DNA of 64,000 nt from assembly GCA_019637265.1 (NCBI GenBank), contig JAHBVY010000002.1:62001-126000 (forward strand), given 5' to 3'. Every line of letters begins with the position of its first letter. Positions within the stretch are counted from its first letter, which is position 1. Of this stretch, positions 1 to 64,000 are shown piece after piece. This DNA is from Polyangiaceae bacterium (GTDB lineage Bacteria > Myxococcota_A > Polyangia > Polyangiales > Polyangiaceae). The position numbers and the translations under genes were made by a program. The notes beneath the pieces are model-generated. The model was not told where the DNA came from, made no database searches, and was given only the letters and a program-made list of their open reading frames with translations.

Positions 1-789
1 CACAGCGCCATTCGGCTCTCTCGTCGCACCCTCCGCCTCCACAGCGCCACGCGCCTCCACAACCTCCGCCGCGCCCTCCGCCTCCACAACGCCACGCGAC
101 TCCTCAGCGCCGTGCGAGCAGTGCGCCCCGGCCTCCATCGGGAACACGACGCCACGCGCCGCATTGGGTGTCAGCCCCAAGGCCGCATCGAGCAGCGCAA
201 ACACGACCGTGTTCAAGCGACCTTCCGGCGGTGTCCTCACCACCTGAGCCCACGCAGGGGACAGCCAAACCCCAAAACGATCGGACGCCTCCTGAAGTAA
301 GTCAGCCTGCTGGTCCGCCGAGGCCCGACGGAGCGCGGGCTTGAGCCACAAGCACAGCGCCATCACGCGGTGATAGCCGTGCACCGCCCGCACCCACAGG
401 GGGAGCTCGGCATCAGGTAACATCTCGCTCACTGCGCTGTCCGGCTCAGCGCCCCCCGGCAGATGATTCGCTACACTGTCTTTATCGAGGGAAGATGGCT
501 CGTTCGGGGGTTGGACGGCACCGCGCTCGAGCAGCGCCGTGAGCTCCGCTGCGCGCGCCTCGAGCGTGCTCAGCGCCAGCACGTCGATCTCGCGTAGCGA
601 CCCTGGGAACGCCTGCGAGAGCTCCCGCAGCGCCTGGCGTGCGTCAGCCGCACTGTTCTTCTGCTGCCGCAGCGCCGCCAAGCGGCGGTACTTGTCGGCG
701 AGCGCCCCTAGCTCCTCGGCGCGCGGCAGGGGCAGCGCCACCTCATCGTCAGGCCAACTGACAGCAGGAGTCTCCGAGGCAGCGCTCAC
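1..789 (-). CDS. Hypothetical protein, 3' end beyond window edge
   Basis: An open frame starts at a GTG at 789 that overlaps the stop codon of the upstream phospholipase gene (GTGA overlap) and runs without a stop to the left edge, so at least 263 codons are present. The N-terminal part (residues 20-90) is helical and charged, with Leu/Ala-rich heptad-like spacing; the middle has a Trp-rich segment (LPLWVRAVHGYH). The part nearest the edge is a low-complexity run of Val-Glu-Ala-Arg-Gly units from a near-tandem DNA repeat at positions 1-110. A copy of the dispersed G-rich motif is embedded in frame at 503-530. I recognise no family. Coupling to the phospholipase suggests co-translation. Confidence 0.6.
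   Translation of the reverse strand, partial: MSAASETPAVSWPDDEVALPLPRAEELGALADKYRRLAALRQQKNSAADARQALRELSQAFPGSLREIDVLALSTLEARAAELTALLERGAVQPPNEPSSLDKDSVANHLPGGAEPDSAVSEMLPDAELPLWVRAVHGYHRVMALCLWLKPALRRASADQQADLLQEASDRFGVWLSPAWAQVVRTPPEGRLNTVVFALLDAALGLTPNAARGVVFPMEAGAHCSHGAEESRGVVEAEGAAEVVEARGAVEAEGATREPNGAV
503..530 (+). repeat. Dispersed G-rich motif, in-gene copy
   Basis: The sequence has the core GGGGGTTGGACGGCACCGCG, matching the intergenic copies at 46865-46891 and 60534-60560. Here it lies inside the edge-truncated gene and codes for a Pro/Gln linker (GAVQPPNE). Confidence 0.7.
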
Positions 790-1943
790 ATCAGGCTCCG
801 AAACTGATAGAAGAACCACTCCAGCATCCGCACGAAGACCGAGCGCTGCTCGAAGCGCTCGAGTGAGACCTCCTCGGCGCGGGTGAGGTCATCCTGAAAG
901 CTGCGATCCATCAGCTCCCCGAAGCCCTCGTCGGTCACCGCCAGGTTCACCTCGAGGTTCATCGAGAAGGACAGGTGATCGAGGTTGTAGGTACCCACGG
1001 TGCACCAGCGCCCATCCACCACCGCGGTCTTGGCGTGGAGCACGTTGCCGCCGAATCGGTAGATCCGCACGCCAGCGCGGAGCAGCTTAAGCCACATGGC
1101 CTGACTAGCGTACTGCACCACCCAGACGTCGATTTTACCCGGCAAGAGCACGCGCACATCCACGCCGCGGCGCACCGCTGCGATCAAGGCGCGCACCACC
1201 TTGGGGTTGGGCACGAAGTAAGAGTTCGAGATCCAAACGCGCTGCTTCGCGAACCAAATATTGGCGAGGTACGCGCGGTGGATCTCGCGGCGCGAGCGGT
1301 TGCCCTCGCTGAGCACCTGCACCGCCTGACTCGTGTGACGTGGCATGGGCCGCGCCGGAACCGAGCTGACGTCGCCACCGTGGCGGCGCCAGGTGCGCTC
1401 GAAGACGCGCACGAAGTCACGCGCTTCAGGGCCAATCACGCGCACCATGTCGTCACGCCAGGGCTCCACCTTCGGATCCGTGGGGCACCACTCCTCAGCG
1501 ATGTTGATGCCCCCGGTGAACCCCACCTGCGCGTCCACCACCAAGATCTTGCGATGATCGCGGCGTGAGATGCGCGCGCCACGGATCCGACGACGCCACG
1601 AGAAGATGGGGTTGTACTCCAGCACGAGCACCCCCTCACGCCGCATCTGCTCGAACATCCCGATGTCCGCGTCCACCGAGCCCACCGCGTCGTAGATCAC
1701 GCGCACGTCGAGGCCGCGCTGGGCGGCGCGCATCAGCGCGTTCGCGAAGCGCCAACCGACGGTGTCCGACCCGAACCAATACATCTCGAGCAGCACCTGC
1801 TCCCGAGCTTGATCGATCGCGCCTAGCATGGCGGGGTACGCCTCCACCCCGTTCCTGAGCAGGCTCACGTGATGACCATCGATGAAGCGCTCCGAGGGCA
1901 GCGACGCGCGCCGAAGCGGCAGCTCGAGGGGCGCGTCGTCCAT
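786..1943 (-). CDS. Phospholipase D / cardiolipin synthase-like protein
   Basis: The 385-residue protein has two HKD (HxKx4D) motifs: H130-K132-D137, followed by GFTGGINIAEEW, and H303-K305-D310, followed by a TYNLD segment. Two HKD motifs form one active site in the phospholipase D superfamily. The layout and length fit bacterial cardiolipin synthases of the ClsB type, which transfer phosphatidyl groups, and there is no N-terminal membrane hairpin as in ClsA. Substrate cannot be read from sequence; other phosphatidyltransferases or phospholipases remain possible. The last codons overlap the start of the downstream hypothetical gene, so the two are probably one transcription unit. Confidence 0.9.
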   Translation of the reverse strand: MDDAPLELPLRRASLPSERFIDGHHVSLLRNGVEAYPAMLGAIDQAREQVLLEMYWFGSDTVGWRFANALMRAAQRGLDVRVIYDAVGSVDADIGMFEQMRREGVLVLEYNPIFSWRRRIRGARISRRDHRKILVVDAQVGFTGGINIAEEWCPTDPKVEPWRDDMVRVIGPEARDFVRVFERTWRRHGGDVSSVPARPMPRHTSQAVQVLSEGNRSRREIHRAYLANIWFAKQRVWISNSYFVPNPKVVRALIAAVRRGVDVRVLLPGKIDVWVVQYASQAMWLKLLRAGVRIYRFGGNVLHAKTAVVDGRWCTVGTYNLDHLSFSMNLEVNLAVTDEGFGELMDRSFQDDLTRAEEVSLERFEQRSVFVRMLEWFFYQFRSLM

Positions 1944-2022
1944 GGCCGCCTGAGCCTATCGCGAGCGCTCAGCCCGCGCCTCCACCGAGGCCACGAGGAT
2001 CGAGGTGGCGCGCGATGATTCC

Positions 2023-2043
2023 TGGGGTTTGGGGGTTTGGCAG
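2023..2043 (+). repeat. Dispersed G-rich motif
   Basis: The sequence is GGGGTTTGGGGGTTTGGCAG, one of the longest versions of the core. It lies between divergent starts (1943 minus, 2169 plus). Confidence 0.7.
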
Positions 2044-2168
2044 TCGGGCGCGCGCGCTGGCGAGTCGCTGCGCGGAGCCAAGGCGTGCACCACTGAAAAT
2101 TCACGCAGCAGAGTCACCTCGCACATCTCGAGGGGGCAGAGTCGCTCCACGGACAGTAAACTAGCGGG

Positions 2169-3209
2169 ATGAAGCGCGCCTGGTTCAGCCTGTTGTGCAT
2201 CCCGCTCTTCGCGTGCGAGCCCGAGCCGCAGCGTCCGGCTCAATACCCTCCACAGCCAGGCTATGGGCAACCGGGCTACGGGCAGCCAGGGTACGGGCAA
2301 CCCGGACAGCCGGGCTATGGCCAACCTGGTCAGCCAGGCTATCCACCTCAGCCGGGGCAACCGCAGCCAGGACAACCCGGACAGCCTGGTCAGCAACCCG
2401 GCCCATTGCCGCCGGTGTTGAATGACCCGATCAACTTGGTGGACATCGGCTTCCTCCGCTCCCGCGCGCAGAGCATCATCGCCGAGCTGACGGCGGCGCT
2501 CGAGCCGAGCAAGCAGGCGCGGGTGCGCGGGATCCCGCTGCTCGTCGACGACACGCCGGGCGAGGTGAACGCGTTCGCGGGCTGCATCAACGGTCGCTCC
2601 ATGATGGCCATCACGGACGGCCTGCTCGACATCGAGAGCCACCTCGCCCAAGCGCGCGCCAATGACGAGCTGTTCGGCACACGAAAGGTGGACGAGTACA
2701 TCGCCTTCCTCGCGCAGCATCAGCGCCCTGGTCAGCCCATCGTACGGCCTGCGCCGGGCTTCTTCAACCCGACCCAGCAAGTGGATGGGCGCCGCGTGGC
2801 ACGGCAACACCAGCTGCTCGACGAGCAAGTCGCGTTCGTGCTCGGGCACGAGCTGGCTCACCACTACCTGGGGCACCTCCCCTGCACCGCGCAAGATGGC
2901 CCGCTCAGCCCCGGTGACATCGGGCGCGTGCTCTCCGGCGCCGTGCCGCTCTTCAATCAACCCAACGAGATCGCCGCGGACGTCGAAGGCACTCAAAACG
3001 TGCTCGGCGCGGGCAGGGCGCGGCAGAGCTACCAGTGGACGGAGGGCGGCGGCCTGCTCACCATGCAGTTCTTCGCCGGGATGGATCGCATGAGCCCGGT
3101 GGACATCCTGTTCAGCTTCGAGCGCAGTCATCCCCCGCCCCAGCTTCGCATCCCCATCATCCAACAAACCGCGAGCAACTTCCGCGGCGGCTTCCGCTTC
3201 CCGTTCTGA
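2169..3209 (+). CDS. M48-family metalloprotease lipoprotein
   Basis: The start [16 protein letters not shown] is a lipoprotein signal with Cys16 as the likely lipidated residue. Residues 24-75 are a linker of repeated GYGQPGQP units coded by a degenerate DNA repeat (about 2250-2400). The catalytic domain carries the zinc motif HExxH (H227, E228, H231) and a downstream NEIAADVEG segment in which E267 is the likely third zinc ligand, the pattern of the M48 (HtpX/Oma1/BepA) family. It is probably anchored facing the periplasm, where BepA-like relatives act on outer-membrane proteins; the exact role is inference. It stands alone, with divergent and downstream neighbours of unrelated function. Confidence 0.85.
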
Positions 3210-3497
3210 TTCAGTCACCTCAACTGACTCAAATGGCCTTCACGGCGTGCCCATCCGATCAACCGTAGCCTTCGTGGGCGCCCGCTCACCAAAGCGACCT
3301 ACGACGCGCCATGCTGAACGCGTGCTCCCTCTGTCTTTGGCGATGGAGTGTCAGGGGGATCAGGGGGTTCGGGAACTCTGCGCAAACCTGAGCTGAAAAG
3401 GACCCTCCTTCACGCAACTGGGTCCCCACCCCACCGACCAGGTGCCCCATGACGGCGCCCTCTTCAATCGCAGCGCGGGCAGCTATGCTGACCCGCG

Positions 3498-4511
3498 GTG
3501 AGCGAGAAGACAGAGGAACCCACACCGAGGCGCCTGCGGCGCGCGCAGCAGGACGGGGACAGCCCCGTCTCGGCGGTGGTCACTCAGTCGCTGGTGTTCG
3601 TCACCGTGCTGGCGGTGGCGCCGGGAGCGCTCGCGGCGCTCAGCTTGGAGAGCGCCAGGTGGCTCACGCGGGTGCTCGAAGGGGCGCCGGTGGAGGCCGA
3701 GGTCGTCGCTTGGCAGGTGCTCATCTTGAGCGCGCCGCTGATCGCCGTGGGGGCGCTCACCGCCTTCGTGGTGGGCATCACGCAGACGGGGGGCACCTTC
3801 GCGTTCAAGCGCACGCTGCCCGACTTCACGCGGCTCAACCCGGTGAGCAGCCTCAAGAACGTGCTCAACCTCCAGCGCCTGTTCGGGCTGGCGCGGGCGC
3901 TGTTCACCGCGAGCCTGCTCGGTTGGCTGACGTTCAACGCGCTGCGCTCGGAGCTGCCGAGCTTCGCGGCCAGCGTGGGGAGCTTGGATGGCGCCGCGCT
4001 CCTCGCCTCATCGCTGACGCGCAAGCTCGCGTGGCTCTCGGCGGGGGTGGGGCTCGCGCTGTCGGCGATCGATCTCTTCATCACGCGCTTCATGTGGCGG
4101 CGCAGGCTCCGCATGAGCAAGGACGAGGTGAAACGTGAGCACAAGGAGTCCGAGGGAGATCCTGAGATCAAGGCCGCGCGGCGCCGCGCGCATGAAGAGG
4201 CGCTGCGCGGGTCGACGCTCAACGCGGTGCGCACCGCGACGGTGGTGGTCGTGAACCCCACGCACCTGGCGGTCGCGCTCCGCTACGAAGACGAAGAGCA
4301 CGACGCTCCGGAGGTGGTCGCCCTCGGGCGCGGCGAGCTCGCGCAGCTGATGGTGGAGGCAGCCCGCGCTTACAACGTGCCGGTGATCCAGGACGTCCCG
4401 CTCGCCCGCGCCCTGATCGAGCTCGAGGTCGGCGAAGAGATCCCGGAGGCGCTCTACGAAGCCGTGGCCGCGGTGCTGAAGGAGGTCTGGCAAGAAGAGC
4501 AACCTGACTGA
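3498..4511 (+). CDS. SctU/FlhB-family type III secretion switch protein
   Basis: The 337-residue protein starts at GTG (MSEKTEEPTPRRLRRAQ), the conserved N-terminus of the FlhB/YscU family. Four hydrophobic segments lie at about residues 26-48, 72-95, 135-157 and 178-200, then comes a basic linker and the cytosolic domain with the self-cleaving motif NPTH at 253-256. In this family cleavage between Asn and Pro switches substrate specificity of flagellar or injectisome export. The family's hallmark PVIQDVPLARAL region is present. No other export-apparatus gene is next to it here, which is unusual. Whether it is flagellar or non-flagellar cannot be settled from one gene. Confidence 0.9.
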   Translation: MSEKTEEPTPRRLRRAQQDGDSPVSAVVTQSLVFVTVLAVAPGALAALSLESARWLTRVLEGAPVEAEVVAWQVLILSAPLIAVGALTAFVVGITQTGGTFAFKRTLPDFTRLNPVSSLKNVLNLQRLFGLARALFTASLLGWLTFNALRSELPSFAASVGSLDGAALLASSLTRKLAWLSAGVGLALSAIDLFITRFMWRRRLRMSKDEVKREHKESEGDPEIKAARRRAHEEALRGSTLNAVRTATVVVVNPTHLAVALRYEDEEHDAPEVVALGRGELAQLMVEAARAYNVPVIQDVPLARALIELEVGEEIPEALYEAVAAVLKEVWQEEQPD

Positions 4512-4524
4512 CAGTCGCTCCAAC

Positions 4525-4548
4525 GCGCTGCCAAACCCCCAACCCCCA
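4525..4548 (-). repeat. Dispersed G-rich motif
   Basis: The C-strand form GCGCTGCCAAACCCCCAACC begins 14 bases after the SctU stop codon, between convergent genes. Confidence 0.7.
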
Positions 4549-4569
4549 CGGCACCGAACAAAACCACTG

Positions 4570-4598
4570 GTGTGGGCAGGCCCCGTGCCTGCCCACAC
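4570..4598. terminator. Hairpin between convergent genes
   Basis: A 12-bp perfect stem (GTGTGGGCAGGC pairing with GCCTGCCCACAC) encloses a 5-base loop. It lies between the ends of the convergent genes at 4511 and 4686. There is no T-tract, so it is a candidate bidirectional transcription or mRNA-end structure, or a REP-like palindrome, rather than a classical terminator. Confidence 0.5.
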
Positions 4599-4635
4599 AC
4601 ACGACGCCATCCACTGGCTCACTTTGCATGGGTAG

Positions 4636-4657
4636 GGGCAGGCCCCCGTGCCTGCCC
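4636..4657. repeat. Second copy of the GGGCAGGC hairpin
   Basis: GGGCAGGC pairs with GCCTGCCC, and both the inner palindrome and the trailing CACACACA match the hairpin at 4570-4598. The two copies are in direct orientation about 66 bases apart, which suggests a repeated element. Confidence 0.55.
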
Positions 4658-4685
4658 ACACACAGATCAGTCTGCCTGCCTATCT

Positions 4686-7250
4686 CTAATTCAGTCGCGA
4701 CGCGACCGCGGCCCACACGCGACCGCTCGCGCGGTGGCCAGCGGCGTCCGACAGCTGGGCGATGAAGCGGGCGCAGGCCAGCTCGCCTCGGCGGTCGCTG
4801 GCTTCGCGAGCGTAGGCGAGGCCCGCCAGCGCCTCGAGCAGCGCCTCCGCCCCGCGCCCCGCGGCGCCGAGCCCAATGGCGTGCGCCAGGCTGGCGCGGC
4901 ACCGATCGCCGCTCGCGCCGCCTTCACCCGCTGGGTCTGAAGCAGTCGCCAAATCGCGCGCGCGCCTCAGCGCCGAGAGCGCCGTGAGCGCGTCCCCCTG
5001 ACCCAGCTTGGCCAAGGCGTCGAGCCTATCGGCCAAGGCGAGGTGGCGACCGCTCGAGCGCAGCGAGAGGGCCAGCTCCGCCACGGCAGCAAAGTCACCC
5101 ACCCTGAGCAGCTCCGTCGCACGCTGCGCCATCTCATGGCGCGCGGAGACGTTCGTGCCCGGTTCGTCCACGAACTCGACGTCCAGCTCACCCAGCTCTT
5201 CGGGCGCTTCACTGACCGACCCCACCGGCGCGCTCGGCGGTCGACCGCGCGACGCGCCTCGCACGGAGCCCTGCGCCTCCCGCCCCTCATCAGGCACACT
5301 GACGGGTAGCGGCTCCTCACCGCGCGCCAACGCCCCCGCGGCAGCGAAGGCCAGCACATCGGGCCCGGGGAGCCGTGGCGGCGCGAGCCCCAGCCGCCCC
5401 GGACGGAGCGGCGATGGCGGCAACAAGGAGTCATCCGGCAGCGCGTGCTCCGGGATGCGGTACGACTCCGCGAACAAGTCCACCGGGAGCACGCTGGGCG
5501 CGAGCCCGCGCCCGCTGAGCGCCGTGGGATCGCGCTGCGCCGAGAACGCGTCGAGCGCCGCGCCCGTCGCTTGCAAGTCCACCGCGCGCGCCGAAGCCGC
5601 CGCGCGCCGTGACAGCAGCGCGGCGCTCTCGAAGTCACCGCCGAGCATTGCATGAACAGCCGCGCTGACGGTGCCAAGCGGCCGGTCATTGTTCGCCAGC
5701 ACCACCGCGGCGTCGCGGTGCCACGCGGCGAGGCGCTCGGCGCTCAGCAGCGACGAAATCACCTCCCCATGGGTCACGCTGGGCAGGCACCACAGCTCCG
5801 GTGACGAGCGGCGCAGCCACCTCATGCGCTCGAGCGCCCTCACCACGCGCTCCACGTCGACCTCCACGTCGCTCGCCTGCTCCACGAGCGCCGTCACATC
5901 CGGCGCGTCTGCCTCGCCCCCGAGCACCGCCAAAGCGAACAGCACCGCGCGCGGCCCTGGCTCCAGGTGCCGCGCGCGCCGCTCGATCCAGTGGCTCGCC
6001 GGCTGGCTCGCCCCGCGCGCCGTACGCAGGCGCCGCGGCGTCGCGTGGCCGCCCTCCCACACCAGCTCGCCCGCCTCGATGGCCTCCGCGATGGCCTCCG
6101 CGATGGCGAGCGGCTCCCCGCGCCCGAGCCGCGCGAAGCGCTCAGCCGCCGCGACCTCCAGCTCCCCCCCCACCCAAGCGCGCGCCAGCTCCGCCGACTC
6201 CCGCGCGCCGAGCGGCCTGATGGTCACGGACACTCCGCGCGGTAAATCTGCGAGCGGCGCCGGCAGCGGCTCGCCGGGCAGGCAGCGCACGAACAAACGG
6301 AACGGCCGCTCGGCCATCGCCGCCCGCACCACCTCGAGCGTGTCGTGATCGACACCGGCGACGTCATCCAAGATCACCGCGCCGCTCGGGCGCTGGCTCG
6401 AGCTGGGGCGGAGCCAAGTGCGGAGCAGCCCCGCGCAGGCGTCGAGATCGAGCCCCTCACCGGCGAGCAGGCTCTCCAGCGACTCCGCGTGCACGCCCTC
6501 CAATACGGCGGGAGCCTGACCACGCGCCCGCGCCTTGAGTAAACCGCGGCGCAGCGCCCCGAACGGCTCCCCCACCCGGCTCGGCATCAGGCGCAGCACC
6601 CGCGCCGGCTCCAAGGTGCGCGCGAGCTCCCCCAAGAAGCGGCTGCCGCCGAGGCCGCGCGCCGCATACAGGATGGCTACCTGACCTTTGTCGGCGTGCA
6701 GCTCAGCCAGCTCTGGGCGACCGATGAGCAGCGGCGTGAGGAGCTCCTGGGCCCCCCGCGCCAGCTCCGAGCGGAAGGGATACTTGAGGTCGACGCGGTG
6801 CCCCCGGAGCCGCTCCTTGCCGAGCACTCGGATGCGCGAGCCCAAGCTGAGCAGCTCACCTGACCGTACCGCGTCGAGCCCCGGGTCGGCCAACAGCTCC
6901 CCCACGTGCGCGATGCGCGCGAGCGCTTCGGCGCGCACCAAGCCCGGCCCCCAACCGAGGCTGAAGCCCGGCGCTAGCTCGTGAGCCGGCTCTTGCTCGC
7001 CCTGCGCCATCCCCACGCTGAAGCCCGCGTCCTCCTGCGCGCACTCCTCCGCGCACAGCTCCACCGCGTCTTCCAGCGCGTCGCAACCGAACTCGAACGA
7101 GAGCATGCGCGCACCCCAAGACACCAAGCTCCCGCCGCGCGCCGACGCCCGCTTGGCCAAGGCCCGCGCCACCTGCAAGTGACTGCTCTGCTCTGGCGCG
7201 CGCGCGCTGACCTTGCGGTGGCAGAAGCTGACGACGAGCCGCTCGGTCAT
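4686..7250 (-). CDS. Degenerate cyclase-like domain plus AAA-type ATPase region
   Basis: The 854-residue protein has an N-terminal domain (1-100) laid out like a class III nucleotidyl cyclase but lacking the metal-binding Asp residues (SFCHRK at the usual FADI position, GMAQGE at the usual GIHTGE position). At 189-206 an ATPase-like region starts with YAARGLGGSRF in place of Walker A, without the Lys; the Walker B-like strand is AVILDDV at 291-297. A long helical region follows, with a low-complexity linker near 600-680 and a TPR-like C-terminus. The order resembles cyclase/ATPase/TPR signalling proteins in which catalysis was lost. Its start overlaps the stop of the PspA-like gene by one base. 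Function is unknown; a regulatory scaffold is a guess. Confidence 0.65.
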   Translation of the reverse strand: MTERLVVSFCHRKVSARAPEQSSHLQVARALAKRASARGGSLVSWGARMLSFEFGCDALEDAVELCAEECAQEDAGFSVGMAQGEQEPAHELAPGFSLGWGPGLVRAEALARIAHVGELLADPGLDAVRSGELLSLGSRIRVLGKERLRGHRVDLKYPFRSELARGAQELLTPLLIGRPELAELHADKGQVAILYAARGLGGSRFLGELARTLEPARVLRLMPSRVGEPFGALRRGLLKARARGQAPAVLEGVHAESLESLLAGEGLDLDACAGLLRTWLRPSSSQRPSGAVILDDVAGVDHDTLEVVRAAMAERPFRLFVRCLPGEPLPAPLADLPRGVSVTIRPLGARESAELARAWVGGELEVAAAERFARLGRGEPLAIAEAIAEAIEAGELVWEGGHATPRRLRTARGASQPASHWIERRARHLEPGPRAVLFALAVLGGEADAPDVTALVEQASDVEVDVERVVRALERMRWLRRSSPELWCLPSVTHGEVISSLLSAERLAAWHRDAAVVLANNDRPLGTVSAAVHAMLGGDFESAALLSRRAAASARAVDLQATGAALDAFSAQRDPTALSGRGLAPSVLPVDLFAESYRIPEHALPDDSLLPPSPLRPGRLGLAPPRLPGPDVLAFAAAGALARGEEPLPVSVPDEGREAQGSVRGASRGRPPSAPVGSVSEAPEELGELDVEFVDEPGTNVSARHEMAQRATELLRVGDFAAVAELALSLRSSGRHLALADRLDALAKLGQGDALTALSALRRARDLATASDPAGEGGASGDRCRASLAHAIGLGAAGRGAEALLEALAGLAYAREASDRRGELACARFIAQLSDAAGHRASGRVWAAVASRLN

Positions 7251-7981
7251 CAGGAGTCTACACGGATGCGCTTCTTCATCTGCGCGAGCTCCTCATCCAC
7301 CTCGCTGCCGCCCGCGCGCCCGGCGACCGAGCCCCCATGCTCCAGCGCGCGGAACTTCGCCTCCACCTCGTCGCGCGTCATGCCCCCGGGGCCGAGATCG
7401 GGAGCCAAGGCGGCCTCCACCTCGCGCTGGGCGGCGACGGTGGCCTCCACCGCCTCCAGCTGATCTTCCATGCGGCGGAACTCCTCGAACGCGCCGCCGC
7501 CGGGGCCGCCCCGTACGGAGCCCTTACCGGTTTGCACCGCGCGCGCTTGCTCGGCGCGCGCGACGATCTGCCCCTTCTTCGCGCTCACCTCCCCAAGCTT
7601 GGACTCCATGCGCTCGAGCTCGGCCTTCATCTCGATGGCGGTGGTCCGCTGCTCGGCGCGCAGCGCCTCCGCCCGATCCCGCTCCCCCGTCAGCCGCTTC
7701 TTCTGCACCAAGGCCTCGCGCGCGAGCGCGTCGTCCCCGTGCTTGATCGCGAGCTCCGCGCGCTTCTCCCACTTGCCAATCTCGGCGTCGAGCTCCTCCG
7801 CCTTGCGCCGGAGCTGCTTCTCCGCCGCCACGCTCTGCACCACCTCTTGGCGCGCCGCGCGCACCTGCTGGCGCATCTCCTCAATCGTCAAGTCGACTGA
7901 CTTCGAGGGGTCATCCGCGCTGTCGAGCAGCGCGTTGAAATTGCTGGATATCACTCGGCCCATGCGGTCGAAAATCCCCAT
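7250..7981 (-). CDS. pspA: PspA/IM30 (Vipp1) family membrane-stress protein
   Basis: The 243-residue protein starts MGIFDRMGRVISSNFNALLD, the typical amphipathic N-terminal helix of PspA/IM30 proteins, followed by long coiled-coil helices (residues 25-200) rich in Glu, Arg and Ala. Family members polymerise on the inner membrane and protect it under stress. An upstream ATG (8125) keeps the frame open, but that extension crosses a dispersed intergenic repeat and lacks family similarity, so the start at 7981 is preferred. The gene is translationally coupled (TGATG) to the cyclase/ATPase-like gene downstream, which suggests joint function. No pspF, pspB or pspC homologue is adjacent. Confidence 0.9.
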   Translation of the reverse strand: MGIFDRMGRVISSNFNALLDSADDPSKSVDLTIEEMRQQVRAARQEVVQSVAAEKQLRRKAEELDAEIGKWEKRAELAIKHGDDALAREALVQKKRLTGERDRAEALRAEQRTTAIEMKAELERMESKLGEVSAKKGQIVARAEQARAVQTGKGSVRGGPGGGAFEEFRRMEDQLEAVEATVAAQREVEAALAPDLGPGGMTRDEVEAKFRALEHGGSVAGRAGGSEVDEELAQMKKRIRVDS

Positions 7982-8055
7982 GCTCACACCATGCCACCGG
8001 GATATTGCCCGGTCCACGGTCAACTTCAGGGGGTGAGCCGCCACGGCTCCAAGCG

Positions 8056-8081
8056 GCGCGGTGCCGTCTAACCCCCCCAAA
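8056..8081 (-). repeat. Dispersed G-rich motif
   Basis: The C-strand form GCGCGGTGCCGTCTAACCCC is followed by CCCAAA. It lies between the pspA start and the lpd stop. Confidence 0.75.
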
Positions 8082-8192
8082 GAAAACCCGCATGCCTCGC
8101 GCCGGTGGGTGCACCGCGCGATCACCGTCGCATCAGGTGTGGCGTGTCTCCGGGGACAACCAGCGCCCCCTCGACGCGTGCCTCCTTGAAAT

Positions 8193-9611
8193 TCAGCGGT
8201 TCACGATGTGGATCGCGTGGCCGAGCGCCGCTTGGCTCGCCTCCATCAGCGCCTCACCCAACGTGGGGTGAGGGTGCACCGTGAGCGCCAAATCGTCAGC
8301 CGTCGCGACCATCTCCAACGCCAAGGCACCTTCGCTGATGAGATCGCTCGCGCTGGGGCCCACGATGTGGATCCCGAGCACCCGTGAGGTGGCCGCGTCG
8401 ATCACCACCTTGGTGAAGCCGTCCGTCTCGCGGATGCTCATCGCGCGACCGAGCGCCGCGAACGGGAACTTCCCCACCCGCACCTCGTAGCCCTGCTCCT
8501 TCGCCTCCGCCTCCGTGAGCCCTACCGCGGCGACCTCCGGATCCGTGAACACAATCGACGGCACCGTCACCCAGTCTTTCCCCGCGCGCTTGCCGGCGAT
8601 CACCTCCGCGCACACCTCGCCCTCCTTGGTGGCCTTGTGCGCCAGCATGGGCGGGCCGCTCACGTCACCCACCGCGTAGATGCCGGGCACGCTCGTCTGG
8701 CACACGTCGTTCGTGCGGATGAAGCCGCGCGCGTCGATCTCCACACCCAGCGCCTCGAGCCCCAACCCCTGCGAGCGCGGTCGCATCCCCACGGAAACGA
8801 GGAGCACGTCGCACGTGAGCTCGCGCTCCCCCGCCTCGCCGCTCACCTTCGCCACCAGCGCGTCACCGCGACGCTCACAGCCCGTCACCTTGGAGCCGGT
8901 GATCACCTCGCCGCCGTGCTTCTTGATCGCGCGCTCCACCACCTTCGCGCACTCCGGGTCCAGCCCCGGGAGCAGCCCCGGCCCCAGCTCCACGATGGTC
9001 AGCTGAGCGCCGAACTTCTGGTACACCATCCCGAGCTCGCAGCCGATCACGCCGCCACCCACCACCAGCAGGCGCTCTGGCACCTTCGTCAGGCTCACTG
9101 CCTCACGCGCGCCGATCACGCGCTCGCCATCGAAGGGCAGACCCGGCAGCTCGATCGTGGCCGAGCCCGTCGCGATCACCACGCCGCGCGACGCGCGGAG
9201 CCGCCGCACGCTGCCGTCCTTCGCGGTGACCTCCACCGTGTCCTTCGCGATCAAGCGCGCCGTCCCGGAGACCGCCGTCGCCTGATTCGCCTTCAGTAGC
9301 CCGCGCACACCGGTGGTCAGCTTCTTGACGATCCCGTTCTTCCACGTCTGCATCGCGGGCACGTCGAGGCTCAGCTCCCCGATGCGGATCCCCACCTCCG
9401 CCGCGGACTGCGCCTTCTCATAGAGGTGCGCGTTGGCGATCAGCGCCTTGCTCGGGATGCAGCCCCAGTTCAGGCACACACCACCAAACTCCGCCTCCTC
9501 CACGCAGGCCACGCGGAGCCCCAGCTGCCCCAACCGGATCGCCGTGGGGTAGCCCCCGGGGCCGCCACCAATCACCACCGCATCGAAGTCCTCCACGCCG
9601 CCGTCAGTCAT
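8193..9611 (-). CDS. lpdA: Dihydrolipoyl dehydrogenase
   Basis: The 472-residue flavoprotein has the FAD-binding GGGPGGY motif (15-21), the redox disulfide C46-x4-C51 (GGVCLNWGCIPSK), a second GxGxxG-type NAD site (VVGGGVIGCELG), and the C-terminal HPHPTLGEAL segment that supplies the catalytic His-Glu pair. It reoxidises the lipoyl group of 2-oxo acid dehydrogenase complexes (the E3 step). It lies 95 bases downstream of an E1 alpha gene on the same strand, so it probably serves that complex. The length is normal for the family. Confidence 0.95.
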   Translation of the reverse strand: MTDGGVEDFDAVVIGGGPGGYPTAIRLGQLGLRVACVEEAEFGGVCLNWGCIPSKALIANAHLYEKAQSAAEVGIRIGELSLDVPAMQTWKNGIVKKLTTGVRGLLKANQATAVSGTARLIAKDTVEVTAKDGSVRRLRASRGVVIATGSATIELPGLPFDGERVIGAREAVSLTKVPERLLVVGGGVIGCELGMVYQKFGAQLTIVELGPGLLPGLDPECAKVVERAIKKHGGEVITGSKVTGCERRGDALVAKVSGEAGERELTCDVLLVSVGMRPRSQGLGLEALGVEIDARGFIRTNDVCQTSVPGIYAVGDVSGPPMLAHKATKEGEVCAEVIAGKRAGKDWVTVPSIVFTDPEVAAVGLTEAEAKEQGYEVRVGKFPFAALGRAMSIRETDGFTKVVIDAATSRVLGIHIVGPSASDLISEGALALEMVATADDLALTVHPHPTLGEALMEASQAALGHAIHIVNR

Positions 9612-9705
9612 GCCGCGTTGTTAGTGCCAAGCCGAGCGGCGACGCAACTCCAGCGAGAGCGCGCGCATCGAGGGCGCGATCTTCAGGGGGTTGGAAGCCG
9701 GCAGC

Positions 9706-10818
9706 TCAGTGCGCCTTCGGCGCTGGGCCTGCGGCGCGCAGCTCCGCGAGCTGCTCCTCCAGGTGCCATGGGCGCGTGGCGTACACGTCCTCGAAGATGC
9801 TCTCGGGGGGCGGCGGCGCGGCGGCCTCCACCTGCTCGATGGCGGCGCTCAGCTCGGCGCCGAAGCTCGCCTCCAGGGATTCGTCGTAGCCCTCCGGCAG
9901 CACGCCCTGCGCGCTGAGGTACTTGCGGAAGCGCTCCACCGGATCTTTCTTCGCCCAGGACTCCACCTCGGCGTCCGAGCGGTAACGCGTGGGGTCGTCG
10001 CTCGTGGAGTGCGCGCCCATGCGGTAGGTCACGCACTCGATGAAGGTGGCGCCGCCGCCGCTCCGCGCCAGCTCCACCGCCCGCCGGATCACGCTGTAGC
10101 AAGCGAGCACGTCGTTGCCGTCCACGCGCACGCCGGGCACGCCGTACGCGCGCGCCTTGACGGCGATGGTCTGGCTCGCTGTCTGCCTGGAGGTGGGCAC
10201 GCTGATCGACCAGTGGTTGTTCTGGCAGATGAGCACCACCGGGAGCTTGAACACACCGGCGAAGTTGATGGCGTTGTGAAAGTCAGGTTGGCTGGTGGCG
10301 CCGTCCCCCATGAAGCCGACCATCACCGCCGGGTCGCTCTTCAGCTTGGCGGCCCAAGCGGCGCCCACCGCCTGGGGGATCTGCGGGCCGATGCAGCTCG
10401 ACCAGGAGACTTGGTTCACCTCGCGCCCGCTCATGTGGCTCGGCATCTGCCGGCCCTTCAGCACATCCAGCGAGTTGCCGTACACCTGCGCCAGGTACTT
10501 CACGAGCGGGAAGCCGCGCACCAGCATGATGGCGCTCTCGCGCAGCGCCGGGAACACCCAGTCACTTTTCTCCACGGCAAACCCGGTGGCGATGGGCGGC
10601 GCCTCCTGCCCCGCGCAGGAGCCGTAGAACCCCACGCGCCCCTGGCGCTGGAGCATCACCATCCGCGTCTCCATGCTGCGCACCTGCCGCATGTGCCGAT
10701 ACATCGCGAGCAACGTCTGCTCCTCGAGCGCCGGCGCCGCGATGCGATGCACCCCCGGTGCATCCGCGCTCGCCTCATCATCAAACACACTGACCAAACC
10801 AAGGCTGAGGTCCGCCAT
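9706..10818 (-). CDS. 2-oxo acid dehydrogenase E1 component, alpha subunit
   Basis: From ATG 10818 the protein is 370 residues (MADLSLGLVSVF). It has the thiamine diphosphate motif GDGATSQPDFHNAINF...NN, a conserved YRMGAHST segment and a C-terminal SDDPTRY phosphorylation-loop-like stretch, all typical of PdhA/BkdA alpha subunits, which decarboxylate pyruvate or branched-chain 2-oxo acids with the beta subunit. The open frame extends upstream to 11040, but that part is Arg/Ser-rich and non-homologous, so 10818 is chosen. E3 (lpd) follows; no beta subunit or E2 is in this window. Pyruvate versus branched-chain specificity is undecided. Confidence 0.9.
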   Translation of the reverse strand: MADLSLGLVSVFDDEASADAPGVHRIAAPALEEQTLLAMYRHMRQVRSMETRMVMLQRQGRVGFYGSCAGQEAPPIATGFAVEKSDWVFPALRESAIMLVRGFPLVKYLAQVYGNSLDVLKGRQMPSHMSGREVNQVSWSSCIGPQIPQAVGAAWAAKLKSDPAVMVGFMGDGATSQPDFHNAINFAGVFKLPVVLICQNNHWSISVPTSRQTASQTIAVKARAYGVPGVRVDGNDVLACYSVIRRAVELARSGGGATFIECVTYRMGAHSTSDDPTRYRSDAEVESWAKKDPVERFRKYLSAQGVLPEGYDESLEASFGAELSAAIEQVEAAAPPPPESIFEDVYATRPWHLEEQLAELRAAGPAPKAH

Positions 10819-11046
10819 CTCCGCAGCGTTACCACGAGCCGCCCCGCGCGGATACAGGGCGGCGTGAGACGACCCTCGGCGGTTCGATGCAGACGGTCCG
10901 TACATGCTGCCCCTCCTCGGGCTCGCCGACACCTGGAGCGCCATCCATGAGGCTCCGGCGCCACCGGCGCGCCCACTAACCCGTCGGCGGCGCGGCGAGG
11001 CGCCCACCTTGCTCCCACCCCGCGCGAGCCATGCAACCAACGGGTC
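10819..11046. other. Intergenic, upstream of the E1 alpha gene
   Basis: This stretch holds the left direct repeat and presumably the promoters for the divergent E1 alpha gene and the small ORF at 11047. No clear -35/-10 pair was seen, and reading frames that cross it are Arg/Ser/Pro-rich and look non-coding. Confidence 0.4.
10866..10899 (+). repeat. Direct repeat, left copy
   Basis: The 34-base segment GAGACGACCCTCGGCGGTTC... matches 11307-11340 with only three mismatches. The two copies flank about 405 bases holding the small ORF at 11047. Confidence 0.75.
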
Positions 11047-11262
11047 ATGTCCAAGAAGACGCGCGGCCTCATCGAAGTACCAGCGCGCCCACCCGAGCGC
11101 CTCGAGCCGCGCAACCAGCCGAGCGCCGACGACGTCCCTGGCCCAACGGACGCGGGTATCAGCCCCCGCCTGTCCTTCCTCGCGCTGGAGAACACGGGAC
11201 GTGGCCTGTGGGGCCGCGACTCAAGGAGCGCCGCGCGTCGCCTGCGCGACGAGTGGGAGTGA
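11047..11262 (+). CDS. Small hypothetical protein (71 aa)
   Basis: The ORF starts ATG (MSKKTRGLIEVPARPPERLE) and ends SRSAARRLRDEWE. Third codon positions are mostly G or C, as in neighbouring genes, and the composition (balanced, ending in an amphipathic basic-acidic helix) looks like a real protein rather than a shadow frame. The ending (LWGRDSRSAARRLRDEW) resembles small prevent-host-death-type or other antitoxin tails, but this is only an impression and no toxin gene is adjacent. It lies between two 34-base direct repeats. Function is unknown. Confidence 0.5.
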   Translation: MSKKTRGLIEVPARPPERLEPRNQPSADDVPGPTDAGISPRLSFLALENTGRGLWGRDSRSAARRLRDEWE

Positions 11263-11306
11263 CGGGCGCGGCGAGACCCAAAAGAGCACGCACCCAACAT
11301 CAGCGC

Positions 11307-11340
11307 GAGACGATCCTCGGCGGTTCCATGCAGACGATCC
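11307..11340 (+). repeat. Direct repeat, right copy
   Basis: This is the partner of 10866-10899, in the same orientation, with three mismatches in 34 bases. It ends 46 bases before the truncated DUF1016 gene. Confidence 0.75.
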
Positions 11341-11386
11341 CCTCCGGCCCCCTCGTCACCGGGGCCTCCTCAGGAGCCTTCAGGAC

Positions 11387-11722
11387 ATGACCAAGCGCAC
11401 TGTCAGCAAGCCCGCGAAGGCGAAGAAGGTGGCCACGCGGCGGCGCCCCCCTGCTGCGGCGCTCGCGAAACCCGGGGCCGACGCCTCGGAGCTGGTGCGC
11501 GAGCTGTCGTCGATGATCGAGGCGGCGCAGAAGCAGGTCGCCACGGTCGCCAACATGGCGCTGACCGCGCTCCACTGGCAGATCGGCCACCACGTCCGCA
11601 CACGCGTGCTCGAAGGGCAGCGCGCGGAGTACGGTCGCCAGATTGTCTCCACGGCGTCGAGACAATTGGCCGAGCGCTACGGGAGCGGGTTCAGCCTCAA
11701 ACTCTCGTCACGTCATGCATGA
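11387..11722 (+). pseudogene. Truncated DUF1016 (YhcG-type) nuclease N-terminal domain
   Basis: The 111-codon frame starts at ATG 11387 with a Lys/Arg-rich leader. Residues about 60-105 match the conserved DUF1016 N-terminal domain: LTALHWQIGHHVRTRVL, then RAEYGRQIVSTASRQLAERYGSGF in two blocks. Full proteins of this family are about 330-370 residues and end in a PD-(D/E)XK nuclease domain. Here the frame breaks just after YGSGF, with a stop at 11720-11722, and the following 200 bases hold no continuation that I can see. I read it as a decayed remnant of a defence-type or toxin-like nuclease. Confidence 0.7.
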
Positions 11723-11924
11723 ACCGCAGTTGCGGACCCACTAAACCAAGTGGAGACCCACTTTTCCTCGATCACGTCGCGACCGCCTCCAGCTTGCGGA
11801 GTCCGTTGGTGGCGACGCCCTCCCTCGATGACCTAGAAGCCCCAGAGGCCGAGCGAGGCGTGCACCCACCGCCCGCTTGCGCACACCACCGGCGCAGCTT
11901 ACGAAACCTACCGGGAAGAAGCCC

Positions 11925-12512
11925 ATGAGCACCGTCATCCAACCGCAGAGCCGCAGCGTCGAGGAATACCTCGAGAGCGAGCTGCTCGCGGGCGTCAAGC
12001 ACGAGTACCTGGCGGGCCAGGTGCTCGCCATGGGGGGAGCGAGTGACCGGCATGGGTTGATCGTGACGTCGCTCAGCGCCTTGCTGCTGCCTCACGCGCG
12101 AAGCAAGGGATGCCAGCTCTTCAGCTCGGACATGAAGGTGCGCATCGATCACCAAGGGGACAGTTGGTTCTACTACCCTGACTTGGTGCTGAGCTGCGAT
12201 CCGAGCGATCGTGAATCGCCTCACTACCGTCGCAATCCCTGCCTCCTGGTGGAGGTGCTGTCCCCCAGCACCGAACACATCGACAGCCGCGAGAAGCTGC
12301 TCGCTTACCGGCTGATCCCACGGCTCCGCGAGTACCTGATGCTGCGCCAAGATCACGCTCAGGCCGACCTGTACCAACGGGGGGAGGATGGCCGCTGGCA
12401 GCACCTCCGCGTCGCGAACGCCGATGACGTGCTCAGGCTGAGCTGCCTCGACGCGCAGCTGAGCCTGCAAGACATCTACGCGGATCTCCCTGAGGCCTTC
12501 GCGGCGTCGTGA
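11925..12512 (+). CDS. Uma2-family (DUF820) putative restriction endonuclease
   Basis: The 195-residue protein starts at ATG 11925 (MSTVIQPQSRSVEEYLE) and has the Uma2 layout: an N-terminal helical YLxxE segment, the GHEYLAGQ-like block (KHEYLAGQVLAMGG), then the PD-(D/E)XK nuclease core with YYPDLVLSCD (Asp), PCLLVEVLSPST (Glu-Val) and REKLLAYRLIPRLREYLML (Lys downstream). Family members are often many-copy and of unproven biological function; nuclease fold assignment is established knowledge. It follows the truncated DUF1016 gene by 200 bases, and the two nuclease-type genes form a small variable patch. Confidence 0.85.
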   Translation: MSTVIQPQSRSVEEYLESELLAGVKHEYLAGQVLAMGGASDRHGLIVTSLSALLLPHARSKGCQLFSSDMKVRIDHQGDSWFYYPDLVLSCDPSDRESPHYRRNPCLLVEVLSPSTEHIDSREKLLAYRLIPRLREYLMLRQDHAQADLYQRGEDGRWQHLRVANADDVLRLSCLDAQLSLQDIYADLPEAFAAS

Positions 12513-12586
12513 GCGCGACGCGGCCCAGGTCGCGGCTGAAGCCTTGATGAGCCATCTCCCCGCCCCTCAAGATTTCATCAGCCCCA

Positions 12587-13624
12587 CTACCTTTCATCCA
12601 GCGCCGCGAGCGCTTCATCCAGCGCTGCCTCATCTGCGAGGCCGCTCTTGCGCATGGCTTCGAGGCGGGGGCGCGCGGCCTTCAGGCGCGCTTGGCCCAC
12701 CGCGGCGACGGCTTGAGTGCGGGCGTCGAAGGTCCAGGCGGAGAGGCCACGCATCAGCGCCTCCACGGCGCGCGCATCTCCCAGGCGCGCCAAGGCCACC
12801 CGCGCGTGCCACGTCGCTGGCGTGCGCAGGAGACCGAACGCGCGTCGCTCGAGGCCCGGCGCGGCAGCCTTCACTTCGAGCTGCCCCGCGAGCTCCACCA
12901 TCGCGATCTCGTCCTCCGCGCTGAGCTTCACGCGCGACGTGCCGCCACGGGCATTGAGCGCCCACGCGAGCTGCTCGCGGGCTGGCTCCTCCCCTCGCCG
13001 CGCGAGCCAGTGCGCCGCCGCGACCCTCACGGTGTGCGCCGAGTCCGCCAACGCCCGTCGAGCGCGCGCGAGCATCGCTTCGGGCGCCTCCTCCACGCCG
13101 TAGCGCTCCTCCGCCAAGCGCAGCGCGATGTAACGCACCTCCGAGTCCTCATCCGCGAGGCCGCGCGACAGCGCCGCGTCATCATCGGGCGCGACCCGCG
13201 CGAGGCCGATGAGCGCCTGGAAACGCAGCTCAGGCTCCTCGGCGCGCGACGCCTGCGTGAGCAGCTTCGTCACCGCTCGGTCACCTGACGATGCCAGCTC
13301 ACCGAGCGCCACCAGCACCATCTGCCGCACCCGCAGGTTCTCGTCGCCCGCCGCATTTTTCAACGCGGAAATAGCCGACACGACTCGAGCATCCGCCAAC
13401 GCGAGCGCCGTCTCACCACGCACCGCGGGCACCGGGTGCGTGAGCCGCTCGATGAGCACCTCCGCCGCGCGGCGCTGCACCGCCTCGCTCTCACCCTCCT
13501 CACCAACCTCTGCGTAGCGCCCCAGCTCGCGCACCGCCTCAATCTTCACGAGGTCGCGCGAGGCGCTCAGCGAATCTCGCTCGGCGGCCTCCAACGTACG
13601 CCGCGCCTGCTTGTATCCGAACAC
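12587..13624 (-). CDS. HEAT-repeat protein
   Basis: The 345-residue protein is built of about seven HEAT / PBS-lyase-like helical pairs, for example HPVPAVRGETALALADA, NLRVRQMVLVALGELA, ELRFQALIGLARVA and DSEVRYIALRLAEERYG. No catalytic motif or signal peptide is visible, so a cytoplasmic scaffold or protein-protein interaction role is likely. The Asp/Ala-rich C-terminus ends the frame. It is convergent with the Uma2 gene (75-base gap) and separated from the dpp-type operon by a 293-base gap that holds two dispersed G-rich motifs in inverted orientation. Confidence 0.8.
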   Translation of the reverse strand: MFGYKQARRTLEAAERDSLSASRDLVKIEAVRELGRYAEVGEEGESEAVQRRAAEVLIERLTHPVPAVRGETALALADARVVSAISALKNAAGDENLRVRQMVLVALGELASSGDRAVTKLLTQASRAEEPELRFQALIGLARVAPDDDAALSRGLADEDSEVRYIALRLAEERYGVEEAPEAMLARARRALADSAHTVRVAAAHWLARRGEEPAREQLAWALNARGGTSRVKLSAEDEIAMVELAGQLEVKAAAPGLERRAFGLLRTPATWHARVALARLGDARAVEALMRGLSAWTFDARTQAVAAVGQARLKAARPRLEAMRKSGLADEAALDEALAALDER

Positions 13625-13767
13625 GACGGAACCCTAGAGCACCCCACCGCTCCCCACCAGCGCGACCGAAGGCGCCGCCACACCGCAGACCGTAGCGCGG
13701 GTTTCAAGCGCCGAGCTTCGGTCTGACAGACTCGCCGCTTTCGCACACCCGCTCCGGCGGTCGCGTC

Positions 13768-13792
13768 GCGGTGCCGTCCAACCCCCCAAACC
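13768..13792 (-). repeat. Dispersed G-rich motif (C-strand form)
   Basis: GCGGTGCCGTCCAACCCCCC is followed by AAACC. With the copy at 13841-13860 on the other strand it makes an inverted pair separated by 48 bases. Confidence 0.75.
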
Positions 13793-13840
13793 AAGAGCCG
13801 AGCTTCAGATGGTCTGGTAAGCTCACGGTTCAGAAAACGC

Positions 13841-13860
13841 CTGGGGGTTTGGGGGTTGGC
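13841..13860 (+). repeat. Dispersed G-rich motif (G-strand form)
   Basis: CTGGGGGTTTGGGGGTTGGC, the inverse partner of 13768-13792, lies 58 bases downstream of the dppC-like stop codon. Confidence 0.75.
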
Positions 13861-13917
13861 TCACGCTGCGCGGCGCTTGGCAGGCGCTCGCAGGTGGCGC
13901 CGATCGGCGCTCGACGC

Positions 13918-14724
13918 CTACCCCGCGTCACGCGTGATGTGGCGGCGAAGCCCTTCGCTGGCGAGCTGCAGGGAGCCGCTCACGCACAGCACCGTGAGCG
14001 CCCCCACCAGGAGCACGTGCGGCGCGCGCAGCATGCCGAGCGTGCCCTGCTCGAGCAAGCCGCCGAGGCTGACGCCATCGGGTGGCCCCAGGCCGACGAA
14101 GCCGAGCGCCGTCTCGCCGATGACCACGCCCGCCGCCGCGGTGCCTATTTGCACCGCGACCGGGCCGAGCAGGTTCGGCACCACGTGACCAAATACCACA
14201 CGGAAACGGCTGGCGCCGAGCGCCCGCGCCGCCTCCACGAACTGCGCCTCGCGCAAGCTCCGCGTCTGCGCCAGGGCCAGGCGCGCGAACGGCGCCCACG
14301 CCGAAATGCAGAACACGAGCCCAATGTGCAGCCGCGACGGCACCCGCACCGCGCTGAGCACCGCGAGCGCCAGCAAGAAGGTGGGGAACGACTGCACCAA
14401 GTCGCAAACACGCAGCGCCCAGCGCTCGCGCGCGCCGCCCGCGAGCCCCGCGCTGGCGCCGAGGCTGGTCCCCACCACGAACCCGAAGCAGGCCACGGCG
14501 AGCGCCAAGACGAGCGCGCGGAAGGTGGCGTGCGCCGCGAGCAGGCTGAGATCCACCCCCGCGTCACCGCTGCCGAGCAAGCGCTCACCCCCAGGAGGCT
14601 GCCAGCTCTGAGCCAAGTGGAGCCGCCCCGGATCGCCCTCCACGAACAGCACCACCGCCGCCACCGCGCAGAACACCAGGCCGAGCGGGAGCAGCTGAAC
14701 TAGGGCGCTTCGCTGACTTTTCAC
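13918..14724 (-). CDS. ABC transporter permease (DppC/OppC type)
   Basis: The 268-residue protein starts at GTG 14724 and has about six hydrophobic helices. The EAA loop of importer permeases, which contacts the ATPase, is present as EAARALGASRFRVVFGHVVPN. The N-terminal part matches the DppC/OppC half of peptide/nickel transporters. It follows the DppB-type gene with a 28-base gap. No substrate-binding protein or ATPase gene is present in the window, so the substrate is unknown and the remaining subunits must lie elsewhere. Confidence 0.85.
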   Translation of the reverse strand: MKSQRSALVQLLPLGLVFCAVAAVVLFVEGDPGRLHLAQSWQPPGGERLLGSGDAGVDLSLLAAHATFRALVLALAVACFGFVVGTSLGASAGLAGGARERWALRVCDLVQSFPTFLLALAVLSAVRVPSRLHIGLVFCISAWAPFARLALAQTRSLREAQFVEAARALGASRFRVVFGHVVPNLLGPVAVQIGTAAAGVVIGETALGFVGLGPPDGVSLGGLLEQGTLGMLRAPHVLLVGALTVLCVSGSLQLASEGLRRHITRDAG

Positions 14725-14774
14725 GTCGCGCGCCCTCGCGGGTCATGACCCGTCACGTCGCGCGCCCTCGCGGA
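14721..14774. repeat. 22-bp direct repeat at the dppB/dppC junction
   Basis: TCACGTCGCGCGCCCTCGCG occurs at 14721-14740 and again at 14753-14772, 32 bases apart. One copy codes for the last residues and stop of the DppB-type protein; the other contains the GTG start of the DppC-type gene, so the intergenic spacer seems to have come from duplication of the 3' end of the upstream gene. Confidence 0.8.
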
Positions 14775-15814
14775 TCGACCATCGCTTGCACCATGCCCGC
14801 CAGCGCTTGCGCCACCACGAAGAGCAGCCCCGCCGCCACCACCGAGGCCTCCAGCACCGGGATGTCGCGCGACGCGTAGGCGCCGAGCATCAAGCTGCCG
14901 AGCCCAGGTCGCTCGAACAGGCGCTCGAGCACCACGGCGCCGCCGAGGAGCGCGCCGAGCTGCGCCGCCACCACCACCGAGATGGGCGTGGAGGCGACCG
15001 GCAGCGCGTGCACGATCCACACGCGCGCCGGTGAGGCGCCCTTCGCCGCCGCCACCTCCAGGTACTTGGCGCGCGACTGATCGAGCAGCGCCGCGCGCCC
15101 GATGCGCGCCACCTGCGCCGCCAGCGGCAGCGAGAGCAGCCCGGAAGCGAACAAGAGGCCTCCCGCGCCGCTCTCTGGATCCCCCGGGAGCGGCACCCAA
15201 CCGAGCCGCACCGCGAACACGAAGGTGAGGAGCGGCGCGAACGCCAAGAGCGGTGTTGCCGCGAGGAAAAGCGTGAGGCGATGCACCCAGCGCCGCCCCG
15301 CCCCGAGCCAAGGCCCCACCGAGGCCAGCGCCGCGCTGGTGCCGAAGAGCGTCCCCAGCCCCACGGCGACGCCCGCGAGCGCCGCGGTGGGCCCCAGCGC
15401 GCGCATCACCTCGGCGTAGGCGGGCACCCCAGGGCGACTCAAAGACTCCCCCAGGTCGAAGCGCACCAGCCCCCAAACGAAGTGGAGGTACTGGATGAAG
15501 AGCGGCTTATCCAAGCCGAGCTTCGCGCGCAGCGCGGCGCGATCCACCTCCGACGCTTGGTCGCCGAGCACCAGGGCCGCCGGATCCCCCGGGAGCAGCC
15601 GCAGCGCGAGGAACACGAGCGACGCCAGCGCCAAGAGCACCAAGAGCGCCCCCGCCGCGCGCCCAAGCCCCCCGGCCACCACCGCCAGCAGCGCGCGCCC
15701 CGTCGACAGGCGCTTCGCTGCGCCCGCCTCCCCCAATTTCCGCTCGGAATGACCCCCTCCCGAGGCATCGCCCCCTCCCGACGCGGGGGGCAGGCCGTCC
15801 CCCGGCGACTTCAT
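14753..15814 (-). CDS. ABC transporter permease (DppB/OppB type)
   Basis: The 353-residue protein has an extended, Gly/Ser-rich cytoplasmic N-terminus (1-40) and six hydrophobic helices. Typical DppB features are visible: LLPGDPAALVLGDQAS after helix 1, the DKPLFIQYLHFVWGLVRFDLGESL block, and the EAA loop EVAAAKGASPARVWIVHALPV. Such proteins form the membrane channel of dipeptide, oligopeptide or nickel importers with a DppC partner, which follows at once. The start overlaps the stop of the upstream lipoprotein gene (ATGA), so lipoprotein-dppB-dppC is a three-gene operon. Confidence 0.88.
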   Translation of the reverse strand: MKSPGDGLPPASGGGDASGGGHSERKLGEAGAAKRLSTGRALLAVVAGGLGRAAGALLVLLALASLVFLALRLLPGDPAALVLGDQASEVDRAALRAKLGLDKPLFIQYLHFVWGLVRFDLGESLSRPGVPAYAEVMRALGPTAALAGVAVGLGTLFGTSAALASVGPWLGAGRRWVHRLTLFLAATPLLAFAPLLTFVFAVRLGWVPLPGDPESGAGGLLFASGLLSLPLAAQVARIGRAALLDQSRAKYLEVAAAKGASPARVWIVHALPVASTPISVVVAAQLGALLGGAVVLERLFERPGLGSLMLGAYASRDIPVLEASVVAAGLLFVVAQALAGMVQAMVDPRGRAT

Positions 15815-16443
15815 GGGCCGCTCGCGTCACCCCCAGCGTCGTCCGACCCCGCCTCCACGTCAGCGTCCGACGCGCTCGAATCCGGTGTGTCCGAGTCGGG
15901 CGCATCACCCGAGTCGCTGGGGCTCGCGTCCACGCCGGGCAGGTAAGTCCCCGCCTCCGTCTGCTGCTCGGGCGGCGTGCCGCCCTTGTCGCCGGTGCAC
16001 ACCGGCGCGGAGCCGGCGTCAGGTACACTGACGGATTGGTTCACCACGCACACCTTGGCGGTCGACTTGCCGTGCTCCAGGAGCACCGCGCCGTAAGGGT
16101 CATTCGGGCGCCCCACCTCGCGGCAGGCGTAACCCGAACGGCAGTCCCCATCCCCGCCGCACGGCGCCATGCAAAACGGGCGCTGGAAGCGATCATCCCG
16201 CCCCGAACAGAAGGTGCCGGAGGCCGCGTTGTGGAACGAGACACACACCGAATCATCAGGGCAGCTACCTGGTTCACAGTTGAACAGGGTGCAGTAGCCG
16301 CCCGGCTGGCTGGTGTCACACAGGCGCTGGGTGGTGACGGAGCAGTCCGTGGACACCACGCACTCGTCGCCGATCTTCGGAGAGCAGGCGAGCCCCAGCG
16401 CCGCGACGAGAGGCGCGAGCCAGGTGAGGGCACGGCGTGACAT
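15811..16443 (-). CDS. Cysteine-rich lipoprotein, coupled to dppB-type gene
   Basis: Starting at ATG 16443 (MSRRALTWLAPLVAALGLAC) the protein has a lipoprotein-like signal with Cys20. The mature part has about 14 cysteines in short spacings (GDECVVSTDC, CEPGSCPDDSVC, CMAPCGGDGDC), typical of disulfide-rich surface proteins of myxobacteria, and an Asp/Ser-rich tail (DSGDAPDSDTPDSSASD). An ATG 12 codons upstream is possible but would bury the signal. It overlaps the permease gene by ATGA. A role as an extracytoplasmic partner of the transporter is possible but it does not look like a SBP_bac_5 binding protein. Confidence 0.75.
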   Translation of the reverse strand: MSRRALTWLAPLVAALGLACSPKIGDECVVSTDCSVTTQRLCDTSQPGGYCTLFNCEPGSCPDDSVCVSFHNAASGTFCSGRDDRFQRPFCMAPCGGDGDCRSGYACREVGRPNDPYGAVLLEHGKSTAKVCVVNQSVSVPDAGSAPVCTGDKGGTPPEQQTEAGTYLPGVDASPSDSGDAPDSDTPDSSASDADVEAGSDDAGGDASGP

Positions 16444-16550
16444 GCGGCGGTCTGTAGTCGGAATCCCGTGCGACGGCAAACCGCGCCGGCCTTGGTTGAC
16501 AGCCCCATGCCGCGTCCATAAAAGCCACGCAAAGCCGCTTGGCCGGCTAA

Positions 16551-17039
<489 letters not shown>

Positions 17040-17184
17040 GGCCACGCCGCGCAACGCCGCAGCTCCCGGCCGCAGCTTCTGTAAGTGTCCGTGAAGGCTC
17101 TGAATTTTGCGCCGTAACGGCCACCGTATGGCGGTTTGCCTGGCGGCCTGAGCCGTGTCGCTTTAGGCTGTGAGGGTGCGTGCG

Positions 17185-18144
17185 ATGAAGCGGTCTCCAT
17201 CACCTGGCGCGCGGAGCCAAAGCGTGAGCGCGGGCCCCGGCTCACGCCGGAGCTTGGGTGCGGCCGCGGTGTGCGCCCTCGTGGCGGGGCTCGGCTGCTC
17301 CACCGCGGTGAGCGGCGAGCCGGGTGGTGATGAGCTCGGCGCCACCCGCGCGCTCATCCGCATCGAGCGCATCGAGACGTTGGCCCCCGATGGCGCGCGC
17401 GCCTACGCGCTCGCCCATTTTGCGCAGGTGAAAGGCGCCGCGCCGAGGCACACCCTGGAGCTGCTCGACTTGGGTGAGGCCTTGCCGGAGGTCGGTTCGT
17501 GCATCGATGGCCGATCAGGCGAGGCACCGGACGCGTGGAGCACCACGGGGCAGGTGGAGCTGCTCGAGGCGGGTGAGGTCACCATCTCCACGCCCACTCA
17601 GGTCACCTCCCTCGCGCCGCGCGCCTTCCCCACGGTGCGTGATTTGGTCAGCGGTGTGGTCTACTCCAGTCGCGATCAAGCCGCGGAGCCGCTGCCGAGC
17701 GGCACGCCTTACCGCGTGTCGGCGTCGGGGTCCTCGGTGTTCGCGCCGATCGACGTGATGGCGGAGGCGCCCGAGGCGCTCAGCGAAGTGTACGTGGGTG
17801 GCCTCAGCCTGAGTGAGCTCAGCGAGCTGCCGCTCGCCGGCTCGGTGCCCCTGCGTTGGGCTCCCTCGGACAGCGTGAGGGGCCAAGCTGGCGCGGCAGG
17901 GCAAGCGGGGGACTGGGTGGTCTTCGAGCTGACGGACGGCCTCTCGCGCGTGGTGTGCAGCTTCGACGATCGCGCCGGCAAGGGCGTGGTGCCGAGCGGC
18001 GTCATCGAGAGCTCCGGGCTCACGGGTGGGTCAGCCACGCTGTCGCTCCACCGCGTGCGGGTGGCGACGTTCGGGGATGAAGCGAGCACCCTCGGGGAAA
18101 TCCGCTTCGACTTCGAGATCGCAGCGCCCGTTCAGCTGCGGTGA
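17185..18144 (+). CDS. Hypothetical lipoprotein
   Basis: From ATG 17185 the 319-residue protein has a basic N-terminus and a hydrophobic segment ending ALVAGLGC (Cys38), consistent with an atypical lipoprotein signal; a GTG at 17170 is an alternative start. The mature region is rich in beta-prone Val/Thr/Ser stretches and has a Leu-Ser-Glu run (LSLSELSELPLAGS) followed by a WAPSD segment. I recognise no family. It looks like a secreted beta-sandwich-type protein; a carbohydrate-binding or adhesion role would be speculation. Confidence 0.6.
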   Translation: MKRSPSPGARSQSVSAGPGSRRSLGAAAVCALVAGLGCSTAVSGEPGGDELGATRALIRIERIETLAPDGARAYALAHFAQVKGAAPRHTLELLDLGEALPEVGSCIDGRSGEAPDAWSTTGQVELLEAGEVTISTPTQVTSLAPRAFPTVRDLVSGVVYSSRDQAAEPLPSGTPYRVSASGSSVFAPIDVMAEAPEALSEVYVGGLSLSELSELPLAGSVPLRWAPSDSVRGQAGAAGQAGDWVVFELTDGLSRVVCSFDDRAGKGVVPSGVIESSGLTGGSATLSLHRVRVATFGDEASTLGEIRFDFEIAAPVQLR

Positions 18145-18267
18145 GCGGCATCGAAGCCAAGCGCACGGCGCCTGCTCCCATCGCACGCATAGCCTCGTCG
18201 GACACGGCGTCCTGAGCTAGTCGTCAGGATCGCTGCCGGGCAGCAGCCGTCTGAGCAGCTGACTAGG

Positions 18268-18939
18268 TCACGGGGCGCGGCTGATCGAGCGCTCCCCTGG
18301 GCCTCCCTTGCGCGTGAAGCTCAGCTTCGCCTGGGCTGGTTTTTTTGGGGGGTTGGAGCTCTGGGGCGCGCCGCTCGGCGCCGGCCCCGCCTTGGGGGCT
18401 GGCGCGCTGGAAGGCGCTGAAGACGCAGGCGCTGACGGCGCCGGCGCGCCCGATGCGGCCTCTCCGGGCGTCACGATGCGGTAATCGAGGGTCCGCGACT
18501 GACCGTCGCGCAGGAACTGCACGCTCAGAGCCGGCGCCTGCTTCAGGGACTGGAATACCTCGTAAGCCTGACCTTCTCGCTCGATCGACTGTCCATTGAC
18601 GCGCGTCACGACGTCACCTGGGCGAAGGTCCACGCCTTGCCAGAAGCCTTCGTCGAACAGCTCCAGGATCTTGAAGCCTTGGAAGCTGCCGTTGGGGGCG
18701 AAGCTCGGCGTCACCTCCAAGCGCTGAAGGAAGTAGCCGAGGCCACGGTCCACGGTTTGGTCCACGTCGCGGCGCCACAGCGCGCCCTTCGGTGGCGGCA
18801 CCTCGGGCGCCGGGGCCTGGCTCGGCTCACTCACCGCCGAGCTGGGCTCGGGCGCGCTCCCACCGCAGCCGAACGCGCTCAGCGCGAGCGCGCAAGCGAC
18901 CCCTGAAATGACGCCACGCCTCACGATCGCTGCCTTCAC
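18268..18939 (-). CDS. PDZ-domain lipoprotein, GspC-like
   Basis: With GTG 18939 as start (VKAAIVRRGVISGVA) the signal ends ALSAFGC, giving a lipoprotein. Residues about 55-140 look like the C-terminal PDZ domain of type II secretion GspC: QGFKILELFDEG, then VDLRPGDVVTRVNGQSI and a strand pair ending TLDYRIV. The C-terminal 70 residues are a Pro/Ala/Ser linker, and a G-rich motif copy is read there as SNPPKKPAQ. There is no transmembrane or HR domain as in true GspC, so it is a stand-alone PDZ lipoprotein. Confidence 0.7.
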   Translation of the reverse strand: MKAAIVRRGVISGVACALALSAFGCGGSAPEPSSAVSEPSQAPAPEVPPPKGALWRRDVDQTVDRGLGYFLQRLEVTPSFAPNGSFQGFKILELFDEGFWQGVDLRPGDVVTRVNGQSIEREGQAYEVFQSLKQAPALSVQFLRDGQSRTLDYRIVTPGEAASGAPAPSAPASSAPSSAPAPKAGPAPSGAPQSSNPPKKPAQAKLSFTRKGGPGERSISRAP

Positions 18940-19032
18940 GCCCGCTCGCTGCCACGCGCAGCGCGCGCGGGGCAAGATTTCGACGACGCGACGTGACGAC
19001 GCGGTGGGTGGCGCGCGCCGCTCGCCGCGACT

Positions 19033-19719
19033 ATGGCTCGCCCCGTGGCACGCGCAGACGCCCTCGGTTGCTCAGCGCTGTTCGCGCTCCCGGCAGCGCT
19101 GGCGCTGACCGTCGCCGCCGGGGTGTATGGGACGGCGGCGTTCGGGCGCGGCGCGCGGCCGCCGCCGCCGCCACCGGGCGCGGACGTGATCGAGGGGCGC
19201 ATGCTGGGGCCCGCAGAGCGGCCGCCGCTCGGTGGCGACGCGGCGTACGCCGAGCTCGGCGTGGAGTGCATGGAAGGCACCGGTCGCGACACGGTGCGCA
19301 CCGTGCTCACCACGCGCACCTACGGCGCCCCGCGCATCACCACGCCGAGCGGCCAAGAGCACACGCTGCCGCCGTTCTCGAGCGACCGCTGGAGCGGCTA
19401 CCGCTTCACCCACGAGGCGCATCACAGCCTGCGCGGCCACCCGGCGGGGGCGCTCGCGCCAGGCTGGGAGACGCGGCGCTGCGACCAGCTGACGGTGTCG
19501 CTGGTGAGCGTGCCCCCAGGGCAACACGTCATCATCCAGGGCGAGCGCGCCTGGTTCGGGAGCCGTGAGGAGCTGGCCTCCCGCGCCGATCAAGGGCGCA
19601 CGGCGTTCCGCGATCGCGCGCTGCTGCTCGGCGGCATCGCCGCCGCGTTGTGGGGCCTGGCCTGGGCGGGTGGGCGCCGGTTTCGTCGCCAGCGGCGCGA
19701 CGACGACGGCGAGCGCTGA
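19033..19719 (+). CDS. Hypothetical two-TM protein
   Basis: The 228-residue protein has hydrophobic segments at about 15-38 and 196-215, a Pro run after the first (RPPPPPPGAD), a central soluble region of about 150 residues and a basic tail (RRFRRQRRDDD). The two-helix arrangement with an intervening domain containing GRDTVRTVLTTRTYG and PPGQHVIIQGERAWFGS is reminiscent of GIDE-type membrane proteins, but I cannot show the key residues. It ends 131 bases before the kinase fusion gene. Confidence 0.6.
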   Translation: MARPVARADALGCSALFALPAALALTVAAGVYGTAAFGRGARPPPPPPGADVIEGRMLGPAERPPLGGDAAYAELGVECMEGTGRDTVRTVLTTRTYGAPRITTPSGQEHTLPPFSSDRWSGYRFTHEAHHSLRGHPAGALAPGWETRRCDQLTVSLVSVPPGQHVIIQGERAWFGSREELASRADQGRTAFRDRALLLGGIAAALWGLAWAGGRRFRRQRRDDDGER

Positions 19720-19850
19720 GCCGCACGGCGGAGCCATCGCGACGAGCGCGCCTGGCAAACGACTCGCGAGGGAACGTGCACCTCGATCGCGACGCTGCCT
19801 GATGCGCGCGGGAGGTGTCGCGCCGCCCGAAGCTTGGTACGGAGCGCTCC

Positions 19851-22028
19851 ATGACGCTCGATGCGCACGGGCCCCCCACCCCAGCCGAGGCACTCCGCCA
19901 CGCCCTGGCGCAGAACCCGCTCCTGTCCACGCTGGCGCCCCATGAATTGGCGCTGTTGGCTGACTACCTCACGGTGCATCAGTATCAGCCCGGTGAGGTG
20001 ATCGTGCGCGAAGGGGACCGCGAGCGGTCGATGTATTTCGTGGTGGAGGGGATGGGCGCGCTGCGGCGTGGCGACGTGCAGCTCGGGCCGTTGGGGCCCG
20101 GCGAGTACTTCGGTGAGCTCGGCTTGGTCGCGGCGCGCGACCGCGCGGCGAGCATCGTGGCGACGACGGCGCTCACCGCGCTGCGGCTCGACATCGAGGG
20201 CTACGAGCGGCTCACCCGAGAGCACCCGGACTTCACCGTGCGGCTGCTGCAGACCTTCGTCGATGGGCTCGCCGATCGCCTGGTGAGCATGACGGAGAAC
20301 GTGGGGGTGCTGCTCACGCGGCGCGCGCTGCCACGCCGCACGGCGCTCACCCCCAAGGTGCTCGGCGAGCCGAGGCCCGTGCCCACCGGCACCCAGCTCG
20401 CCAAGCTGCTGCCCAACCTGGTCGATGGAAGGCGCGTGGTCGCGGCGCTGCTCGATCGCAAGGCGGTGTCGCTGAACACCGCGCTCTACTCGAGCGGTGA
20501 CGTGGAGGCGCTCACCACGGACAACTGGGAGGGGCAGCGCATCTACCGACGCAGTCAGGCTCTCTTACTGCTCGAGGCCGCCTATGAGGTGGCGCCGGAG
20601 GCGGGCATTCGCCTCGCGCACTCGGTGGGCGTGGGTCAACGCGTCGCCATCGATCGCCTGGGCCAGCGCACCCTCGCCGATCTCGCCCCAGAGCTCACCC
20701 GGGTGATGCGTGAGCTGACGGAGCGCGACTCACCGCTGCGTGAAGAGCGCTGGAGCGTGGGGGAGGCGATGGAGCACTTCAGCGAGCGCGGCTGGGGCGA
20801 CGCCGTGGCGCTGCTCCAGGTGTGGCGCGAGGCCACGGTGCCGGTGCTGAGCTATGGTCAGGTGTACGCGCTTTCATTCGGCCCCGCGCTGCCCAGCACC
20901 GGGCAGCTCCGCCCGCCCAGCCTGCTGCACGACGATCACGAGCTGCTCCTGCTCTACCCTCAAGAGGTGGTGGGCAGCGGCGCGCCTGAATCCGTGCGGC
21001 AACCGAGCGCCGCGCCGCCCGAAGGCGCGCTCGCCGCGGCGAGCCAAACCATCGATCTCATCCGCACGCAAGACCTGTGGCTCGAGACGCTGGGCGTCTC
21101 GGGCATCGGGAGCTTCAATCAAGCCTGCGTGGAGGGGCGCGTCTCCCAGCTCATCCGCGTGAGCGAGGGCTTCCAAGAGAAGTGCATCAGCCGCATCGCC
21201 GACGCCATCTTGGAGCGCGACGGCGTGAAGGTGGTGTTCATCGCGGGCCCCTCCTCCTCCGGGAAGACCACCTTCATCAAGCGCCTGAGCGTGCAGCTCC
21301 AGGTGAGCGGCGCGCGCCCGCTCGGCGTCTCCCTGGATGACTACTACGTGGATCGCGAGCTCACGCCGCGCGACGCCGACGGCGAGTACGACTTCGAGGC
21401 GCTCGAGGCGCTGCGCATCGACCTGCTCGAGCGCGACCTCGAGCGGCTGCTGCGCGGCGAGCGCGTGGCCACGGCGCGCTACGACTTCCAGACGGGGATC
21501 AGCCACCCGAACGGTGGCCCCGTGCTCGAGGTGGGGGAGCGCGATCTGCTGCTCCTCGAAGGGATCCACGGGCTGAACCCGGCGCTGGCGCGCACCATCG
21601 ACCAGGCTTGCGTGTTCCGCGTCTTCATCTGCCCGCTGTCGCAGCTGCCGTTCGATCGCCTCAGCCGCATCCACGCCTCGGACATGCGCCTGCTCCGCCG
21701 CATCGTGCGCGATCGTCACTCGCGCGGCTACAGCGCCGCGGACAACATCATGCGCTGGCCCTCCGTGCGGCGCGGCGAGCGCGCGCACATCTTCCCCTAC
21801 CAGCAGCACGCCGACGCGGTGTTCGACACCTCCTTGGTGTACGAGCTCAGCGTGCTCAAGGTGTTCGCCGAGCGGTACCTCCTGGAGGTGCCGCGGCAGC
21901 ACCCGGCGTACACCACGGCGTTTCGTCTGTTAGGCTTACTGGACCGCCTGGTCACCATCTACCCCGATCACGTGCCGCCCACCTCCATCCTGCGCGAGTT
22001 CATCGGCGGCAGCGGCTTCGAATACTGA
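19851..22028 (+). CDS. Cyclic-nucleotide-binding domain fused to uridine kinase-like nucleoside kinase
   Basis: From ATG 19851 (GGAG eight bases upstream; the GTG at 19815 lacks spacing) the protein has 725 residues. Residues about 20-140 are a cNMP/Crp-type beta-barrel with PGEVIVREGD and PGEYFGELGLV, where the phosphate-binding cassette normally sits. Residues about 175-310 resemble the second additional domain of threonyl-tRNA synthetases seen in nucleoside kinases (NWEGQRIYRRSQALLLLEAAYEV). The rest is a uridine-kinase-type P-loop domain: GPSSSGKTT (K472), DDYYVDRELTPRD and a lid segment. It probably phosphorylates a nucleoside under control of a cyclic nucleotide. It is coupled by TGATG to the SDR. 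Confidence 0.85.
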   Translation: MTLDAHGPPTPAEALRHALAQNPLLSTLAPHELALLADYLTVHQYQPGEVIVREGDRERSMYFVVEGMGALRRGDVQLGPLGPGEYFGELGLVAARDRAASIVATTALTALRLDIEGYERLTREHPDFTVRLLQTFVDGLADRLVSMTENVGVLLTRRALPRRTALTPKVLGEPRPVPTGTQLAKLLPNLVDGRRVVAALLDRKAVSLNTALYSSGDVEALTTDNWEGQRIYRRSQALLLLEAAYEVAPEAGIRLAHSVGVGQRVAIDRLGQRTLADLAPELTRVMRELTERDSPLREERWSVGEAMEHFSERGWGDAVALLQVWREATVPVLSYGQVYALSFGPALPSTGQLRPPSLLHDDHELLLLYPQEVVGSGAPESVRQPSAAPPEGALAAASQTIDLIRTQDLWLETLGVSGIGSFNQACVEGRVSQLIRVSEGFQEKCISRIADAILERDGVKVVFIAGPSSSGKTTFIKRLSVQLQVSGARPLGVSLDDYYVDRELTPRDADGEYDFEALEALRIDLLERDLERLLRGERVATARYDFQTGISHPNGGPVLEVGERDLLLLEGIHGLNPALARTIDQACVFRVFICPLSQLPFDRLSRIHASDMRLLRRIVRDRHSRGYSAADNIMRWPSVRRGERAHIFPYQQHADAVFDTSLVYELSVLKVFAERYLLEVPRQHPAYTTAFRLLGLLDRLVTIYPDHVPPTSILREFIGGSGFEY

Positions 22029-23638
22029 TGAGCACCTTACCTCCAAAGCGCGACGCCGCGCCCAACGTGCCTGAGCTTCCCGGCGAGCCTCCGAATGCAC
22101 CCAGTGAGCCTCCCAGCGCAGAAGCGCTGCGTCAGTGCCTCACGGTGCTCGAGGCGGTGGTCGCCGATCGCGCGCTGCTCAGTCAGCTCCCGCACGACGA
22201 GCGCGAGGCGCTCTTGATCGCCGCGGGGCGCGTCTCACGCCCGGGGCGCACCGAGCAGCGCGTGCTCGCGCGCGCGCTCAGGAAAGGGCGACGCAAGGCC
22301 GACCGCGACGCGCAAGAAGCGACGCTCGCCACCGCACCCATCCGCAAGCTGCGCGAGCAGGTGGTGTTCATCACCCCGCCGCGGCTCGTGGAGCCGCTCG
22401 AGGCCGCGCCGGCAGACAGAGCGACTGACACACCAGCAGAGCCACCAGAGCTGAGCAAGGCGCTCATCTGCTACGTGTGCAAGGAGCCTTACCACACGCT
22501 GCACTCGTTCTACGACCAGCTGTGCCCTGCTTGCGGTGACTTCAACTTCCAGAAGCGCGGTCAGACAGCGAACCTCGAGGGGCGCACCGCGCTCTTGACC
22601 GGCGCGCGCGTGAAAATAGGCTACCAGGCGGCCATCTTGCTGCTCCGCGCCGGCGCGCGCGTGATCGTGAGCACCCGTTTCCCCGCGGATGCAGCGCGCC
22701 GCTACGCGCGCGAGGCGGATTTCGGAGACTGGGGTCACCGGCTCATCCTCTTCGGGCTCGACCTGCGTCACACGCCGAGCGTGGAGCGCTTCGCGCGGCA
22801 CCTACTCGAGACCGAGCAACGCCTCGACTTCATCCTCCACAACGCCTGTCAAACCGTGCGGCGGCCCGCCGGCTTCTACCAGCACCTACTGGACCACGAG
22901 CAAACGCCCGCTGCCTTACCAGAGGCCGCGCAGGCGCTGCTCGGCCCGCGCGTCGCGACGGAGGACGCCTCCCTGCTGCCGGCGCTGCTCACGGCGAGGG
23001 CCGACGATCCATCAGGGAGCCTACTCAGTGGCCTCCCTGCCTCCGCAGCGCTCACCCAGCTCGCCCTCACGCCGGAGGACCATCAAGGCGGTGAGGCATT
23101 GTTCCCCGAGAGGCGCCTCGACGCCGACGAGCAGCAGGTCGACCTCCGGGCGCACAACAGCTGGCGCCTGCCGTTGCACCAGGTGAGCACCGTGGAGCTG
23201 CTCGAGGTGCAGCTGGTGAACGTGACCGCGCCGTTCATCTTGAACGCGCGGCTCAAGCCGCTGATGGAGCGGAGCCCGGAGCAAGACAAGCACATCGTCA
23301 ACGTCTCCGCGGTGGAGGGCCAGTTCTACCGTCGCTTCAAGACGGACAAGCACCCTCACACCAACATGGCCAAGGCCGCGCTCAACATGATGACGCGCAC
23401 CTCGGCGTCAGACTACGTGCGCTCCGGCATCCACATGAACAGCGTGGACACCGGCTGGGTGACGGACGAAGACCCCGCGCACATTGCCGCGAGGAAACGC
23501 GCCGAGAACGGCTTCCACCCGCCGCTCGACATCGTGGACGGCGCCGCCCGCATCGTGGACCCCATCTTCCACGGCTTCAACACCGGGGAGCACCTGTGGG
23601 GCCGCTTCCTGAAGGACTACAAGTCCGTCCCGTGGTAG
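22028..23638 (+). CDS. SDR-family protein with N-terminal zinc finger
   Basis: The 536-residue protein starts at ATG 22028, overlapping the kinase stop by one base. Residues 1-140 are Ala/Pro-rich; then CYVCKEPYHTLHSFYDQLCP gives a CxxC...CxxC zinc finger. The Rossmann part starts LEGRTALLTGARVKIGYQAA and continues LDFILHNACQT. The catalytic YxxxK is replaced: HTNMAKAALNMM has Lys but Thr where Tyr is expected. That pattern (zinc finger, TGARVKIG, HTNMAK) appears typical of this SDR subfamily and not a one-off mutation. Substrate is unknown; coupling suggests action near the nucleoside kinase. Confidence 0.8.
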   Translation: MSTLPPKRDAAPNVPELPGEPPNAPSEPPSAEALRQCLTVLEAVVADRALLSQLPHDEREALLIAAGRVSRPGRTEQRVLARALRKGRRKADRDAQEATLATAPIRKLREQVVFITPPRLVEPLEAAPADRATDTPAEPPELSKALICYVCKEPYHTLHSFYDQLCPACGDFNFQKRGQTANLEGRTALLTGARVKIGYQAAILLLRAGARVIVSTRFPADAARRYAREADFGDWGHRLILFGLDLRHTPSVERFARHLLETEQRLDFILHNACQTVRRPAGFYQHLLDHEQTPAALPEAAQALLGPRVATEDASLLPALLTARADDPSGSLLSGLPASAALTQLALTPEDHQGGEALFPERRLDADEQQVDLRAHNSWRLPLHQVSTVELLEVQLVNVTAPFILNARLKPLMERSPEQDKHIVNVSAVEGQFYRRFKTDKHPHTNMAKAALNMMTRTSASDYVRSGIHMNSVDTGWVTDEDPAHIAARKRAENGFHPPLDIVDGAARIVDPIFHGFNTGEHLWGRFLKDYKSVPW

Positions 23639-23710
23639 CTCACAGTGCGTAGCCGGTTGGGCGCGGTGAGGCACTGGTCAGGTTGGGCTGACGCGCGAAG
23701 CCGCCACGCA

Positions 23711-23739
23711 GCGCGGTGCCGTCCAACCCCCCCAAAAAC
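23711..23739 (-). repeat. Dispersed G-rich motif
   Basis: GCGCGGTGCCGTCCAACCCC is followed by CCCAAAAAC. It lies between the convergent SDR and PEGA genes. Confidence 0.75.
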
Positions 23740-23825
23740 AAGCGGGCCACCCTCAACCGAAGGGCAGCCCGGCTCACCTCTTGCTCACCCGCGCGACCCG
23801 TGAAGGGACGCACCGTCAGCTTGAC

Positions 23826-25355
23826 CTAGAACGTGACCGACGCCGAGTGCGTGCCGCCGGGCTTCACGTTCACGCCCTGCACCTTACGCCCCTCAGGGCC
23901 GATGAACACGATGGTGTGCGGCCCGGGCGCCACCTTCACCGACTTGGGCGTCATGCCGATGGGCTTGCCATCCACCACCACGTTGGAGGGCGGCGTGGAC
24001 GAGATGTGGATGGTGCCCTGCTCATTCGAGGCAGCGGCGCCCTTGTCATCGCCCTTCTCCGCTCCCTTCGCGGCGCCCTTGGCCGCAGCGCCCTTGACCG
24101 CCGTCTTCGTGTCCGCCTTGGCGGTGGCCTTGGTGTCCGCCTTCTCGTCAGCGCGCTTGTCGCCCAGCTGATCGACGCTCAGCGTGTCGTCCTTCGCGCT
24201 GTCTTCTTTGGCGCTGTCAGCCTTGCTGTCGGTCTTCGCGTCCGCCTTGGCGGGCTCATCAGTCGGCTTGGCTGACTTGTCCGGCACCAGCTCGATGCTG
24301 TGGGTGCGCGTCTGCCCACCCTCGATGTTCACCGACACCGCCGCCGAGCTCTCGAAGCCGGGCGCGACCACCTTCACGAAGTGCTCACCCGCGGTGAGGC
24401 CGTCCACCTTGCAAGGCGAGGCCTCGCAACGACGACTGCCATCGACGAACAGCTCGAACTTGTCCACCGCGGTGCCACCTGGCCCCGACACGTTCGCGAG
24501 CAGCGTCCCCTCCTTCGCGCCACCGCCCGCGAACTGCTGATACACGAGGCCCGCGGCGACCAACGCGAGCAACACCAGCGCGCCGACGATGAGCTTGTTG
24601 TTGCCGGAAGGCGCGGGCGCTTGATGCACCACCACCGGCTGAGACAAGACCGGCATGGTGCTGACGGGCGGCGGGGCCGACACCGGCGGCACGGACATCG
24701 GCCCGGGCACCGAGGGCACGGGCACGGAAGGCACGGGCGCCGAAACGGCGGGCGCCGGCGGCACCGAGATGGGCGCTGGCGTGGGCGGCGGAGGCGGCGC
24801 AGCGGACGTGCCACCGCGGGTCATCGCGGCGACGATGGACACGTCAGGCAGCTTGACCGTTGGCGTCCCCTCCTGGGGCCGCACCGGCGTCGCCTCGTCC
24901 CCTTGATCTTCCACGTACTCCACGTGCTCGAGCGGCGCGGCCTCGATCTCCGAGCGAGTGGGCGGCGGCGGCGCGCTCGGCGGCGGCGCAGCACCGCGCA
25001 GCGAAGGCGGGGGCGGCGGCGCGGCAGAAGTGGCCGTCGTCGAAGCGACGGACGACGGCACCGGCGGGGGCGCCGACACGCGACTGGGAGGCGGGGCCGA
25101 CACGCGGCTCGGAGGCGGCGGCGGGGGCGCGCTAGCCAGGGAATGGACGCCGCTCGACGACTGCATCACTGGTCGCGCCTGACCCGAAGGCGGGCTCACC
25201 AAGGAGGCCGCCGAGGTGGCCTGGCTCTTGGGGGCGCTCGGCGGCGCGGCGGGGGCGCCCTGCGCGCGCTTGCTCTTCACGGGGAGGTCGGCGAAGAGCT
25301 CGCCGGAGCCTTCCTCATTTTCCGACGTGGAAATCTCTGAGTTCGAGCTGGCCAT
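23826..25355 (-). CDS. Membrane-anchored Pro-rich protein with PEGA domain
   Basis: The 509-residue protein has a strong Shine-Dalgarno (AAGGAGG, 25366-25372) ten bases before ATG 25355. Residues 1-260 are a disordered Pro/Ser/Ala-rich region with repeated RVSAPPP and VPSVP units; a single TM helix follows (about 267-290, LIVGALVLLALVAAGLVY). Outside it are a beta-rich repeat (EASPCKVDGLTAGEHFVKVVAPGF), a Lys/Ala/Asp-rich linker (about 385-450), and a C-terminal PEGA domain (HISSTPPSNVVVDGKPIG). PEGA domains bind surfaces or glycans. An N-in topology, with the Pro-rich part cytosolic, is inferred. Confidence 0.8.
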   Translation of the reverse strand: MASSNSEISTSENEEGSGELFADLPVKSKRAQGAPAAPPSAPKSQATSAASLVSPPSGQARPVMQSSSGVHSLASAPPPPPPSRVSAPPPSRVSAPPPVPSSVASTTATSAAPPPPPSLRGAAPPPSAPPPPTRSEIEAAPLEHVEYVEDQGDEATPVRPQEGTPTVKLPDVSIVAAMTRGGTSAAPPPPPTPAPISVPPAPAVSAPVPSVPVPSVPGPMSVPPVSAPPPVSTMPVLSQPVVVHQAPAPSGNNKLIVGALVLLALVAAGLVYQQFAGGGAKEGTLLANVSGPGGTAVDKFELFVDGSRRCEASPCKVDGLTAGEHFVKVVAPGFESSAAVSVNIEGGQTRTHSIELVPDKSAKPTDEPAKADAKTDSKADSAKEDSAKDDTLSVDQLGDKRADEKADTKATAKADTKTAVKGAAAKGAAKGAEKGDDKGAAASNEQGTIHISSTPPSNVVVDGKPIGMTPKSVKVAPGPHTIVFIGPEGRKVQGVNVKPGGTHSASVTF

Positions 25356-26215
25356 GGGGGGTTTACCTCCTTAAGCGGGCACCTTGTCGAGCTGCCTGAC
25401 GAGTGAAGCAAGCGACCTCTGCGGCACCGGGCGATAGAGACGCGTACGCGTGGTTGGCCTGAGACGCATGGGGTTCAACGGAGCGGGGGGGGTGCTTGAG
25501 CGCGCGCTGGGTTGCGGCTCATGGAGCCTGAGGCTCACGGGGCTGCGGCCCACGGGACCGCAGCTCACGATGATGAAGGCGACGCGAAGGGCGACGCGCG
25601 CCTCCTCGGCGAGCCGTACCTGGCCAGTGTATTTGAAACCTAAAGAGTTTCACGGAGCAAGTTGCGGGGGAGCGGAGCTTTCGGTAGCGCTAGAAACTTA
25701 CAGCGAGAACCCGGATGGTTCCAGGCGGCTTGGGTCGAGCGCCGATGCGGATGACGTGCGAGCGCTCGAGCGTGCTCAGACGGCCGAAGCCTCGACGCGG
25801 TTTGAAGGGCGTTCGCGTTCTGGAAGATCCAGGGGATTTTCAGGGGGTTGGTAGCTCCAGGGTGCGGCGCGCGGCACCACAGGCGCCGTGAGGCTCGAGC
25901 GCCGACGAGGAGCACTTCATAGCGCGATCCGATGCGCGAAGGTGAACGCTCCTGGGTGACTGCTTCGCGCTGCGCGCGATCCCTCGACAGCGGTTCAGTG
26001 GCCGCGTGCATCGAAGACAAACGCCATCTTGCGTCGGCGCGCGCTGCACGCGCCAGAAAGTGACGCTCGCGCGTGGCTGCACGACGCGCGAAAGCGGCGG
26101 GTTCAAACCCGCCCACTCCAAAGCGCGAAAGCGGCGGGTCATCCGTACGAAACGCCGCGCTGCGCCGCGGCCGCGCCACGTTGCGTCAGGGGGATCACCA
26201 ACCTAGACTCCTGGC
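25356..26215. other. 860-bp intergenic region
   Basis: It lies between divergent starts. It contains the Shine-Dalgarno of the PEGA gene, a dispersed-motif variant (25837-25856, TTTTCAGGGGGTTGGTAGCT), a 17-bp direct repeat GCGCGAAAGCGGCGGGT (26086-26102 and 26123-26139) and a hairpin (26094-26114). Open frames here (for example minus 25640-26179) are Arg/Ala/Pro-rich and lack any recognisable domain or ribosome binding site. Confidence 0.5.
26094..26114. repeat. GCGGGTT palindrome
   Basis: GGCGGGTT-C-AAACCCGCC is a variant of the palindromes at 30411-30430 and 60683-60703. Its loop looks like a tRNA T-arm, but no tRNA is folded around it. Confidence 0.5.
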
Positions 26216-26680
26216 ATGTCACGGGCGCCCCGAGCCTCCACCGCGACTCGGTCGCAGGCGGAGCAGCTAGAGCTGCGAGAAGCGCTGCGCGCGGCCGGGC
26301 TCCGGGCCACCATCCCGCGCGTGCGGGTGCTCAGCGTGCTCGGCGGTGCGACCACGCCGCAGAGCCACGGGGAGGTCGCCGATCAGCTCGCCGCGGAGGG
26401 CTTCGACCGCGCGACGGTGTACCGCAACTTGGTGGATCTCACCGAGGTGGGCCTGGTGCGCCGCAGCGACCTCGGGGACCACGTGTGGCGCTTCGAGCTC
26501 GCCCGCGAGGGGCACCACGCAGAGGACAGCCACGCTCACTTCGTGTGCGCCTCGTGCGGCGCGGTGGCCTGCCTCCCGGTGGAGTCCGTGCAAGTCTCCC
26601 CCAGCAAAGGCGCCCCGCGCGCCCTCAAAGGCGGCGACCTGGAGATCCAGGTGCGCGGCCTGTGCGACGGCTGCGCCTGA
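26216..26680 (+). CDS. Fur-family transcriptional regulator
   Basis: The 154-residue protein has the Fur winged helix (GLRATIPRVRVLSVLGGATTPQSH and RATVYRNLVDLTEVGLVRR) and the metal-binding C-terminal domain with His-rich HHAEDSHAHFVCASCGAVAC and a second CDGC pair at the end, the structural zinc site. It belongs to the Fur/PerR/Zur family; metal or peroxide specificity cannot be assigned. The start has no strong Shine-Dalgarno. It is close to a metal-efflux operon (next, convergent), which fits a local role in metal homeostasis. Confidence 0.92.
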   Translation: MSRAPRASTATRSQAEQLELREALRAAGLRATIPRVRVLSVLGGATTPQSHGEVADQLAAEGFDRATVYRNLVDLTEVGLVRRSDLGDHVWRFELAREGHHAEDSHAHFVCASCGAVACLPVESVQVSPSKGAPRALKGGDLEIQVRGLCDGCA

Positions 26681-26747
26681 CGTCGCGGCCACGCCGCCAA
26701 CATTGAGTCAGGCGGCACGACCAGACCGCGCGGTCATCCTAGGGGGC

Positions 26748-27065
26748 TCACGCGCTGTCGACGAACGCGCCTTCGCGCGCGTGGCTCAGCGCGTCTTCGA
26801 CGATGTGGGCGACGTGGCGATCGGCGAGGCGATAGATGACGCGGCGGCCCTCGCGCGTCGCGGAGACGAGCCGCGCGTCGCGGAGCACCCTCAGCTGGTG
26901 GCTGGCGGCGCTTTGCTCGAGGCTGGCGCGGGTGGTCAGCTCCCCTGCGCTGAGCGCGCCTTCGCGTGACAGCGCGAGCAGCATCGAGAGCCGCGCGGGG
27001 TGCGCCATCACCGCCAGCAGGGCCACGGTGCTCGCGATGTCGTCGTGACGCGGGGCGCGCTTCAT
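26748..27065 (-). CDS. ArsR/SmtB-family metal-sensing repressor
   Basis: The 105-residue protein is a winged helix typical of ArsR proteins: LSAGELTTRASLEQSAASHQLRVLRDARLV. There is no Cys pair in the alpha-3 helix; instead the last helix (ADRHVAHIVEDALSHAREG) has an Asp-x-His ... His-x2-Glu pattern, the alpha-5 zinc site of SmtB/CzrA-type members. It overlaps the stop of the CDF gene (ATGA), so it is the second gene of an efflux operon and probably represses it when zinc is low. Confidence 0.92.
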   Translation of the reverse strand: MKRAPRHDDIASTVALLAVMAHPARLSMLLALSREGALSAGELTTRASLEQSAASHQLRVLRDARLVSATREGRRVIYRLADRHVAHIVEDALSHAREGAFVDSA

Positions 27066-28123
27066 GTGCTCTGCTCCGACTCGAACAGGGCGCAGTCATT
27101 GCCGCACGGAAGCGGCTCCGTTTGGAGCGTGGTGTGGCGGATCCCGAAGCGGCGATCGAGCATCGCCTCCACCCGCTGGCGGAGCTCCACTGGCTGCGCG
27201 CTCGCGTCGTGCACCAGGTGCGCGGAGAGCACCGGCAAGCGCCCGTCGATGGACCACAGGTGCATCTCATGCACTTCGCTCACCCCCTCCATCGCCTCGA
27301 GCTCACGCAGCACGGCGTCCGCGTCGACGCCGCTCGGCGCGAAGTCGAGCAGCACCCGTGAGGCGTCGCGCAGGAGCCGGACGGTGCCCCACAGGATGAG
27401 CGCGCCGATCACGAGGCTCGCGATCGGATCCGCCAGCGGGAAGCCGAGCCAGATCCCCACGGCGGCGATCATCGCCGCCACGGAGCCGAGGGCGTCCGCC
27501 ACCATGTGCGCCAGCGCGCCGCGGATGTTGAGCCCGTCAGAATCGGCGCGGTAAAGGTGCCAGGCGCTGCCGAGGTTGATGAGCAGCCCCACGCTCCCGA
27601 TGATCATCACCGGCGCCGCGGCGACCTCCACCGGCTCACCGAACATCCGCTCGATTGCCTCCCGGAAAATGGAGAAGCACACGATGGCCAGGGTGATGCC
27701 GTTCGCGAAAGCGCCGAGCACCTCCGCCCGAAGCAGCCCGAAGCTCGCGCGCGGGCTCGGCGCGCGCCGCGCGAGGTAAATCACGCCCAGCGCCAACCCG
27801 AGCGCGGCGACGTCCGTCACCATGTGCGCCGCGTCCGACAGCAGCGCGAGGGAGCCGGTGATGAGCCCCGCCACGAGCTCGATCACCATGAAGCCACCGT
27901 TCAGCGCGAGCGCCCAGATCAGCGCGCGGCGGCCCGCCTCCGTGTTGGGGGGGGCGCCATGGCCGTGACCGCCAAGACCGTGACCGTGACCATGACCGCC
28001 GTGGCCATGGCCTCCATGATCGTGGCCAGCATGCCCATGGCCAACATGACCCTCGGCGGCCGCGACTAGACTGTGCGAATGACGATCCATGCCCTCACCT
28101 CGATCGTCGGCTTGCTTTGACAT
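27062..28123 (-). CDS. CDF-family zinc/cobalt/cadmium efflux transporter
   Basis: From ATG 28123 (MSKQADDRGEGMDRHSHS) the 353-residue protein has a His/Gly-rich cytosolic N-terminus (HGHAGHDHGGHGHGGHGHG) and six hydrophobic helices. Transport-site motifs are SDAAHMVTD (HxxxD, helix 2) and HMVADALGS (HxxxD, helix 5). The cytosolic C-terminal domain ends with a Cys (LPCGNDC). These are marks of the ZitB/CzcD type, which exports Zn in exchange for protons. An upstream ATG (28153) lies within the operator region, so 28123 is preferred. The ArsR-type repressor follows with overlap. Confidence 0.93.
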   Translation of the reverse strand: MSKQADDRGEGMDRHSHSLVAAAEGHVGHGHAGHDHGGHGHGGHGHGHGLGGHGHGAPPNTEAGRRALIWALALNGGFMVIELVAGLITGSLALLSDAAHMVTDVAALGLALGVIYLARRAPSPRASFGLLRAEVLGAFANGITLAIVCFSIFREAIERMFGEPVEVAAAPVMIIGSVGLLINLGSAWHLYRADSDGLNIRGALAHMVADALGSVAAMIAAVGIWLGFPLADPIASLVIGALILWGTVRLLRDASRVLLDFAPSGVDADAVLRELEAMEGVSEVHEMHLWSIDGRLPVLSAHLVHDASAQPVELRQRVEAMLDRRFGIRHTTLQTEPLPCGNDCALFESEQST

Positions 28124-28124
28124 G

Positions 28125-28149
28125 ATGCTGCGTTCATATGACACAGCAT
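28125..28149 (-). promoter_or_regulatory. Candidate ArsR/SmtB operator over the efflux promoter
   Basis: The 25-base element ATGCTG-N3-TCATATGA-N2-CAGCAT has an 8-base perfect inner palindrome and a 6-base outer inverted repeat. A plausible promoter (TTGCTG at -35, 16 bases, TCATAT at -10) overlaps it, which would put the transcript start a few bases from ATG 28123, i.e. nearly leaderless. This is what an autoregulated ArsR operon should look like. Confidence 0.6.
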
Positions 28150-28227
28150 TCATGAATCAGCAAGCCCGCAATAGCGCACGCCTGGCCCCGCTTGCGCCCC
28201 CTCCCCCGCCATGACACGACGCCGTGC

Positions 28228-28563
28228 ATGAGCGACGCGCCGCCCCTCAGCTTGCGGACTTCGGACTACAGCCTCGAGCTCGTCAAGCTGCTGCTCCAAG
28301 TGGTGTGGGCGGATCACGAGGTCTCGGCGGAGGAGGCGAGCCGCCTACGCGACTTCGCGCGTGAGCAGGGCCTGGGTGAGGCGCAGCTCACGGAGCTGGA
28401 CGGCTACCTGCAGGGCTCAGCGCCGCTGCCGCCGCCCAACCTGGGGATGCTGCGAGCGCACCGCGTGGAGGTGATGAAGTCGGTCCGCGCGCTCCTGGTG
28501 CAGCTCGGCGTGGGGGCCGATGAGGACGACATCCTGAGCGAGCTCTCGGCGCTGCTGGGCTGA
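28228..28563 (+). CDS. TerB-like protein
   Basis: The 111-residue protein starts at ATG 28228 (MSDAPPLSLRTSDYSLELVK). The stretch LVKLLLQVVWADHEVSAEEASRLRDFAREQGL is typical of the TerB/tellurite-resistance-type helical domain, which has an acidic metal site at DHEVSAEE. The rest is a short helix pair. No other ter gene is in the window. It is divergent from the CDF operon; the shared intergenic region contains the operator at 28125-28149. Confidence 0.75.
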   Translation: MSDAPPLSLRTSDYSLELVKLLLQVVWADHEVSAEEASRLRDFAREQGLGEAQLTELDGYLQGSAPLPPPNLGMLRAHRVEVMKSVRALLVQLGVGADEDDILSELSALLG

Positions 28564-28651
28564 GCTTCCGCGAGCGGATCATGAGGCCCACGGGCGGTGG
28601 CGCTGCGCGCGGCGCCCCAATGGGTGGCGCCTGAGATTTCCGCGCGGATTT

Positions 28652-29431
28652 TTAACGTGGTGCGAGGTGCTCCTGGGCGAGCGCCTCCACGGTGGGTAGC
28701 GTGAGCCCGTGCGCGCGGGCTTGGGAGAGCACGCGGGCCAGGCGCTCCTCGGCGCTGCGGCCACGGCAACCGTGCTGGGGATCCGCGTGGATGGCCTCGC
28801 GTACGTCAGCCATCAGCGGCTCCAGCTGGAGCGAACGCCCGAGCAGCGCCGACTGGTGCTGCACCAGCTCCCGGGAAAGGGCGCTGACGAGCTCCGGCGC
28901 CCCCTCGAGCAGCTCCCCAGCGCTGCCACCCGTCCGGAGCCCCGCCAGGTTCAGCAGCAAGATGTACAGGTTCTTGACCACCAGCGCGTGGTCGCGCTCC
29001 TGCTCGGCCGCAGCCAGCTGAAACGGCAGCTCGAGCCGCTCGAGCGCCTCCGCCACCAGCGCTGCCCGCGGACCGTGGAGCACGCTCGGGCGAATCGAGT
29101 GCGGCGGGCGATCCCCCTTCTTCTCGAACCACACCACCGCCACCGTCGGTTCACTCAGCTTACCTAACCAGCTGCAGGGCAAGAGCTCGTTCTGCACCAG
29201 CACCGCGGATTGAGTCAGAGAAACTGGCAAACTTTCGAGCGCGCTCGGGAGCGCCGCCTCCCCCACCGCGACCAGCGTGGCTTCGGGGCGAAGGCTCGCG
29301 AGCTCGCTCGGATCACTCGTTCGGAGCAGCGGCACCACCGGACGCCCCCGCTCGAGCCAAGCGCGCGCGAAGAGCGCTCCGAGCTGCCCCATCCCCACCA
29401 CCACCACCGCGCGCGAGCTCGCCCCGAACAT
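28652..29431 (-). CDS. NAD(P)-binding protein, ketopantoate-reductase-like
   Basis: From ATG 29431 the 259-residue protein starts with a Rossmann beta-alpha-beta: AVVVVGMGQLGALFARAWLE (GxGxxG). The middle has VLVQNELLPCSWL and VWFEKKGD segments; the C-terminal half is helical (ELVSALSRELVQHQSALL). The layout suggests a 6-phosphogluconate-dehydrogenase-like/ketopantoate reductase superfamily enzyme, but the PanE hallmarks are weak, so substrate is unknown. Upstream in-frame starts (29467, TTG) are possible but non-homologous. Confidence 0.6.
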   Translation of the reverse strand: MFGASSRAVVVVGMGQLGALFARAWLERGRPVVPLLRTSDPSELASLRPEATLVAVGEAALPSALESLPVSLTQSAVLVQNELLPCSWLGKLSEPTVAVVWFEKKGDRPPHSIRPSVLHGPRAALVAEALERLELPFQLAAAEQERDHALVVKNLYILLLNLAGLRTGGSAGELLEGAPELVSALSRELVQHQSALLGRSLQLEPLMADVREAIHADPQHGCRGRSAEERLARVLSQARAHGLTLPTVEALAQEHLAPR

Positions 29432-29641
29432 CTGCGCAGAAGTCACACGAACATCGCCCTGCACCAACGCTTTTCATCATGCGAACAGCGCGTGAAAAGC
29501 GCGCCAGGCACGCGCACGCTGCAAAGCACTGCACGCCTCACCCTGAGGCGACCGCGATGCTCCCGCGCGTCACGCGGCGAACGCGTGGGTGCCCGCGCGT
29601 GAAGCTGGCCCCGAGCCAAGAGTCGCTTTAGACCTCCGGGC

Positions 29642-30370
29642 ATGACTCGATTCAGCGCCCCCCTCATCTTGGGCCTCGCCCTGGTCGCCTTCGCCTGCAA
29701 CGAGAACAAGCCGGGCCCCACGCCCGCGACCGCCGAGACCACGAAGGCGAACGCCAACACCGCGGAGGCCCCCAAGGAGCCCGGCGCCGCGGAGCCGAAG
29801 CCCGAAGCCGAGGCGAAGCCCAAGGGCATCGCCGTGGGTCAGCCCGCCCCCGACTTCGAGCTCAAGGACATGAAGGGCGAGTCCGTCAAGCTCTCGTCCT
29901 ATAAGGGCAAGGTGGTGGTGCTCGAGTGGTTCAACCCCGGCTGCCCCTACGTGAAGGCGTCTCACACCAAGGGCTCGCTCGTGGGTGCGGCCAAGAAGCA
30001 CACCGAGGGTGGCGGCGTGTGGCTCACCATCAACTCGGCCGCCGAGGGCAAGCAAGGCGCCAGCATGGATGAGAACAAGCAGGCGGCCGAACAATACGGC
30101 TTCAGCCACCCGCTGCTCTTCGACGCCGAGGGCACCGTGGGCAAGCAGTACGGCGCCACGCACACGCCGCACATGTTCGTCATCAACGAGGAGGGCACCG
30201 TCGTCTACGCGGGCGCCATCGACAATTCACCTGACGGTGCGGGTGAGTCGCCCAAGGGCGGCACGCTGGTGAACCACGTGGCCGAGGCGTTGAAAGACAT
30301 CGCCGAGAAGAAGCCCGTGCGCACCCCAGAGACCGAGGCCTACGGCTGCTCGGTCAAGTACAAGAGCTGA
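29642..30370 (+). CDS. Redoxin (AhpC/TSA-like) lipoprotein
   Basis: The 242-residue protein has a lipoprotein signal ending VAFAC (Cys19) and a Lys/Pro/Glu/Ala linker (residues 20-65). The thioredoxin-fold domain starts IAVGQPAPDFELKDMKGE and has NPGCPYVKASH, with a single active-site Cys and Lys close by, and cis-Pro segment THTPHMFVINEEG. A second Cys sits near the C-terminus (YGCSVKYKS), matching periplasmic redoxins that use NPGCP ... GCSVK. It probably acts in the periplasm on thiols or peroxide; the mechanism is inference. Confidence 0.88.
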   Translation: MTRFSAPLILGLALVAFACNENKPGPTPATAETTKANANTAEAPKEPGAAEPKPEAEAKPKGIAVGQPAPDFELKDMKGESVKLSSYKGKVVVLEWFNPGCPYVKASHTKGSLVGAAKKHTEGGGVWLTINSAAEGKQGASMDENKQAAEQYGFSHPLLFDAEGTVGKQYGATHTPHMFVINEEGTVVYAGAIDNSPDGAGESPKGGTLVNHVAEALKDIAEKKPVRTPETEAYGCSVKYKS

Positions 30371-30378
30371 GCGTTCGG

Positions 30379-30401
30379 GATCGGGGGGTTTGGCAGTGCG
30401 C
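30379..30401 (+). repeat. Dispersed G-rich motif
   Basis: GATCGGGGGGTTTGGCAGTG starts nine bases after the redoxin stop codon, between convergent genes. Confidence 0.65.
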
Positions 30402-30435
30402 TGTAGAGCGGGCGGGTTTGAAACCCGCCCTACAG
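30401..30435. terminator. Long palindrome between convergent genes
   Basis: CTGTAG...GGGCGGGTTT-G-AAACCCGCCC-TACAG forms a near-perfect stem of about 15 bp. It lies between the redoxin stop (30370) and the metallophosphoesterase stop (30442). There is no T-tract. It is shared with 60683-60703, so a dispersed palindrome with 3'-end function is likely. Confidence 0.6.
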
Positions 30436-30441
30436 CCGAGG

Positions 30442-31377
30442 CTAGTCTTCAGCCAACGTCAGGAGCGACGCGCGGCGTGCGAGGCGATCGCGGCGACGGC
30501 GCTTGCGCGCCACCGCCTCCTCGCGCTGCTGCTCTTTGCGATCGGAGGGGCGGCGCCCCGGGTGGGGCGCCTGCTCCAGACCTTGCTCGGCGCTGGTGCC
30601 CAGCTCGAACAAAGCGACCTCGGGCCGCGCGCGCTCCCCTACACGGAGCCCAAACACCGACGCGCCGATCCCCGCGCTGACGTACACCGCGCCCTCCGCT
30701 CGCTCACCGTGTCGACAGCCATACAGACCATGCACGTAGCGGTGGCCCGCCAGCTTCCCCAACATGAAGCGATGGAGCCCACCCACGGTGATCTGCCCTG
30801 AGTGCGTGTGCCCCGAGAGCACCAGCGACACCCCCGCGCCCCACAGCCGGTCCGCCTCCTCCGCGATGTGGCTGAGCCCCAAGCTCGGCAGCGAAGGATC
30901 CATCGTGGCGAGCGCGCGACCCGTGTCCGCGTGCCCAGTGTAGGCGTCATCCAGCCCCACCAGCTGCAGCGACTGACCGCGCAGCGAGTAAACGGTGGCC
31001 TCGTTCATGAGCACCTGGACGCCCGCGCGCTCCAGCGCGCAGCGCACCTGGCGCGCGCCCGCCCAGTGATCGTGGTTGCCCAGCACCGCCACCTTGGGTC
31101 CACGGATCGCGCCGATGACCTCCGTCAGGAGGCCGAGGTAATCCAGGCTGTGAGCGACGTAATCCCCCGTGAGCACCGTGAGATCGGGCTGCGCCTCGTT
31201 GGTGAGCTCCGCGGCGGCCCACTGCAGCTCATCGCTGGTCACGCGCCCGAAGTGCTGATCCGTGAGGTGCGCCACCGTGAGCGGCGCGTCGAGCTGCGCC
31301 TGGAGGGGCCGGGTGCCAGCGAAGCGCCGGACGGCGATGCGCTGCTTCGGGTCGCTCTTCGGTAACGTGAAAGCCAT
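30442..31377 (-). CDS. Calcineurin-like metallophosphoesterase
   Basis: The 311-residue protein contains the full set of metallophosphoesterase motifs: HLTDQHFG (D...H), LTGDYV (GD), GNHDHW and, near the C-terminus, SGHTHSGQ. The layout is the YkuE/YaeI type, which hydrolyses phosphodiesters or UDP-sugar lipids at the membrane, though no N-terminal signal is visible here. A basic, possibly disordered C-terminal tail follows (residues 265-311, RRPSDRKEQQREEAVARKRR). Cell location and substrate remain open. Confidence 0.9.
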   Translation of the reverse strand: MAFTLPKSDPKQRIAVRRFAGTRPLQAQLDAPLTVAHLTDQHFGRVTSDELQWAAAELTNEAQPDLTVLTGDYVAHSLDYLGLLTEVIGAIRGPKVAVLGNHDHWAGARQVRCALERAGVQVLMNEATVYSLRGQSLQLVGLDDAYTGHADTGRALATMDPSLPSLGLSHIAEEADRLWGAGVSLVLSGHTHSGQITVGGLHRFMLGKLAGHRYVHGLYGCRHGERAEGAVYVSAGIGASVFGLRVGERARPEVALFELGTSAEQGLEQAPHPGRRPSDRKEQQREEAVARKRRRRDRLARRASLLTLAED

Positions 31378-31485
31378 CCGCAGGGGCTCAGCGTAAGGCG
31401 GTGCTCCGAGCCGTCAACCAGCGCCACCGGCCGCTAGCCACCACTTTTGTTCGCCAAGACCCACTTGACGACTACGCTCCGCGCC

Positions 31486-33918
31486 ATGTCGAAGGTGCCC
31501 CCATCGGACCCCACCCCAGAGAGCGAGCGCGAAGAGGCCTCGGACACCGAGGCCGCGAGCGAGCCCGCGACCGATGGCGGCGAAGCCTCCACGAGTGACT
31601 CGTCGGAAAACGACGCATCGGGGGACGACGAGGGCGACGGCGCGAAACCCCCAACCCCAACCCAGGCTAGCGACGAAGAGGACGCTGACGAACCGTCCAA
31701 GCCTGCCGCGAAAGCCGAGGCCGAAACCGAGTCGAAGTCAGATGATGATGATGACGACGACGACGAGGAGGAGGACGAACCATCCAGCGCCAAGGCCAAG
31801 GCGAAAGCCAAACCCGACGCGAAGGCGAAGGCCAAGTCCGAGTCAGACGATGACGACGATGACGATGAGGACGACGAACCGGCCAGCGCCAAACCCGACG
31901 CGAGGACCAAGTCCGAGTCAGACGATGACGACGAGGAGGACGAACCGGCCAGCGCCAAACCCGATGCCAAGTCCAAGACCAAGTCGAAGTCAGATGACGA
32001 TGACGACGATGACGACGACGAACCATCCAGCGCCAAGGCCAAGCCCGGCACCAAGGCGAAGCCCAGCGCCCAAGCCAAAGCTCAGCCGGCGCCTGCCGCC
32101 GAGCCCGCTCCGCGGCGCACTTGGCTCTACGCCCTAGTCGGCGTGGCCGTCTTGGGCGGCGGCGCGCTCTTGTGGCGCCAGCACGAGCAGACGAAGGCGG
32201 CCGAGCGCGAAGCGAACCTGATCGATAACTGCAAGCAGCGCTCGAACAAGGCGGCTTGTGACGAGCTGTGTCGGCGAGAGCCTCCGAACGATGAGGCGTG
32301 CTTGCTCCACGCCAAGGCGCTCGACGAGGCCGATCAAGATGCGCCCCGCGTGCGGGAGATCTTCAATGACCTTTGTGAGCGTGGGAGCTTGGAGGGGTGC
32401 GCGCGGATCGCCCGGGTGCTGCTGAATGACAAAGGGGAGGCGCGCGACGAGGTGCGCGCCGCGGAGCTGTTCGACAAGAGCTGCAAAGGTGGGAACGCGC
32501 TCGGCTGCGCGGGGCGGGCGCACATGCTCATCTTGGGGCTCGGGGGGCTCACCAAAGATGAAGAGGCGGGCTACAAGCTGGCGGAGCAGAGCTGCGGCGA
32601 CGAAGAGCCGCGCGGCTGCACCTTGCTCGCCACGGCGCTCTTGAACGGCGTGGGTACGGAGCGTAATCCTCCCAAGGCCTACGAGCTGTTCGACAAGGCC
32701 TGTGGTCAGGACATGGATCGAGCCTGCCTCGGCAAGGGGGTGATGCTGTTCGAGGGCTTCGCGGAGCAGAAGCCCGACCCCGAAGCGGCAGTGAAGCTGT
32801 TCAAACAAGCTTGCTCGGGTAAAGACGCCAAAGAGGGCTGCGTTCAACTGGCGCTGGCTTACCTCTCGGGGCGCGGCGTGGAGCGCAACCCGGCGGAGGG
32901 CGTGCGTCATTTGCAAGCGGCGTGCGACGAAGCCGCGCCAGCGGGCTGCGCCGAGCTGGGTCAGCTGTACATGACCGGCACGGGCATCGAGGCCGACGTG
33001 AAGAAGGCAGGTGAGCTGTTTCAACGCGCCTGCGATCACAAGCACATCGCCGCTTGCCTCGCGGTGGGCAAGGCCAAGCTGGTCGGCGCCATGGGCTTCG
33101 ATCGTGAGAAGGACGGCCCCGCCGGCGCCAAGCTGATCTCGGACAGCTGCGACGGCGGCGACACCGGAGCCTGCGTGGAGCTCGCGACGCTCGAGCTTCA
33201 GGGCGTGGGGAGCGTCAAGCAGGACGGCGCCAAGGCGAAGGAGCGCGTCACCAAGGCCTGCGAGAAGAACCACGCCCGCGCGTGCACCGTGCTCGGCGGC
33301 ATCATCGCGCAAGGGCTGGATGGTACGAAGCCCGACCCAAGCTCGTCCGCCAGCTTCTTCAAGAAGGCCTGCGACCACAAAGACGGTGACGGCTGCGCCT
33401 TCTATGGCGCGCAGCTCGCCGACGGCCGGGGGATCCCGCAGAAGCGCGACAAGGGGCTCGAGATGATCCAGAAGGCGTGCCGGAGCCTCGGGAGCATCCA
33501 GGGGTGCACCATGTACGCGCAGGCGCTGATGCTCGGCGGGGGCGGCGCCGAGCACGAGAAGGAGGGCCTGGAGATGGCCGAGCAGCTGTGCGTGCAAGGG
33601 GAGCTGCGCTCATGCATCCTCGCCGCCAGCGGTCACTTCGATGGGCGCGGCGCCAAGCGCGACCAAGTGCGCGGCACCATGTTCGTGCTCGCGGCCTGTG
33701 AGGGTGGCCTGCCTCCCGCCTGCGAGATGAAGAAGCGTATCCCCGCGGATATGGTCCGTAAGGCGGAGCGCCAGATCAAGAAGAACAGCGACGAGGCGCT
33801 CGCGAAGCTGAAGGAGGCGCAGGCGAAGGGCGCCATCGTCCCCGGCCTGAGCGGCCTGCCTGGTATGCCCGGAGCACCCGCGGCGCCCAGCGCAGCACCT
33901 GAAGCGCCCGCAGACTAG
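31486..33918 (+). CDS. Sel1-repeat protein with acidic/Lys-Ala repeat N-terminus and TM
   Basis: From ATG 31486 (MSKVPPSDP) the 810-residue protein begins with about 195 disordered residues that include four near-identical acidic units (SDDDDDD...EDEPSSAKAK). A single TM helix follows (WLYALVGVAVLGGGALLWR), then a C-terminal domain of about 11-12 Sel1-like helical repeats with a conserved Cys pair in most, for example KSCKGGNALGCAGRAHMLI and KACDHKDGDGCAFYGAQLADGRG. These repeats are likely protein-protein interaction modules outside the membrane. The 3' end overlaps the next gene's end by four bases (CTAG). Confidence 0.85.
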   Translation: MSKVPPSDPTPESEREEASDTEAASEPATDGGEASTSDSSENDASGDDEGDGAKPPTPTQASDEEDADEPSKPAAKAEAETESKSDDDDDDDDEEEDEPSSAKAKAKAKPDAKAKAKSESDDDDDDDEDDEPASAKPDARTKSESDDDDEEDEPASAKPDAKSKTKSKSDDDDDDDDDEPSSAKAKPGTKAKPSAQAKAQPAPAAEPAPRRTWLYALVGVAVLGGGALLWRQHEQTKAAEREANLIDNCKQRSNKAACDELCRREPPNDEACLLHAKALDEADQDAPRVREIFNDLCERGSLEGCARIARVLLNDKGEARDEVRAAELFDKSCKGGNALGCAGRAHMLILGLGGLTKDEEAGYKLAEQSCGDEEPRGCTLLATALLNGVGTERNPPKAYELFDKACGQDMDRACLGKGVMLFEGFAEQKPDPEAAVKLFKQACSGKDAKEGCVQLALAYLSGRGVERNPAEGVRHLQAACDEAAPAGCAELGQLYMTGTGIEADVKKAGELFQRACDHKHIAACLAVGKAKLVGAMGFDREKDGPAGAKLISDSCDGGDTGACVELATLELQGVGSVKQDGAKAKERVTKACEKNHARACTVLGGIIAQGLDGTKPDPSSSASFFKKACDHKDGDGCAFYGAQLADGRGIPQKRDKGLEMIQKACRSLGSIQGCTMYAQALMLGGGGAEHEKEGLEMAEQLCVQGELRSCILAASGHFDGRGAKRDQVRGTMFVLAACEGGLPPACEMKKRIPADMVRKAERQIKKNSDEALAKLKEAQAKGAIVPGLSGLPGMPGAPAAPSAAPEAPAD
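31739..32060 (+). repeat. Tandem acidic/Lys-Ala coding repeat
   Basis: Four units of roughly 60-80 bases each start TCAGA(C/T)GATGA, run through an Asp tract and end in GAACC(A/G)(T/G)CCAGCGCCAA. They code for SDDDD...DEPxSAKxK. The unit number probably varies between strains. Confidence 0.75.
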
Positions 33919-34895
33919 TGCAGGACGCTGTCCATTGGCTCCAGCGCCCACAGGGGCAGCTTGGGCCTGCCCCGCGCCGTCGCCCAGCCCGCGGCTGGCC
34001 GCTCGGCGCGGTAGTCAGCTAGGTAGTCGCAATAAGCCAACCAGAACAGCACCGCGCCGCTCACCATCATGCGGCGATGGAGCCCCAAGGCGGCGCTGCG
34101 ACCCCAGTCAGCACCCCTGCCTTCTCTGAGCGCGCGCCCCCAGCGCGCCAAGAAGTGATCGGTCAGCAACAAGAGCGGCAGCGCCAGCAGGCACAGCCGT
34201 GGGTACAGCCCCACCACCATCCCCAGGGTGATCCCGACCCACGAGACCGCCATCAGCGCCCGGCCCGCCTTCAGCGCGCCGAGCGGCCCGTGGGTCACCA
34301 CCCGAGTGCGGTAGCCGCGCGCGGCGTCCTCGCGCTCTTGAAACACCTGCGCGATGAAGTACGCCCCCAAGATCCAAGACGCCACCAGCGCGCCGCTCAG
34401 CCCCGCGCGCCACGTGAGCGGCAGCCCCGTCACCAAAGCCCCAGCGAGCGGCGTGAGCAAGCCGTAGCCGACGAGGTTCACCAGCGGGCCGCCCACCGAG
34501 TGCGCCTTCCAACGCGCCTTGGGGTGCGAATAGAGCACGGCGAGCAGCGCCGAGAACAGGGCGCACACCGCGGCGCCCCAGGTGGTGCACGCCGTGATGG
34601 CGACGCCCAAGGCGAGCGCGCCGTAGCCGAAGCGCTCCACCCCGCGCGGCACTCGGGTGGCGTCCCGCTGAAACAGCACCTCCCCCTGATCGCGATCGAG
34701 CCCGGCGTTGAGCCACAAGCTCCCGGTGCTGAGGCACCACCAACCCACGACGAGCAGGCCCAAGTCCCACTCACCCCGCGGCCCGACACCCCAATCCCAC
34801 AGCATGAAGCCGTAGCCGATGAGCACGACCCAGATCAGCCAGAACGTGCCCTCCGGCCGCGAGAGTCGCCACAGGTCACGCGCGAGCCGTATCAA
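33915..34895 (-). CDS. UbiA-superfamily prenyltransferase
   Basis: The 326-residue protein has about eight hydrophobic helices. The first prenyl-diphosphate motif is LNAGLDRDQGE, close to NDxxDxxxD, and the second Asp-rich site is FQEREDAARGYRT. UbiA-type enzymes attach prenyl chains to aromatic or glycan acceptors in the membrane. The acceptor cannot be assigned. The start overlaps the stop of the upstream hydrolase/synthetase fusion gene (ATGA), so the two are an operon and could act in one lipid-linked pathway. Its stop shares CTAG with the stop of the convergent Sel1 gene. Confidence 0.85.
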   Translation of the reverse strand: MIRLARDLWRLSRPEGTFWLIWVVLIGYGFMLWDWGVGPRGEWDLGLLVVGWWCLSTGSLWLNAGLDRDQGEVLFQRDATRVPRGVERFGYGALALGVAITACTTWGAAVCALFSALLAVLYSHPKARWKAHSVGGPLVNLVGYGLLTPLAGALVTGLPLTWRAGLSGALVASWILGAYFIAQVFQEREDAARGYRTRVVTHGPLGALKAGRALMAVSWVGITLGMVVGLYPRLCLLALPLLLLTDHFLARWGRALREGRGADWGRSAALGLHRRMMVSGAVLFWLAYCDYLADYRAERPAAGWATARGRPKLPLWALEPMDSVLH

Positions 34896-37800
34896 CCCGC
34901 CGCGTCTCCGTATGCCACCTCCAAAGCCTCACCGCCCGCTTGCGCCACCGCCTCGGCGTAGCCGGGCGCATCGAGCGGTTCGTAAGTGTGACGTACGGAG
35001 TCATACCAGTACACCTCCTCGGTGGAGTGCACGCGGATCCCCGCCTCCACCAGGGGCTGCTTGATGGGGCGGAAGCCATCGGTCATCGCTATTTGCGCGC
35101 GCAGCCGGATGAAGCGCGGCCGCGCGTCCTCCGGCAGGCCACGCTGGACCACCTCCGCGAACACCTCTGGCTCGAAGCGCGCGCCCGCCTTGAGCACCAC
35201 CGCGGCGACGGGGATCTGACGATCCGTACCGGGCAACGGCAAGCCATAGGCGGCGGCGAGGCGGATCTCGCCGAGCTCGTAGAGGGCATCTTCCACCGTC
35301 GTGGTCGCCACCGGCCCCGAGCGCGTGAGGATCATGTCAGCCGCACGATCCACATACCAGTAGTCGCCGTCCGCGTCGCGCCGCGCGATGTCACCGGTGA
35401 CGAACCACAGATCTCCGGCGGAGAAGCCGCCGCGGATGATGCGCTGCGCCGTCTCTCGATCTTGAGTGAAGCCCGCCATCATCGCGGAGGGATGGCTCGC
35501 GTCCATCTTCGAGATCATCATCCCGGCCTCGTCGTCCTTCGCCCGCACGAGCCAGCCCTTGCGATCTTTCACCAGCTCGCGCTGATCGAAGTCATACCTG
35601 ACGATCGTCATCTCGGTGGCGCCGGGCAGCGGGCGGCCCAGCGCGCCCACCTTCTTGCCAGAGGCATTGGCGAGCACCGCGTTGCCCTCGTTGGAGGCGT
35701 AGAACTCGAGCACGCCCACGCCGAAGCGATCGCGCAGCCGGTGCCACACGTCCTTGCGCATGCCGCTGCCCGCGAACAGCCGGAGCGGCGTCTTGTGCTC
35801 CGAGGGCGCGACCGGCGCGTCCACCAGCTCACGACACATCTCCCCCGCGTAGAACACCACGGTCGCACCGTAGCGCCGCACCTCCTTCCACAGCTGCTCC
35901 GGTGAGAAGTGGCTCGCCAAAGCCAGGCGTGAGCCCCCCACCAAGCCCGCGCCCACGCTCACCAAGATCCCTGACTGGTGGTGCAGCGGCAGGCAGCAAT
36001 AGACCGTGTCCTTGCCCGTCAGCGTGCACGCACCAGCCGCGCCATAGGCAGAGAACGCCCAACGCCGATTGGTGATCCGCGCCGCGCGCGGCTTGGAGTA
36101 GCGCCCCGAGGTGAAGATCACCATCGCGAGGTCGCTCGCGCGCCCTGGATCTTCGACGTACCAAGCTGGGAGCTCTACCTGGTGCGGATCGATCTGCTCC
36201 ATGTCGATCACGCCCTGCGCGGTGCTCCGCACGCGGCCACCACCACCCAAGACCAGCACGTCCCCCGCGAAGGCCTCGCGGCCCAGCGCCGCGTGCCCTG
36301 GGTCCGTCACCAGGTGCTGCGCCTCCCCCGCCGCGAGCGCGCGCGTCAGGCTGATGCGGCTGGCGCTCGGATCGAGGAGCACGCAGATGGCGCCGATGCG
36401 GTTCAGCGCGGCCACCAGGCACAGGTAGCTCGGCCGCCCCTCCATGAGCACCCCCACCCGCGTGCCCCGGCGCACCCCGCACGCGATCAAGCCGCGCACC
36501 ACGTAGTTCACCCGCCGATCCGCGTCGCCATAGGTGAACGCGCGGCCGCGGTAGAGGAAGAAGGTCTGCTCTGGGATCTCCCGCGCCTGACGCGCCAGCG
36601 TGTAAGACATGCTGATCTGCGTGTCCGGGCTGATGCGCCGGAGCTCGCTGAGCCGCGGCAGCTGAAAGCGCAGGTTGTCCACCGCGTCCGCCGCGTCCTC
36701 GAAGGCGAGACCCAATTTTTTCCATACGGATAAAAGTGAGCTGGAGACGGTGTCGACGAACAGGTCGATGTCGACGTCGAGGTCGAAGGCGCTCACCTCG
36801 TCGTCCTCGTCTTGCACCACGGGCCCCTGGTCAGCCGCGTCGCGGAGCAGCGCGGGGCGTGGGCCCTGCTCGCTCCTCCACTTGAGCCACTCGACCACGC
36901 TGGGCCAGGTCTGCGCCAGCGAGGTGGAGCCGACCACCAGCCCGAAGTGACCCGCGCGCAGCGCTATTTCGTGCACCTCGGCGCTCGGCGCCGCCGCGCG
37001 GATCGCGCGGACGCTGGGCGGGCGCGCGATGTCGTCGCGCTCGCCGACGAAGGCGAGCACCGGGCAGCGAATGTCAGCCAAGGTGACGGTGCGGCCGTCG
37101 ATGACGAAGCCCCCCGAGGCGAGCCGGTTGTGCACGATGAACTCGTCGATGAACTTCCGCAGCGCAGGGCCCGGCCAGGCCACGAAGCCCTCCCCTCCCA
37201 GGAAGCGACGCCGGCTCTCGCGCTTCTCCAGCGCCTGACGGTCGTGCAGCTTGCGGACGAAGTCGACGAGCTGCTGCGCCTCCTTGACGGGGGTGAGCAG
37301 CTTGAAGCCGGTGCTGGTCAGGAGGCCTGGCAAACCCTCCATCCGCGAGAGCGGGAACTCCACCAGCCCGCGGGCCACGTCGATCACGCGGCCCGCGACC
37401 TCGCTCGAGAGCGTGGGGAGGTTCGCGTGGATGTCGACTGGGCTGCCGAAGGTGATGACCGAGCCGAGGTGCGCGGAGCCGAGGTAAGCCGCCGCTTGAT
37501 ACGCGAACATGCCGCCCTGGGAGTAGCCGGCGAGGTGCACGTCACCCCCGGTGTGCTCGGCGACCCAGCGCACCGCCTTGGCGACGGCGCGCACGTGGTC
37601 ATCGAGCGTGCGCTCCATGCCGCCCTCCTCCCGCTCGGGCGCACCAAAATCCACCACCCACACATCCACCCCAGCGTCCGTGAGGCGGTGCACCGCGCTC
37701 AGCTCCGGCGACACGTCGTAGATCTCGGCGGTCAACATCAGCGGCGGCACGAGCAGCAGCGTGGGCCGACGGCGCGCAGCGCCCTGTCCGCTGCTCACGC

Positions 37801-38017
37801 CGTCCGCGCCGCGGGTGTCGCCCGCGCGGTCCGCGCCGCCCGCGCTTGGCGCACCGTAGTGGCGGAGCTTGAACACGCGCTCGCGGTAGAGCACCTCATA
37901 AGGCTCGCCCTCCCGCGCGCTCAGCCTGCCTAGGCGCAGCACCTCCATCGCGTTCTGAGCGCCCATGCTCAGGCGCCGCACCGCCCCCTCAGGTCGCCTC
38001 TTCCGTTTGCTCGCCAT
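34892..38017 (-). CDS. Alpha/beta-hydrolase fused to acyl-CoA synthetase (FATP-like)
   Basis: The 1041-residue protein has two enzymes. Residues about 20-370 form an alpha/beta hydrolase of the PHA-synthase-like class with nucleophile motif AGYSQGGM (Ser in place of the PhaC Cys), and later GERDDI and GHFG for Asp and His. Residues about 455-1020 are an AMP-binding acyl-CoA synthetase: FTSGRYSKPRAA is a divergent form of the nucleotide motif, and FYASNEGNAVLAN and GDLWFVTGDIARRDADGDYWYVDR are close to those of fatty-acid transport protein (FATP) synthetases. Such a fusion could release a fatty acid and reactivate it. The UbiA-type gene follows with overlap. Confidence 0.85.
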   Translation of the reverse strand: MASKRKRRPEGAVRRLSMGAQNAMEVLRLGRLSAREGEPYEVLYRERVFKLRHYGAPSAGGADRAGDTRGADGVSSGQGAARRRPTLLLVPPLMLTAEIYDVSPELSAVHRLTDAGVDVWVVDFGAPEREEGGMERTLDDHVRAVAKAVRWVAEHTGGDVHLAGYSQGGMFAYQAAAYLGSAHLGSVITFGSPVDIHANLPTLSSEVAGRVIDVARGLVEFPLSRMEGLPGLLTSTGFKLLTPVKEAQQLVDFVRKLHDRQALEKRESRRRFLGGEGFVAWPGPALRKFIDEFIVHNRLASGGFVIDGRTVTLADIRCPVLAFVGERDDIARPPSVRAIRAAAPSAEVHEIALRAGHFGLVVGSTSLAQTWPSVVEWLKWRSEQGPRPALLRDAADQGPVVQDEDDEVSAFDLDVDIDLFVDTVSSSLLSVWKKLGLAFEDAADAVDNLRFQLPRLSELRRISPDTQISMSYTLARQAREIPEQTFFLYRGRAFTYGDADRRVNYVVRGLIACGVRRGTRVGVLMEGRPSYLCLVAALNRIGAICVLLDPSASRISLTRALAAGEAQHLVTDPGHAALGREAFAGDVLVLGGGGRVRSTAQGVIDMEQIDPHQVELPAWYVEDPGRASDLAMVIFTSGRYSKPRAARITNRRWAFSAYGAAGACTLTGKDTVYCCLPLHHQSGILVSVGAGLVGGSRLALASHFSPEQLWKEVRRYGATVVFYAGEMCRELVDAPVAPSEHKTPLRLFAGSGMRKDVWHRLRDRFGVGVLEFYASNEGNAVLANASGKKVGALGRPLPGATEMTIVRYDFDQRELVKDRKGWLVRAKDDEAGMMISKMDASHPSAMMAGFTQDRETAQRIIRGGFSAGDLWFVTGDIARRDADGDYWYVDRAADMILTRSGPVATTTVEDALYELGEIRLAAAYGLPLPGTDRQIPVAAVVLKAGARFEPEVFAEVVQRGLPEDARPRFIRLRAQIAMTDGFRPIKQPLVEAGIRVHSTEEVYWYDSVRHTYEPLDAPGYAEAVAQAGGEALEVAYGDAAG

Positions 38018-38123
38018 CCCGCTCCTAGCTCCTCGCGCCGCTCCCTCACTGTCCGTACATCTGACTAGTCGCTGCCAGCGCGCCGTATCTGCCGCTAGCC
38101 TGCTACCGAGCTCCCTTCGGAGC

Positions 38124-38300
38124 TCAGCGGCGCCCAGTGAAGCCCATCATCTGCTGCACCGCCGCCTCACTCGCCTCCTCGATCTCCTCCGACTGTGAGA
38201 GCTCATCCGCGCAGTCTTCGCACAGCCGCTTGCTCTTCGCTCCCTGCTTCACGCGCACTAGCTCGTCCGCCTCTTCCCCACACGCGCTGCACTTCGCCAT
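38124..38300 (-). CDS. Small zinc-ribbon protein (58 aa)
   Basis: The ORF starts ATG 38300 and ends TGA 38124. The sequence MAKCSACGEEADELVRVKQG has CxxC, and the second pair is LCEDCADEL, giving a C-x2-C...C-x2-C zinc ribbon; the C-terminal helix SEAAVQQMMGFTGRR follows. Small proteins of this shape occur in Myxococcota and relatives, of unknown role. It lies 107 bases upstream of the fusion gene on the same strand, so it may be the first gene of that transcription unit. GAGACGAG lies just before the start. Confidence 0.8.
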   Translation of the reverse strand: MAKCSACGEEADELVRVKQGAKSKRLCEDCADELSQSEEIEEASEAAVQQMMGFTGRR

Positions 38301-38709
38301 CTCGTCTCCTCTTTATCGCCATCATCGCCGCGCCTTCGCGCCAGCCGAACCATACACCGCTCGTGGGGCTCGCGAGCCTCGGCGGCGGGCAGCGTCGGGG
38401 TCCAAGGTGACCTGGATGTGACCGTCGCGAGCACCGTCGCACGGCGCCACCCGGGGCTCCCGCGCGGCGCCTTCCCGACGCCACCGAGCGCCATGCCAAA
38501 CCCCCCGAGCCCGAGCCCGAGAAGGAACCTGGGGAGGCTCTGACAGAGCTAGGGTCACGACGTCGGTCAAGGCGCCGATACAGAAGGAACCTGGGAAGAA
38601 CCTGAGGAGGAGCACGCTCGATCTCCGAGTCACCTGAGCTCAACCAATTCTGGCCGAGTGGACGGTTTATGCTAGCGTCTGCGGTCAGGTAGCTGACAGA
38701 GGAGGCACC
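38301..38709. other. Intergenic region with short direct repeats and a promoter candidate
   Basis: It contains a dispersed-motif variant (38494-38508, TGCCAAACCCCCCGAG), the 13-bp direct repeat GAAGGAACCTGGG (about 38523 and 38582) and, near the 3' end, a TTTATGCTAGCG that could be an extended -10 element for the gene at 38710. A strong Shine-Dalgarno GAGGAGG lies six bases before its ATG. No further gene is evident. Confidence 0.5.
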
Positions 38710-39777
38710 ATGGGACTCTTCAAGCGAGGCAGCACCAAGCTCACCTACGGCATGTTCGACCTCGCGCGCGACGCGACCGAGGCCAAGCGGCTCCACACCT
38801 GCGAGCGCATCTACCACAAGGGGCAGGTGCTGGCATGGGACGGTAAGGAGCTCTTACCGGAGCTGCTGGCCAAGCATCGCGGCGTCCACGTGGCGCCGGA
38901 GAAGCGGCACGCGCTCAAGCGGGTGTTCGCCATCATCCTGTGGGGCGAGCTTGCCGCGTGGAAAATATCGGCGCAGCTGGCGGACGGCCTGGTGCCGCTC
39001 GAGGCGAAGATGGCGGCTACCAGCCAGGCCTTCGACGAGGCGCGCCACTTCTACACCATGTACGATTACCTGACGGAGCTGGGCTACGTCCCTGAGCGGC
39101 TCGACCCCGCGCCGGAGGCGCTGCTCAACCACGTGCTGGAGACGGACGACCTCGCCGCCAAGCTGCTCGGGATGCAGCTCTTGATCGAGACCATCGCGCT
39201 CGCCATCTTCCAGGAGGTGCGCGAGGCGAACGTGGACCCGGTGCTCAGCGAGCTGATGAAGTATTTCGAGCGCGACGAGGCGCGCCACGTGGCGCTCGGC
39301 GTGCAGTACCTGCCCTCCTTGTTCCGCGACATGAGCCGCGCCGAGCTGATCAAGCTGAGCCTGTTTCAAGCCAAGCTCGTCGGCTACGCGCTGTGGGAGA
39401 ACAAGGTGCTCGAGCCTGACTTCAAGCAGCTGGGCATCAACCCGCGGCGGATCTTGGATCGCGCCCGCGCCAAGCAAATGGCCGCGGTGCGTGAGGCCTG
39501 GCGCACCCTGGGGTGGGATGTGGATTCACAGCGCGGCGTGGTGATGCCGCTGATCGGCGCCACGGTGGAGCTGATGTTCCCCACGGAGCGCACCCGGGGG
39601 AGCCGCCGGGCGCGCCTGGGCGCCGCTTGGGACGCGCTGACGAAGCCGCTCGAGACGGATCCCAACGCGCTGGACATTCACGACACGCACCGCATCCGCA
39701 CGGCGCGGGGCGAGGTGGTGGAGGGCGCCGTCACGGACAGCGCGGCGAGCGAGCCAGCGCGAGCCGCGGCCAACTGA
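38710..39777 (+). CDS. Ferritin-like diiron carboxylate enzyme (R2-like)
   Basis: The 355-residue protein is all-helical, with two ExxH motifs typical of a diiron site: FDEARHFYTMYDYL and, near residue 195, YFERDEARHVALG. Additional Glu residues (ILWGELAAW, LIETIALAIFQE) can complete the carboxylate bridge. The arrangement is that of ribonucleotide-reductase R2-like and AurF/desaturase-like oxidases. The ribonucleotide-reductase Tyr radical site cannot be placed with confidence. Substrate is unknown; proximity to an SDR downstream suggests a shared oxidation pathway. Confidence 0.8.
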   Translation: MGLFKRGSTKLTYGMFDLARDATEAKRLHTCERIYHKGQVLAWDGKELLPELLAKHRGVHVAPEKRHALKRVFAIILWGELAAWKISAQLADGLVPLEAKMAATSQAFDEARHFYTMYDYLTELGYVPERLDPAPEALLNHVLETDDLAAKLLGMQLLIETIALAIFQEVREANVDPVLSELMKYFERDEARHVALGVQYLPSLFRDMSRAELIKLSLFQAKLVGYALWENKVLEPDFKQLGINPRRILDRARAKQMAAVREAWRTLGWDVDSQRGVVMPLIGATVELMFPTERTRGSRRARLGAAWDALTKPLETDPNALDIHDTHRIRTARGEVVEGAVTDSAASEPARAAAN

Positions 39778-39907
39778 CCCCCAGCGCGGCCCAGCGACCG
39801 CGCGCCGGGGGCTCGTGCTCAGCGCCCACGGCGCCGACCTCCGCTCAGCCTCGACGGCCTGTTTGCGTACGGCAACCGCCCCCACGGGGTCGTGCTAGCC
39901 TCGCGCC

Positions 39908-40756
39908 ATGCCCGCCCTCGCGGATCACACCTGCGTCGTCACCGGCGCCAACACCGGCATCGGCCTGGCCACCGCCAAGGAGCTCGCGGCGCTCGGCGCG
40001 CACGTGGTCTTGGCCTGCCGCAGTCGCCCCAAGACGGAGGCCGCGATGGATGAAATCCGCGCGGCAACTCCCAAGGCGCGGCTCTCCTTCCTGGAGCTCG
40101 ATCTCGCGGAGCTGAGCGCCGTGCGGCGCGCCGCGGATGAGCTGCTGCGCGAGCACCCCAGCGTGGATCTCCTCATCAACAACGCGGGCTTGGCGGGGCA
40201 ACGCGGGGAGACGAAGGACGGCTTCGAGCTGGCCTTCGGCGTGAATCACCTGGGGCACTACCTGTTCACGCGGCTCGTGCTGGACGCGGTGTCAGCGAGC
40301 CCGGCGCCGCGCATCGTGCACGTCTCCAGCAACTCCCACTACAGCGCCAAGGGCATCGACTTCGAGGCCGTGCGGCGCCCCACGAAGACGGTCACGGGCC
40401 TCAAGGAGTACGGCGTGAGCAAGCTGTGCAACGTGCTGTTCAGCGCCGAGCTCACGCGCGTGCTCGGCAAGGACAGCCCCATCAAGAACTACTCGCTCCA
40501 CCCCGGCGCCGTCGCGAGCGACGTGTGGCGGCGCATCCCGTGGCCCGTCCGCCCCATCATGAAGCGCTTCATGCTCACCAACGAGGAAGGCGCGCGGACC
40601 ACGCTCCACTGCGCCACCTCGAGCGAAGCCGCGAGCCAAACCGGCCTCTACTACGACGACTGCAAGGTGCGCCGCCCCAGCCGCGCCGCGCAAGACGAGG
40701 CGCTCGCCGCCGAGCTATGGGCGAAGAGCGCCGAGTGGGTGGGGCTGGATCCTTAG
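39908..40756 (+). CDS. SDR-family oxidoreductase (retinol-dehydrogenase-like)
   Basis: The 282-residue protein has TGANTGIG (cofactor binding), the NNAGLAGQRGE segment and the catalytic YGVSKLCNVLF (YxxxK), with Ser in IVHVSSNSHY upstream, a normal complete SDR site. The layout fits the retinol dehydrogenase/WW-domain oxidoreductase class, which acts on lipid-like carbonyls. The gene follows the diiron enzyme by 130 bases in the same orientation and may share its promoter. The 3' end is duplicated downstream of the stop (see the repeat at 40697-40811). Confidence 0.92.
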   Translation: MPALADHTCVVTGANTGIGLATAKELAALGAHVVLACRSRPKTEAAMDEIRAATPKARLSFLELDLAELSAVRRAADELLREHPSVDLLINNAGLAGQRGETKDGFELAFGVNHLGHYLFTRLVLDAVSASPAPRIVHVSSNSHYSAKGIDFEAVRRPTKTVTGLKEYGVSKLCNVLFSAELTRVLGKDSPIKNYSLHPGAVASDVWRRIPWPVRPIMKRFMLTNEEGARTTLHCATSSEAASQTGLYYDDCKVRRPSRAAQDEALAAELWAKSAEWVGLDP

Positions 40757-40811
40757 AGGCGGCGCTCGCCGCCCGAGCGGTGGGCGAAGAGCGCCGAGTG
40801 CATCCTTGGAG
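40697..40811. repeat. Tandem duplication at the end of the SDR gene
   Basis: GAGGCGCTCGCCGCC...GGGCGAAGAGCGCCGAGTG, ending ATCCTT, appears as the last codons of the SDR gene (40697-40756) and again, diverged and shorter, at 40758-40811 beyond the stop. Confidence 0.75.
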
Positions 40812-40834
40812 GTCGAGCGCTCCCGGGCCCGGGC

Positions 40835-41710
40835 TCACAGCAGGGTGTAGACGATGCTCACCGTGGTGATGGTGTCGAGTTCCTCCTTGCCGGGGAGCGG
40901 CGCGGAGTCGTAGCGCTCGGTGAAGCCGAAGGCGATGGCGAGGTTGTTGGCTACCTTGGCGCTCAGCTCGGCGACGCCGTTGATGCGTCGGATGTCCGTG
41001 TCGCTGAGGCCCTGCATGAACTCCACGCCGAGCGAGAGCTTGGAGGAGTCGTTGAAGGCGTACTCGAAGCCGAGGAAGAGGCGCCCGGAGTGCACCACCT
41101 CCGTGTCGTCGAGGCGCTCGACCACGTTGCCGTCAGCGTCCCTGATGTCGAGGGAGTCGGAGCGCCGGAGGTCGAACAGGAAATCGTAGCCAATCTCGGT
41201 CCAGAGCAGCGTCGTCTTCTCATTGATGAAGTAGTAGCCCACGCCGGGGTCGACGCGGCCCCGCAGGTTGAGGCCTTGAAAGCGGTCGCGGCGCCCTTGC
41301 GCCGAGAGGAACAGCGTGAAGTCGCCGAGGAAGCGATCATAACGCGCGGTGCCTTGGAAGTTCTCCACGTTGGTCTCGAGATCCTCCTCCGGGCCGGCCG
41401 CCGCGCGGCCGTAGTTGACCGCCGCCGCGGCGGAGAACTGGTTGTCACTGCGGCGGAGACGGAACTTGGAGTTGGCGGTGCCCGCCATCAAGCGCGCGTT
41501 GCCCGTCGACATCAGGCCACCCGCTGACACGCTCAGCTCCGTGGCGTCCTTCTCTTCACCCGGCGCGACCAAGGTCGCGGCCTTCTCATCGGTCAGGTCG
41601 GTGGCGCCGCCGGTGACCTTCTTGTCCTCCGTCGCGCTCTCGGGGACTTGCGCGAGCGCCGTGGATGACATGAGGCAGGTACCGGCCACGAGGGCGAGAC
41701 GTCGAAGCAT
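40835..41710 (-). CDS. DUF481 (YdiY-like) outer-membrane beta-barrel protein
   Basis: The 291-residue protein has a signal peptide (MLRRLALVAGTCLMSSTALA), an acidic Thr/Asp spacer and a series of amphipathic beta strands with aromatic girdle residues, for example GRLFLGFEYAFND and LAIAFGFTERYD, ending TTVSIVYTLL. This is the pattern of the DUF481 salt-induced outer-membrane family. Function is not known beyond its location. It is convergent with the SDR gene. Confidence 0.8.
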   Translation of the reverse strand: MLRRLALVAGTCLMSSTALAQVPESATEDKKVTGGATDLTDEKAATLVAPGEEKDATELSVSAGGLMSTGNARLMAGTANSKFRLRRSDNQFSAAAAVNYGRAAAGPEEDLETNVENFQGTARYDRFLGDFTLFLSAQGRRDRFQGLNLRGRVDPGVGYYFINEKTTLLWTEIGYDFLFDLRRSDSLDIRDADGNVVERLDDTEVVHSGRLFLGFEYAFNDSSKLSLGVEFMQGLSDTDIRRINGVAELSAKVANNLAIAFGFTERYDSAPLPGKEELDTITTVSIVYTLL

Positions 41711-42065
41711 TGGAAACTCCAGATTCTGAAGGGTGAGTGACTGAAGGGGGTGGCGGGCGCATCAGCGGCGCCGACCCACGCTGAGCAAGTCCTGTGCCGC
41801 AAATCGAGGCGCTCCAGGGCTCGCGACGCGAGTCTAGAACGGGCGCCCTACCGTCGAGAAATAAGCCGCGAAGCAGCGCCTTGGCAGAACACGCCAGCGG
41901 GCCGGCCGGCGCGCTCCGAGTCGCCACACTGTCGACTCCAACCCACATCACACGACAAGCGACGCACCCATCGCGCAGCATCGACACCCCCATCGACGGA
42001 TGACGAGCCCGAGCGCCGCGCCCTGGAGAGGATCAGGTGCCGTCGTTTCGGCGTGGAATATCTCC
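41711..42065. other. 355-bp intergenic region
   Basis: It lies between the DUF481 start and the serine-protease stop (both minus strand). I see no ORF with a ribosome binding site, no repeat and no obvious promoter. It should hold the DUF481 promoter. Confidence 0.4.
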
Positions 42066-44477
42066 TCAGCGCGCCACGAGGCTCGAGCTGAAGATCTGCG
42101 GGGCCACCTTCGCGAGCTGTGTCTTGGAGCGCCCCGAGAGCAGCCCCGGCTGCACCAGCGGCTGCCCCACGAGCGAGGCGTCCGTGCTCAGCTGCCCGGA
42201 CGCCTCCACTCGGTAAGCCTGAGTGACTTTACCGAGCTTCGGATCGGCGCAGTAGAGCACCAGATCGTAGCGACCCTTGTTCTTGGTGTCGTAGTAGGCC
42301 CACGCCATGCCGCCACGGTTGAAGTAGGCGAACTCCAGGTCGAGCGTCTTGTCCTTCGCCGCCTGCGCGAGATCCACCTTGTTCTTGGCTTTGTTCGGGA
42401 AGCTGTTCTCGTCCAGGTCCAGCAGGTAACCGTCGCTCCCCTGACCACTCACCGCGATGACGGTCTTACTCGCGCCCTTGAAGTCGAGCCAAGCGAGCGC
42501 GTGACCGCGGTGGTCGCTCACTGGATCGGGCAGCGACGCCAAGCCGTCGTCCCCCTTCGCCGACATGATCTCCAGCATCCCGCGATCCACCATCTCGGCG
42601 AGCGGCGCCCGCACCGTGGGGTCCGTCATCAGCCCGGGGCGGATCACCTTGCGCCCCAGGTGCTCTGGCGCTGGCGTGCGCTCCCCTGAAGGCCCGACTC
42701 GCCACGCCTCGGCGGCCACGTACACCCGCACGCCCGGCGCGTGCAGCACCAGGTCGTGACGCCCGTCGTTGTCCGTGTCGTACCAGGCCCAGAGGTTCTC
42801 CCCTTGGCTCACCACGCTGAGCTCGAAGCCCGACTGCGCCTTCAGATCCTTCGCGGTCGGTTCCGCGGGGAGACGCGGCACCGCGTCGAGATCGGGATCC
42901 ACCAGCATCCGCAGCGCGAAGGCGCTCTCCACCGTCACGCTGTCCTTGCGTCCGTCGAGGTTCAGGTCGCCGAGCGTCCCGCGCCCGGTGGTGGGGTGCG
43001 GCGTCGGGATGAGCGAGCTCTGCCCCTGACCGCGCTCCACCAGGGTGTCGACGAACACCGTCGGCGCCAACCGCATCAGCCGCGAGCGGAGCGCCGCGTC
43101 CTTGAACACGGACCAGCGCACGAGGCTCCCCGTGCGCTGCCCCTCGTCCCGCGTGAGCTCACCGGAGCGCGACACTTGGTAAGCCTGATCGACCACACCG
43201 TCGGCGCCGGCGTCGTAGAGCAAGAGATCGTAGCTGCCGTCCCCGTCGGTGTCGTACCAGGCGTAGCGGTTCGAGCCCACGCGCAGGAACGCGAGCTCGG
43301 CGTCGAAGCGCTTGTCGCGGTAGATGACGTCCACCGGCGGCAGCTCCGCCTCCCCCTTGAAGCTGTCCTCGTCGAGATCGAAGAACACCGCCTCGCTCTC
43401 CCGCGGGCAGAAGAGGCAGGGCTGACGGCCGCGCATCATCAGGGTGTCGACGCGCCCATCGAAGTCCACGTCCTCCACCTCGAGATCGCCGCCGCCCTCC
43501 TTCCAGGGATCGGGCAGCTGACGCGCGGCGACCTTCGGCAGCTCCGCCGTGAACTTCTTCACCTCGTCGAGGTGCACGTGGAAGCTGAGCAGCCCACCTG
43601 TCTTACCATCGCGATTGGAGAAGGCGTTCACGCCCACCAAATCGCCACGCTCGTCGAGCAGCGGGCCGCCGCTGTCGCCCGGCAAGATGCCGCAGCTCGT
43701 CTGGATCACCAGGCCCAGGTGCTGCTCGTCCAAGCGCTCCTTGAAGCGCTCGGCCACCTCTTTGTCCTCTTCACCGAAGCTGGCGAGGGTAGACAAATGC
43801 TCTGACAACTTACCCAGCGCCGCCACCTGCCCTGACTTGATCGCCCACAGCATGCCCGCGCCGGCGTGGCCCAGGGCCACCACGGGATCGCCAGGCGTCG
43901 GGCTCTGCTTCGCGAGCCGCATGTGAGGCAGCTTCGCGGGCGGCTTGGTCAGCCGAATGAGGGCGAGGTCGCGCAGCTTGTCCGCTTTGTAGACGACGGC
44001 CTCATACACCTCCTCGCGGCGCTCCATCCCGCCGCCCGCCGAGAGGTCGCCGAGCAGCACCTCCACCTTGGTGAGGAAGTCCTCCGACTTGCCGTCCGCC
44101 ACCACGTGGTGATTGGTGAGGATCCACCCCGCGGGGTCGATGATGACGCCGCTGCCCATGCCGCCCGGCACCCGGATGATCACGGTGGCGGGCGCGGCGC
44201 TGCGGTAGAGCTCCTTGGCAGTCTTCGGCGGCGCTGAGCTCGAGCGCACCGAGTCCAAAGTGTCCGGCGCCAGGGCCCGAGCGGCGCGGCGCTCCACCAG
44301 CTTCTCGCTCCCGACGCGCCCCTTCACCCCCCGCTGAGCCGGGGCGCGCTCGGCGCTGCCCCCGCTCGACTCGCCTCCGCTCGGCGCCGGAGCACCCCGC
44401 GCGGGCTCCGCCGGCGCGGAGCCGCACCCCAGCATGAGCCACCCTGACACCAGCACGACCGTCGCTCTCGTCCGCAT
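42066..44477 (-). CDS. Secreted trypsin-like (S1C/HtrA-type) protease with three C-terminal repeats
   Basis: The 803-residue lipoprotein-like protein starts at ATG 44477 with GGGAGG six bases upstream, then MRTRATVVLVSGWLMLGC. The protease domain has the triad H124 (TNHHV), D170 (KLRDLALI) and S269 (GDSGGPL). The C-terminal 450 residues contain three roughly 120-residue repeats, each with a Ca-binding-like loop: WYDTDGDGSYDLLLY, WYDTDNDGRHDLVLH and YYDTKNKGRYDLVLY. No PDZ is visible. It is likely a cell-surface or periplasmic protease whose repeats bind calcium or a ligand. A perfect palindrome (44512-44526) sits 35 bases upstream. Confidence 0.88.
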   Translation of the reverse strand: MRTRATVVLVSGWLMLGCGSAPAEPARGAPAPSGGESSGGSAERAPAQRGVKGRVGSEKLVERRAARALAPDTLDSVRSSSAPPKTAKELYRSAAPATVIIRVPGGMGSGVIIDPAGWILTNHHVVADGKSEDFLTKVEVLLGDLSAGGGMERREEVYEAVVYKADKLRDLALIRLTKPPAKLPHMRLAKQSPTPGDPVVALGHAGAGMLWAIKSGQVAALGKLSEHLSTLASFGEEDKEVAERFKERLDEQHLGLVIQTSCGILPGDSGGPLLDERGDLVGVNAFSNRDGKTGGLLSFHVHLDEVKKFTAELPKVAARQLPDPWKEGGGDLEVEDVDFDGRVDTLMMRGRQPCLFCPRESEAVFFDLDEDSFKGEAELPPVDVIYRDKRFDAELAFLRVGSNRYAWYDTDGDGSYDLLLYDAGADGVVDQAYQVSRSGELTRDEGQRTGSLVRWSVFKDAALRSRLMRLAPTVFVDTLVERGQGQSSLIPTPHPTTGRGTLGDLNLDGRKDSVTVESAFALRMLVDPDLDAVPRLPAEPTAKDLKAQSGFELSVVSQGENLWAWYDTDNDGRHDLVLHAPGVRVYVAAEAWRVGPSGERTPAPEHLGRKVIRPGLMTDPTVRAPLAEMVDRGMLEIMSAKGDDGLASLPDPVSDHRGHALAWLDFKGASKTVIAVSGQGSDGYLLDLDENSFPNKAKNKVDLAQAAKDKTLDLEFAYFNRGGMAWAYYDTKNKGRYDLVLYCADPKLGKVTQAYRVEASGQLSTDASLVGQPLVQPGLLSGRSKTQLAKVAPQIFSSSLVAR

Positions 44478-44511
44478 CGGTTCCTCCCTACTCATCCAGC
44501 CTGGCGCTCAC

Positions 44512-44526
44512 GTCAGTGACACTGAC
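44512..44526. promoter_or_regulatory. Perfect palindrome GTCAGTG-A-CACTGAC
   Basis: A 7+1+7 perfect inverted repeat is located 35 bases upstream of the serine protease start and 73 bases after the stop of the upstream Cys-rich gene. It is the only intergenic member of the TCAGN3CACTGA family and is positioned like an operator. Confidence 0.6.
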
Positions 44527-44599
44527 CGCACCGCTCGCTGCTCATCGCCTTCTCTCGTCGCTCGCGCCCTGAGCGCATCGCATTCCTTCATGGAAACTT

Positions 44600-46741
44600 C
44601 TAGCCGCAGCTGCCATCCCCGAGGCACCGCTGCCCCGGCGCGCACAGCGCCCCGGAGCAGCTGCAGCGCCCCGCGGAGCATGCCCCGGGGCTGCCGGCAT
44701 CACAGCTCGCGTCCGTGGTGCAGCCGCACTCGCTGGCGCTGCACGCGAAGCCGCTCGGGCAGGGGCGCGAGCACCCACCGCAGTGCGCCGCGCTCGTCCG
44801 CGGGTCGACGCAGCCGCCGGCGCTCTGACAGCACAGCTCATCAGGACCGCAGCCCGCGCTGCCCTCGCAGCTGCACACGTCCCCGCTCGACCCCACCACG
44901 CAGGCCTCGCCAGGCCGACACCCCACGCCGCCACACTCACACAGGCCCGTGATCGGCGAGCAAACCGGGTTCGTCCCCGAGTCCACCCGGCAACGCCCGG
45001 GGTTCCCCACGCAGCCGCACTCACCAGGCGTCACGGCCCCGCAGCGGAGGCTCCCCGCGGGGGACCCTTGCAAGGTGCAGTCGTTGCCGCAGCCGCCGCA
45101 GTGGTTGCTGTCGTCGCCCACCGGGGTCTCACAGCCATCGTCAGGCAAGCTGGCTACAGGGTTGATGCAGTTGCCGAGCCCGGGCTGGCAGGTGCTGTTG
45201 CAAGTGCCGCTCTGGCAGCTCAGCCCCACCACGCCCGAGTCCGAGCAGCGGCGACCGCACGCGCCACAGTTGAGCGGATCGCTCGCGACCGGGGTCTCAC
45301 AGCCATCGTCCGGGAGGGGGGCCGCGGGGGTTTGGCAGTCCCCTAGCCCAGGCACGCAGACGGGCCGACACAGGCCCGCGCTGCAGCTCGTGGTGGCGGC
45401 GCCGCTCGCGCTACAGCTCCGGCCACAAGCGCCGCAGTGCGCCGGGTCACTCTGGAGGTCCGTCTCACAGCCATTGAGCGGGTCCCCATCGCAGTCCCCA
45501 GCGCCCGCAGCGCAGCTGGTGACGACGCACCGGCCGCCAGCACACCCCGCCACGGCTCCGGGGATGACGCACGAAAGGGCGCAAGCGCCGCAGTGCGCCG
45601 GATCATTCGTCAGGTCTTGTTCGCATCCATCGTCCGCCGCGGGGAAAGCGGGAGTGACACAATCACCAAAGCCAGCGCGGCAGTCGTGAGCGCACTCAGC
45701 GCCAGCACAGGTGGCGGTGTCGACGCCCGCCGTGGAGCAAGCGCGAGAGCAAGCACCGCAGTGGAGGGCGCTGCCGCGACTCAGGTCCACCTCACAGCCG
45801 TTCCCTGGGTCCCCATCGCAGTCGGCGAAGGGCGCGACGCAGCTCTCGATGACGCAGCGCGCGGCGTCACACTTCGCGATGGCGTTCGGCAGCTCGCAGC
45901 GATTGCCGCAGAAGCCGCAATGGTCATTGTCAATGACTAGATTCGTTTCACAGCCATCAAATGAGCTCTCGTTGCAGTCACCGCGGAACGCGCTGCAGGC
46001 CTTTTCTCCGCAGCTCCCGTCGCGACACACTGCTTGGGCGCCGGGCGTCGCGCTGCAAGCCTGACCACAACCGCCGCAGTGGCTCGGGTCGGCGCCAATA
46101 CGCGCCTCACAGCCGTTCGATGGATCACCATCGCAATCCTGAAAGCCCACTTCGCAGCTGGCGACAGCGCACTCACCCGCCACGCAGGCGGCCACGCCAT
46201 GGTTCACCACGCAAGCGCGACCACAAGCGCCGCAATTGGCAGGATCGCTAATCAGCGACACCTCACAACCGTCGGTACGGTCGAGGTTGCAATTGCCAAA
46301 CCCGGCCGCACAACCCTCGAGGACACAGGCGCCCGCCTCACAGCGCGCGTTCATTCCAGGCGCGCAGGGCTCACAGCCCGCGCCGCAGCCAAACTGCGGA
46401 TCATCCGTGGGCACACAGCGCCCATCACACCATTTCTCAGCAGCCGGACACTCGACATCTTCCCCAGCGTCCAGCCCGCCATCACCGGCCACTGCGCCGC
46501 TACCGGCGCTGCCCGCGATGCCGCCGCTGCCCGCGCTCCCTGAAGCACCCCCATTGCCGGCGGCGCCACCCGTCGCAGCGCTGCCCGCGCTCCCCGAGGC
46601 GCCCCCAACACCGCCGCTACCGCCGCTGCCCCCACTGGCGCCACCCCCAGGCCCTTCAGCGCCACCAGACGAACAGCCCAGCACACCGCTCAACGCCACG
46701 AGCCACGCACCCCACGGCGCCCACCCCCTCGCTCGACTCAT
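44600..46741 (-). CDS. Cysteine-repeat surface lipoprotein
   Basis: From ATG 46741 (MSRARGWAPWGAWLVALSG) the 713-residue protein has a lipobox (SGVLGC) and a Gly/Ser/Ala-rich stalk (residues about 25-85). The rest is eight or nine tandem disulfide-rich repeats of about 45 residues with consensus GDCDGDPxNGCExxLxxDPxHCGxCGxxC, such as DCDGDPLNGCETDLQSDPAHC. This is typical of extracellular repeat proteins in Polyangia. The function is unknown; adhesion, prey contact or matrix are possibilities only. It is downstream, with a 104-base gap, of no coupled gene. Confidence 0.85.
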   Translation of the reverse strand: MSRARGWAPWGAWLVALSGVLGCSSGGAEGPGGGASGGSGGSGGVGGASGSAGSAATGGAAGNGGASGSAGSGGIAGSAGSGAVAGDGGLDAGEDVECPAAEKWCDGRCVPTDDPQFGCGAGCEPCAPGMNARCEAGACVLEGCAAGFGNCNLDRTDGCEVSLISDPANCGACGRACVVNHGVAACVAGECAVASCEVGFQDCDGDPSNGCEARIGADPSHCGGCGQACSATPGAQAVCRDGSCGEKACSAFRGDCNESSFDGCETNLVIDNDHCGFCGNRCELPNAIAKCDAARCVIESCVAPFADCDGDPGNGCEVDLSRGSALHCGACSRACSTAGVDTATCAGAECAHDCRAGFGDCVTPAFPAADDGCEQDLTNDPAHCGACALSCVIPGAVAGCAGGRCVVTSCAAGAGDCDGDPLNGCETDLQSDPAHCGACGRSCSASGAATTSCSAGLCRPVCVPGLGDCQTPAAPLPDDGCETPVASDPLNCGACGRRCSDSGVVGLSCQSGTCNSTCQPGLGNCINPVASLPDDGCETPVGDDSNHCGGCGNDCTLQGSPAGSLRCGAVTPGECGCVGNPGRCRVDSGTNPVCSPITGLCECGGVGCRPGEACVVGSSGDVCSCEGSAGCGPDELCCQSAGGCVDPRTSAAHCGGCSRPCPSGFACSASECGCTTDASCDAGSPGACSAGRCSCSGALCAPGQRCLGDGSCG

Positions 46742-46864
46742 CGACACGACCCCAGCTTTTACCACAGCCTGGGCCCCAGCTCCCGACAAGCGCCTGCCGG
46801 CCACACGCCCGAGAAGCCGCTGAGAGCCGCTCTGCTGATCCGGGCCGATATTTTCGGGTGCTCA

Positions 46865-46892
46865 GGGTTTGGGGTTGGACGGCACCGCGCTC
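46865..46892 (+). repeat. Dispersed G-rich motif
   Basis: GGTTTGGGGTTGGACGGCAC is followed by CGCGCTCGA, almost identical to the in-gene copy at 503-530. It starts 16 bases after the ADC-like stop codon. Confidence 0.8.
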
Positions 46893-46907
46893 GAATGAGG
46901 CGCGAGC

Positions 46908-47570
46908 CTAGCGCTCGAGCGCCACGGGCGCGGCCATGTGCGACTCGAACCGCCGGATCCCCACCCCGAGCGGCAACGCCCGCGAGCCCTCGAAGCCCGC
47001 CCAACCCGCGGCTGCCGCGCCCGATCCCTGCTGAAAATGCGTCACCTTTGCGATGCAGCCCGTGGCGCGGCTCCGCATCTTCGCGCGAAACAGCGTGGCC
47101 CCGCCCGCTGCGTGCTGCAGCGTGGCGAGCCGCCCCCCGACCTTCGCCGCCACCGGCGCCATCCGGTAACGAAGCTCGACGCGCGAGCCATCCTCGGCCT
47201 CCACGGTGACGCCTCGCGGCCCCTCCTGGAAGCGCGCCAGCGTCTTCGGTAACCCCCAAATCTCCCGACCGGCGCGCAGCGTGGTCTCGTCGTCCACGTA
47301 CATCACCGCCACGAAGTAGCCGCGGTGGGTGCGCTGCTTCCCGCGGAAGCGCACCAGCGACGGCATCCAGATGAGCTCGTGGTACCGCAGCGCCGAAGGC
47401 TCCTCGTAGACCACGTAGCCGAGCAGCCCCTGGCAGCGACCCGCCACTGAGACGGGCTCCAGCCCGTCCGGCAGCTCGAACGAACGGGCGGGTACCCAGT
47501 GCGGGACGAACACCCCGCGCCCGTGCATCGTCCAGGGCGCCGGGGGGTAGCTCGGTGAGGCGTCAGTCAC
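46908..47570 (-). CDS. Acetoacetate-decarboxylase-family protein
   Basis: The 220-residue protein has ADC-family blocks: LRYHELIWMPSLVRFRGKQ, GYFVAVMYVDDE, REIWGLPKTLARFQ (the Lys of this block is the Schiff-base candidate) and YRMAPVAAKVGG. Such enzymes decarboxylate acetoacetate or act as related lyases/cyclases. Function of a member outside solvent-producing bacteria is usually not acetone formation; the substrate is open. Its start is convergent with nothing: the upstream 380 bases are an intergenic region leading to a divergent gene. Confidence 0.8.
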   Translation of the reverse strand: MTDASPSYPPAPWTMHGRGVFVPHWVPARSFELPDGLEPVSVAGRCQGLLGYVVYEEPSALRYHELIWMPSLVRFRGKQRTHRGYFVAVMYVDDETTLRAGREIWGLPKTLARFQEGPRGVTVEAEDGSRVELRYRMAPVAAKVGGRLATLQHAAGGATLFRAKMRSRATGCIAKVTHFQQGSGAAAAGWAGFEGSRALPLGVGIRRFESHMAAPVALER

Positions 47571-47859
47571 GAGGCCGGGTGTATCCGAACGCCGCCTCGA
47601 CGCGAAGCCTCATCCGGCACGGCATGGGGCGACGGGCCGGCGACGCGCGACGGGGAGGCCGCTGGATCGGGCGACGGGCCGCGCTGTGGCACCAGACCGG
47701 GCGACGCCGACGGGAGGCGCCAGACCGGGCGACGGCCAGCTCGTGGTTGCCCCGCGGCACCACGCGGACCTACGGGCACATCCAAATAGATCGCTTATAT
47801 GACTAAAAGCACCTCAGAGACCCCGCACTATCAGGCGCGACTCTTCAATAACTCCATGG

Positions 47860-47878
47860 ATTTTGGGGGTTTGGCACC
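47860..47878 (+). repeat. Dispersed G-rich motif
   Basis: TTTTGGGGGTTTGGCACC lies in an otherwise AT-rich divergent region. Confidence 0.65.
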
Positions 47879-47901
47879 CCATTTTTGGCCGCCGAAGTGC
47901 T

Positions 47902-47943
47902 GCAATATTTGCATGTTGCATGCAAGTTGCGTATTCATGCAAC
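47902..47943. promoter_or_regulatory. TTGCATG/CATGCAA operator cluster
   Basis: TTGCATG (47909-47915) is followed directly by the perfect palindrome TTGCATGCAA (47916-47925) and then by GTTGC-N8-GCAAC (47926-47943). This packs at least four half-sites into 42 bases that end ten bases before the ATG of the 925-residue gene. The spacing and density suggest a multimeric repressor or autoregulator. Confidence 0.6.
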
Positions 47944-47952
47944 TGAGAGGTC

Positions 47953-50730
47953 ATGGGCTGGCTCCGCGAGCTAATGCATACGTCACTGCCGCCAATCGGC
48001 AGTTTTGGCGAGCTCGCGCGCCGCTCCCTGGCTCACCCGGGTTGGCCCACGGAGTCGCGTGCGAAGCAGCGCTCGCTGGCGACCATCTTGAGCAAGCTGG
48101 ATCGAGATCAGGATCTCGAGTGGCTGACCGATCGCCCCGCGGTGCAGCGAGCGCTGGCCGAGGTGCTGGGGGTCCCCAGCCTCCCACTCCCGGCGCAGCC
48201 CAGCGTGTGGAACCCAGCCACCACCACCCACCTGCGCCTGCTCGACCTCCCCTACGCCCGGCCGCTCAACCTGCGGGAGGAGCCCCTACCGCCAGGCATC
48301 CCCTGGCTGCCGCAGCGGGTGGAGGCCTGGCGCGCGGTGTGGTGGCTCGCTCCGTCCGGCGCGGGTCGCACCCTGACCGGCAGCTGGCTCGCGGCGCGCG
48401 GCCTCGCCCGCTTCAGTCAAGCGCGCACCTGGCCCGAGCTCGTGCTCGACGCGATCGAGCCAGGGCCGCTCTTCGTCGAGCTCCAGGTGCCCTCGAGCGA
48501 AGAACCGGCGCCGCGGGAGCGGCTCTGCATCGCAGCCCCCTTCCCGCCCAGCGCGCCGGGGTGGACCCTGGTGCGCTCCCCGCCGGTCACCGCCGTGCTC
48601 CACGACGTAGTCGCTTGGGTCCGCGCGCGGCTCCCGGAGGACAGCACGCTGAGCCCCACCCGCGCCGCGCGCTGGCTCGAGTCGACACCGCGCGCCACGG
48701 GCGCCCTCGACAGCTTGGGCACCGCACTGGGCCTCCTGGGCTTCGCCGACGAGGTGGGCCTCGATCAGGTGGAGCCGCTCGGGCTCCAGCAGCTGGTGGC
48801 CGCCTGCATCAAATTCCGCGCGGCAACGATGCAGGGCGACGGCCGCCTCCTGAAGGAGCGCGGCGCGGAGCTCCTGGTCGCCCTCGTCACCGAGGTGCTG
48901 GCCGAGTCGGAGCTGCCGCTCGACACCTCGAGGACGGAGGACGAGTGGCTCGCGCTGGTGCCGAGCGCCTTCGCGGGAGAAGTGGACGAGGCTTGGGTGA
49001 AGGACTCGCTCCAACGCGCGTTCAGCGAGCTCTCGCGGCGGGAGATCGAGCGCGTCACTCAGCAGCTCCCGCCGGGGCCGTTCCGAGCGGTGCGCGCGCT
49101 GCGCGCGGGTAGCCTGCTCCGCCCCACGGCGCTCTCGGGCCAGACGGCGCTCTCGGGCCAGCACGCGCTGGCGCCGCGCTGGGTCGCCAGCGCCGCGCGC
49201 CAGCTCAGCTTGAAGGCGCTGTTCTCGCGCACCGCGCACGAGTGGGGCGAAGCGCTCCTGAACCCCGCCGCCTCGGTGCTCGCGCTCGGCGAGCTCGCGC
49301 GGCGCCTGACCGCGGACGCCGAGCGCTTCACGGAGCAGCTGCTCGATCTCGAAGGCACCACGGCCCCAGCCTACGCCGCCGCGGTGGAGGCCACGGTGCG
49401 CCTGCTCGGCGCGCACCCGGCGCTGCTCGGCGAGCTGGGTCGCGACCTCGCGGAGGCGCTGTTCAGCGAGCAAAAGAGCCTCGCGCTGACGCTACCGGGG
49501 CGCGCCCCCGCGCCGCGCGTCGACTACCCCGAGTGGCTCGCGGAGTCCGAGCCGCTACTCGCCGCGGGCGCGTGGCGGCTCGCCGCCTGTCACCTGGAGC
49601 AAGCCGCTGCGCCGCTTCGTCAGGTTCCTTGGTCACTCCGCAGCGCGGGCAACGACGAGCTGGGCGAGCTCGCGAGCTTCCTCGACGCCGCCGGCGACGA
49701 CGAGCTCATCGAGCGGGCGCTGGCGCTGCTCGCGCGCTGGCCCATCGAGCCACAGACGCACCCCTTGGTGCTGTCGGCGCGCGCCGTCGCGAGCTTCCGT
49801 GATGGCTCGCTCACGCCGCTCTCCTCCTGGCCTCCGAGCCTGCCGCGCTACGCCCTCGCCGCGCTCAGCGCCAGCGAGCGCCCCGCCTTCGCGAACGCGC
49901 TGAGCCGAATGATTCGTGAGACGAGCTACCCACCGGAGGGCGTGCGTTGGTTCACGGTGCCGCGCGCCACCCAGAGCTCCGCCCAGGGCCACGCGAGCGC
50001 ACGAGACCATGACCCTTCGCTCGGCCAAGAATATCCTCGAGGAAATCATGCGACACCTGCAGCCCCCGAGCGCGTCACGAGCGCATCACGGACGCACCCC
50101 GCGCCGAGCCTCTGGCCGCTCCTCAGCGGGGAGGAGGGCTTGGCGTGGCTCCTGTGCCCCGCGCAGCTGGCGCCCGATCGCGCGCCACCGTGGACCGCGC
50201 TGAGCGCCGCCACCTGGTCCGCCTCCGCAGCGCACTGGCTCACTCAGAGCACGACGGGCAGCTGGCTGTCAGACCCTGAGTGGCTCGAGCACCTGCCCGC
50301 AGCGGCGGCGCTCGAGGCCTCGAGCGCGCTCTCCAACGCGCCGCCAGATGAGTCAGTGCCGCATGAAGCCGCGCGCCTGTGGCCACGGCAGGTGCTCGAG
50401 CGGCTCTGGCGCGCCGAGCCCGCGGCGACGGCGCTCGCGCTGACCTCGTTGTTGTCGTTGCGAGGCGCGCCGCGGGCTGCCCAGCGGGCGCGCGCGAAGC
50501 GCGCCGGCGCGCTGCTTCAGAGTCAGCCAGCGCGCTCAGAGCTGAGCGTGCTGAGTGACGTGGAGCGCGCCCTCTCCGAGTGCGAAGGCGACGACCAGCT
50601 GCTCGCGCCGCTGCTTCAGTACCTCGCGCTGCGCGTGAAGCGCCGCGCGCCCGACTGGCGCCAAGCGTACACCCTGCTCGACCAAGCAGCGGCGCGCCGC
50701 GCCCGCACGGAGCCAAGCCAGCGCCGCTAG
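47953..50730 (+). CDS. Large hypothetical protein with N-terminal HTH-like segment and degenerate P-loop
   Basis: The 925-residue protein starts ATG 47953 with GAGAGG upstream. Residues 10-75 look like a small all-helical DNA- or protein-binding segment (FGELARRSLAHPGWPTESRA, LATILSKLDRDQDLEWL). At 133-140 it has APSGAGRT, a Walker A-like motif with Arg for the usual Lys, in a stretch similar to STAND/NACHT-type ATPase starts. The remainder is helical, Leu/Ala-rich, without further motifs I can name. The upstream AT-rich operator cluster and isolated position resemble stand-alone defence or regulatory NTPases; that is inference. Confidence 0.65.
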   Translation: MGWLRELMHTSLPPIGSFGELARRSLAHPGWPTESRAKQRSLATILSKLDRDQDLEWLTDRPAVQRALAEVLGVPSLPLPAQPSVWNPATTTHLRLLDLPYARPLNLREEPLPPGIPWLPQRVEAWRAVWWLAPSGAGRTLTGSWLAARGLARFSQARTWPELVLDAIEPGPLFVELQVPSSEEPAPRERLCIAAPFPPSAPGWTLVRSPPVTAVLHDVVAWVRARLPEDSTLSPTRAARWLESTPRATGALDSLGTALGLLGFADEVGLDQVEPLGLQQLVAACIKFRAATMQGDGRLLKERGAELLVALVTEVLAESELPLDTSRTEDEWLALVPSAFAGEVDEAWVKDSLQRAFSELSRREIERVTQQLPPGPFRAVRALRAGSLLRPTALSGQTALSGQHALAPRWVASAARQLSLKALFSRTAHEWGEALLNPAASVLALGELARRLTADAERFTEQLLDLEGTTAPAYAAAVEATVRLLGAHPALLGELGRDLAEALFSEQKSLALTLPGRAPAPRVDYPEWLAESEPLLAAGAWRLAACHLEQAAAPLRQVPWSLRSAGNDELGELASFLDAAGDDELIERALALLARWPIEPQTHPLVLSARAVASFRDGSLTPLSSWPPSLPRYALAALSASERPAFANALSRMIRETSYPPEGVRWFTVPRATQSSAQGHASARDHDPSLGQEYPRGNHATPAAPERVTSASRTHPAPSLWPLLSGEEGLAWLLCPAQLAPDRAPPWTALSAATWSASAAHWLTQSTTGSWLSDPEWLEHLPAAAALEASSALSNAPPDESVPHEAARLWPRQVLERLWRAEPAATALALTSLLSLRGAPRAAQRARAKRAGALLQSQPARSELSVLSDVERALSECEGDDQLLAPLLQYLALRVKRRAPDWRQAYTLLDQAAARRARTEPSQRR

Positions 50731-51027
50731 CCGCAGCCACCCGCCGCTCACACCGCGGTGCCGTCTAACCGGCTCTTCGACGCCACTCGAAGCAAGCGGA
50801 GCTCTTCAAGGACGCACGGATCCGCTCATGAGGTCGACGACCGTGGTCACAGCGCCGCACGGAGCAAGAACAGCGTCCGTTGGAGACTCACACAGGCATC
50901 AGGAGGGAGTGCACCCCCAACAAAAGAACGCTCTCCCCCAACGCGCGACAGGCGCACTTACGCCGCACCCTGACACCCGCGGCGCGCCGCACTACACGGC
51001 GCTCCAACGCGGCGTTATAGAGCCCGC
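50731..51027. other. Intergenic region
   Basis: It holds a truncated dispersed motif (50755-50770, GCGGTGCCGTCTAACC), 25 bases after the stop of the 925-residue gene, and then no further ORF. It is the presumed promoter of the MDR gene. Confidence 0.4.
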
Positions 51028-52050
51028 ATGCGCGCCTTTCAGATCGAGCGGTTCCATGACGATGGACTGCGCCTCGTTTCAGAGTGCGAAGCCCCGAGCC
51101 CCGGCCCTGGTGAGGTCAGGCTCCGTGTCCATGCCGTCTCGCTGAACTACCGCGATCTGCTGGTGCTGAAGGGCAGCTACGCCCCCAAGCAGCCGCTGCC
51201 GCTGGTGCCGCTCTCGGACGCGGTGGGCGTGGTGGAGGCGCTCGGTGAGGGCGTGACTCGCGTGGCGATCGGGGATCGCGTGTGCCCCAGCTTCGCGCAG
51301 GCGTGGATCAGCGGGGAGCCCACCAAGGCGCGGCTGCGGTCGACGCTCGGTTCGCCCCTCAGCGGCGTGCTGGCGGAGCAGATCCTGGTTTCAGCAGAGA
51401 GCCTGACGGCCGTCGCCGCGGGGCTCAGCGATGAAGAGGCCGCGTGCCTCCCCTGCGCGGGGGTCACCGCCTACAACGCGCTAGTCAGCTTGGGAGACCT
51501 TCAACGAGGCGACTCCGTGCTGGTGCAGGGCAGCGGCGGCGTGAGCCTGTTCGCGTTGCAGATCGCCAAGGCCCTCGGCGCCCGCGTGATCGCGACCAGC
51601 AGCAGTCAGGAGAAGCTCGCGCGCTTGCGAGCGCTGGGCGCGGACCACGTGATCCATTACCGCGAGGATCCGAGCTGGGGCGGCACGGCGCGGCGCCTCG
51701 CTGGTGGTGAAGGCGTCGATCACGTGGTGGAGGTGGGCGGCGCGGGCACCCTCGCGGAGTCGCTGCGCGCGGTGCGTTCGGGCGGCGTGGTGTCGATCAT
51801 CGGCGTGCTGGGCGGCGCCGCGGCGGAGCTCTCGCTGCTCCCGGTGATGATGAATCAGGTGCGGCTCCAGGGGGTGATGGTGGGCCCCCGCGTGGCCTTG
51901 GACGCGCTGATGAGCCTCGTGGAAAAAGCCTCACTCGCGCCGGTCGTGGACCGCGTTTTTCCTTTTGAAGAGGCGCCCGCCGCGTTCCAGCACCTGCGCT
52001 CGGGACAGCACTTCGGGAAGGTGGTGATTCGGGTGGCGCCGGCTAGCTGA
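51028..52050 (+). CDS. Zinc-independent MDR-type quinone/enoyl reductase
   Basis: The 340-residue protein is an MDR-superfamily member: GroES-like N-terminal part (EAPSPGPGEVRLRVHAVSLNYRDLL, PLVPLSDAVGVVEALGEG) and a Rossmann part with VLVQGSGGVSLFALQIAKALGARV. The structural-zinc Cys cluster and catalytic Cys of alcohol dehydrogenases are absent, so a NADPH:quinone- or enoyl-reductase type is likely. The exact substrate is unknown. It is followed 158 bases later by the VWA lipoprotein. Confidence 0.9.
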   Translation: MRAFQIERFHDDGLRLVSECEAPSPGPGEVRLRVHAVSLNYRDLLVLKGSYAPKQPLPLVPLSDAVGVVEALGEGVTRVAIGDRVCPSFAQAWISGEPTKARLRSTLGSPLSGVLAEQILVSAESLTAVAAGLSDEEAACLPCAGVTAYNALVSLGDLQRGDSVLVQGSGGVSLFALQIAKALGARVIATSSSQEKLARLRALGADHVIHYREDPSWGGTARRLAGGEGVDHVVEVGGAGTLAESLRAVRSGGVVSIIGVLGGAAAELSLLPVMMNQVRLQGVMVGPRVALDALMSLVEKASLAPVVDRVFPFEEAPAAFQHLRSGQHFGKVVIRVAPAS

Positions 52051-52072
52051 CGAAGGCGCGCTTCCGGGCGCG

Positions 52073-52092
52073 GGTTTTGGGGGTTTGGCGAG
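52073..52092 (+). repeat. Dispersed G-rich motif
   Basis: GGTTTTGGGGGTTTGGCGAG starts 22 bases after the MDR stop codon. Confidence 0.7.
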
Positions 52093-52207
52093 GCGCTCAC
52101 GACGGCTGCGGCGACCAGACCCATCGCACAGCGACGCCTGGCGCCGCGCTGCCCGCCGAACGGCAGATTCGGTGTAAGCGCCCCCGGGAGGAGGCGTTTC
52201 GCCGCCC

Positions 52208-53695
52208 ATGTCTCGACGCCTCCACCTCCGCACCCCGCTCTCCCTCGTCACCCTCTCGCTCTTGGCCGCCTGCGCCGGGAGCTCGCCGCCAGCCCCAGCT
52301 TCCAGCGCGGCCCGCTACGACGCCGAGCCGACGCCCGCCTCTCCCGGTGTGTCCGAGGAGGCAGACGGCGCCTACGCCGGTGAAGCCACGGGCGGTGAGC
52401 CGATGGATGACGAGGCGATGGCGGCAGAGGCGCGGGACGAAGCGCGGGAAGCGGCGCCACCCCCAGCCTCAGCCCCCATGGCCTCGAGCGGCGCCTCCAA
52501 GGCGGGACCCGCTGCTGAGTACGCCCCGCGGCGCCGCAGCGGTGGAGCCGTCGGCGGGCGACCCGGCGAGGTGGCGGTGGCCTCCTCCGGGGTGCGCGCG
52601 GGTGAGTGGGACGACAACGCGAACTACCAAGAGTTCAAGCGCTGGCTCGGCACTCAAGATCACCTCGGCTACCTGCGGATGGACGTCGAGCAGCGGCGCT
52701 TCATGGTCGTCACCGACAGCCAGGGTCGCGCGGTCCCCGGTTGTAAGGTCACCGTGCGCGACGCCGCGCAAAGGAGCGTTACCCTGACGACTCAGACCAG
52801 CGGCCGCGCGCTGCTCTTCCCCCGCGCCGAAGGGCTCCGCGGCGACACGCTCACGGCGGACGCGAACTGCCAGGGCGCTCAGGCCAGCGCGCGCTTCCAG
52901 CTCGGGGCGATGGACGCCGCCGTGCCGCTGCGCCTGAACAAGGCACGCTCACTGCCCACCCGACGCACCATCGATCTCGCCTTCATCCTCGACACCACGG
53001 GCTCCATGTCGGAGGAGATCGCGAGCATCAAGGACACCATCCGCGCGGTGTCGAGCCAGCTCGACACCGGCAACGTGGACGTGCGGATCGCGATGGTCGC
53101 GTTCAAGGACGTGGGCGACGAGTACGTCACCCAGGTGCACCCGTTCACGCGAGATCTGCATGGCTTCGCGCGGCGCGTGCAGGGGATTCAAGCGAGCGGC
53201 GGCGGCGACACGCCGGAGGCGGTGAACGAGGCGCTCGAGAGCACGCTCACCAAGCTCGACTGGCAGGCGAGCAGCGTCGGTCGCTTCGCCTTCCTCGTCG
53301 GCGACGCGCCGCCCCAGTTCGGGCGCCAGGGCGCGAGCTACACCCGCAGCATGCAGCTCGCGAACCACAAGGGCGTGCAGATCTTCACCATCGCCGCGAG
53401 CGGGATGGACGGGCTAGGGCAGGTGGTGTGGCGCCAAATCGCTCAGTACACCGGCGGCTCCAATATGTTCGTGCTGCGCGGCGGCGCCGGGCCGCAGTCC
53501 ACCGGCGCAGGCGACGCGAAGAGCAGCTGCGGCGGCACCCACACCAACTACTCGAGCGGCAACCTGGACGCGCTCATCGTCCAGAAGGTGCAGCGGGAGC
53601 TGCGCGCGCTGGACGCGGACCCCATGCGCATCGCCGGGCTAGGCCAGGACGAGCGCGCCAAGCCCTGCGCCGAGCGCCTCGTGGTGGCGGAGTGA
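52208..53695 (+). CDS. VWA-domain lipoprotein
   Basis: The 495-residue protein has a lipobox (LSLLAAC, Cys22), an acidic Ala/Pro/Met-rich linker to about residue 130, a short segment with HLGYLRMDVEQRRF, a carboxypeptidase-regulatory-type beta domain (VPGCKVTVRDAAQ) and a von Willebrand A domain (about 255-440). The MIDAS is complete: DTTGSMS, GGGDTPEA (Thr) and LVGDAPP (Asp). Such secreted VWA proteins bind other proteins with Mg/Ca. It ends ten bases from the end of the convergent kinase gene. Confidence 0.88.
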   Translation: MSRRLHLRTPLSLVTLSLLAACAGSSPPAPASSAARYDAEPTPASPGVSEEADGAYAGEATGGEPMDDEAMAAEARDEAREAAPPPASAPMASSGASKAGPAAEYAPRRRSGGAVGGRPGEVAVASSGVRAGEWDDNANYQEFKRWLGTQDHLGYLRMDVEQRRFMVVTDSQGRAVPGCKVTVRDAAQRSVTLTTQTSGRALLFPRAEGLRGDTLTADANCQGAQASARFQLGAMDAAVPLRLNKARSLPTRRTIDLAFILDTTGSMSEEIASIKDTIRAVSSQLDTGNVDVRIAMVAFKDVGDEYVTQVHPFTRDLHGFARRVQGIQASGGGDTPEAVNEALESTLTKLDWQASSVGRFAFLVGDAPPQFGRQGASYTRSMQLANHKGVQIFTIAASGMDGLGQVVWRQIAQYTGGSNMFVLRGGAGPQSTGAGDAKSSCGGTHTNYSSGNLDALIVQKVQRELRALDADPMRIAGLGQDERAKPCAERLVVAE

Positions 53696-53705
53696 GGGGC
53701 AGCCG

Positions 53706-55712
53706 TCAGGCAACCTGCTCTTGACGCCCCTCGACGATGGCTCCGTCCACCGTCATCGCGCGCACCACGCCCAAGTCGGCATGCACACTGACGAACGGCA
53801 CGCGCCAAGACTCACGCCACACCGAGCGCCACTCCGAGCCGGGCGCCGCCATCTGCAGCCATAGCTGACCGGGGCTCGCCGCGAAGGCGCGGCCCCCGGC
53901 GTCGAGCGCCACCGCGGAGAGATCGGGCGACCCCGGCACGGTGCTGACCCACGGCTCGTCATCCACCACTCGCGCCGTGCTCCCACTCGCGCCGACCACC
54001 ACCCCGACGCCCGTCTCCACCACGCCGGAAGCATCGAGGTAAGCGCGCACCTTCGGGAGGCGCTCCTTGTGGATCTCCCACAGCGTGGGCTGATAGCGCA
54101 CCGCGAACCCTGAGCCGTCCTTGGCGCGCCCCACCACCAGCCACTCCTCCGGCCCGATGCGCGCCAGCGCGTTCACGCTGTCCGCTCGCGACAGCTGCGC
54201 CGGCTTCAGCCAGTGCCCACCGGCGATGGCGTAGAGCAGCGGCGGCTCCCCCGCGCGCTCGGCGACGAGCACCGCTAGATCATTCATGTCGCCGCTCGCG
54301 TGGGTGAAGCTCGCGCGCGGATCCGGGCCCTTGAGCACGCTGCCGATGCCGCGCGCCGAGTATTCGCAGATGGTGGCTTGGTCCCCCCCCACGAGCCAGC
54401 GCCCCGCGCCGACGCGCTGCACGAAGCGCACCCCATCGCGCAGCGGGAGCGCCTCGTTCGCGGCGCGCTCCCAGCCGGTGCCGTTCCAGAACTCGAGGCC
54501 ATCGCCGCTCGCCACCAGGCAGCGACCATCACCATCCCACGCCACCGAGCGCACCACGCGATCAGCGCCTGGCTCGCAGCGCACGATGAACTGATAGCCC
54601 TTGAACAGCGTCTGCGGTTCGTCAGTGGAGATGCTCTTCAGCCGCCGCGCCGTGGTGCGCTGGCTCACCGCGGAGTCGCCGCGGAGCGCAGGCGCCAGCA
54701 TGGCCACGAAGGCGCTCCCGGTGGGCGGCCGCAGGCGCGGGTCGTGGCTCGTCGCGCGCGCGAGCAGCTCGTCGATGCTGAGGCAGGCGCTCGGGCGCTC
54801 CGCCAGCTCCGGCGCCAGGTTCTTGCTCTCGGTGATGCTGCGGCGCTTCTCGGAGCGCGCCGCCAGCACCGCCTCGAGCGGCGTATCCGAGGGGAAATAG
54901 TCTTCCCCCGTGAGCATGCGGAAGGTCACCGCCGCCAGGCTGAAGATGTCGCTCTGGTTGCCCACCAGCTCCGGGGCCATCTCCACCTGCTCCGGCGCGG
55001 CGTAGCCCGGCGTGCCGAGCGGCACCACGCCGAAGGTGTGGTTATTGGCGCCCGCGGGGCGCGCGATGCCAAAGTCAGCTATCTTGAAGATCTCGTCGCG
55101 CCCGAAGCCGCAGCACAGCACGTTGGCCGGCGTGATGTCGCGGTGCACCACGCCCACCGCGTGGATCGCGTCGAGGCCAATCGCCAAGCACTCCACCGCG
55201 TGCCGCGCGCGCAGCGGATCGAACGCAAAGCCGGTGCGCACCACGGAGTAGTGCACGCGCTCGTGCAGCGTGGTCCCCTCCGCGCCGCCCCCCACGTACT
55301 CCAGCGCGAGCCACGGCAACTCGAGCGGCGCCCCCTTGAACTCCACCCAGCTGCTGCCGGTCTCGATCAAGCGCACCACGAAGGGCGTAGGGGGCACCGT
55401 CTCGTTCAAGCGCCCGAGCGCGACGGCCTCCTTCAGCACAATCAGGTTCCCTGTCCGCGCCGACTGCCGCATCACGAACGGCCGCATCACCTTCACCACC
55501 ACGGGCGCCGCGCCCTGCGCCGTGCGGCGCACCGCGAGGAAGGCGATCGACATCCCGCCCGCGCCGATCCGCCGCGTCAGCGTGAGGGTGGTGCCACGAA
55601 ACGCGGTGCTCTCGAGTGTCTCCCCCTCGAAACAGCTGAGCACATCGTCGTCCGCCGGGACGGTGCGCTGAGAGGCCGGCGATTTCACCGACCGCGAGCC
55701 TACATGATTCAC
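53706..55712 (-). CDS. Serine/threonine protein kinase with C-terminal beta-propeller-like region
   Basis: From GTG 55712 the 668-residue protein has a kinase domain: glycine loop IGAGGMSIAFLA (49-60), K74, HRDITPANVL with D192 and N197, and DFG at 213-215, then GTPGYAAPEQ. The catalytic loop has Thr in place of the usual Lys (HRDxKPxN). After about residue 320 a run of short WD/PQQ-like blades (GVRFVQRVGAGRWLVGG, LARIGPEEWLVVG) suggests a beta-propeller sensor. No TM is visible. The preceding gene (Cys-rich lipoprotein) ends 32 bases upstream, so they may be co-transcribed. Upstream in-frame starts extend into that gene and look non-coding. Confidence 0.85.
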   Translation of the reverse strand: MNHVGSRSVKSPASQRTVPADDDVLSCFEGETLESTAFRGTTLTLTRRIGAGGMSIAFLAVRRTAQGAAPVVVKVMRPFVMRQSARTGNLIVLKEAVALGRLNETVPPTPFVVRLIETGSSWVEFKGAPLELPWLALEYVGGGAEGTTLHERVHYSVVRTGFAFDPLRARHAVECLAIGLDAIHAVGVVHRDITPANVLCCGFGRDEIFKIADFGIARPAGANNHTFGVVPLGTPGYAAPEQVEMAPELVGNQSDIFSLAAVTFRMLTGEDYFPSDTPLEAVLAARSEKRRSITESKNLAPELAERPSACLSIDELLARATSHDPRLRPPTGSAFVAMLAPALRGDSAVSQRTTARRLKSISTDEPQTLFKGYQFIVRCEPGADRVVRSVAWDGDGRCLVASGDGLEFWNGTGWERAANEALPLRDGVRFVQRVGAGRWLVGGDQATICEYSARGIGSVLKGPDPRASFTHASGDMNDLAVLVAERAGEPPLLYAIAGGHWLKPAQLSRADSVNALARIGPEEWLVVGRAKDGSGFAVRYQPTLWEIHKERLPKVRAYLDASGVVETGVGVVVGASGSTARVVDDEPWVSTVPGSPDLSAVALDAGGRAFAASPGQLWLQMAAPGSEWRSVWRESWRVPFVSVHADLGVVRAMTVDGAIVEGRQEQVA

Positions 55713-55743
55713 CCTGGCGAGCAATCGGCGCGAGGATCGGCCC

Positions 55744-56496
55744 CTACTTATCCGTGCGGGCGCAGCGGATCTTGCCGTCGCTGTCGTCACACAGCTCGCC
55801 CTTCGCGCAGCTCTCGCTGAGCGCAAAGCGAGCGGCGCGGCAAGTGACGATGCCGAGCTGGTCGGCGCTGCACGCGTGCTTGCCTTCCATATCCTTGGGG
55901 CAAGGATCGTCCGCCGCGGCGCGCGCCAAATCACAGCTGAGCTGACCACCGCTGGTGCTGCAGCCCTTACTGCCGCGGCAATGCAGCTCCACCTTCATCT
56001 GCCCGTCTTGGCAGGAGAGCAGCTGCGTCCCGGCGAGGTTACAGGCCTTGAGCCCCGTGTCGCGACAGCGGTCCCCCGCCTGCGCCACCGCGCGATCACA
56101 GCGCGCCGCGCAGCCGCCAGGACCACAGGGCTCCTCCAAGGTGCAGCCGGCGGGACCGCGGCACGGCTCCGCGACGAACGCACCCTCGAAGCACACGAGC
56201 TGCGCGCGCCCATCGGCGCTGCAGGTGGACGCTCCCTGCTCGTCGCGACTGCACGCGTCCCCCGCTTGATTCCCGCGGAGGTCGCAGCGCACGCCCTCCT
56301 CCACCCAGCAGCCCTTCTCCCCACGACACGGCGCCGCGATCATCCGCCCCTCGGAGCAGATGAGCTGCGTCTTCTCATCCAGGCACCGCGACTCCCCCAC
56401 CTCGCAGCGGCTACCCACCTCCGGCTTGCACCCGAAGGTGAATGAAGCCGCCAGCAGGAGCCAAGCGCTCCTGGGCCACACAGGGGATGTGCTCAT
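55744..56496 (-). CDS. Cysteine-repeat lipoprotein upstream of the kinase
   Basis: The 250-residue protein has a lipobox (SFTFGC, Cys23) and four or five tandem repeats of about 45 residues: GDxCSRDEQGxSTCSADGRAQL VCFEGAFVAEPCRGPAGC-type units with six Cys each. It looks like an extracellular disulfide-rich protein similar in kind to that at 44600. A shared transcript with the kinase is suggested by the 32-base gap. Function is unknown. Confidence 0.8.
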   Translation of the reverse strand: MSTSPVWPRSAWLLLAASFTFGCKPEVGSRCEVGESRCLDEKTQLICSEGRMIAAPCRGEKGCWVEEGVRCDLRGNQAGDACSRDEQGASTCSADGRAQLVCFEGAFVAEPCRGPAGCTLEEPCGPGGCAARCDRAVAQAGDRCRDTGLKACNLAGTQLLSCQDGQMKVELHCRGSKGCSTSGGQLSCDLARAAADDPCPKDMEGKHACSADQLGIVTCRAARFALSESCAKGELCDDSDGKIRCARTDK

Positions 56497-56624
56497 CGCT
56501 TACCTCTAGCCCACCCGTGCCCCCACTGAAAAGCGGGACCCGCGCCGCCGCCGGTGCGAGGCCTACCAACGAAACGAGGGCGACGCTCGCGCGCCGCCCT
56601 CTCTCGTCAGCTCAGCGTATGACT

Positions 56625-57509
56625 TCAGGCGACGCGACGACGACGCGCCACCACCAGCGCCCCGAGCGCGCCCAGCGCCAGGAGGCCAAGCCCCGCGTCG
56701 CCACCCGGCGTCGCCGGGCGCGTGGCGCAGCTCGCGCTGGCCTCCGCCTCCGCCGAGCACTCGGCGGAGCCGCTGCCGCTGCTGCACGAGCCGCTGGCGC
56801 TCGCGTCCACCGTGATGTTGAGCTGCGCCTTCAGCGCCGCGATGCACTCGTTCAGGTTGCCGCCGTGGTCCACGTACTGACCATCACAGAACAGCGCGCC
56901 CTCCGGCTTGGTGCACGCGGCCTCACAGCCACCCTCCAGCCGTGCCTGGCACGAGGCGCGCCCCGAGCCTTGACAGGTTGCCTGACAAGAGGCGTTGGCG
57001 CGCGCCTCACAGGAGCCCTGACAGCTCGCCGCGCACTTCGCCTCACAGCTCGCGGAGGCGTTCGGGTCCACGTTGCAAGAGCCCTCGCACTCCACGCTGG
57101 CGGTGGCCTTGCAGCTCGCGCGGCACTCGTTCCTCTCCTGGTCCGTGCCGGCGCTGCACTGCGCGGAGCAGTCCGCGTCGGCCCGCGCCTCACAGCTCCC
57201 CTGGCACTCGAAGCTCGGTGGATCCACCTCGCACTGTCCGTTGCAGGTCGCCTCGCAGCTGCCGGTGCACTCGACGTCAGCGCTGATGTTGCACTCGCCA
57301 GCGCACTCCACGGCCAGCTCCGCGGAGCACGCCGCGGTGAAGTTGATGGGCTCGCAGCGCGCGGTGCAGCCACCCTCGACCTCCACCTTGCACTGGGCGT
57401 TGGCCTCGACGTTGATGTTGCCGCAGGCCTCGACGCCAGCCTGTGCAGGCGCTGCCATGAACAGGGGTACAGCCAGGGCGGCAGCGGCGAACAGAGATGT
57501 CAGCTTCAT
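56625..57509 (-). CDS. Cysteine-rich secreted protein with MYXO-CTERM-like tail lacking the usual Cys
   Basis: The 294-residue protein has a signal peptide (MKLTSLFAAAALAVPLFMAA) and about 40 cysteines in short CxxxC and CxGxC spacings (ECAGECNISADVECTGSCEA). The C-terminus is PGGDAGLGLLALGALGALVV followed by ARRRR: a hydrophobic helix and Arg cluster as in MYXO-CTERM sorting tails, but with Gly-Gly-Asp at the position where the tail normally has Cys. The protein is probably exported and retained in or released from the outer membrane by that tail. The repeat module is unlike those at 44600 and 55744. Confidence 0.8.
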   Translation of the reverse strand: MKLTSLFAAAALAVPLFMAAPAQAGVEACGNINVEANAQCKVEVEGGCTARCEPINFTAACSAELAVECAGECNISADVECTGSCEATCNGQCEVDPPSFECQGSCEARADADCSAQCSAGTDQERNECRASCKATASVECEGSCNVDPNASASCEAKCAASCQGSCEARANASCQATCQGSGRASCQARLEGGCEAACTKPEGALFCDGQYVDHGGNLNECIAALKAQLNITVDASASGSCSSGSGSAECSAEAEASASCATRPATPGGDAGLGLLALGALGALVVARRRRVA

Positions 57510-57851
57510 GGGGATGCTCCTCGGTAAGTCAGGTTCAAGAGACTTGGACGGTGAGGCGGTTTACGCGAGCCACGGGCTCAGACTTCCCGCACCTCCGGGT
57601 TCAAGACCTGACCCGGAGCCTCGGCCCAGTATGACCGAGCTTGCTCGCGGCGTCACTTCGCCTGGCGGCGCCAACCTGAGGCGGCCGCTCTGCGCTCGCG
57701 CGGCGCGTTTTACGGGGGGAAGCCCCACCGAAGGACCGCAGCGCGCTGCCAAACCCCCAACCCGAGCCCCTTGCCCGGCTGATCCTCGGGGGCACGGGCG
57801 TCACAAAGGAGCGGCCCCTCTTCGTCTTGCCAGATGATCTTGGGGGACGGG
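57510..57851. other. Intergenic region
   Basis: It contains a dispersed motif (57741-57763) and no ORF with a plausible start. It should hold the promoter of the Cys-rich gene at 57509. Confidence 0.4.
57741..57763 (-). repeat. Dispersed G-rich motif
   Basis: GCGCGCTGCCAAACCCCCAA is followed by CCC. It lies 89 bases downstream of the NodB gene stop. Confidence 0.7.
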
Positions 57852-59231
57852 TCAACGGGCGAAGGGCCAACCGGGACCGGCGTCCGACTCGAAGTGCTCG
57901 AGCCAGCGGGCGCGCTGGGCGGCTGGGTCCTTGACCCAGGTCTGCTCGTGACCGACGCCGAAGGCCTCCGGGTCCGCGTCGCGAGGATCCCAACTGAACA
58001 CGTAATCTGACTTTTCCAGTCGCGGCAAGAGCCGCCTCAGCGCGCGCAGGGTGTGCTTGGCCTGGATGTGGAACAGCACCACCGCGCCGGGCCGCGCCCC
58101 GCGCAGCACGCGATTCGTGATCTCCCCTGCCGAGATCTCCTCCCAGTCGCGGGTGTCCACGTCCCACAAGAAGAGCTCGTAGCCGAGCTCCTCCGCCACG
58201 CGGCGCACCCGCGGGTCGTAGGCCATCATCGGCGGCCGGAACAAGTGGCACTGGCCGTGCCCCGCGCCGAGCTCGATCTCGCGACGCAGCGCCGCCTCGC
58301 TCAGCGCGGTGAGGTTGGGGTGGGTGTGGCTGTGGTTGCACACGCGGTGACCCGCCGCCTCCACCTCCGCCACCCAGCGCGGGTAGCGCTTCAGGTTTTG
58401 CCCCGTGGGGAAGAACAGCGCCTTGGCGCGGTGACGCGCGAGGAGCTTCAGCAGGCGCCGCGTGCGCGCCTCGCCGCGCGGCCCGTCATCGAAGCTCAAG
58501 ATGAGGTTGCCCCCGCGACCCTGGACCACCTCACGCGGCGCTGGGAATACCGTGCGGAAAGACCAATCCACCGCGTGGAGCGCCTCGCCATTCGTCAATT
58601 GGCCTGACACTCGCAGCTGGTAGGTGGTGCCCGGGCGGAGCGACTCCTTCGGCGTCATGCTGAGCCGCGTCGGCGACGGCCAACCGAAGCTGAGCGTAAC
58701 GGGCGGCACCGAGGTCACCTCCACGCTCGCACGGTCGACAGGAGAACTGAATATCACCTCGATGGTGGTGTCGAGCCGCGCCCCGGCGCCCATCGGGCTC
58801 GCCCAGGACACCGCCGCGCGGCCGTCGCCCGGAGCGAGCTTCGGCGAGGCGGGGGGTGCTCCATCAGCATCACTGACTGCATCGCCCTGCGCCACGAACG
58901 AGCCGGGTGAGCCAGGCGCTGTAGATGGGCTGGGCGCTGTAGATGGGCTGGGCGCTGTAGATGGGCTGGGCGCTGTAGATGGGCTGAGCGCCGCGCTGGG
59001 CGGCGCAGCAGGATCTGTCACAGCAGCTGATGAAGCCGAAGGTTCGAGGACGGGGGGTTGGGGCGCGCCACCGGGCGCCGTGCGCGCGTCGTCACAGGCA
59101 GTCAGGAGCGCGATCCAGATGCCGGCGCACGCGGCTATCCACCTCCCCGGCGCCAAGCCGAAGCGCGCCCTACTGCACCGCAGCGGCTCGACATCGCGCT
59201 CCAACCGGCGCTCGGAGCTGTCCCGCGGCAC
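57852..59231 (-). CDS. NodB-type polysaccharide deacetylase lipoprotein
   Basis: From GTG 59231 the 459-residue protein has a hydrophobic signal ending IALLTAC, then a Pro/Ser-rich linker that includes four SPSTAP units (from the DNA repeat at 58918-58989). A beta domain follows (VIFSSPVDRASVEVTSVPPV). The NodB domain has LILSFDDGP (Asp-Asp), HSHTHPNLT (His/His) and LFRPPMMAYDP, the five-motif set of family 4 carbohydrate esterases; motif 3 carries MMAY in place of the common PYG. It probably removes acetyl groups from peptidoglycan or another surface glycan. An upstream in-frame ATG (59357) overlaps the divergent gene and is rejected. Confidence 0.87.
   Translation of the reverse strand: MPRDSSERRLERDVEPLRCSRARFGLAPGRWIAACAGIWIALLTACDDARTAPGGAPQPPVLEPSASSAAVTDPAAPPSAALSPSTAPSPSTAPSPSTAPSPSTAPGSPGSFVAQGDAVSDADGAPPASPKLAPGDGRAAVSWASPMGAGARLDTTIEVIFSSPVDRASVEVTSVPPVTLSFGWPSPTRLSMTPKESLRPGTTYQLRVSGQLTNGEALHAVDWSFRTVFPAPREVVQGRGGNLILSFDDGPRGEARTRRLLKLLARHRAKALFFPTGQNLKRYPRWVAEVEAAGHRVCNHSHTHPNLTALSEAALRREIELGAGHGQCHLFRPPMMAYDPRVRRVAEELGYELFLWDVDTRDWEEISAGEITNRVLRGARPGAVVLFHIQAKHTLRALRRLLPRLEKSDYVFSWDPRDADPEAFGVGHEQTWVKDPAAQRARWLEHFESDAGPGWPFAR
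58918..58989 (-). repeat. 18-bp coding tandem repeat (4 units)
   Basis: GCTGTAGATGGGCTGGGC is repeated four times without gaps; the last unit has one change. It codes for SPSTAP units in the deacetylase linker and is a likely slippage site. Confidence 0.85.
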
Positions 59232-59253
59232 CGGGCGATGATAGCGTTCCGGG

Positions 59254-60534
59254 GTGAGGCGTGCAGCCTGGGTGCCACCGTCAGTGCGCGCTTGGCTGGC
59301 GTGCAGCGCGCTGGTCGCTTGGGCGGGCTGCGACGAGGCCTCCACCAACGCCCGCACGGCGCCAGAGCCTGCGGGGGGCGTCGAGAGCGCGAGCCCAGCT
59401 AGCTCAGCGACCGGCGCAGCCGACTCCGCCCCGCGCTCAGCCGACTCCGCTCACCTCAGTGACGCGAAGCGAAGCGAGCCCACCGCGGGGCCAGCTCCGA
59501 GCAGCGCGAGCACCCAAGGCGCCAACGCCGACCCCCAAGCGCCCGGCGAACCGGCCGATCCTCCCCCGCCGCTTCCGCGCGGTCGCATCCCCAGCAAGCT
59601 CACCCGCGAGCCACCGACGCCGCTCGATGGAGCGCCGCCGCGAGGCCCCATCGACGTCGGCTTGGACGGCGCCTGGCTGCGCCGCATGGCGGGCGGCGCC
59701 ATCACCCGCGTGACGGAGAACCAGGGCGGCTCCACCGTCACCATCCGGCTCACCTTCGAAGACGGCGCGCGCGCCGTGCTCAAGGCGGACCAAACGCGCT
59801 CGGCGACCAATTACCGTAGCGAAATAGCGGCCTATCACGTGGACCGACTGCTCGGCTTCGGTCGCACCGCACCGGTGGTGGGCCGGCGCTTCTCCCGCGC
59901 GGCGATGCGCGCCCACTTGGTGCACGCAGGGGCGCGCCCTGAGTTCCTCGCGCGCTTCGATCAAGAGCTTCGCTCACCGCCCGAGGCGCCGGACGAGGTG
60001 AAGGGCGCCGTCATCGCCTGGCACAGCGAGCGGCTCCATTCGCTGGAGGTGCCGCGGCGCTTCGGTGAGTGGACAGCGCCCGGCGCCACAGTACCCGCTG
60101 AGATCGCGCCGCACCTCGTCCCTCTCAGCGAGCTCACCCTGTTCGATTTCCTCATAGATAATACGGACCGCTACAGCGGCGGCAACGTGCTGCGCTTGGG
60201 GCCGCGCGGGCCCATCATCTTCCTCGACAACGGCGCCGGCTTCGCCGACTGGCGCGCACAACGCGAGCACGCGCTCACGAGTGACCTGACGCGGATCTGC
60301 CGCTACCCAGCGCCGCTCGTCCGCGCCCTCGAACGAGTCGGCCCCGCAGCACCCGCCTCACAGCGCCTCGGCGAACGCCTCCGCCGCAGCCTCCGCAAAG
60401 ACCCACTCACCCCCGTGCTCACCCCACTGCACCTCGAAGCCCTAGACCGCCGCGTAGCGCAAATCCTGGAGCACACCACACGCTGCACCCAAAGCACGAC
60501 GACAGAGCGCGATGGCGGTCCCCATCCAAACTAG
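59254..60534 (+). CDS. Fam20C-like secreted kinase lipoprotein
   Basis: The 426-residue protein has a lipobox (LVAWAGC) and a Ser/Ala/Pro linker to about residue 125. The C-terminal domain matches the Fam20 family in order: RAVLKADQT with K177, EIAAYHVDRLLGF with E190, LTLFDFLIDNTDRYSGGN with D305, and FLDNGAGF with D325. In vertebrate Fam20C the corresponding Lys, Glu, DRH-type Asp and DNG Asp bind nucleotide and metal, and the kinase acts on secreted proteins. The assignment is by pattern memory; bacterial members may phosphorylate proteins or sugars. It is divergent, by 22 bases, from the NodB deacetylase. Confidence 0.8.
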   Translation: MRRAAWVPPSVRAWLACSALVAWAGCDEASTNARTAPEPAGGVESASPASSATGAADSAPRSADSAHLSDAKRSEPTAGPAPSSASTQGANADPQAPGEPADPPPPLPRGRIPSKLTREPPTPLDGAPPRGPIDVGLDGAWLRRMAGGAITRVTENQGGSTVTIRLTFEDGARAVLKADQTRSATNYRSEIAAYHVDRLLGFGRTAPVVGRRFSRAAMRAHLVHAGARPEFLARFDQELRSPPEAPDEVKGAVIAWHSERLHSLEVPRRFGEWTAPGATVPAEIAPHLVPLSELTLFDFLIDNTDRYSGGNVLRLGPRGPIIFLDNGAGFADWRAQREHALTSDLTRICRYPAPLVRALERVGPAAPASQRLGERLRRSLRKDPLTPVLTPLHLEALDRRVAQILEHTTRCTQSTTTERDGGPHPN

Positions 60535-60560
60535 GTTTGGGGGTTAGACGGCACCGCAGC
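60534..60560 (+). repeat. Dispersed G-rich motif
   Basis: GGTTTGGGGGTTAGACGGCA is followed by CCGCAGC. Its first base is the last base of the stop codon of the Fam20C-like gene. Confidence 0.8.
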
Positions 60561-60682
60561 GTCAGTCTGCGCAAGCCGGCGCACTCGAGCGACACACAAA
60601 GACATCTTACATGACTACATCAGAACACCGGGAGCCCAAACCCACACGTCACTGCGCTGGTCCGACGCTCCTGCGCCCGTAG

Positions 60683-60703
60683 GGGCGGGTTTCAAACCCG
60701 CCC
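60683..60703. terminator. GGGCGGGTTT palindrome between convergent genes
   Basis: GGGCGGGTTT-C-AAACCCGCCC is a 10-bp perfect stem with a one-base loop, the same sequence as the core of 30401-30435 apart from the middle base. It is located between the stop of the gene at 60534 and the stop of the convergent gene at 60736. Confidence 0.6.
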
Positions 60704-60735
60704 TCTTGCGTTGAAGCACACTGCAAAACGCGGCG

Positions 60736-61551
60736 CTACGGCGCCGGGCGACTCGTCCTGGCGACGCGCGGCGCGGCGGGCAAGGCTTGGAGCGGCGCTG
60801 GCTCGCTGATGCCATCGCGATTCAGGTGCCGCTGAGTGGCGTCACGTTGACGCCGCAGCATCGCGTTCTCGGCTTGCTCTGCGAGGAGCTCGGTGCGCGC
60901 CCGGTCGAGGCTCCGCTCGAGCGTCCCGCGCGCAGCGCGCGCAGCAATGAGCGACTCGCGCGCTGCCTGAAGCTCCTCCGCGTGCGCCGGTGCCACCACG
61001 CCGAAGTACAGGGCGAAGCCAGCAGAGGCGACGAGCAAGACGGCGCCCGCTGCCCCCGTGATCGCGAGCCGCAGGTTCCGAAGGGCCACCTCGAGGCGTA
61101 GCTGGAGCAGGCGCCGTTGATGCTCCTGCTCAGCCACACTGACGGCCAGCTCCGCGCGCAGCGCCGCCTCCGTGCGAGCCTGCGCCACCACCGCCTCACG
61201 CATCGACGCGTGACGCGCCCGCTCCTCGGCCTGCCGCGCGCCCTCCGCCTGAAGCCGAGCCTGCTCCGACGCCCGGCGCCGGTGCTCCGCCAAACGCAGC
61301 CCCTCCGCCTCCACCGCGAGCCGCCGGAGCCGCTCCGCGAGCCGCGCTCGCACGTCGGCCTCCCCTGCCCGCGCTCCCTCACCCACCCACGCCCCACTCT
61401 CACCCGCGCGCGCCTCACCCTCCCCACCCCCTCCGGCGCACGCCACACCACCACCCGCTAGCGCATCGTCTGCACAGCCGCGCGCCTCGTCGTCACCCGC
61501 GCACAATGGCCTCGAAGCGGCGAGCGCCGCCAGCTCCCGATCTTCCGTCAT
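60736..61551 (-). CDS. Coiled-coil membrane protein, hypothetical
   Basis: The 271-residue protein has a Gly/Ala/Glu-rich N-terminus (1-65), a long Arg/Glu/Ala coiled coil (about 65-165, RRLAVEAEGLRLAEHRRRASE), one TM helix (about 165-190, ITGAAGAVLLVASAGFALYF) and a second coiled coil (195-245). The topology and low complexity resemble spacer or tether proteins. I recognise no family. It is convergent with the Fam20C-like gene. Confidence 0.6.
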   Translation of the reverse strand: MTEDRELAALAASRPLCAGDDEARGCADDALAGGGVACAGGGGEGEARAGESGAWVGEGARAGEADVRARLAERLRRLAVEAEGLRLAEHRRRASEQARLQAEGARQAEERARHASMREAVVAQARTEAALRAELAVSVAEQEHQRRLLQLRLEVALRNLRLAITGAAGAVLLVASAGFALYFGVVAPAHAEELQAARESLIAARAARGTLERSLDRARTELLAEQAENAMLRRQRDATQRHLNRDGISEPAPLQALPAAPRVARTSRPAP

Positions 61552-61710
61552 GGGCTCCTCGACCTGCTAGCGCCGTGAGACACCGGGGCCGCGCTCACCT
61601 TGGGCGGCACGACCCCAGCGCCTCCAGACGATTTACCTAGCTACCTGTTCAGACCCGCCAGCTCGACGTCGCTCACAGCATCCATTTCCGCGCGGGAGCA
61701 GCCGTGTGGC

Positions 61711-61747
61711 GCGCTGCAGTGCCACCCCGTCCAACCCCCCAAAACCC
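61711..61747 (-). repeat. Dispersed G-rich motif, expanded form
   Basis: GCGCTGCAGTGCCACCCCGT continues CCAACCCCCCAAAACC. It lies 51 bases downstream of the TonB-receptor stop codon. Confidence 0.65.
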
Positions 61748-61797
61748 TTCACCAAGCGCCAACCGCCATCTCGACCGCCGACGAGCGAGGCGCAGCG

Positions 61798-63990
61798 CTA
61801 CCACACCCACTCGAGCGCACCGTGATACGTGCGGCCGGGCAGGGGCTGCCCTAGTAAATCGTATTGGGCCTCGCCGAGCAGGTTCCGCGTCGCGAGGCTG
61901 AGCTGCAGGTGCTCACTCCACAGCGCCGCCAGCCACTCCAGGTCCAAGGTGGTCTGCGCGGGGATCACCAGGAGGCCCGCTGGGTCGGCGAAGCGCGACG
62001 AGCGATGGTGGGCGCTGAGGCCGAGCTGCATCGGGGGGAGCTGGCCCCAGGCGGGCGCCTTCAGCCAGGTGCGCGCACCACCGACCAGCCGTGAGTGATA
62101 CGGGAGCAGGTCACTCACGAGCGTGCGACCGGGGGTGACGTCGCGCGGCTCTTGCAAGGCCATGTTGACTTCGAAAGTCAGCCACGCGCCGTAATGTAGC
62201 GACAGCGCGCCCTCCGCGCCCAGCACCTCCGCGCGGCCCACGTTGAACGGCGTCACCACCCCGAAGGTGGAGCGGCGGTAAGCGATGAGCTCGCGACTCA
62301 CGCGCGCGAAGCCGAGCGCGCTCACCTCCAAGCCGAGCCGCTCCGTGACCTGCGTGAGCACCGTCACCCCCACGTCCGCCGACTCACCGCGCTCCGCGGT
62401 GAGCGCCGCGTTGCCCCGCACCAGCGCGGACAAACCGTAGAGCTCCCCGAGCGTGGCGTGACGCGCGTAGTGGCCCACGTTGGCGCGCAGCGTGACGGCG
62501 CCGAGCTGCCAGCGCGCGCCCAGGCGACCTTCGGGCGTGAGGCTATCTTCCGGCCTGCCACGATCGCCGTCCGTCGCCACCACCGAGAGCCCGCCCGCGG
62601 CGAGCAGCGACACGTCCGCGCCGAGCGCGAGCGTGCCCTCCAGCGCCGGGCGCAGGCTCGTGCGGAGCGCCTCCTCGCGCTCTCGCTGGACCAAGCTGAG
62701 CGAGTCGCGCGACACCTCGAGCAGCGCGAGCGCGTGCACCGGGCCCAGGCGATGCTCCAGCTTCCCTTGCTGAGTGAGGCGCAGGCTCTGGTGATGGGCG
62801 GGTACCTGACCGATGCCGATCTCGCTCAGCGGATCCGTCACGTGCTCACGCCCCAGCTGGAAGCTGGTGCTGAGCTCCACCGCGCAGGCGCCGCCGCCGC
62901 GCTCGTCACCGCACGGAGCCCGCCCGGAGACGCCCGCGAGCAGCCGCTCCGTCGCGCTCCGCGCGCGCCGCGCCGGGACCACCCCGAGGCCGCTCACCCC
63001 GCGCTCCCGCGTGAGCCCGTTCAGCACGCTGAGCACGCGACCGCCGCCGGGCAGCCGCGTGACGCCGATCGCCCACAGCTCGTGGTCACGATGGTCCGCG
63101 TTGTCACGCACGCGCTCGCGGTCGTCGCGAGGGTCGAAGGTGGTGCCGCCGTCGTCGAGGTAGCGGAAATCATTGTCGGCCGCCGCGTGGCGGTAGGCGA
63201 CCAAGGCGCCGCTGCTCACTTGATCCTGATGACTGTCTACTGGGTCACGACGCCTCACGCCGCGGCGCCCATCACCGTCCCCCGAAGCGACGCTCACCGC
63301 CGCGCTCTGCCACGCTTCCCCGTAGCTCCCGAGGCCCGCCGCGAGCCGCAGCTGGCTGTGCTTGGGGAGGCGCGGCGAGAGGACCACGGCGCCCCCGAGC
63401 CCGAAGCTCCCGATAGCCGCCGGCGACGCCCCGCGGAACACCTCCACCCGATCCAAGACCCACAGCGGCAGCGCGCTGAGATCCGCCGCCCCGGTGATCT
63501 CATCGTTCAAGCGGAACGGCCCAAGGTACACCGGCACCTGCGCCGCGGTCGAGCCGCGGAGGCTCAAGGTAGCGCGCTCCGCTCGCGAGCCGCTCCGCGC
63601 CACCTCGAGCCCCGGCGCCCACTTCAGGACGTCCGTCGCCGCCGCGCCAGGAGCCGAGAGCTCCCCCTCGCGGATCACGGTGCTCGCCGCGCTCAGATCG
63701 CGCGAGGAGCGCCGCGAGCGGCTCCCGCGCACCTCCACATCTCCTTCGTTAGTTTCACTGACGTTAGGCGCTCCTGAAGCATCATCGTCAGCTTCACTGA
63801 CACCCGAGGCACCCGGCTCACCCGAAGCCTCTTCATCAGCTCCACTGACGACAGCCTCTCCTAGCTCACCCGAGCCCTCTTCCTCAATTTCACTGACGTC
63901 ACCGCCCCGAGGAGCCTCCTCGTCAGCTCCCCAAACCGTCCCCGCGAAGAGTGACGCGCAGAAGAGCGCTCGAAGCGCCGCGCGTCCCAC
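61798..63990 (-). CDS. TonB-dependent outer-membrane receptor
   Basis: The 730-residue protein starts GTG 63990 with a signal peptide (VGRAALRALFCASLFAGTVWG). Residues 25-90 are an acidic linker with four repeats of an SGADEE/SEADDD-type unit. The plug domain has RDLSAASTVIREGELSA and the VEVFRGASPAAIGSFGLGGAVVLSP block; a 22-stranded barrel follows, ending GALEWVW (aromatic C-terminus). The plug and barrel match the TonB-receptor family, which imports siderophores, vitamins or sugars. The ligand cannot be assigned. The upstream neighbour is outside the window. Confidence 0.88.
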   Translation of the reverse strand: MGRAALRALFCASLFAGTVWGADEEAPRGGDVSEIEEEGSGELGEAVVSGADEEASGEPGASGVSEADDDASGAPNVSETNEGDVEVRGSRSRRSSRDLSAASTVIREGELSAPGAAATDVLKWAPGLEVARSGSRAERATLSLRGSTAAQVPVYLGPFRLNDEITGAADLSALPLWVLDRVEVFRGASPAAIGSFGLGGAVVLSPRLPKHSQLRLAAGLGSYGEAWQSAAVSVASGDGDGRRGVRRRDPVDSHQDQVSSGALVAYRHAAADNDFRYLDDGGTTFDPRDDRERVRDNADHRDHELWAIGVTRLPGGGRVLSVLNGLTRERGVSGLGVVPARRARSATERLLAGVSGRAPCGDERGGGACAVELSTSFQLGREHVTDPLSEIGIGQVPAHHQSLRLTQQGKLEHRLGPVHALALLEVSRDSLSLVQREREEALRTSLRPALEGTLALGADVSLLAAGGLSVVATDGDRGRPEDSLTPEGRLGARWQLGAVTLRANVGHYARHATLGELYGLSALVRGNAALTAERGESADVGVTVLTQVTERLGLEVSALGFARVSRELIAYRRSTFGVVTPFNVGRAEVLGAEGALSLHYGAWLTFEVNMALQEPRDVTPGRTLVSDLLPYHSRLVGGARTWLKAPAWGQLPPMQLGLSAHHRSSRFADPAGLLVIPAQTTLDLEWLAALWSEHLQLSLATRNLLGEAQYDLLGQPLPGRTYHGALEWVW

Positions 63991-64000
63991 GAAACCCGCG

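Follow-up and report, generated by a model that had tools for sequence, protein, structure and literature searches.

The window, a stretch of 64,000 nucleotides from a soil-type Polyangiaceae bacterium, encodes a Fam20-type kinase which lies outside the animal Fam20 proper, and the divergently encoded CE4 polysaccharide deacetylase beside it is a conserved partner of this kinase (Table 1). The kinase is probably located at the cell surface and held there by a lipid anchor. It is proposed, with a probability of about one half, that this lipid-anchored, exported enzyme phosphorylates an envelope or extracellular glycan and that the deacetylase works on the same glycan. In comparison to the known Fam20 fold, the new aspects are the absence of the Fam20 loop, a putatively different metal scheme, the bacterial envelope setting and the glycan-enzyme partners. 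In the known family, the human secreted proteins phosphorylated by Fam20C number in the hundreds, and proteoglycan assembly is under the control of Fam20B.

Table 1. Features of the kinase locus in the window, and NAGPA genes at other loci.
Feature	Position	Strand	Remarks
Fam20-type kinase gene	59254..60534	+	GTG start, 426 aa
Kinase protein layout			predicted signal peptide with lipobox Cys26; Ala/Pro/Ser linker about 27-131; kinase domain about 132-417
K177, ion-pair Lys (human Fam20C K285)	59782..59784	+	K or R in 40/40 and 39/39 homologues
E190, helix-C Glu (human Fam20C E311)	59821..59823	+
DRYSGGN, catalytic D305 (human D458) and N311	60166..60186	+	both invariant, 40/40 and 39/39
D325, metal-binding Asp (human Fam20C D478)	60226..60228	+	invariant
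C349 and C411 (Hydra Fam20B Cys341-Cys400 disulfide)	60298..60486	+
CE4 polysaccharide deacetylase, Big_5 and NodB domains	57852..59156	-	PF01522, 1.5e-24
Region between the divergent kinase and deacetylase genes	59157..59253	.	97 bp, with the putative deacetylase start
Cys-rich secreted protein, hydrophobic tail and Arg-rich end	56625..57509	-	syntenic block; neighbours 45-54% identical
Cys-rich lipoprotein-like protein	55744..56496	-	conserved, syntenic block
Coiled-coil protein, one apparent membrane helix	60736..61551	-	downstream of kinase; weakly conserved block member
NAGPA genes	L042:6678-7901, L058:3563-4693, L062:2248-3213, L063:3878-5053, L086:6436-7785		beside Fam20-like genes

Sequence and predicted fold of the kinase

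The GC content of the kinase reading frame by codon position (0.73/0.60/0.81) is coding-like, and the gene is single-copy in the source genome of 5.7 Mb. An earlier note, made from the letters alone, had read this gene as a secreted Fam20C-like kinase, and every motif quoted there was found in order. The lipoprotein signal and Ser/Ala/Pro linker described in that note were also recovered. The linker comprises 21 Ala, 21 Pro and 14 Ser among 105 residues; the lipobox of the window kinase (LVAWAG before C26) is poor, with Trp at -3, and clean lipoboxes (PLASC, LALGC, LLVGAC, LLAASGC) are present in most of the close orthologues with a resolved N-terminus. Judging by the motif and the orthologues, the kinase would be exported as a lipoprotein in the source strain. 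A mobile-element origin of the kinase was considered and rejected, no homologues being found in plasmids and phages (tblastn) or in viral contigs.

Residues 287-417 of the kinase match the Pfam Fam20C family (PF06702) at 66.6 bits against a cut-off of 26.8 (E 3.3e-18), and a Pfam scan at E 1 returned, besides this, only a weak match to FAM198. In phmmer comparison with the solved structures, the kinase retrieved human and zebrafish Fam20C, Fam20A, Hydra Fam20B and C. elegans Fam20 and no others, with E 2e-18 to solved Fam20C. The HMM built from five animal Fam20s scored 97.4 bits on the window kinase versus a maximum of 2.3 over 500 shuffles. A profile of 40 bacterial members matched FAM20C along the entire domain (E 1e-35) and PI4K2 only at 1e-3; PF06702 is matched by 24 of these 40 at E 0.01 or better, and HipA_2 by six.

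The three dimensional structure of residues 125-418 was predicted with AlphaFold2 from an alignment of 39 sequences (pLDDT 93, pTM 0.92). When this predicted structure was searched against the PDB with Foldseek, matches 1-28 were all Fam20 chains (E 1e-16 to 2e-13), and PI4K2 followed at 2e-4. With VIA-align the nine best PDB matches of the model were Fam20A/B/C, having Z of 25.6-27.8 over 273-278 residues (Hydra Fam20B 27.8, DrFam20C 27.7, human Fam20C 27.0, Fam20A 26.2 and C. elegans 26.0), and the values outside Fam20 were 16.1 for PI4K2, 15.3 for CtkA and 10.4 for HipA. The assignment to the Fam20 family made in the earlier note is borne out by these comparisons, but its preference for Fam20C over Fam20B is not, as the Z values of Fam20B and Fam20C lie within one unit and the model makes no choice between them.

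PI4K2, CtkA and HipA/HipA_2 have the kinase-like superfold in common with the window kinase, and their matches are far weaker than those of Fam20. Other chemistry is carried out by SelO, SidJ and similar relatives with a kinase fold, and with PI4K2 and CtkA as the next structural matches it can be speculated that the fold performs another transfer (e.g. nucleotidyl or glutamyl) or uses a lipid or small-molecule substrate. This is very improbable, since it is supported by no specific feature and the Fam20 matches stand far above those to lipid kinases. The Bacillus spore-coat kinase CotH is a bacterial atypical kinase which has been likened to Fam20C (PMC12189002). Unlike CotH, which has no DFG-type motif, the window kinase carries D325, and a CotH match was not found in the Pfam scan of the protein.

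Catalytic residues and the missing Fam20 loop

In the alignment of 40 sequences, which reaches down to 21% identity, D305, R306, N311 and D325 are invariant and E190 is Glu in 39; the second conservation set of 39 sequences overlaps the first and gave the same outcome. Since the catalytic residues are kept at 21-54% identity, selection maintains them. The four residues K177, E190, D305 and D325, listed in the earlier note as all the catalytic and metal residues, are thus present and conserved, but the list falls short by a fifth acid of the animal Fam20s (human E306, Hydra Fam20B D152), which is missing. Neither of the two observations named in that note as refuting it, a model outside the Fam20 fold or a lack of conservation of the four residues, was made. 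The spacing of K177 and E190 is 13 residues versus 26 for K285 and E311 in human Fam20C, and in alignment with the solved animal sequences all bacterial rows show a clean 13-residue gap at the Fam20 loop. The Fam20-specific loop with its Mn-binding acid was not found in the aligned bacterial homologues, and no acid is conserved at this position among them. In the animal enzymes, the acid of the inserted loop coordinates Mn and the ion-pair Lys (PMC4421793, PMC5865150). The E306Q mutation in Fam20C abolished the ATPase activity and greatly reduced the kinase activity, and Gln in place of E306 is part of the reason why Fam20A is a pseudokinase (PMC4421793).

The loss of an acid which is essential in Fam20C could mean that the bacterial kinase is inactive, and this counts against the proposed glycan phosphorylation. 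A pseudokinase or nucleotide-binding scaffold of the Fam20A type, which would regulate the deacetylase, is in line with this loss, with the strict co-occurrence of the kinase with one enzyme and with the fact that extracellular ATP is not known. Such a role seems quite unlikely, however, as the K, E, D and D residues are near-invariant and N311 is invariant across very divergent homologues, and canonical kinases function with Asn and the DFG-Asp, without an equivalent of E306. The invariant Asn lies six residues past the catalytic Asp, near the position of the metal-binding Asn of canonical kinases, and the bacterial enzymes may therefore use the canonical metal scheme with N311 included. With the loop-less bacterial clade, nature offers a way to test if catalysis really depends on the Fam20 loop acid.

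With the loop positions (Tyr148-Tyr151 and F299/F300) counted on the bacterial/animal alignment, the residues of the Fam20B Gal-Xyl pocket (Tyr148, Glu149, Gly150, Tyr151 and His301) were not found in the bacterial proteins; His301 corresponds to Tyr307 in the window kinase and to Trp in most homologues. No known sugar specificity transfers, as residues 148-151 belong to the missing loop and another residue stands in place of His301. The dimer-interface residues F299/F300 of Fam20C were likewise not found, both falling within the missing loop. On this alignment the signature residues of the Fam20B and Fam20C specificities are both missing, and neither subtype is assigned.

The window kinase is like animal Fam20B (glycosaminoglycan xylosylkinase; Hydra 5xom/5xoo) in fold and in the catalytic K/E/D/D, and the motifs EIAAYHxDRLLGF and FDFLIxNxDR as well as the C349-C411 disulfide are common to both. 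Among the 39 homologues, C349 and C411 occur together in 12, the close clade, which are the sole bacterial carriers, and both are present in the animal Fam20s. Unlike Fam20B, the window kinase has neither the Asp152 loop nor the Gal-Xyl contacts Tyr148-Tyr151, lacks three of the four Fam20 disulfides (only the Cys341-Cys400 equivalent has both cysteines) and is a predicted lipoprotein rather than a Golgi protein. Fam20C and Fam20A (5yh3, 5yh0, 4kqa, 5wrr; Z 26-27.7) give the top sequence score and have the C-terminal tail LxxSLxxDPLxPVLxxxHLEALDRR in common with the window kinase, which differs from them in the absence of E306 and F299/F300, in the invariant Asn311 and in having no evidence of S-x-E specificity.

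Partner genes and the proposed glycan phosphorylation

The polysaccharide deacetylase pointed out in the earlier note as a neighbour is confirmed by its Pfam match, and its NodB motifs SFDDGP, HSHTH and RPPM are all intact. It is probably a lipoprotein starting at TTG 59156 (MAPGRWIAACAGIWIALLTAC), a start chosen on account of the signal peptide. The intergenic region is probably a shared regulatory region; the corresponding gaps in loci L072, L078 and L081 are 60-90 bp, and no motif was readable in it, the orthologous regions being too diverged. An 18-bp tandem repeat of 4.3 copies (58915-58991) encodes the Pro-Ser-Thr-Ala linker of the deacetylase lipoprotein.

The divergent arrangement of kinase and deacetylase is seen in the window and at eight other orthologous loci. 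It recurs in one same-genus genome, which also keeps both Cys-rich genes, the coiled-coil gene and a TonB receptor in place. All 14 family genomes having PF06702 above the cut-off contain a close deacetylase orthologue, versus 3 of 92 others (Fisher p 6e-15, shared ancestry ignored). In four of these 14 the two genes lie on different contigs, so that linkage by itself does not account for the co-occurrence, although some doubt remains because of contig breaks. The larger Cys-rich protein of the block has 33 Cys in 294 residues, and its hydrophobic tail with terminal Arg residues resembles a sorting signal; neither a Pfam match above cut-off nor an NCBIfam family was found for it. A Ser/Thr kinase of the PknB type (53706-55949, minus strand), which has a long C-terminal part, was not found in the conserved block, and next to it lies a von Willebrand-type lipoprotein (52208-53695, plus strand) related to sortase-target and CglD proteins.

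In several separate other clades, a NAGPA phosphodiester glycosidase gene, mostly in divergent orientation, adjoins the Fam20-like gene (PF09992 E of 3e-34 in L042, 3e-31 in L058, 4e-28 in L062, 2e-28 in L063 and 7e-33 in L086), and NAGPA homologues adjoin the kinase throughout the clade of L083-L093. The NAGPA-linked clades have 4-7 NAGPA genes per genome, which makes chance adjacency in several separate clades unlikely. NAGPA releases sugars in phosphodiester linkage (PMC12419801). The occurrence of two unrelated exported glycan enzymes, the deacetylase and NAGPA, in the same slot points to a glycan substrate. The surface-glycan substrate suggested in the earlier note gains strength from this conserved linkage, the substrate itself being deduced from the neighbours.

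In the proposed mechanism, the exported kinase would phosphorylate a hydroxyl group on a glycan of the envelope or the extracellular space, and the divergently encoded CE4 deacetylase would act on this glycan too. K177 and E190 would hold ATP and D305 would be the base, and D325 and N311 would bind the metal as in canonical kinases, with no part for the Fam20 loop acid; the phosphate donor would have to reach the kinase outside the cytoplasm. The observed basis of the proposal consists of homology, fold, residue conservation, absence of the loop, linkage and co-occurrence, and from these we infer an active kinase, its lipoprotein export in the source strain, the glycan substrate and the access to the donor. 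The ATP source outside the cytoplasm is the largest gap, and the argument from neighbouring enzymes is guilt by association. About eleven loci of Labilithrix-type Fam20-like genes (L101, L104, L039) have an alpha/beta hydrolase and an S41/PDZ peptidase as neighbours, and in the clade of L053, L055, L059 and L060 the Fam20-like gene is followed on the same strand by a short histidine-kinase-like gene (HATPase_c). These other neighbours of bacterial paralogues count against the glycan proposal.

It appears rather unlikely that the enzyme is an exported protein Ser/Thr kinase with a Fam20C-like action on secreted substrates, for which the Cys-rich neighbours would be examples. Fam20C outscores Fam20B in the sequence profiles (126.6 vs 90.4 bits, and 71.8 vs 66.2 in a second comparison), the conserved block includes two Cys-rich secreted proteins and S-x-E motifs are enriched in the Cys-rich protein of the window (9 vs 2.5 expected). 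However, five of the six orthologues tested have no such enrichment (p 0.05), so that S-x-E motifs, enriched in the window copy and one orthologue, were rejected as a sign of Fam20C-like substrates. Moreover, the dimer residues of Fam20C fall in the missing loop and glycan enzymes are linked to the kinase in two forms.

Returning to glycan phosphorylation, the deacetylase neighbourhood hints that Fam20-type kinases first acted on glycans, and in animals the activity of Fam20B, a sugar kinase, is regarded as the ancestral one (PMC5865150, PMC7948968). The loop-less clade also tests whether sugar phosphorylation is the older activity, and the pairing of the kinase with a deacetylase or a phosphodiester glycosidase gives a concrete place to seek phosphorylated envelope glycans in Myxococcota.

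Distribution and relation to animal Fam20

Of 108 genomes of the family, 14 score above the PF06702 cut-off, as against none among 14 well-known genomes used as controls. Of the 284 genomes sampled from the phylum, 52 have a homologue, with up to seven matches per genome. In the phylum of an Acidobacteria contig (L115), related proteins are present in 23 of the 149 genomes sampled, often several in each. A motif scan of 84,980 prokaryote species, whose reach is limited to the motifs of the closer clades used in it, yielded 44 loci, nearly all from Myxococcota (Polyangiaceae and others).

In a maximum-likelihood tree of 64 sequences, with five animal Fam20s as the eukaryotes, these five group with 12 close-clade proteins (bootstrap/SH-aLRT 100/99), and a quick tree with more rows gave the same grouping with a support of 99. 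The animal-Fam20 HMM scores all 13 close-clade proteins at 65-120 bits and the remaining bacterial members at 59 or below. The window kinase is probably the closest bacterial relative of the animal Fam20 enzymes among those found. In the AU test, a placement of the animals outside the close clade and the nearest bacterial group was not rejected (p = 0.19), the animal Fam20 branch is long (1.8) and the letter composition differs. The animal placement is therefore reported as supported but not settled, and among bacteria the Polyangiaceae close clade is the strongest candidate for being sister to animal Fam20.

In the searchable papers FAM20 is treated as animal, and one survey calls it Metazoa-specific. 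Bacterial Fam20 enzymes beyond the CotH similarity were not found in the searchable literature, which leaves most subscription journals outside. Four uncharacterised Legionella families cluster with the FAM20/CotH group (PMC9758233). As the Pfam model reaches bacterial proteins, automated annotations may already carry the Fam20 name. It can be speculated, as a tentative and somewhat doubtful scenario, that animal Fam20s descend from a myxobacterial-type envelope glycan kinase which later gained the loop with its metal acid, sugar pocket and dimer contacts, and that the bacterial enzymes together with the CE4 deacetylase or NAGPA form an undescribed phosphoglycan-modifying system. In the phylum of L115 (Acidobacteriota-type), genome G451 and others carry up to 11 stretches per genome that match Fam20-like profiles, and these are very divergent.
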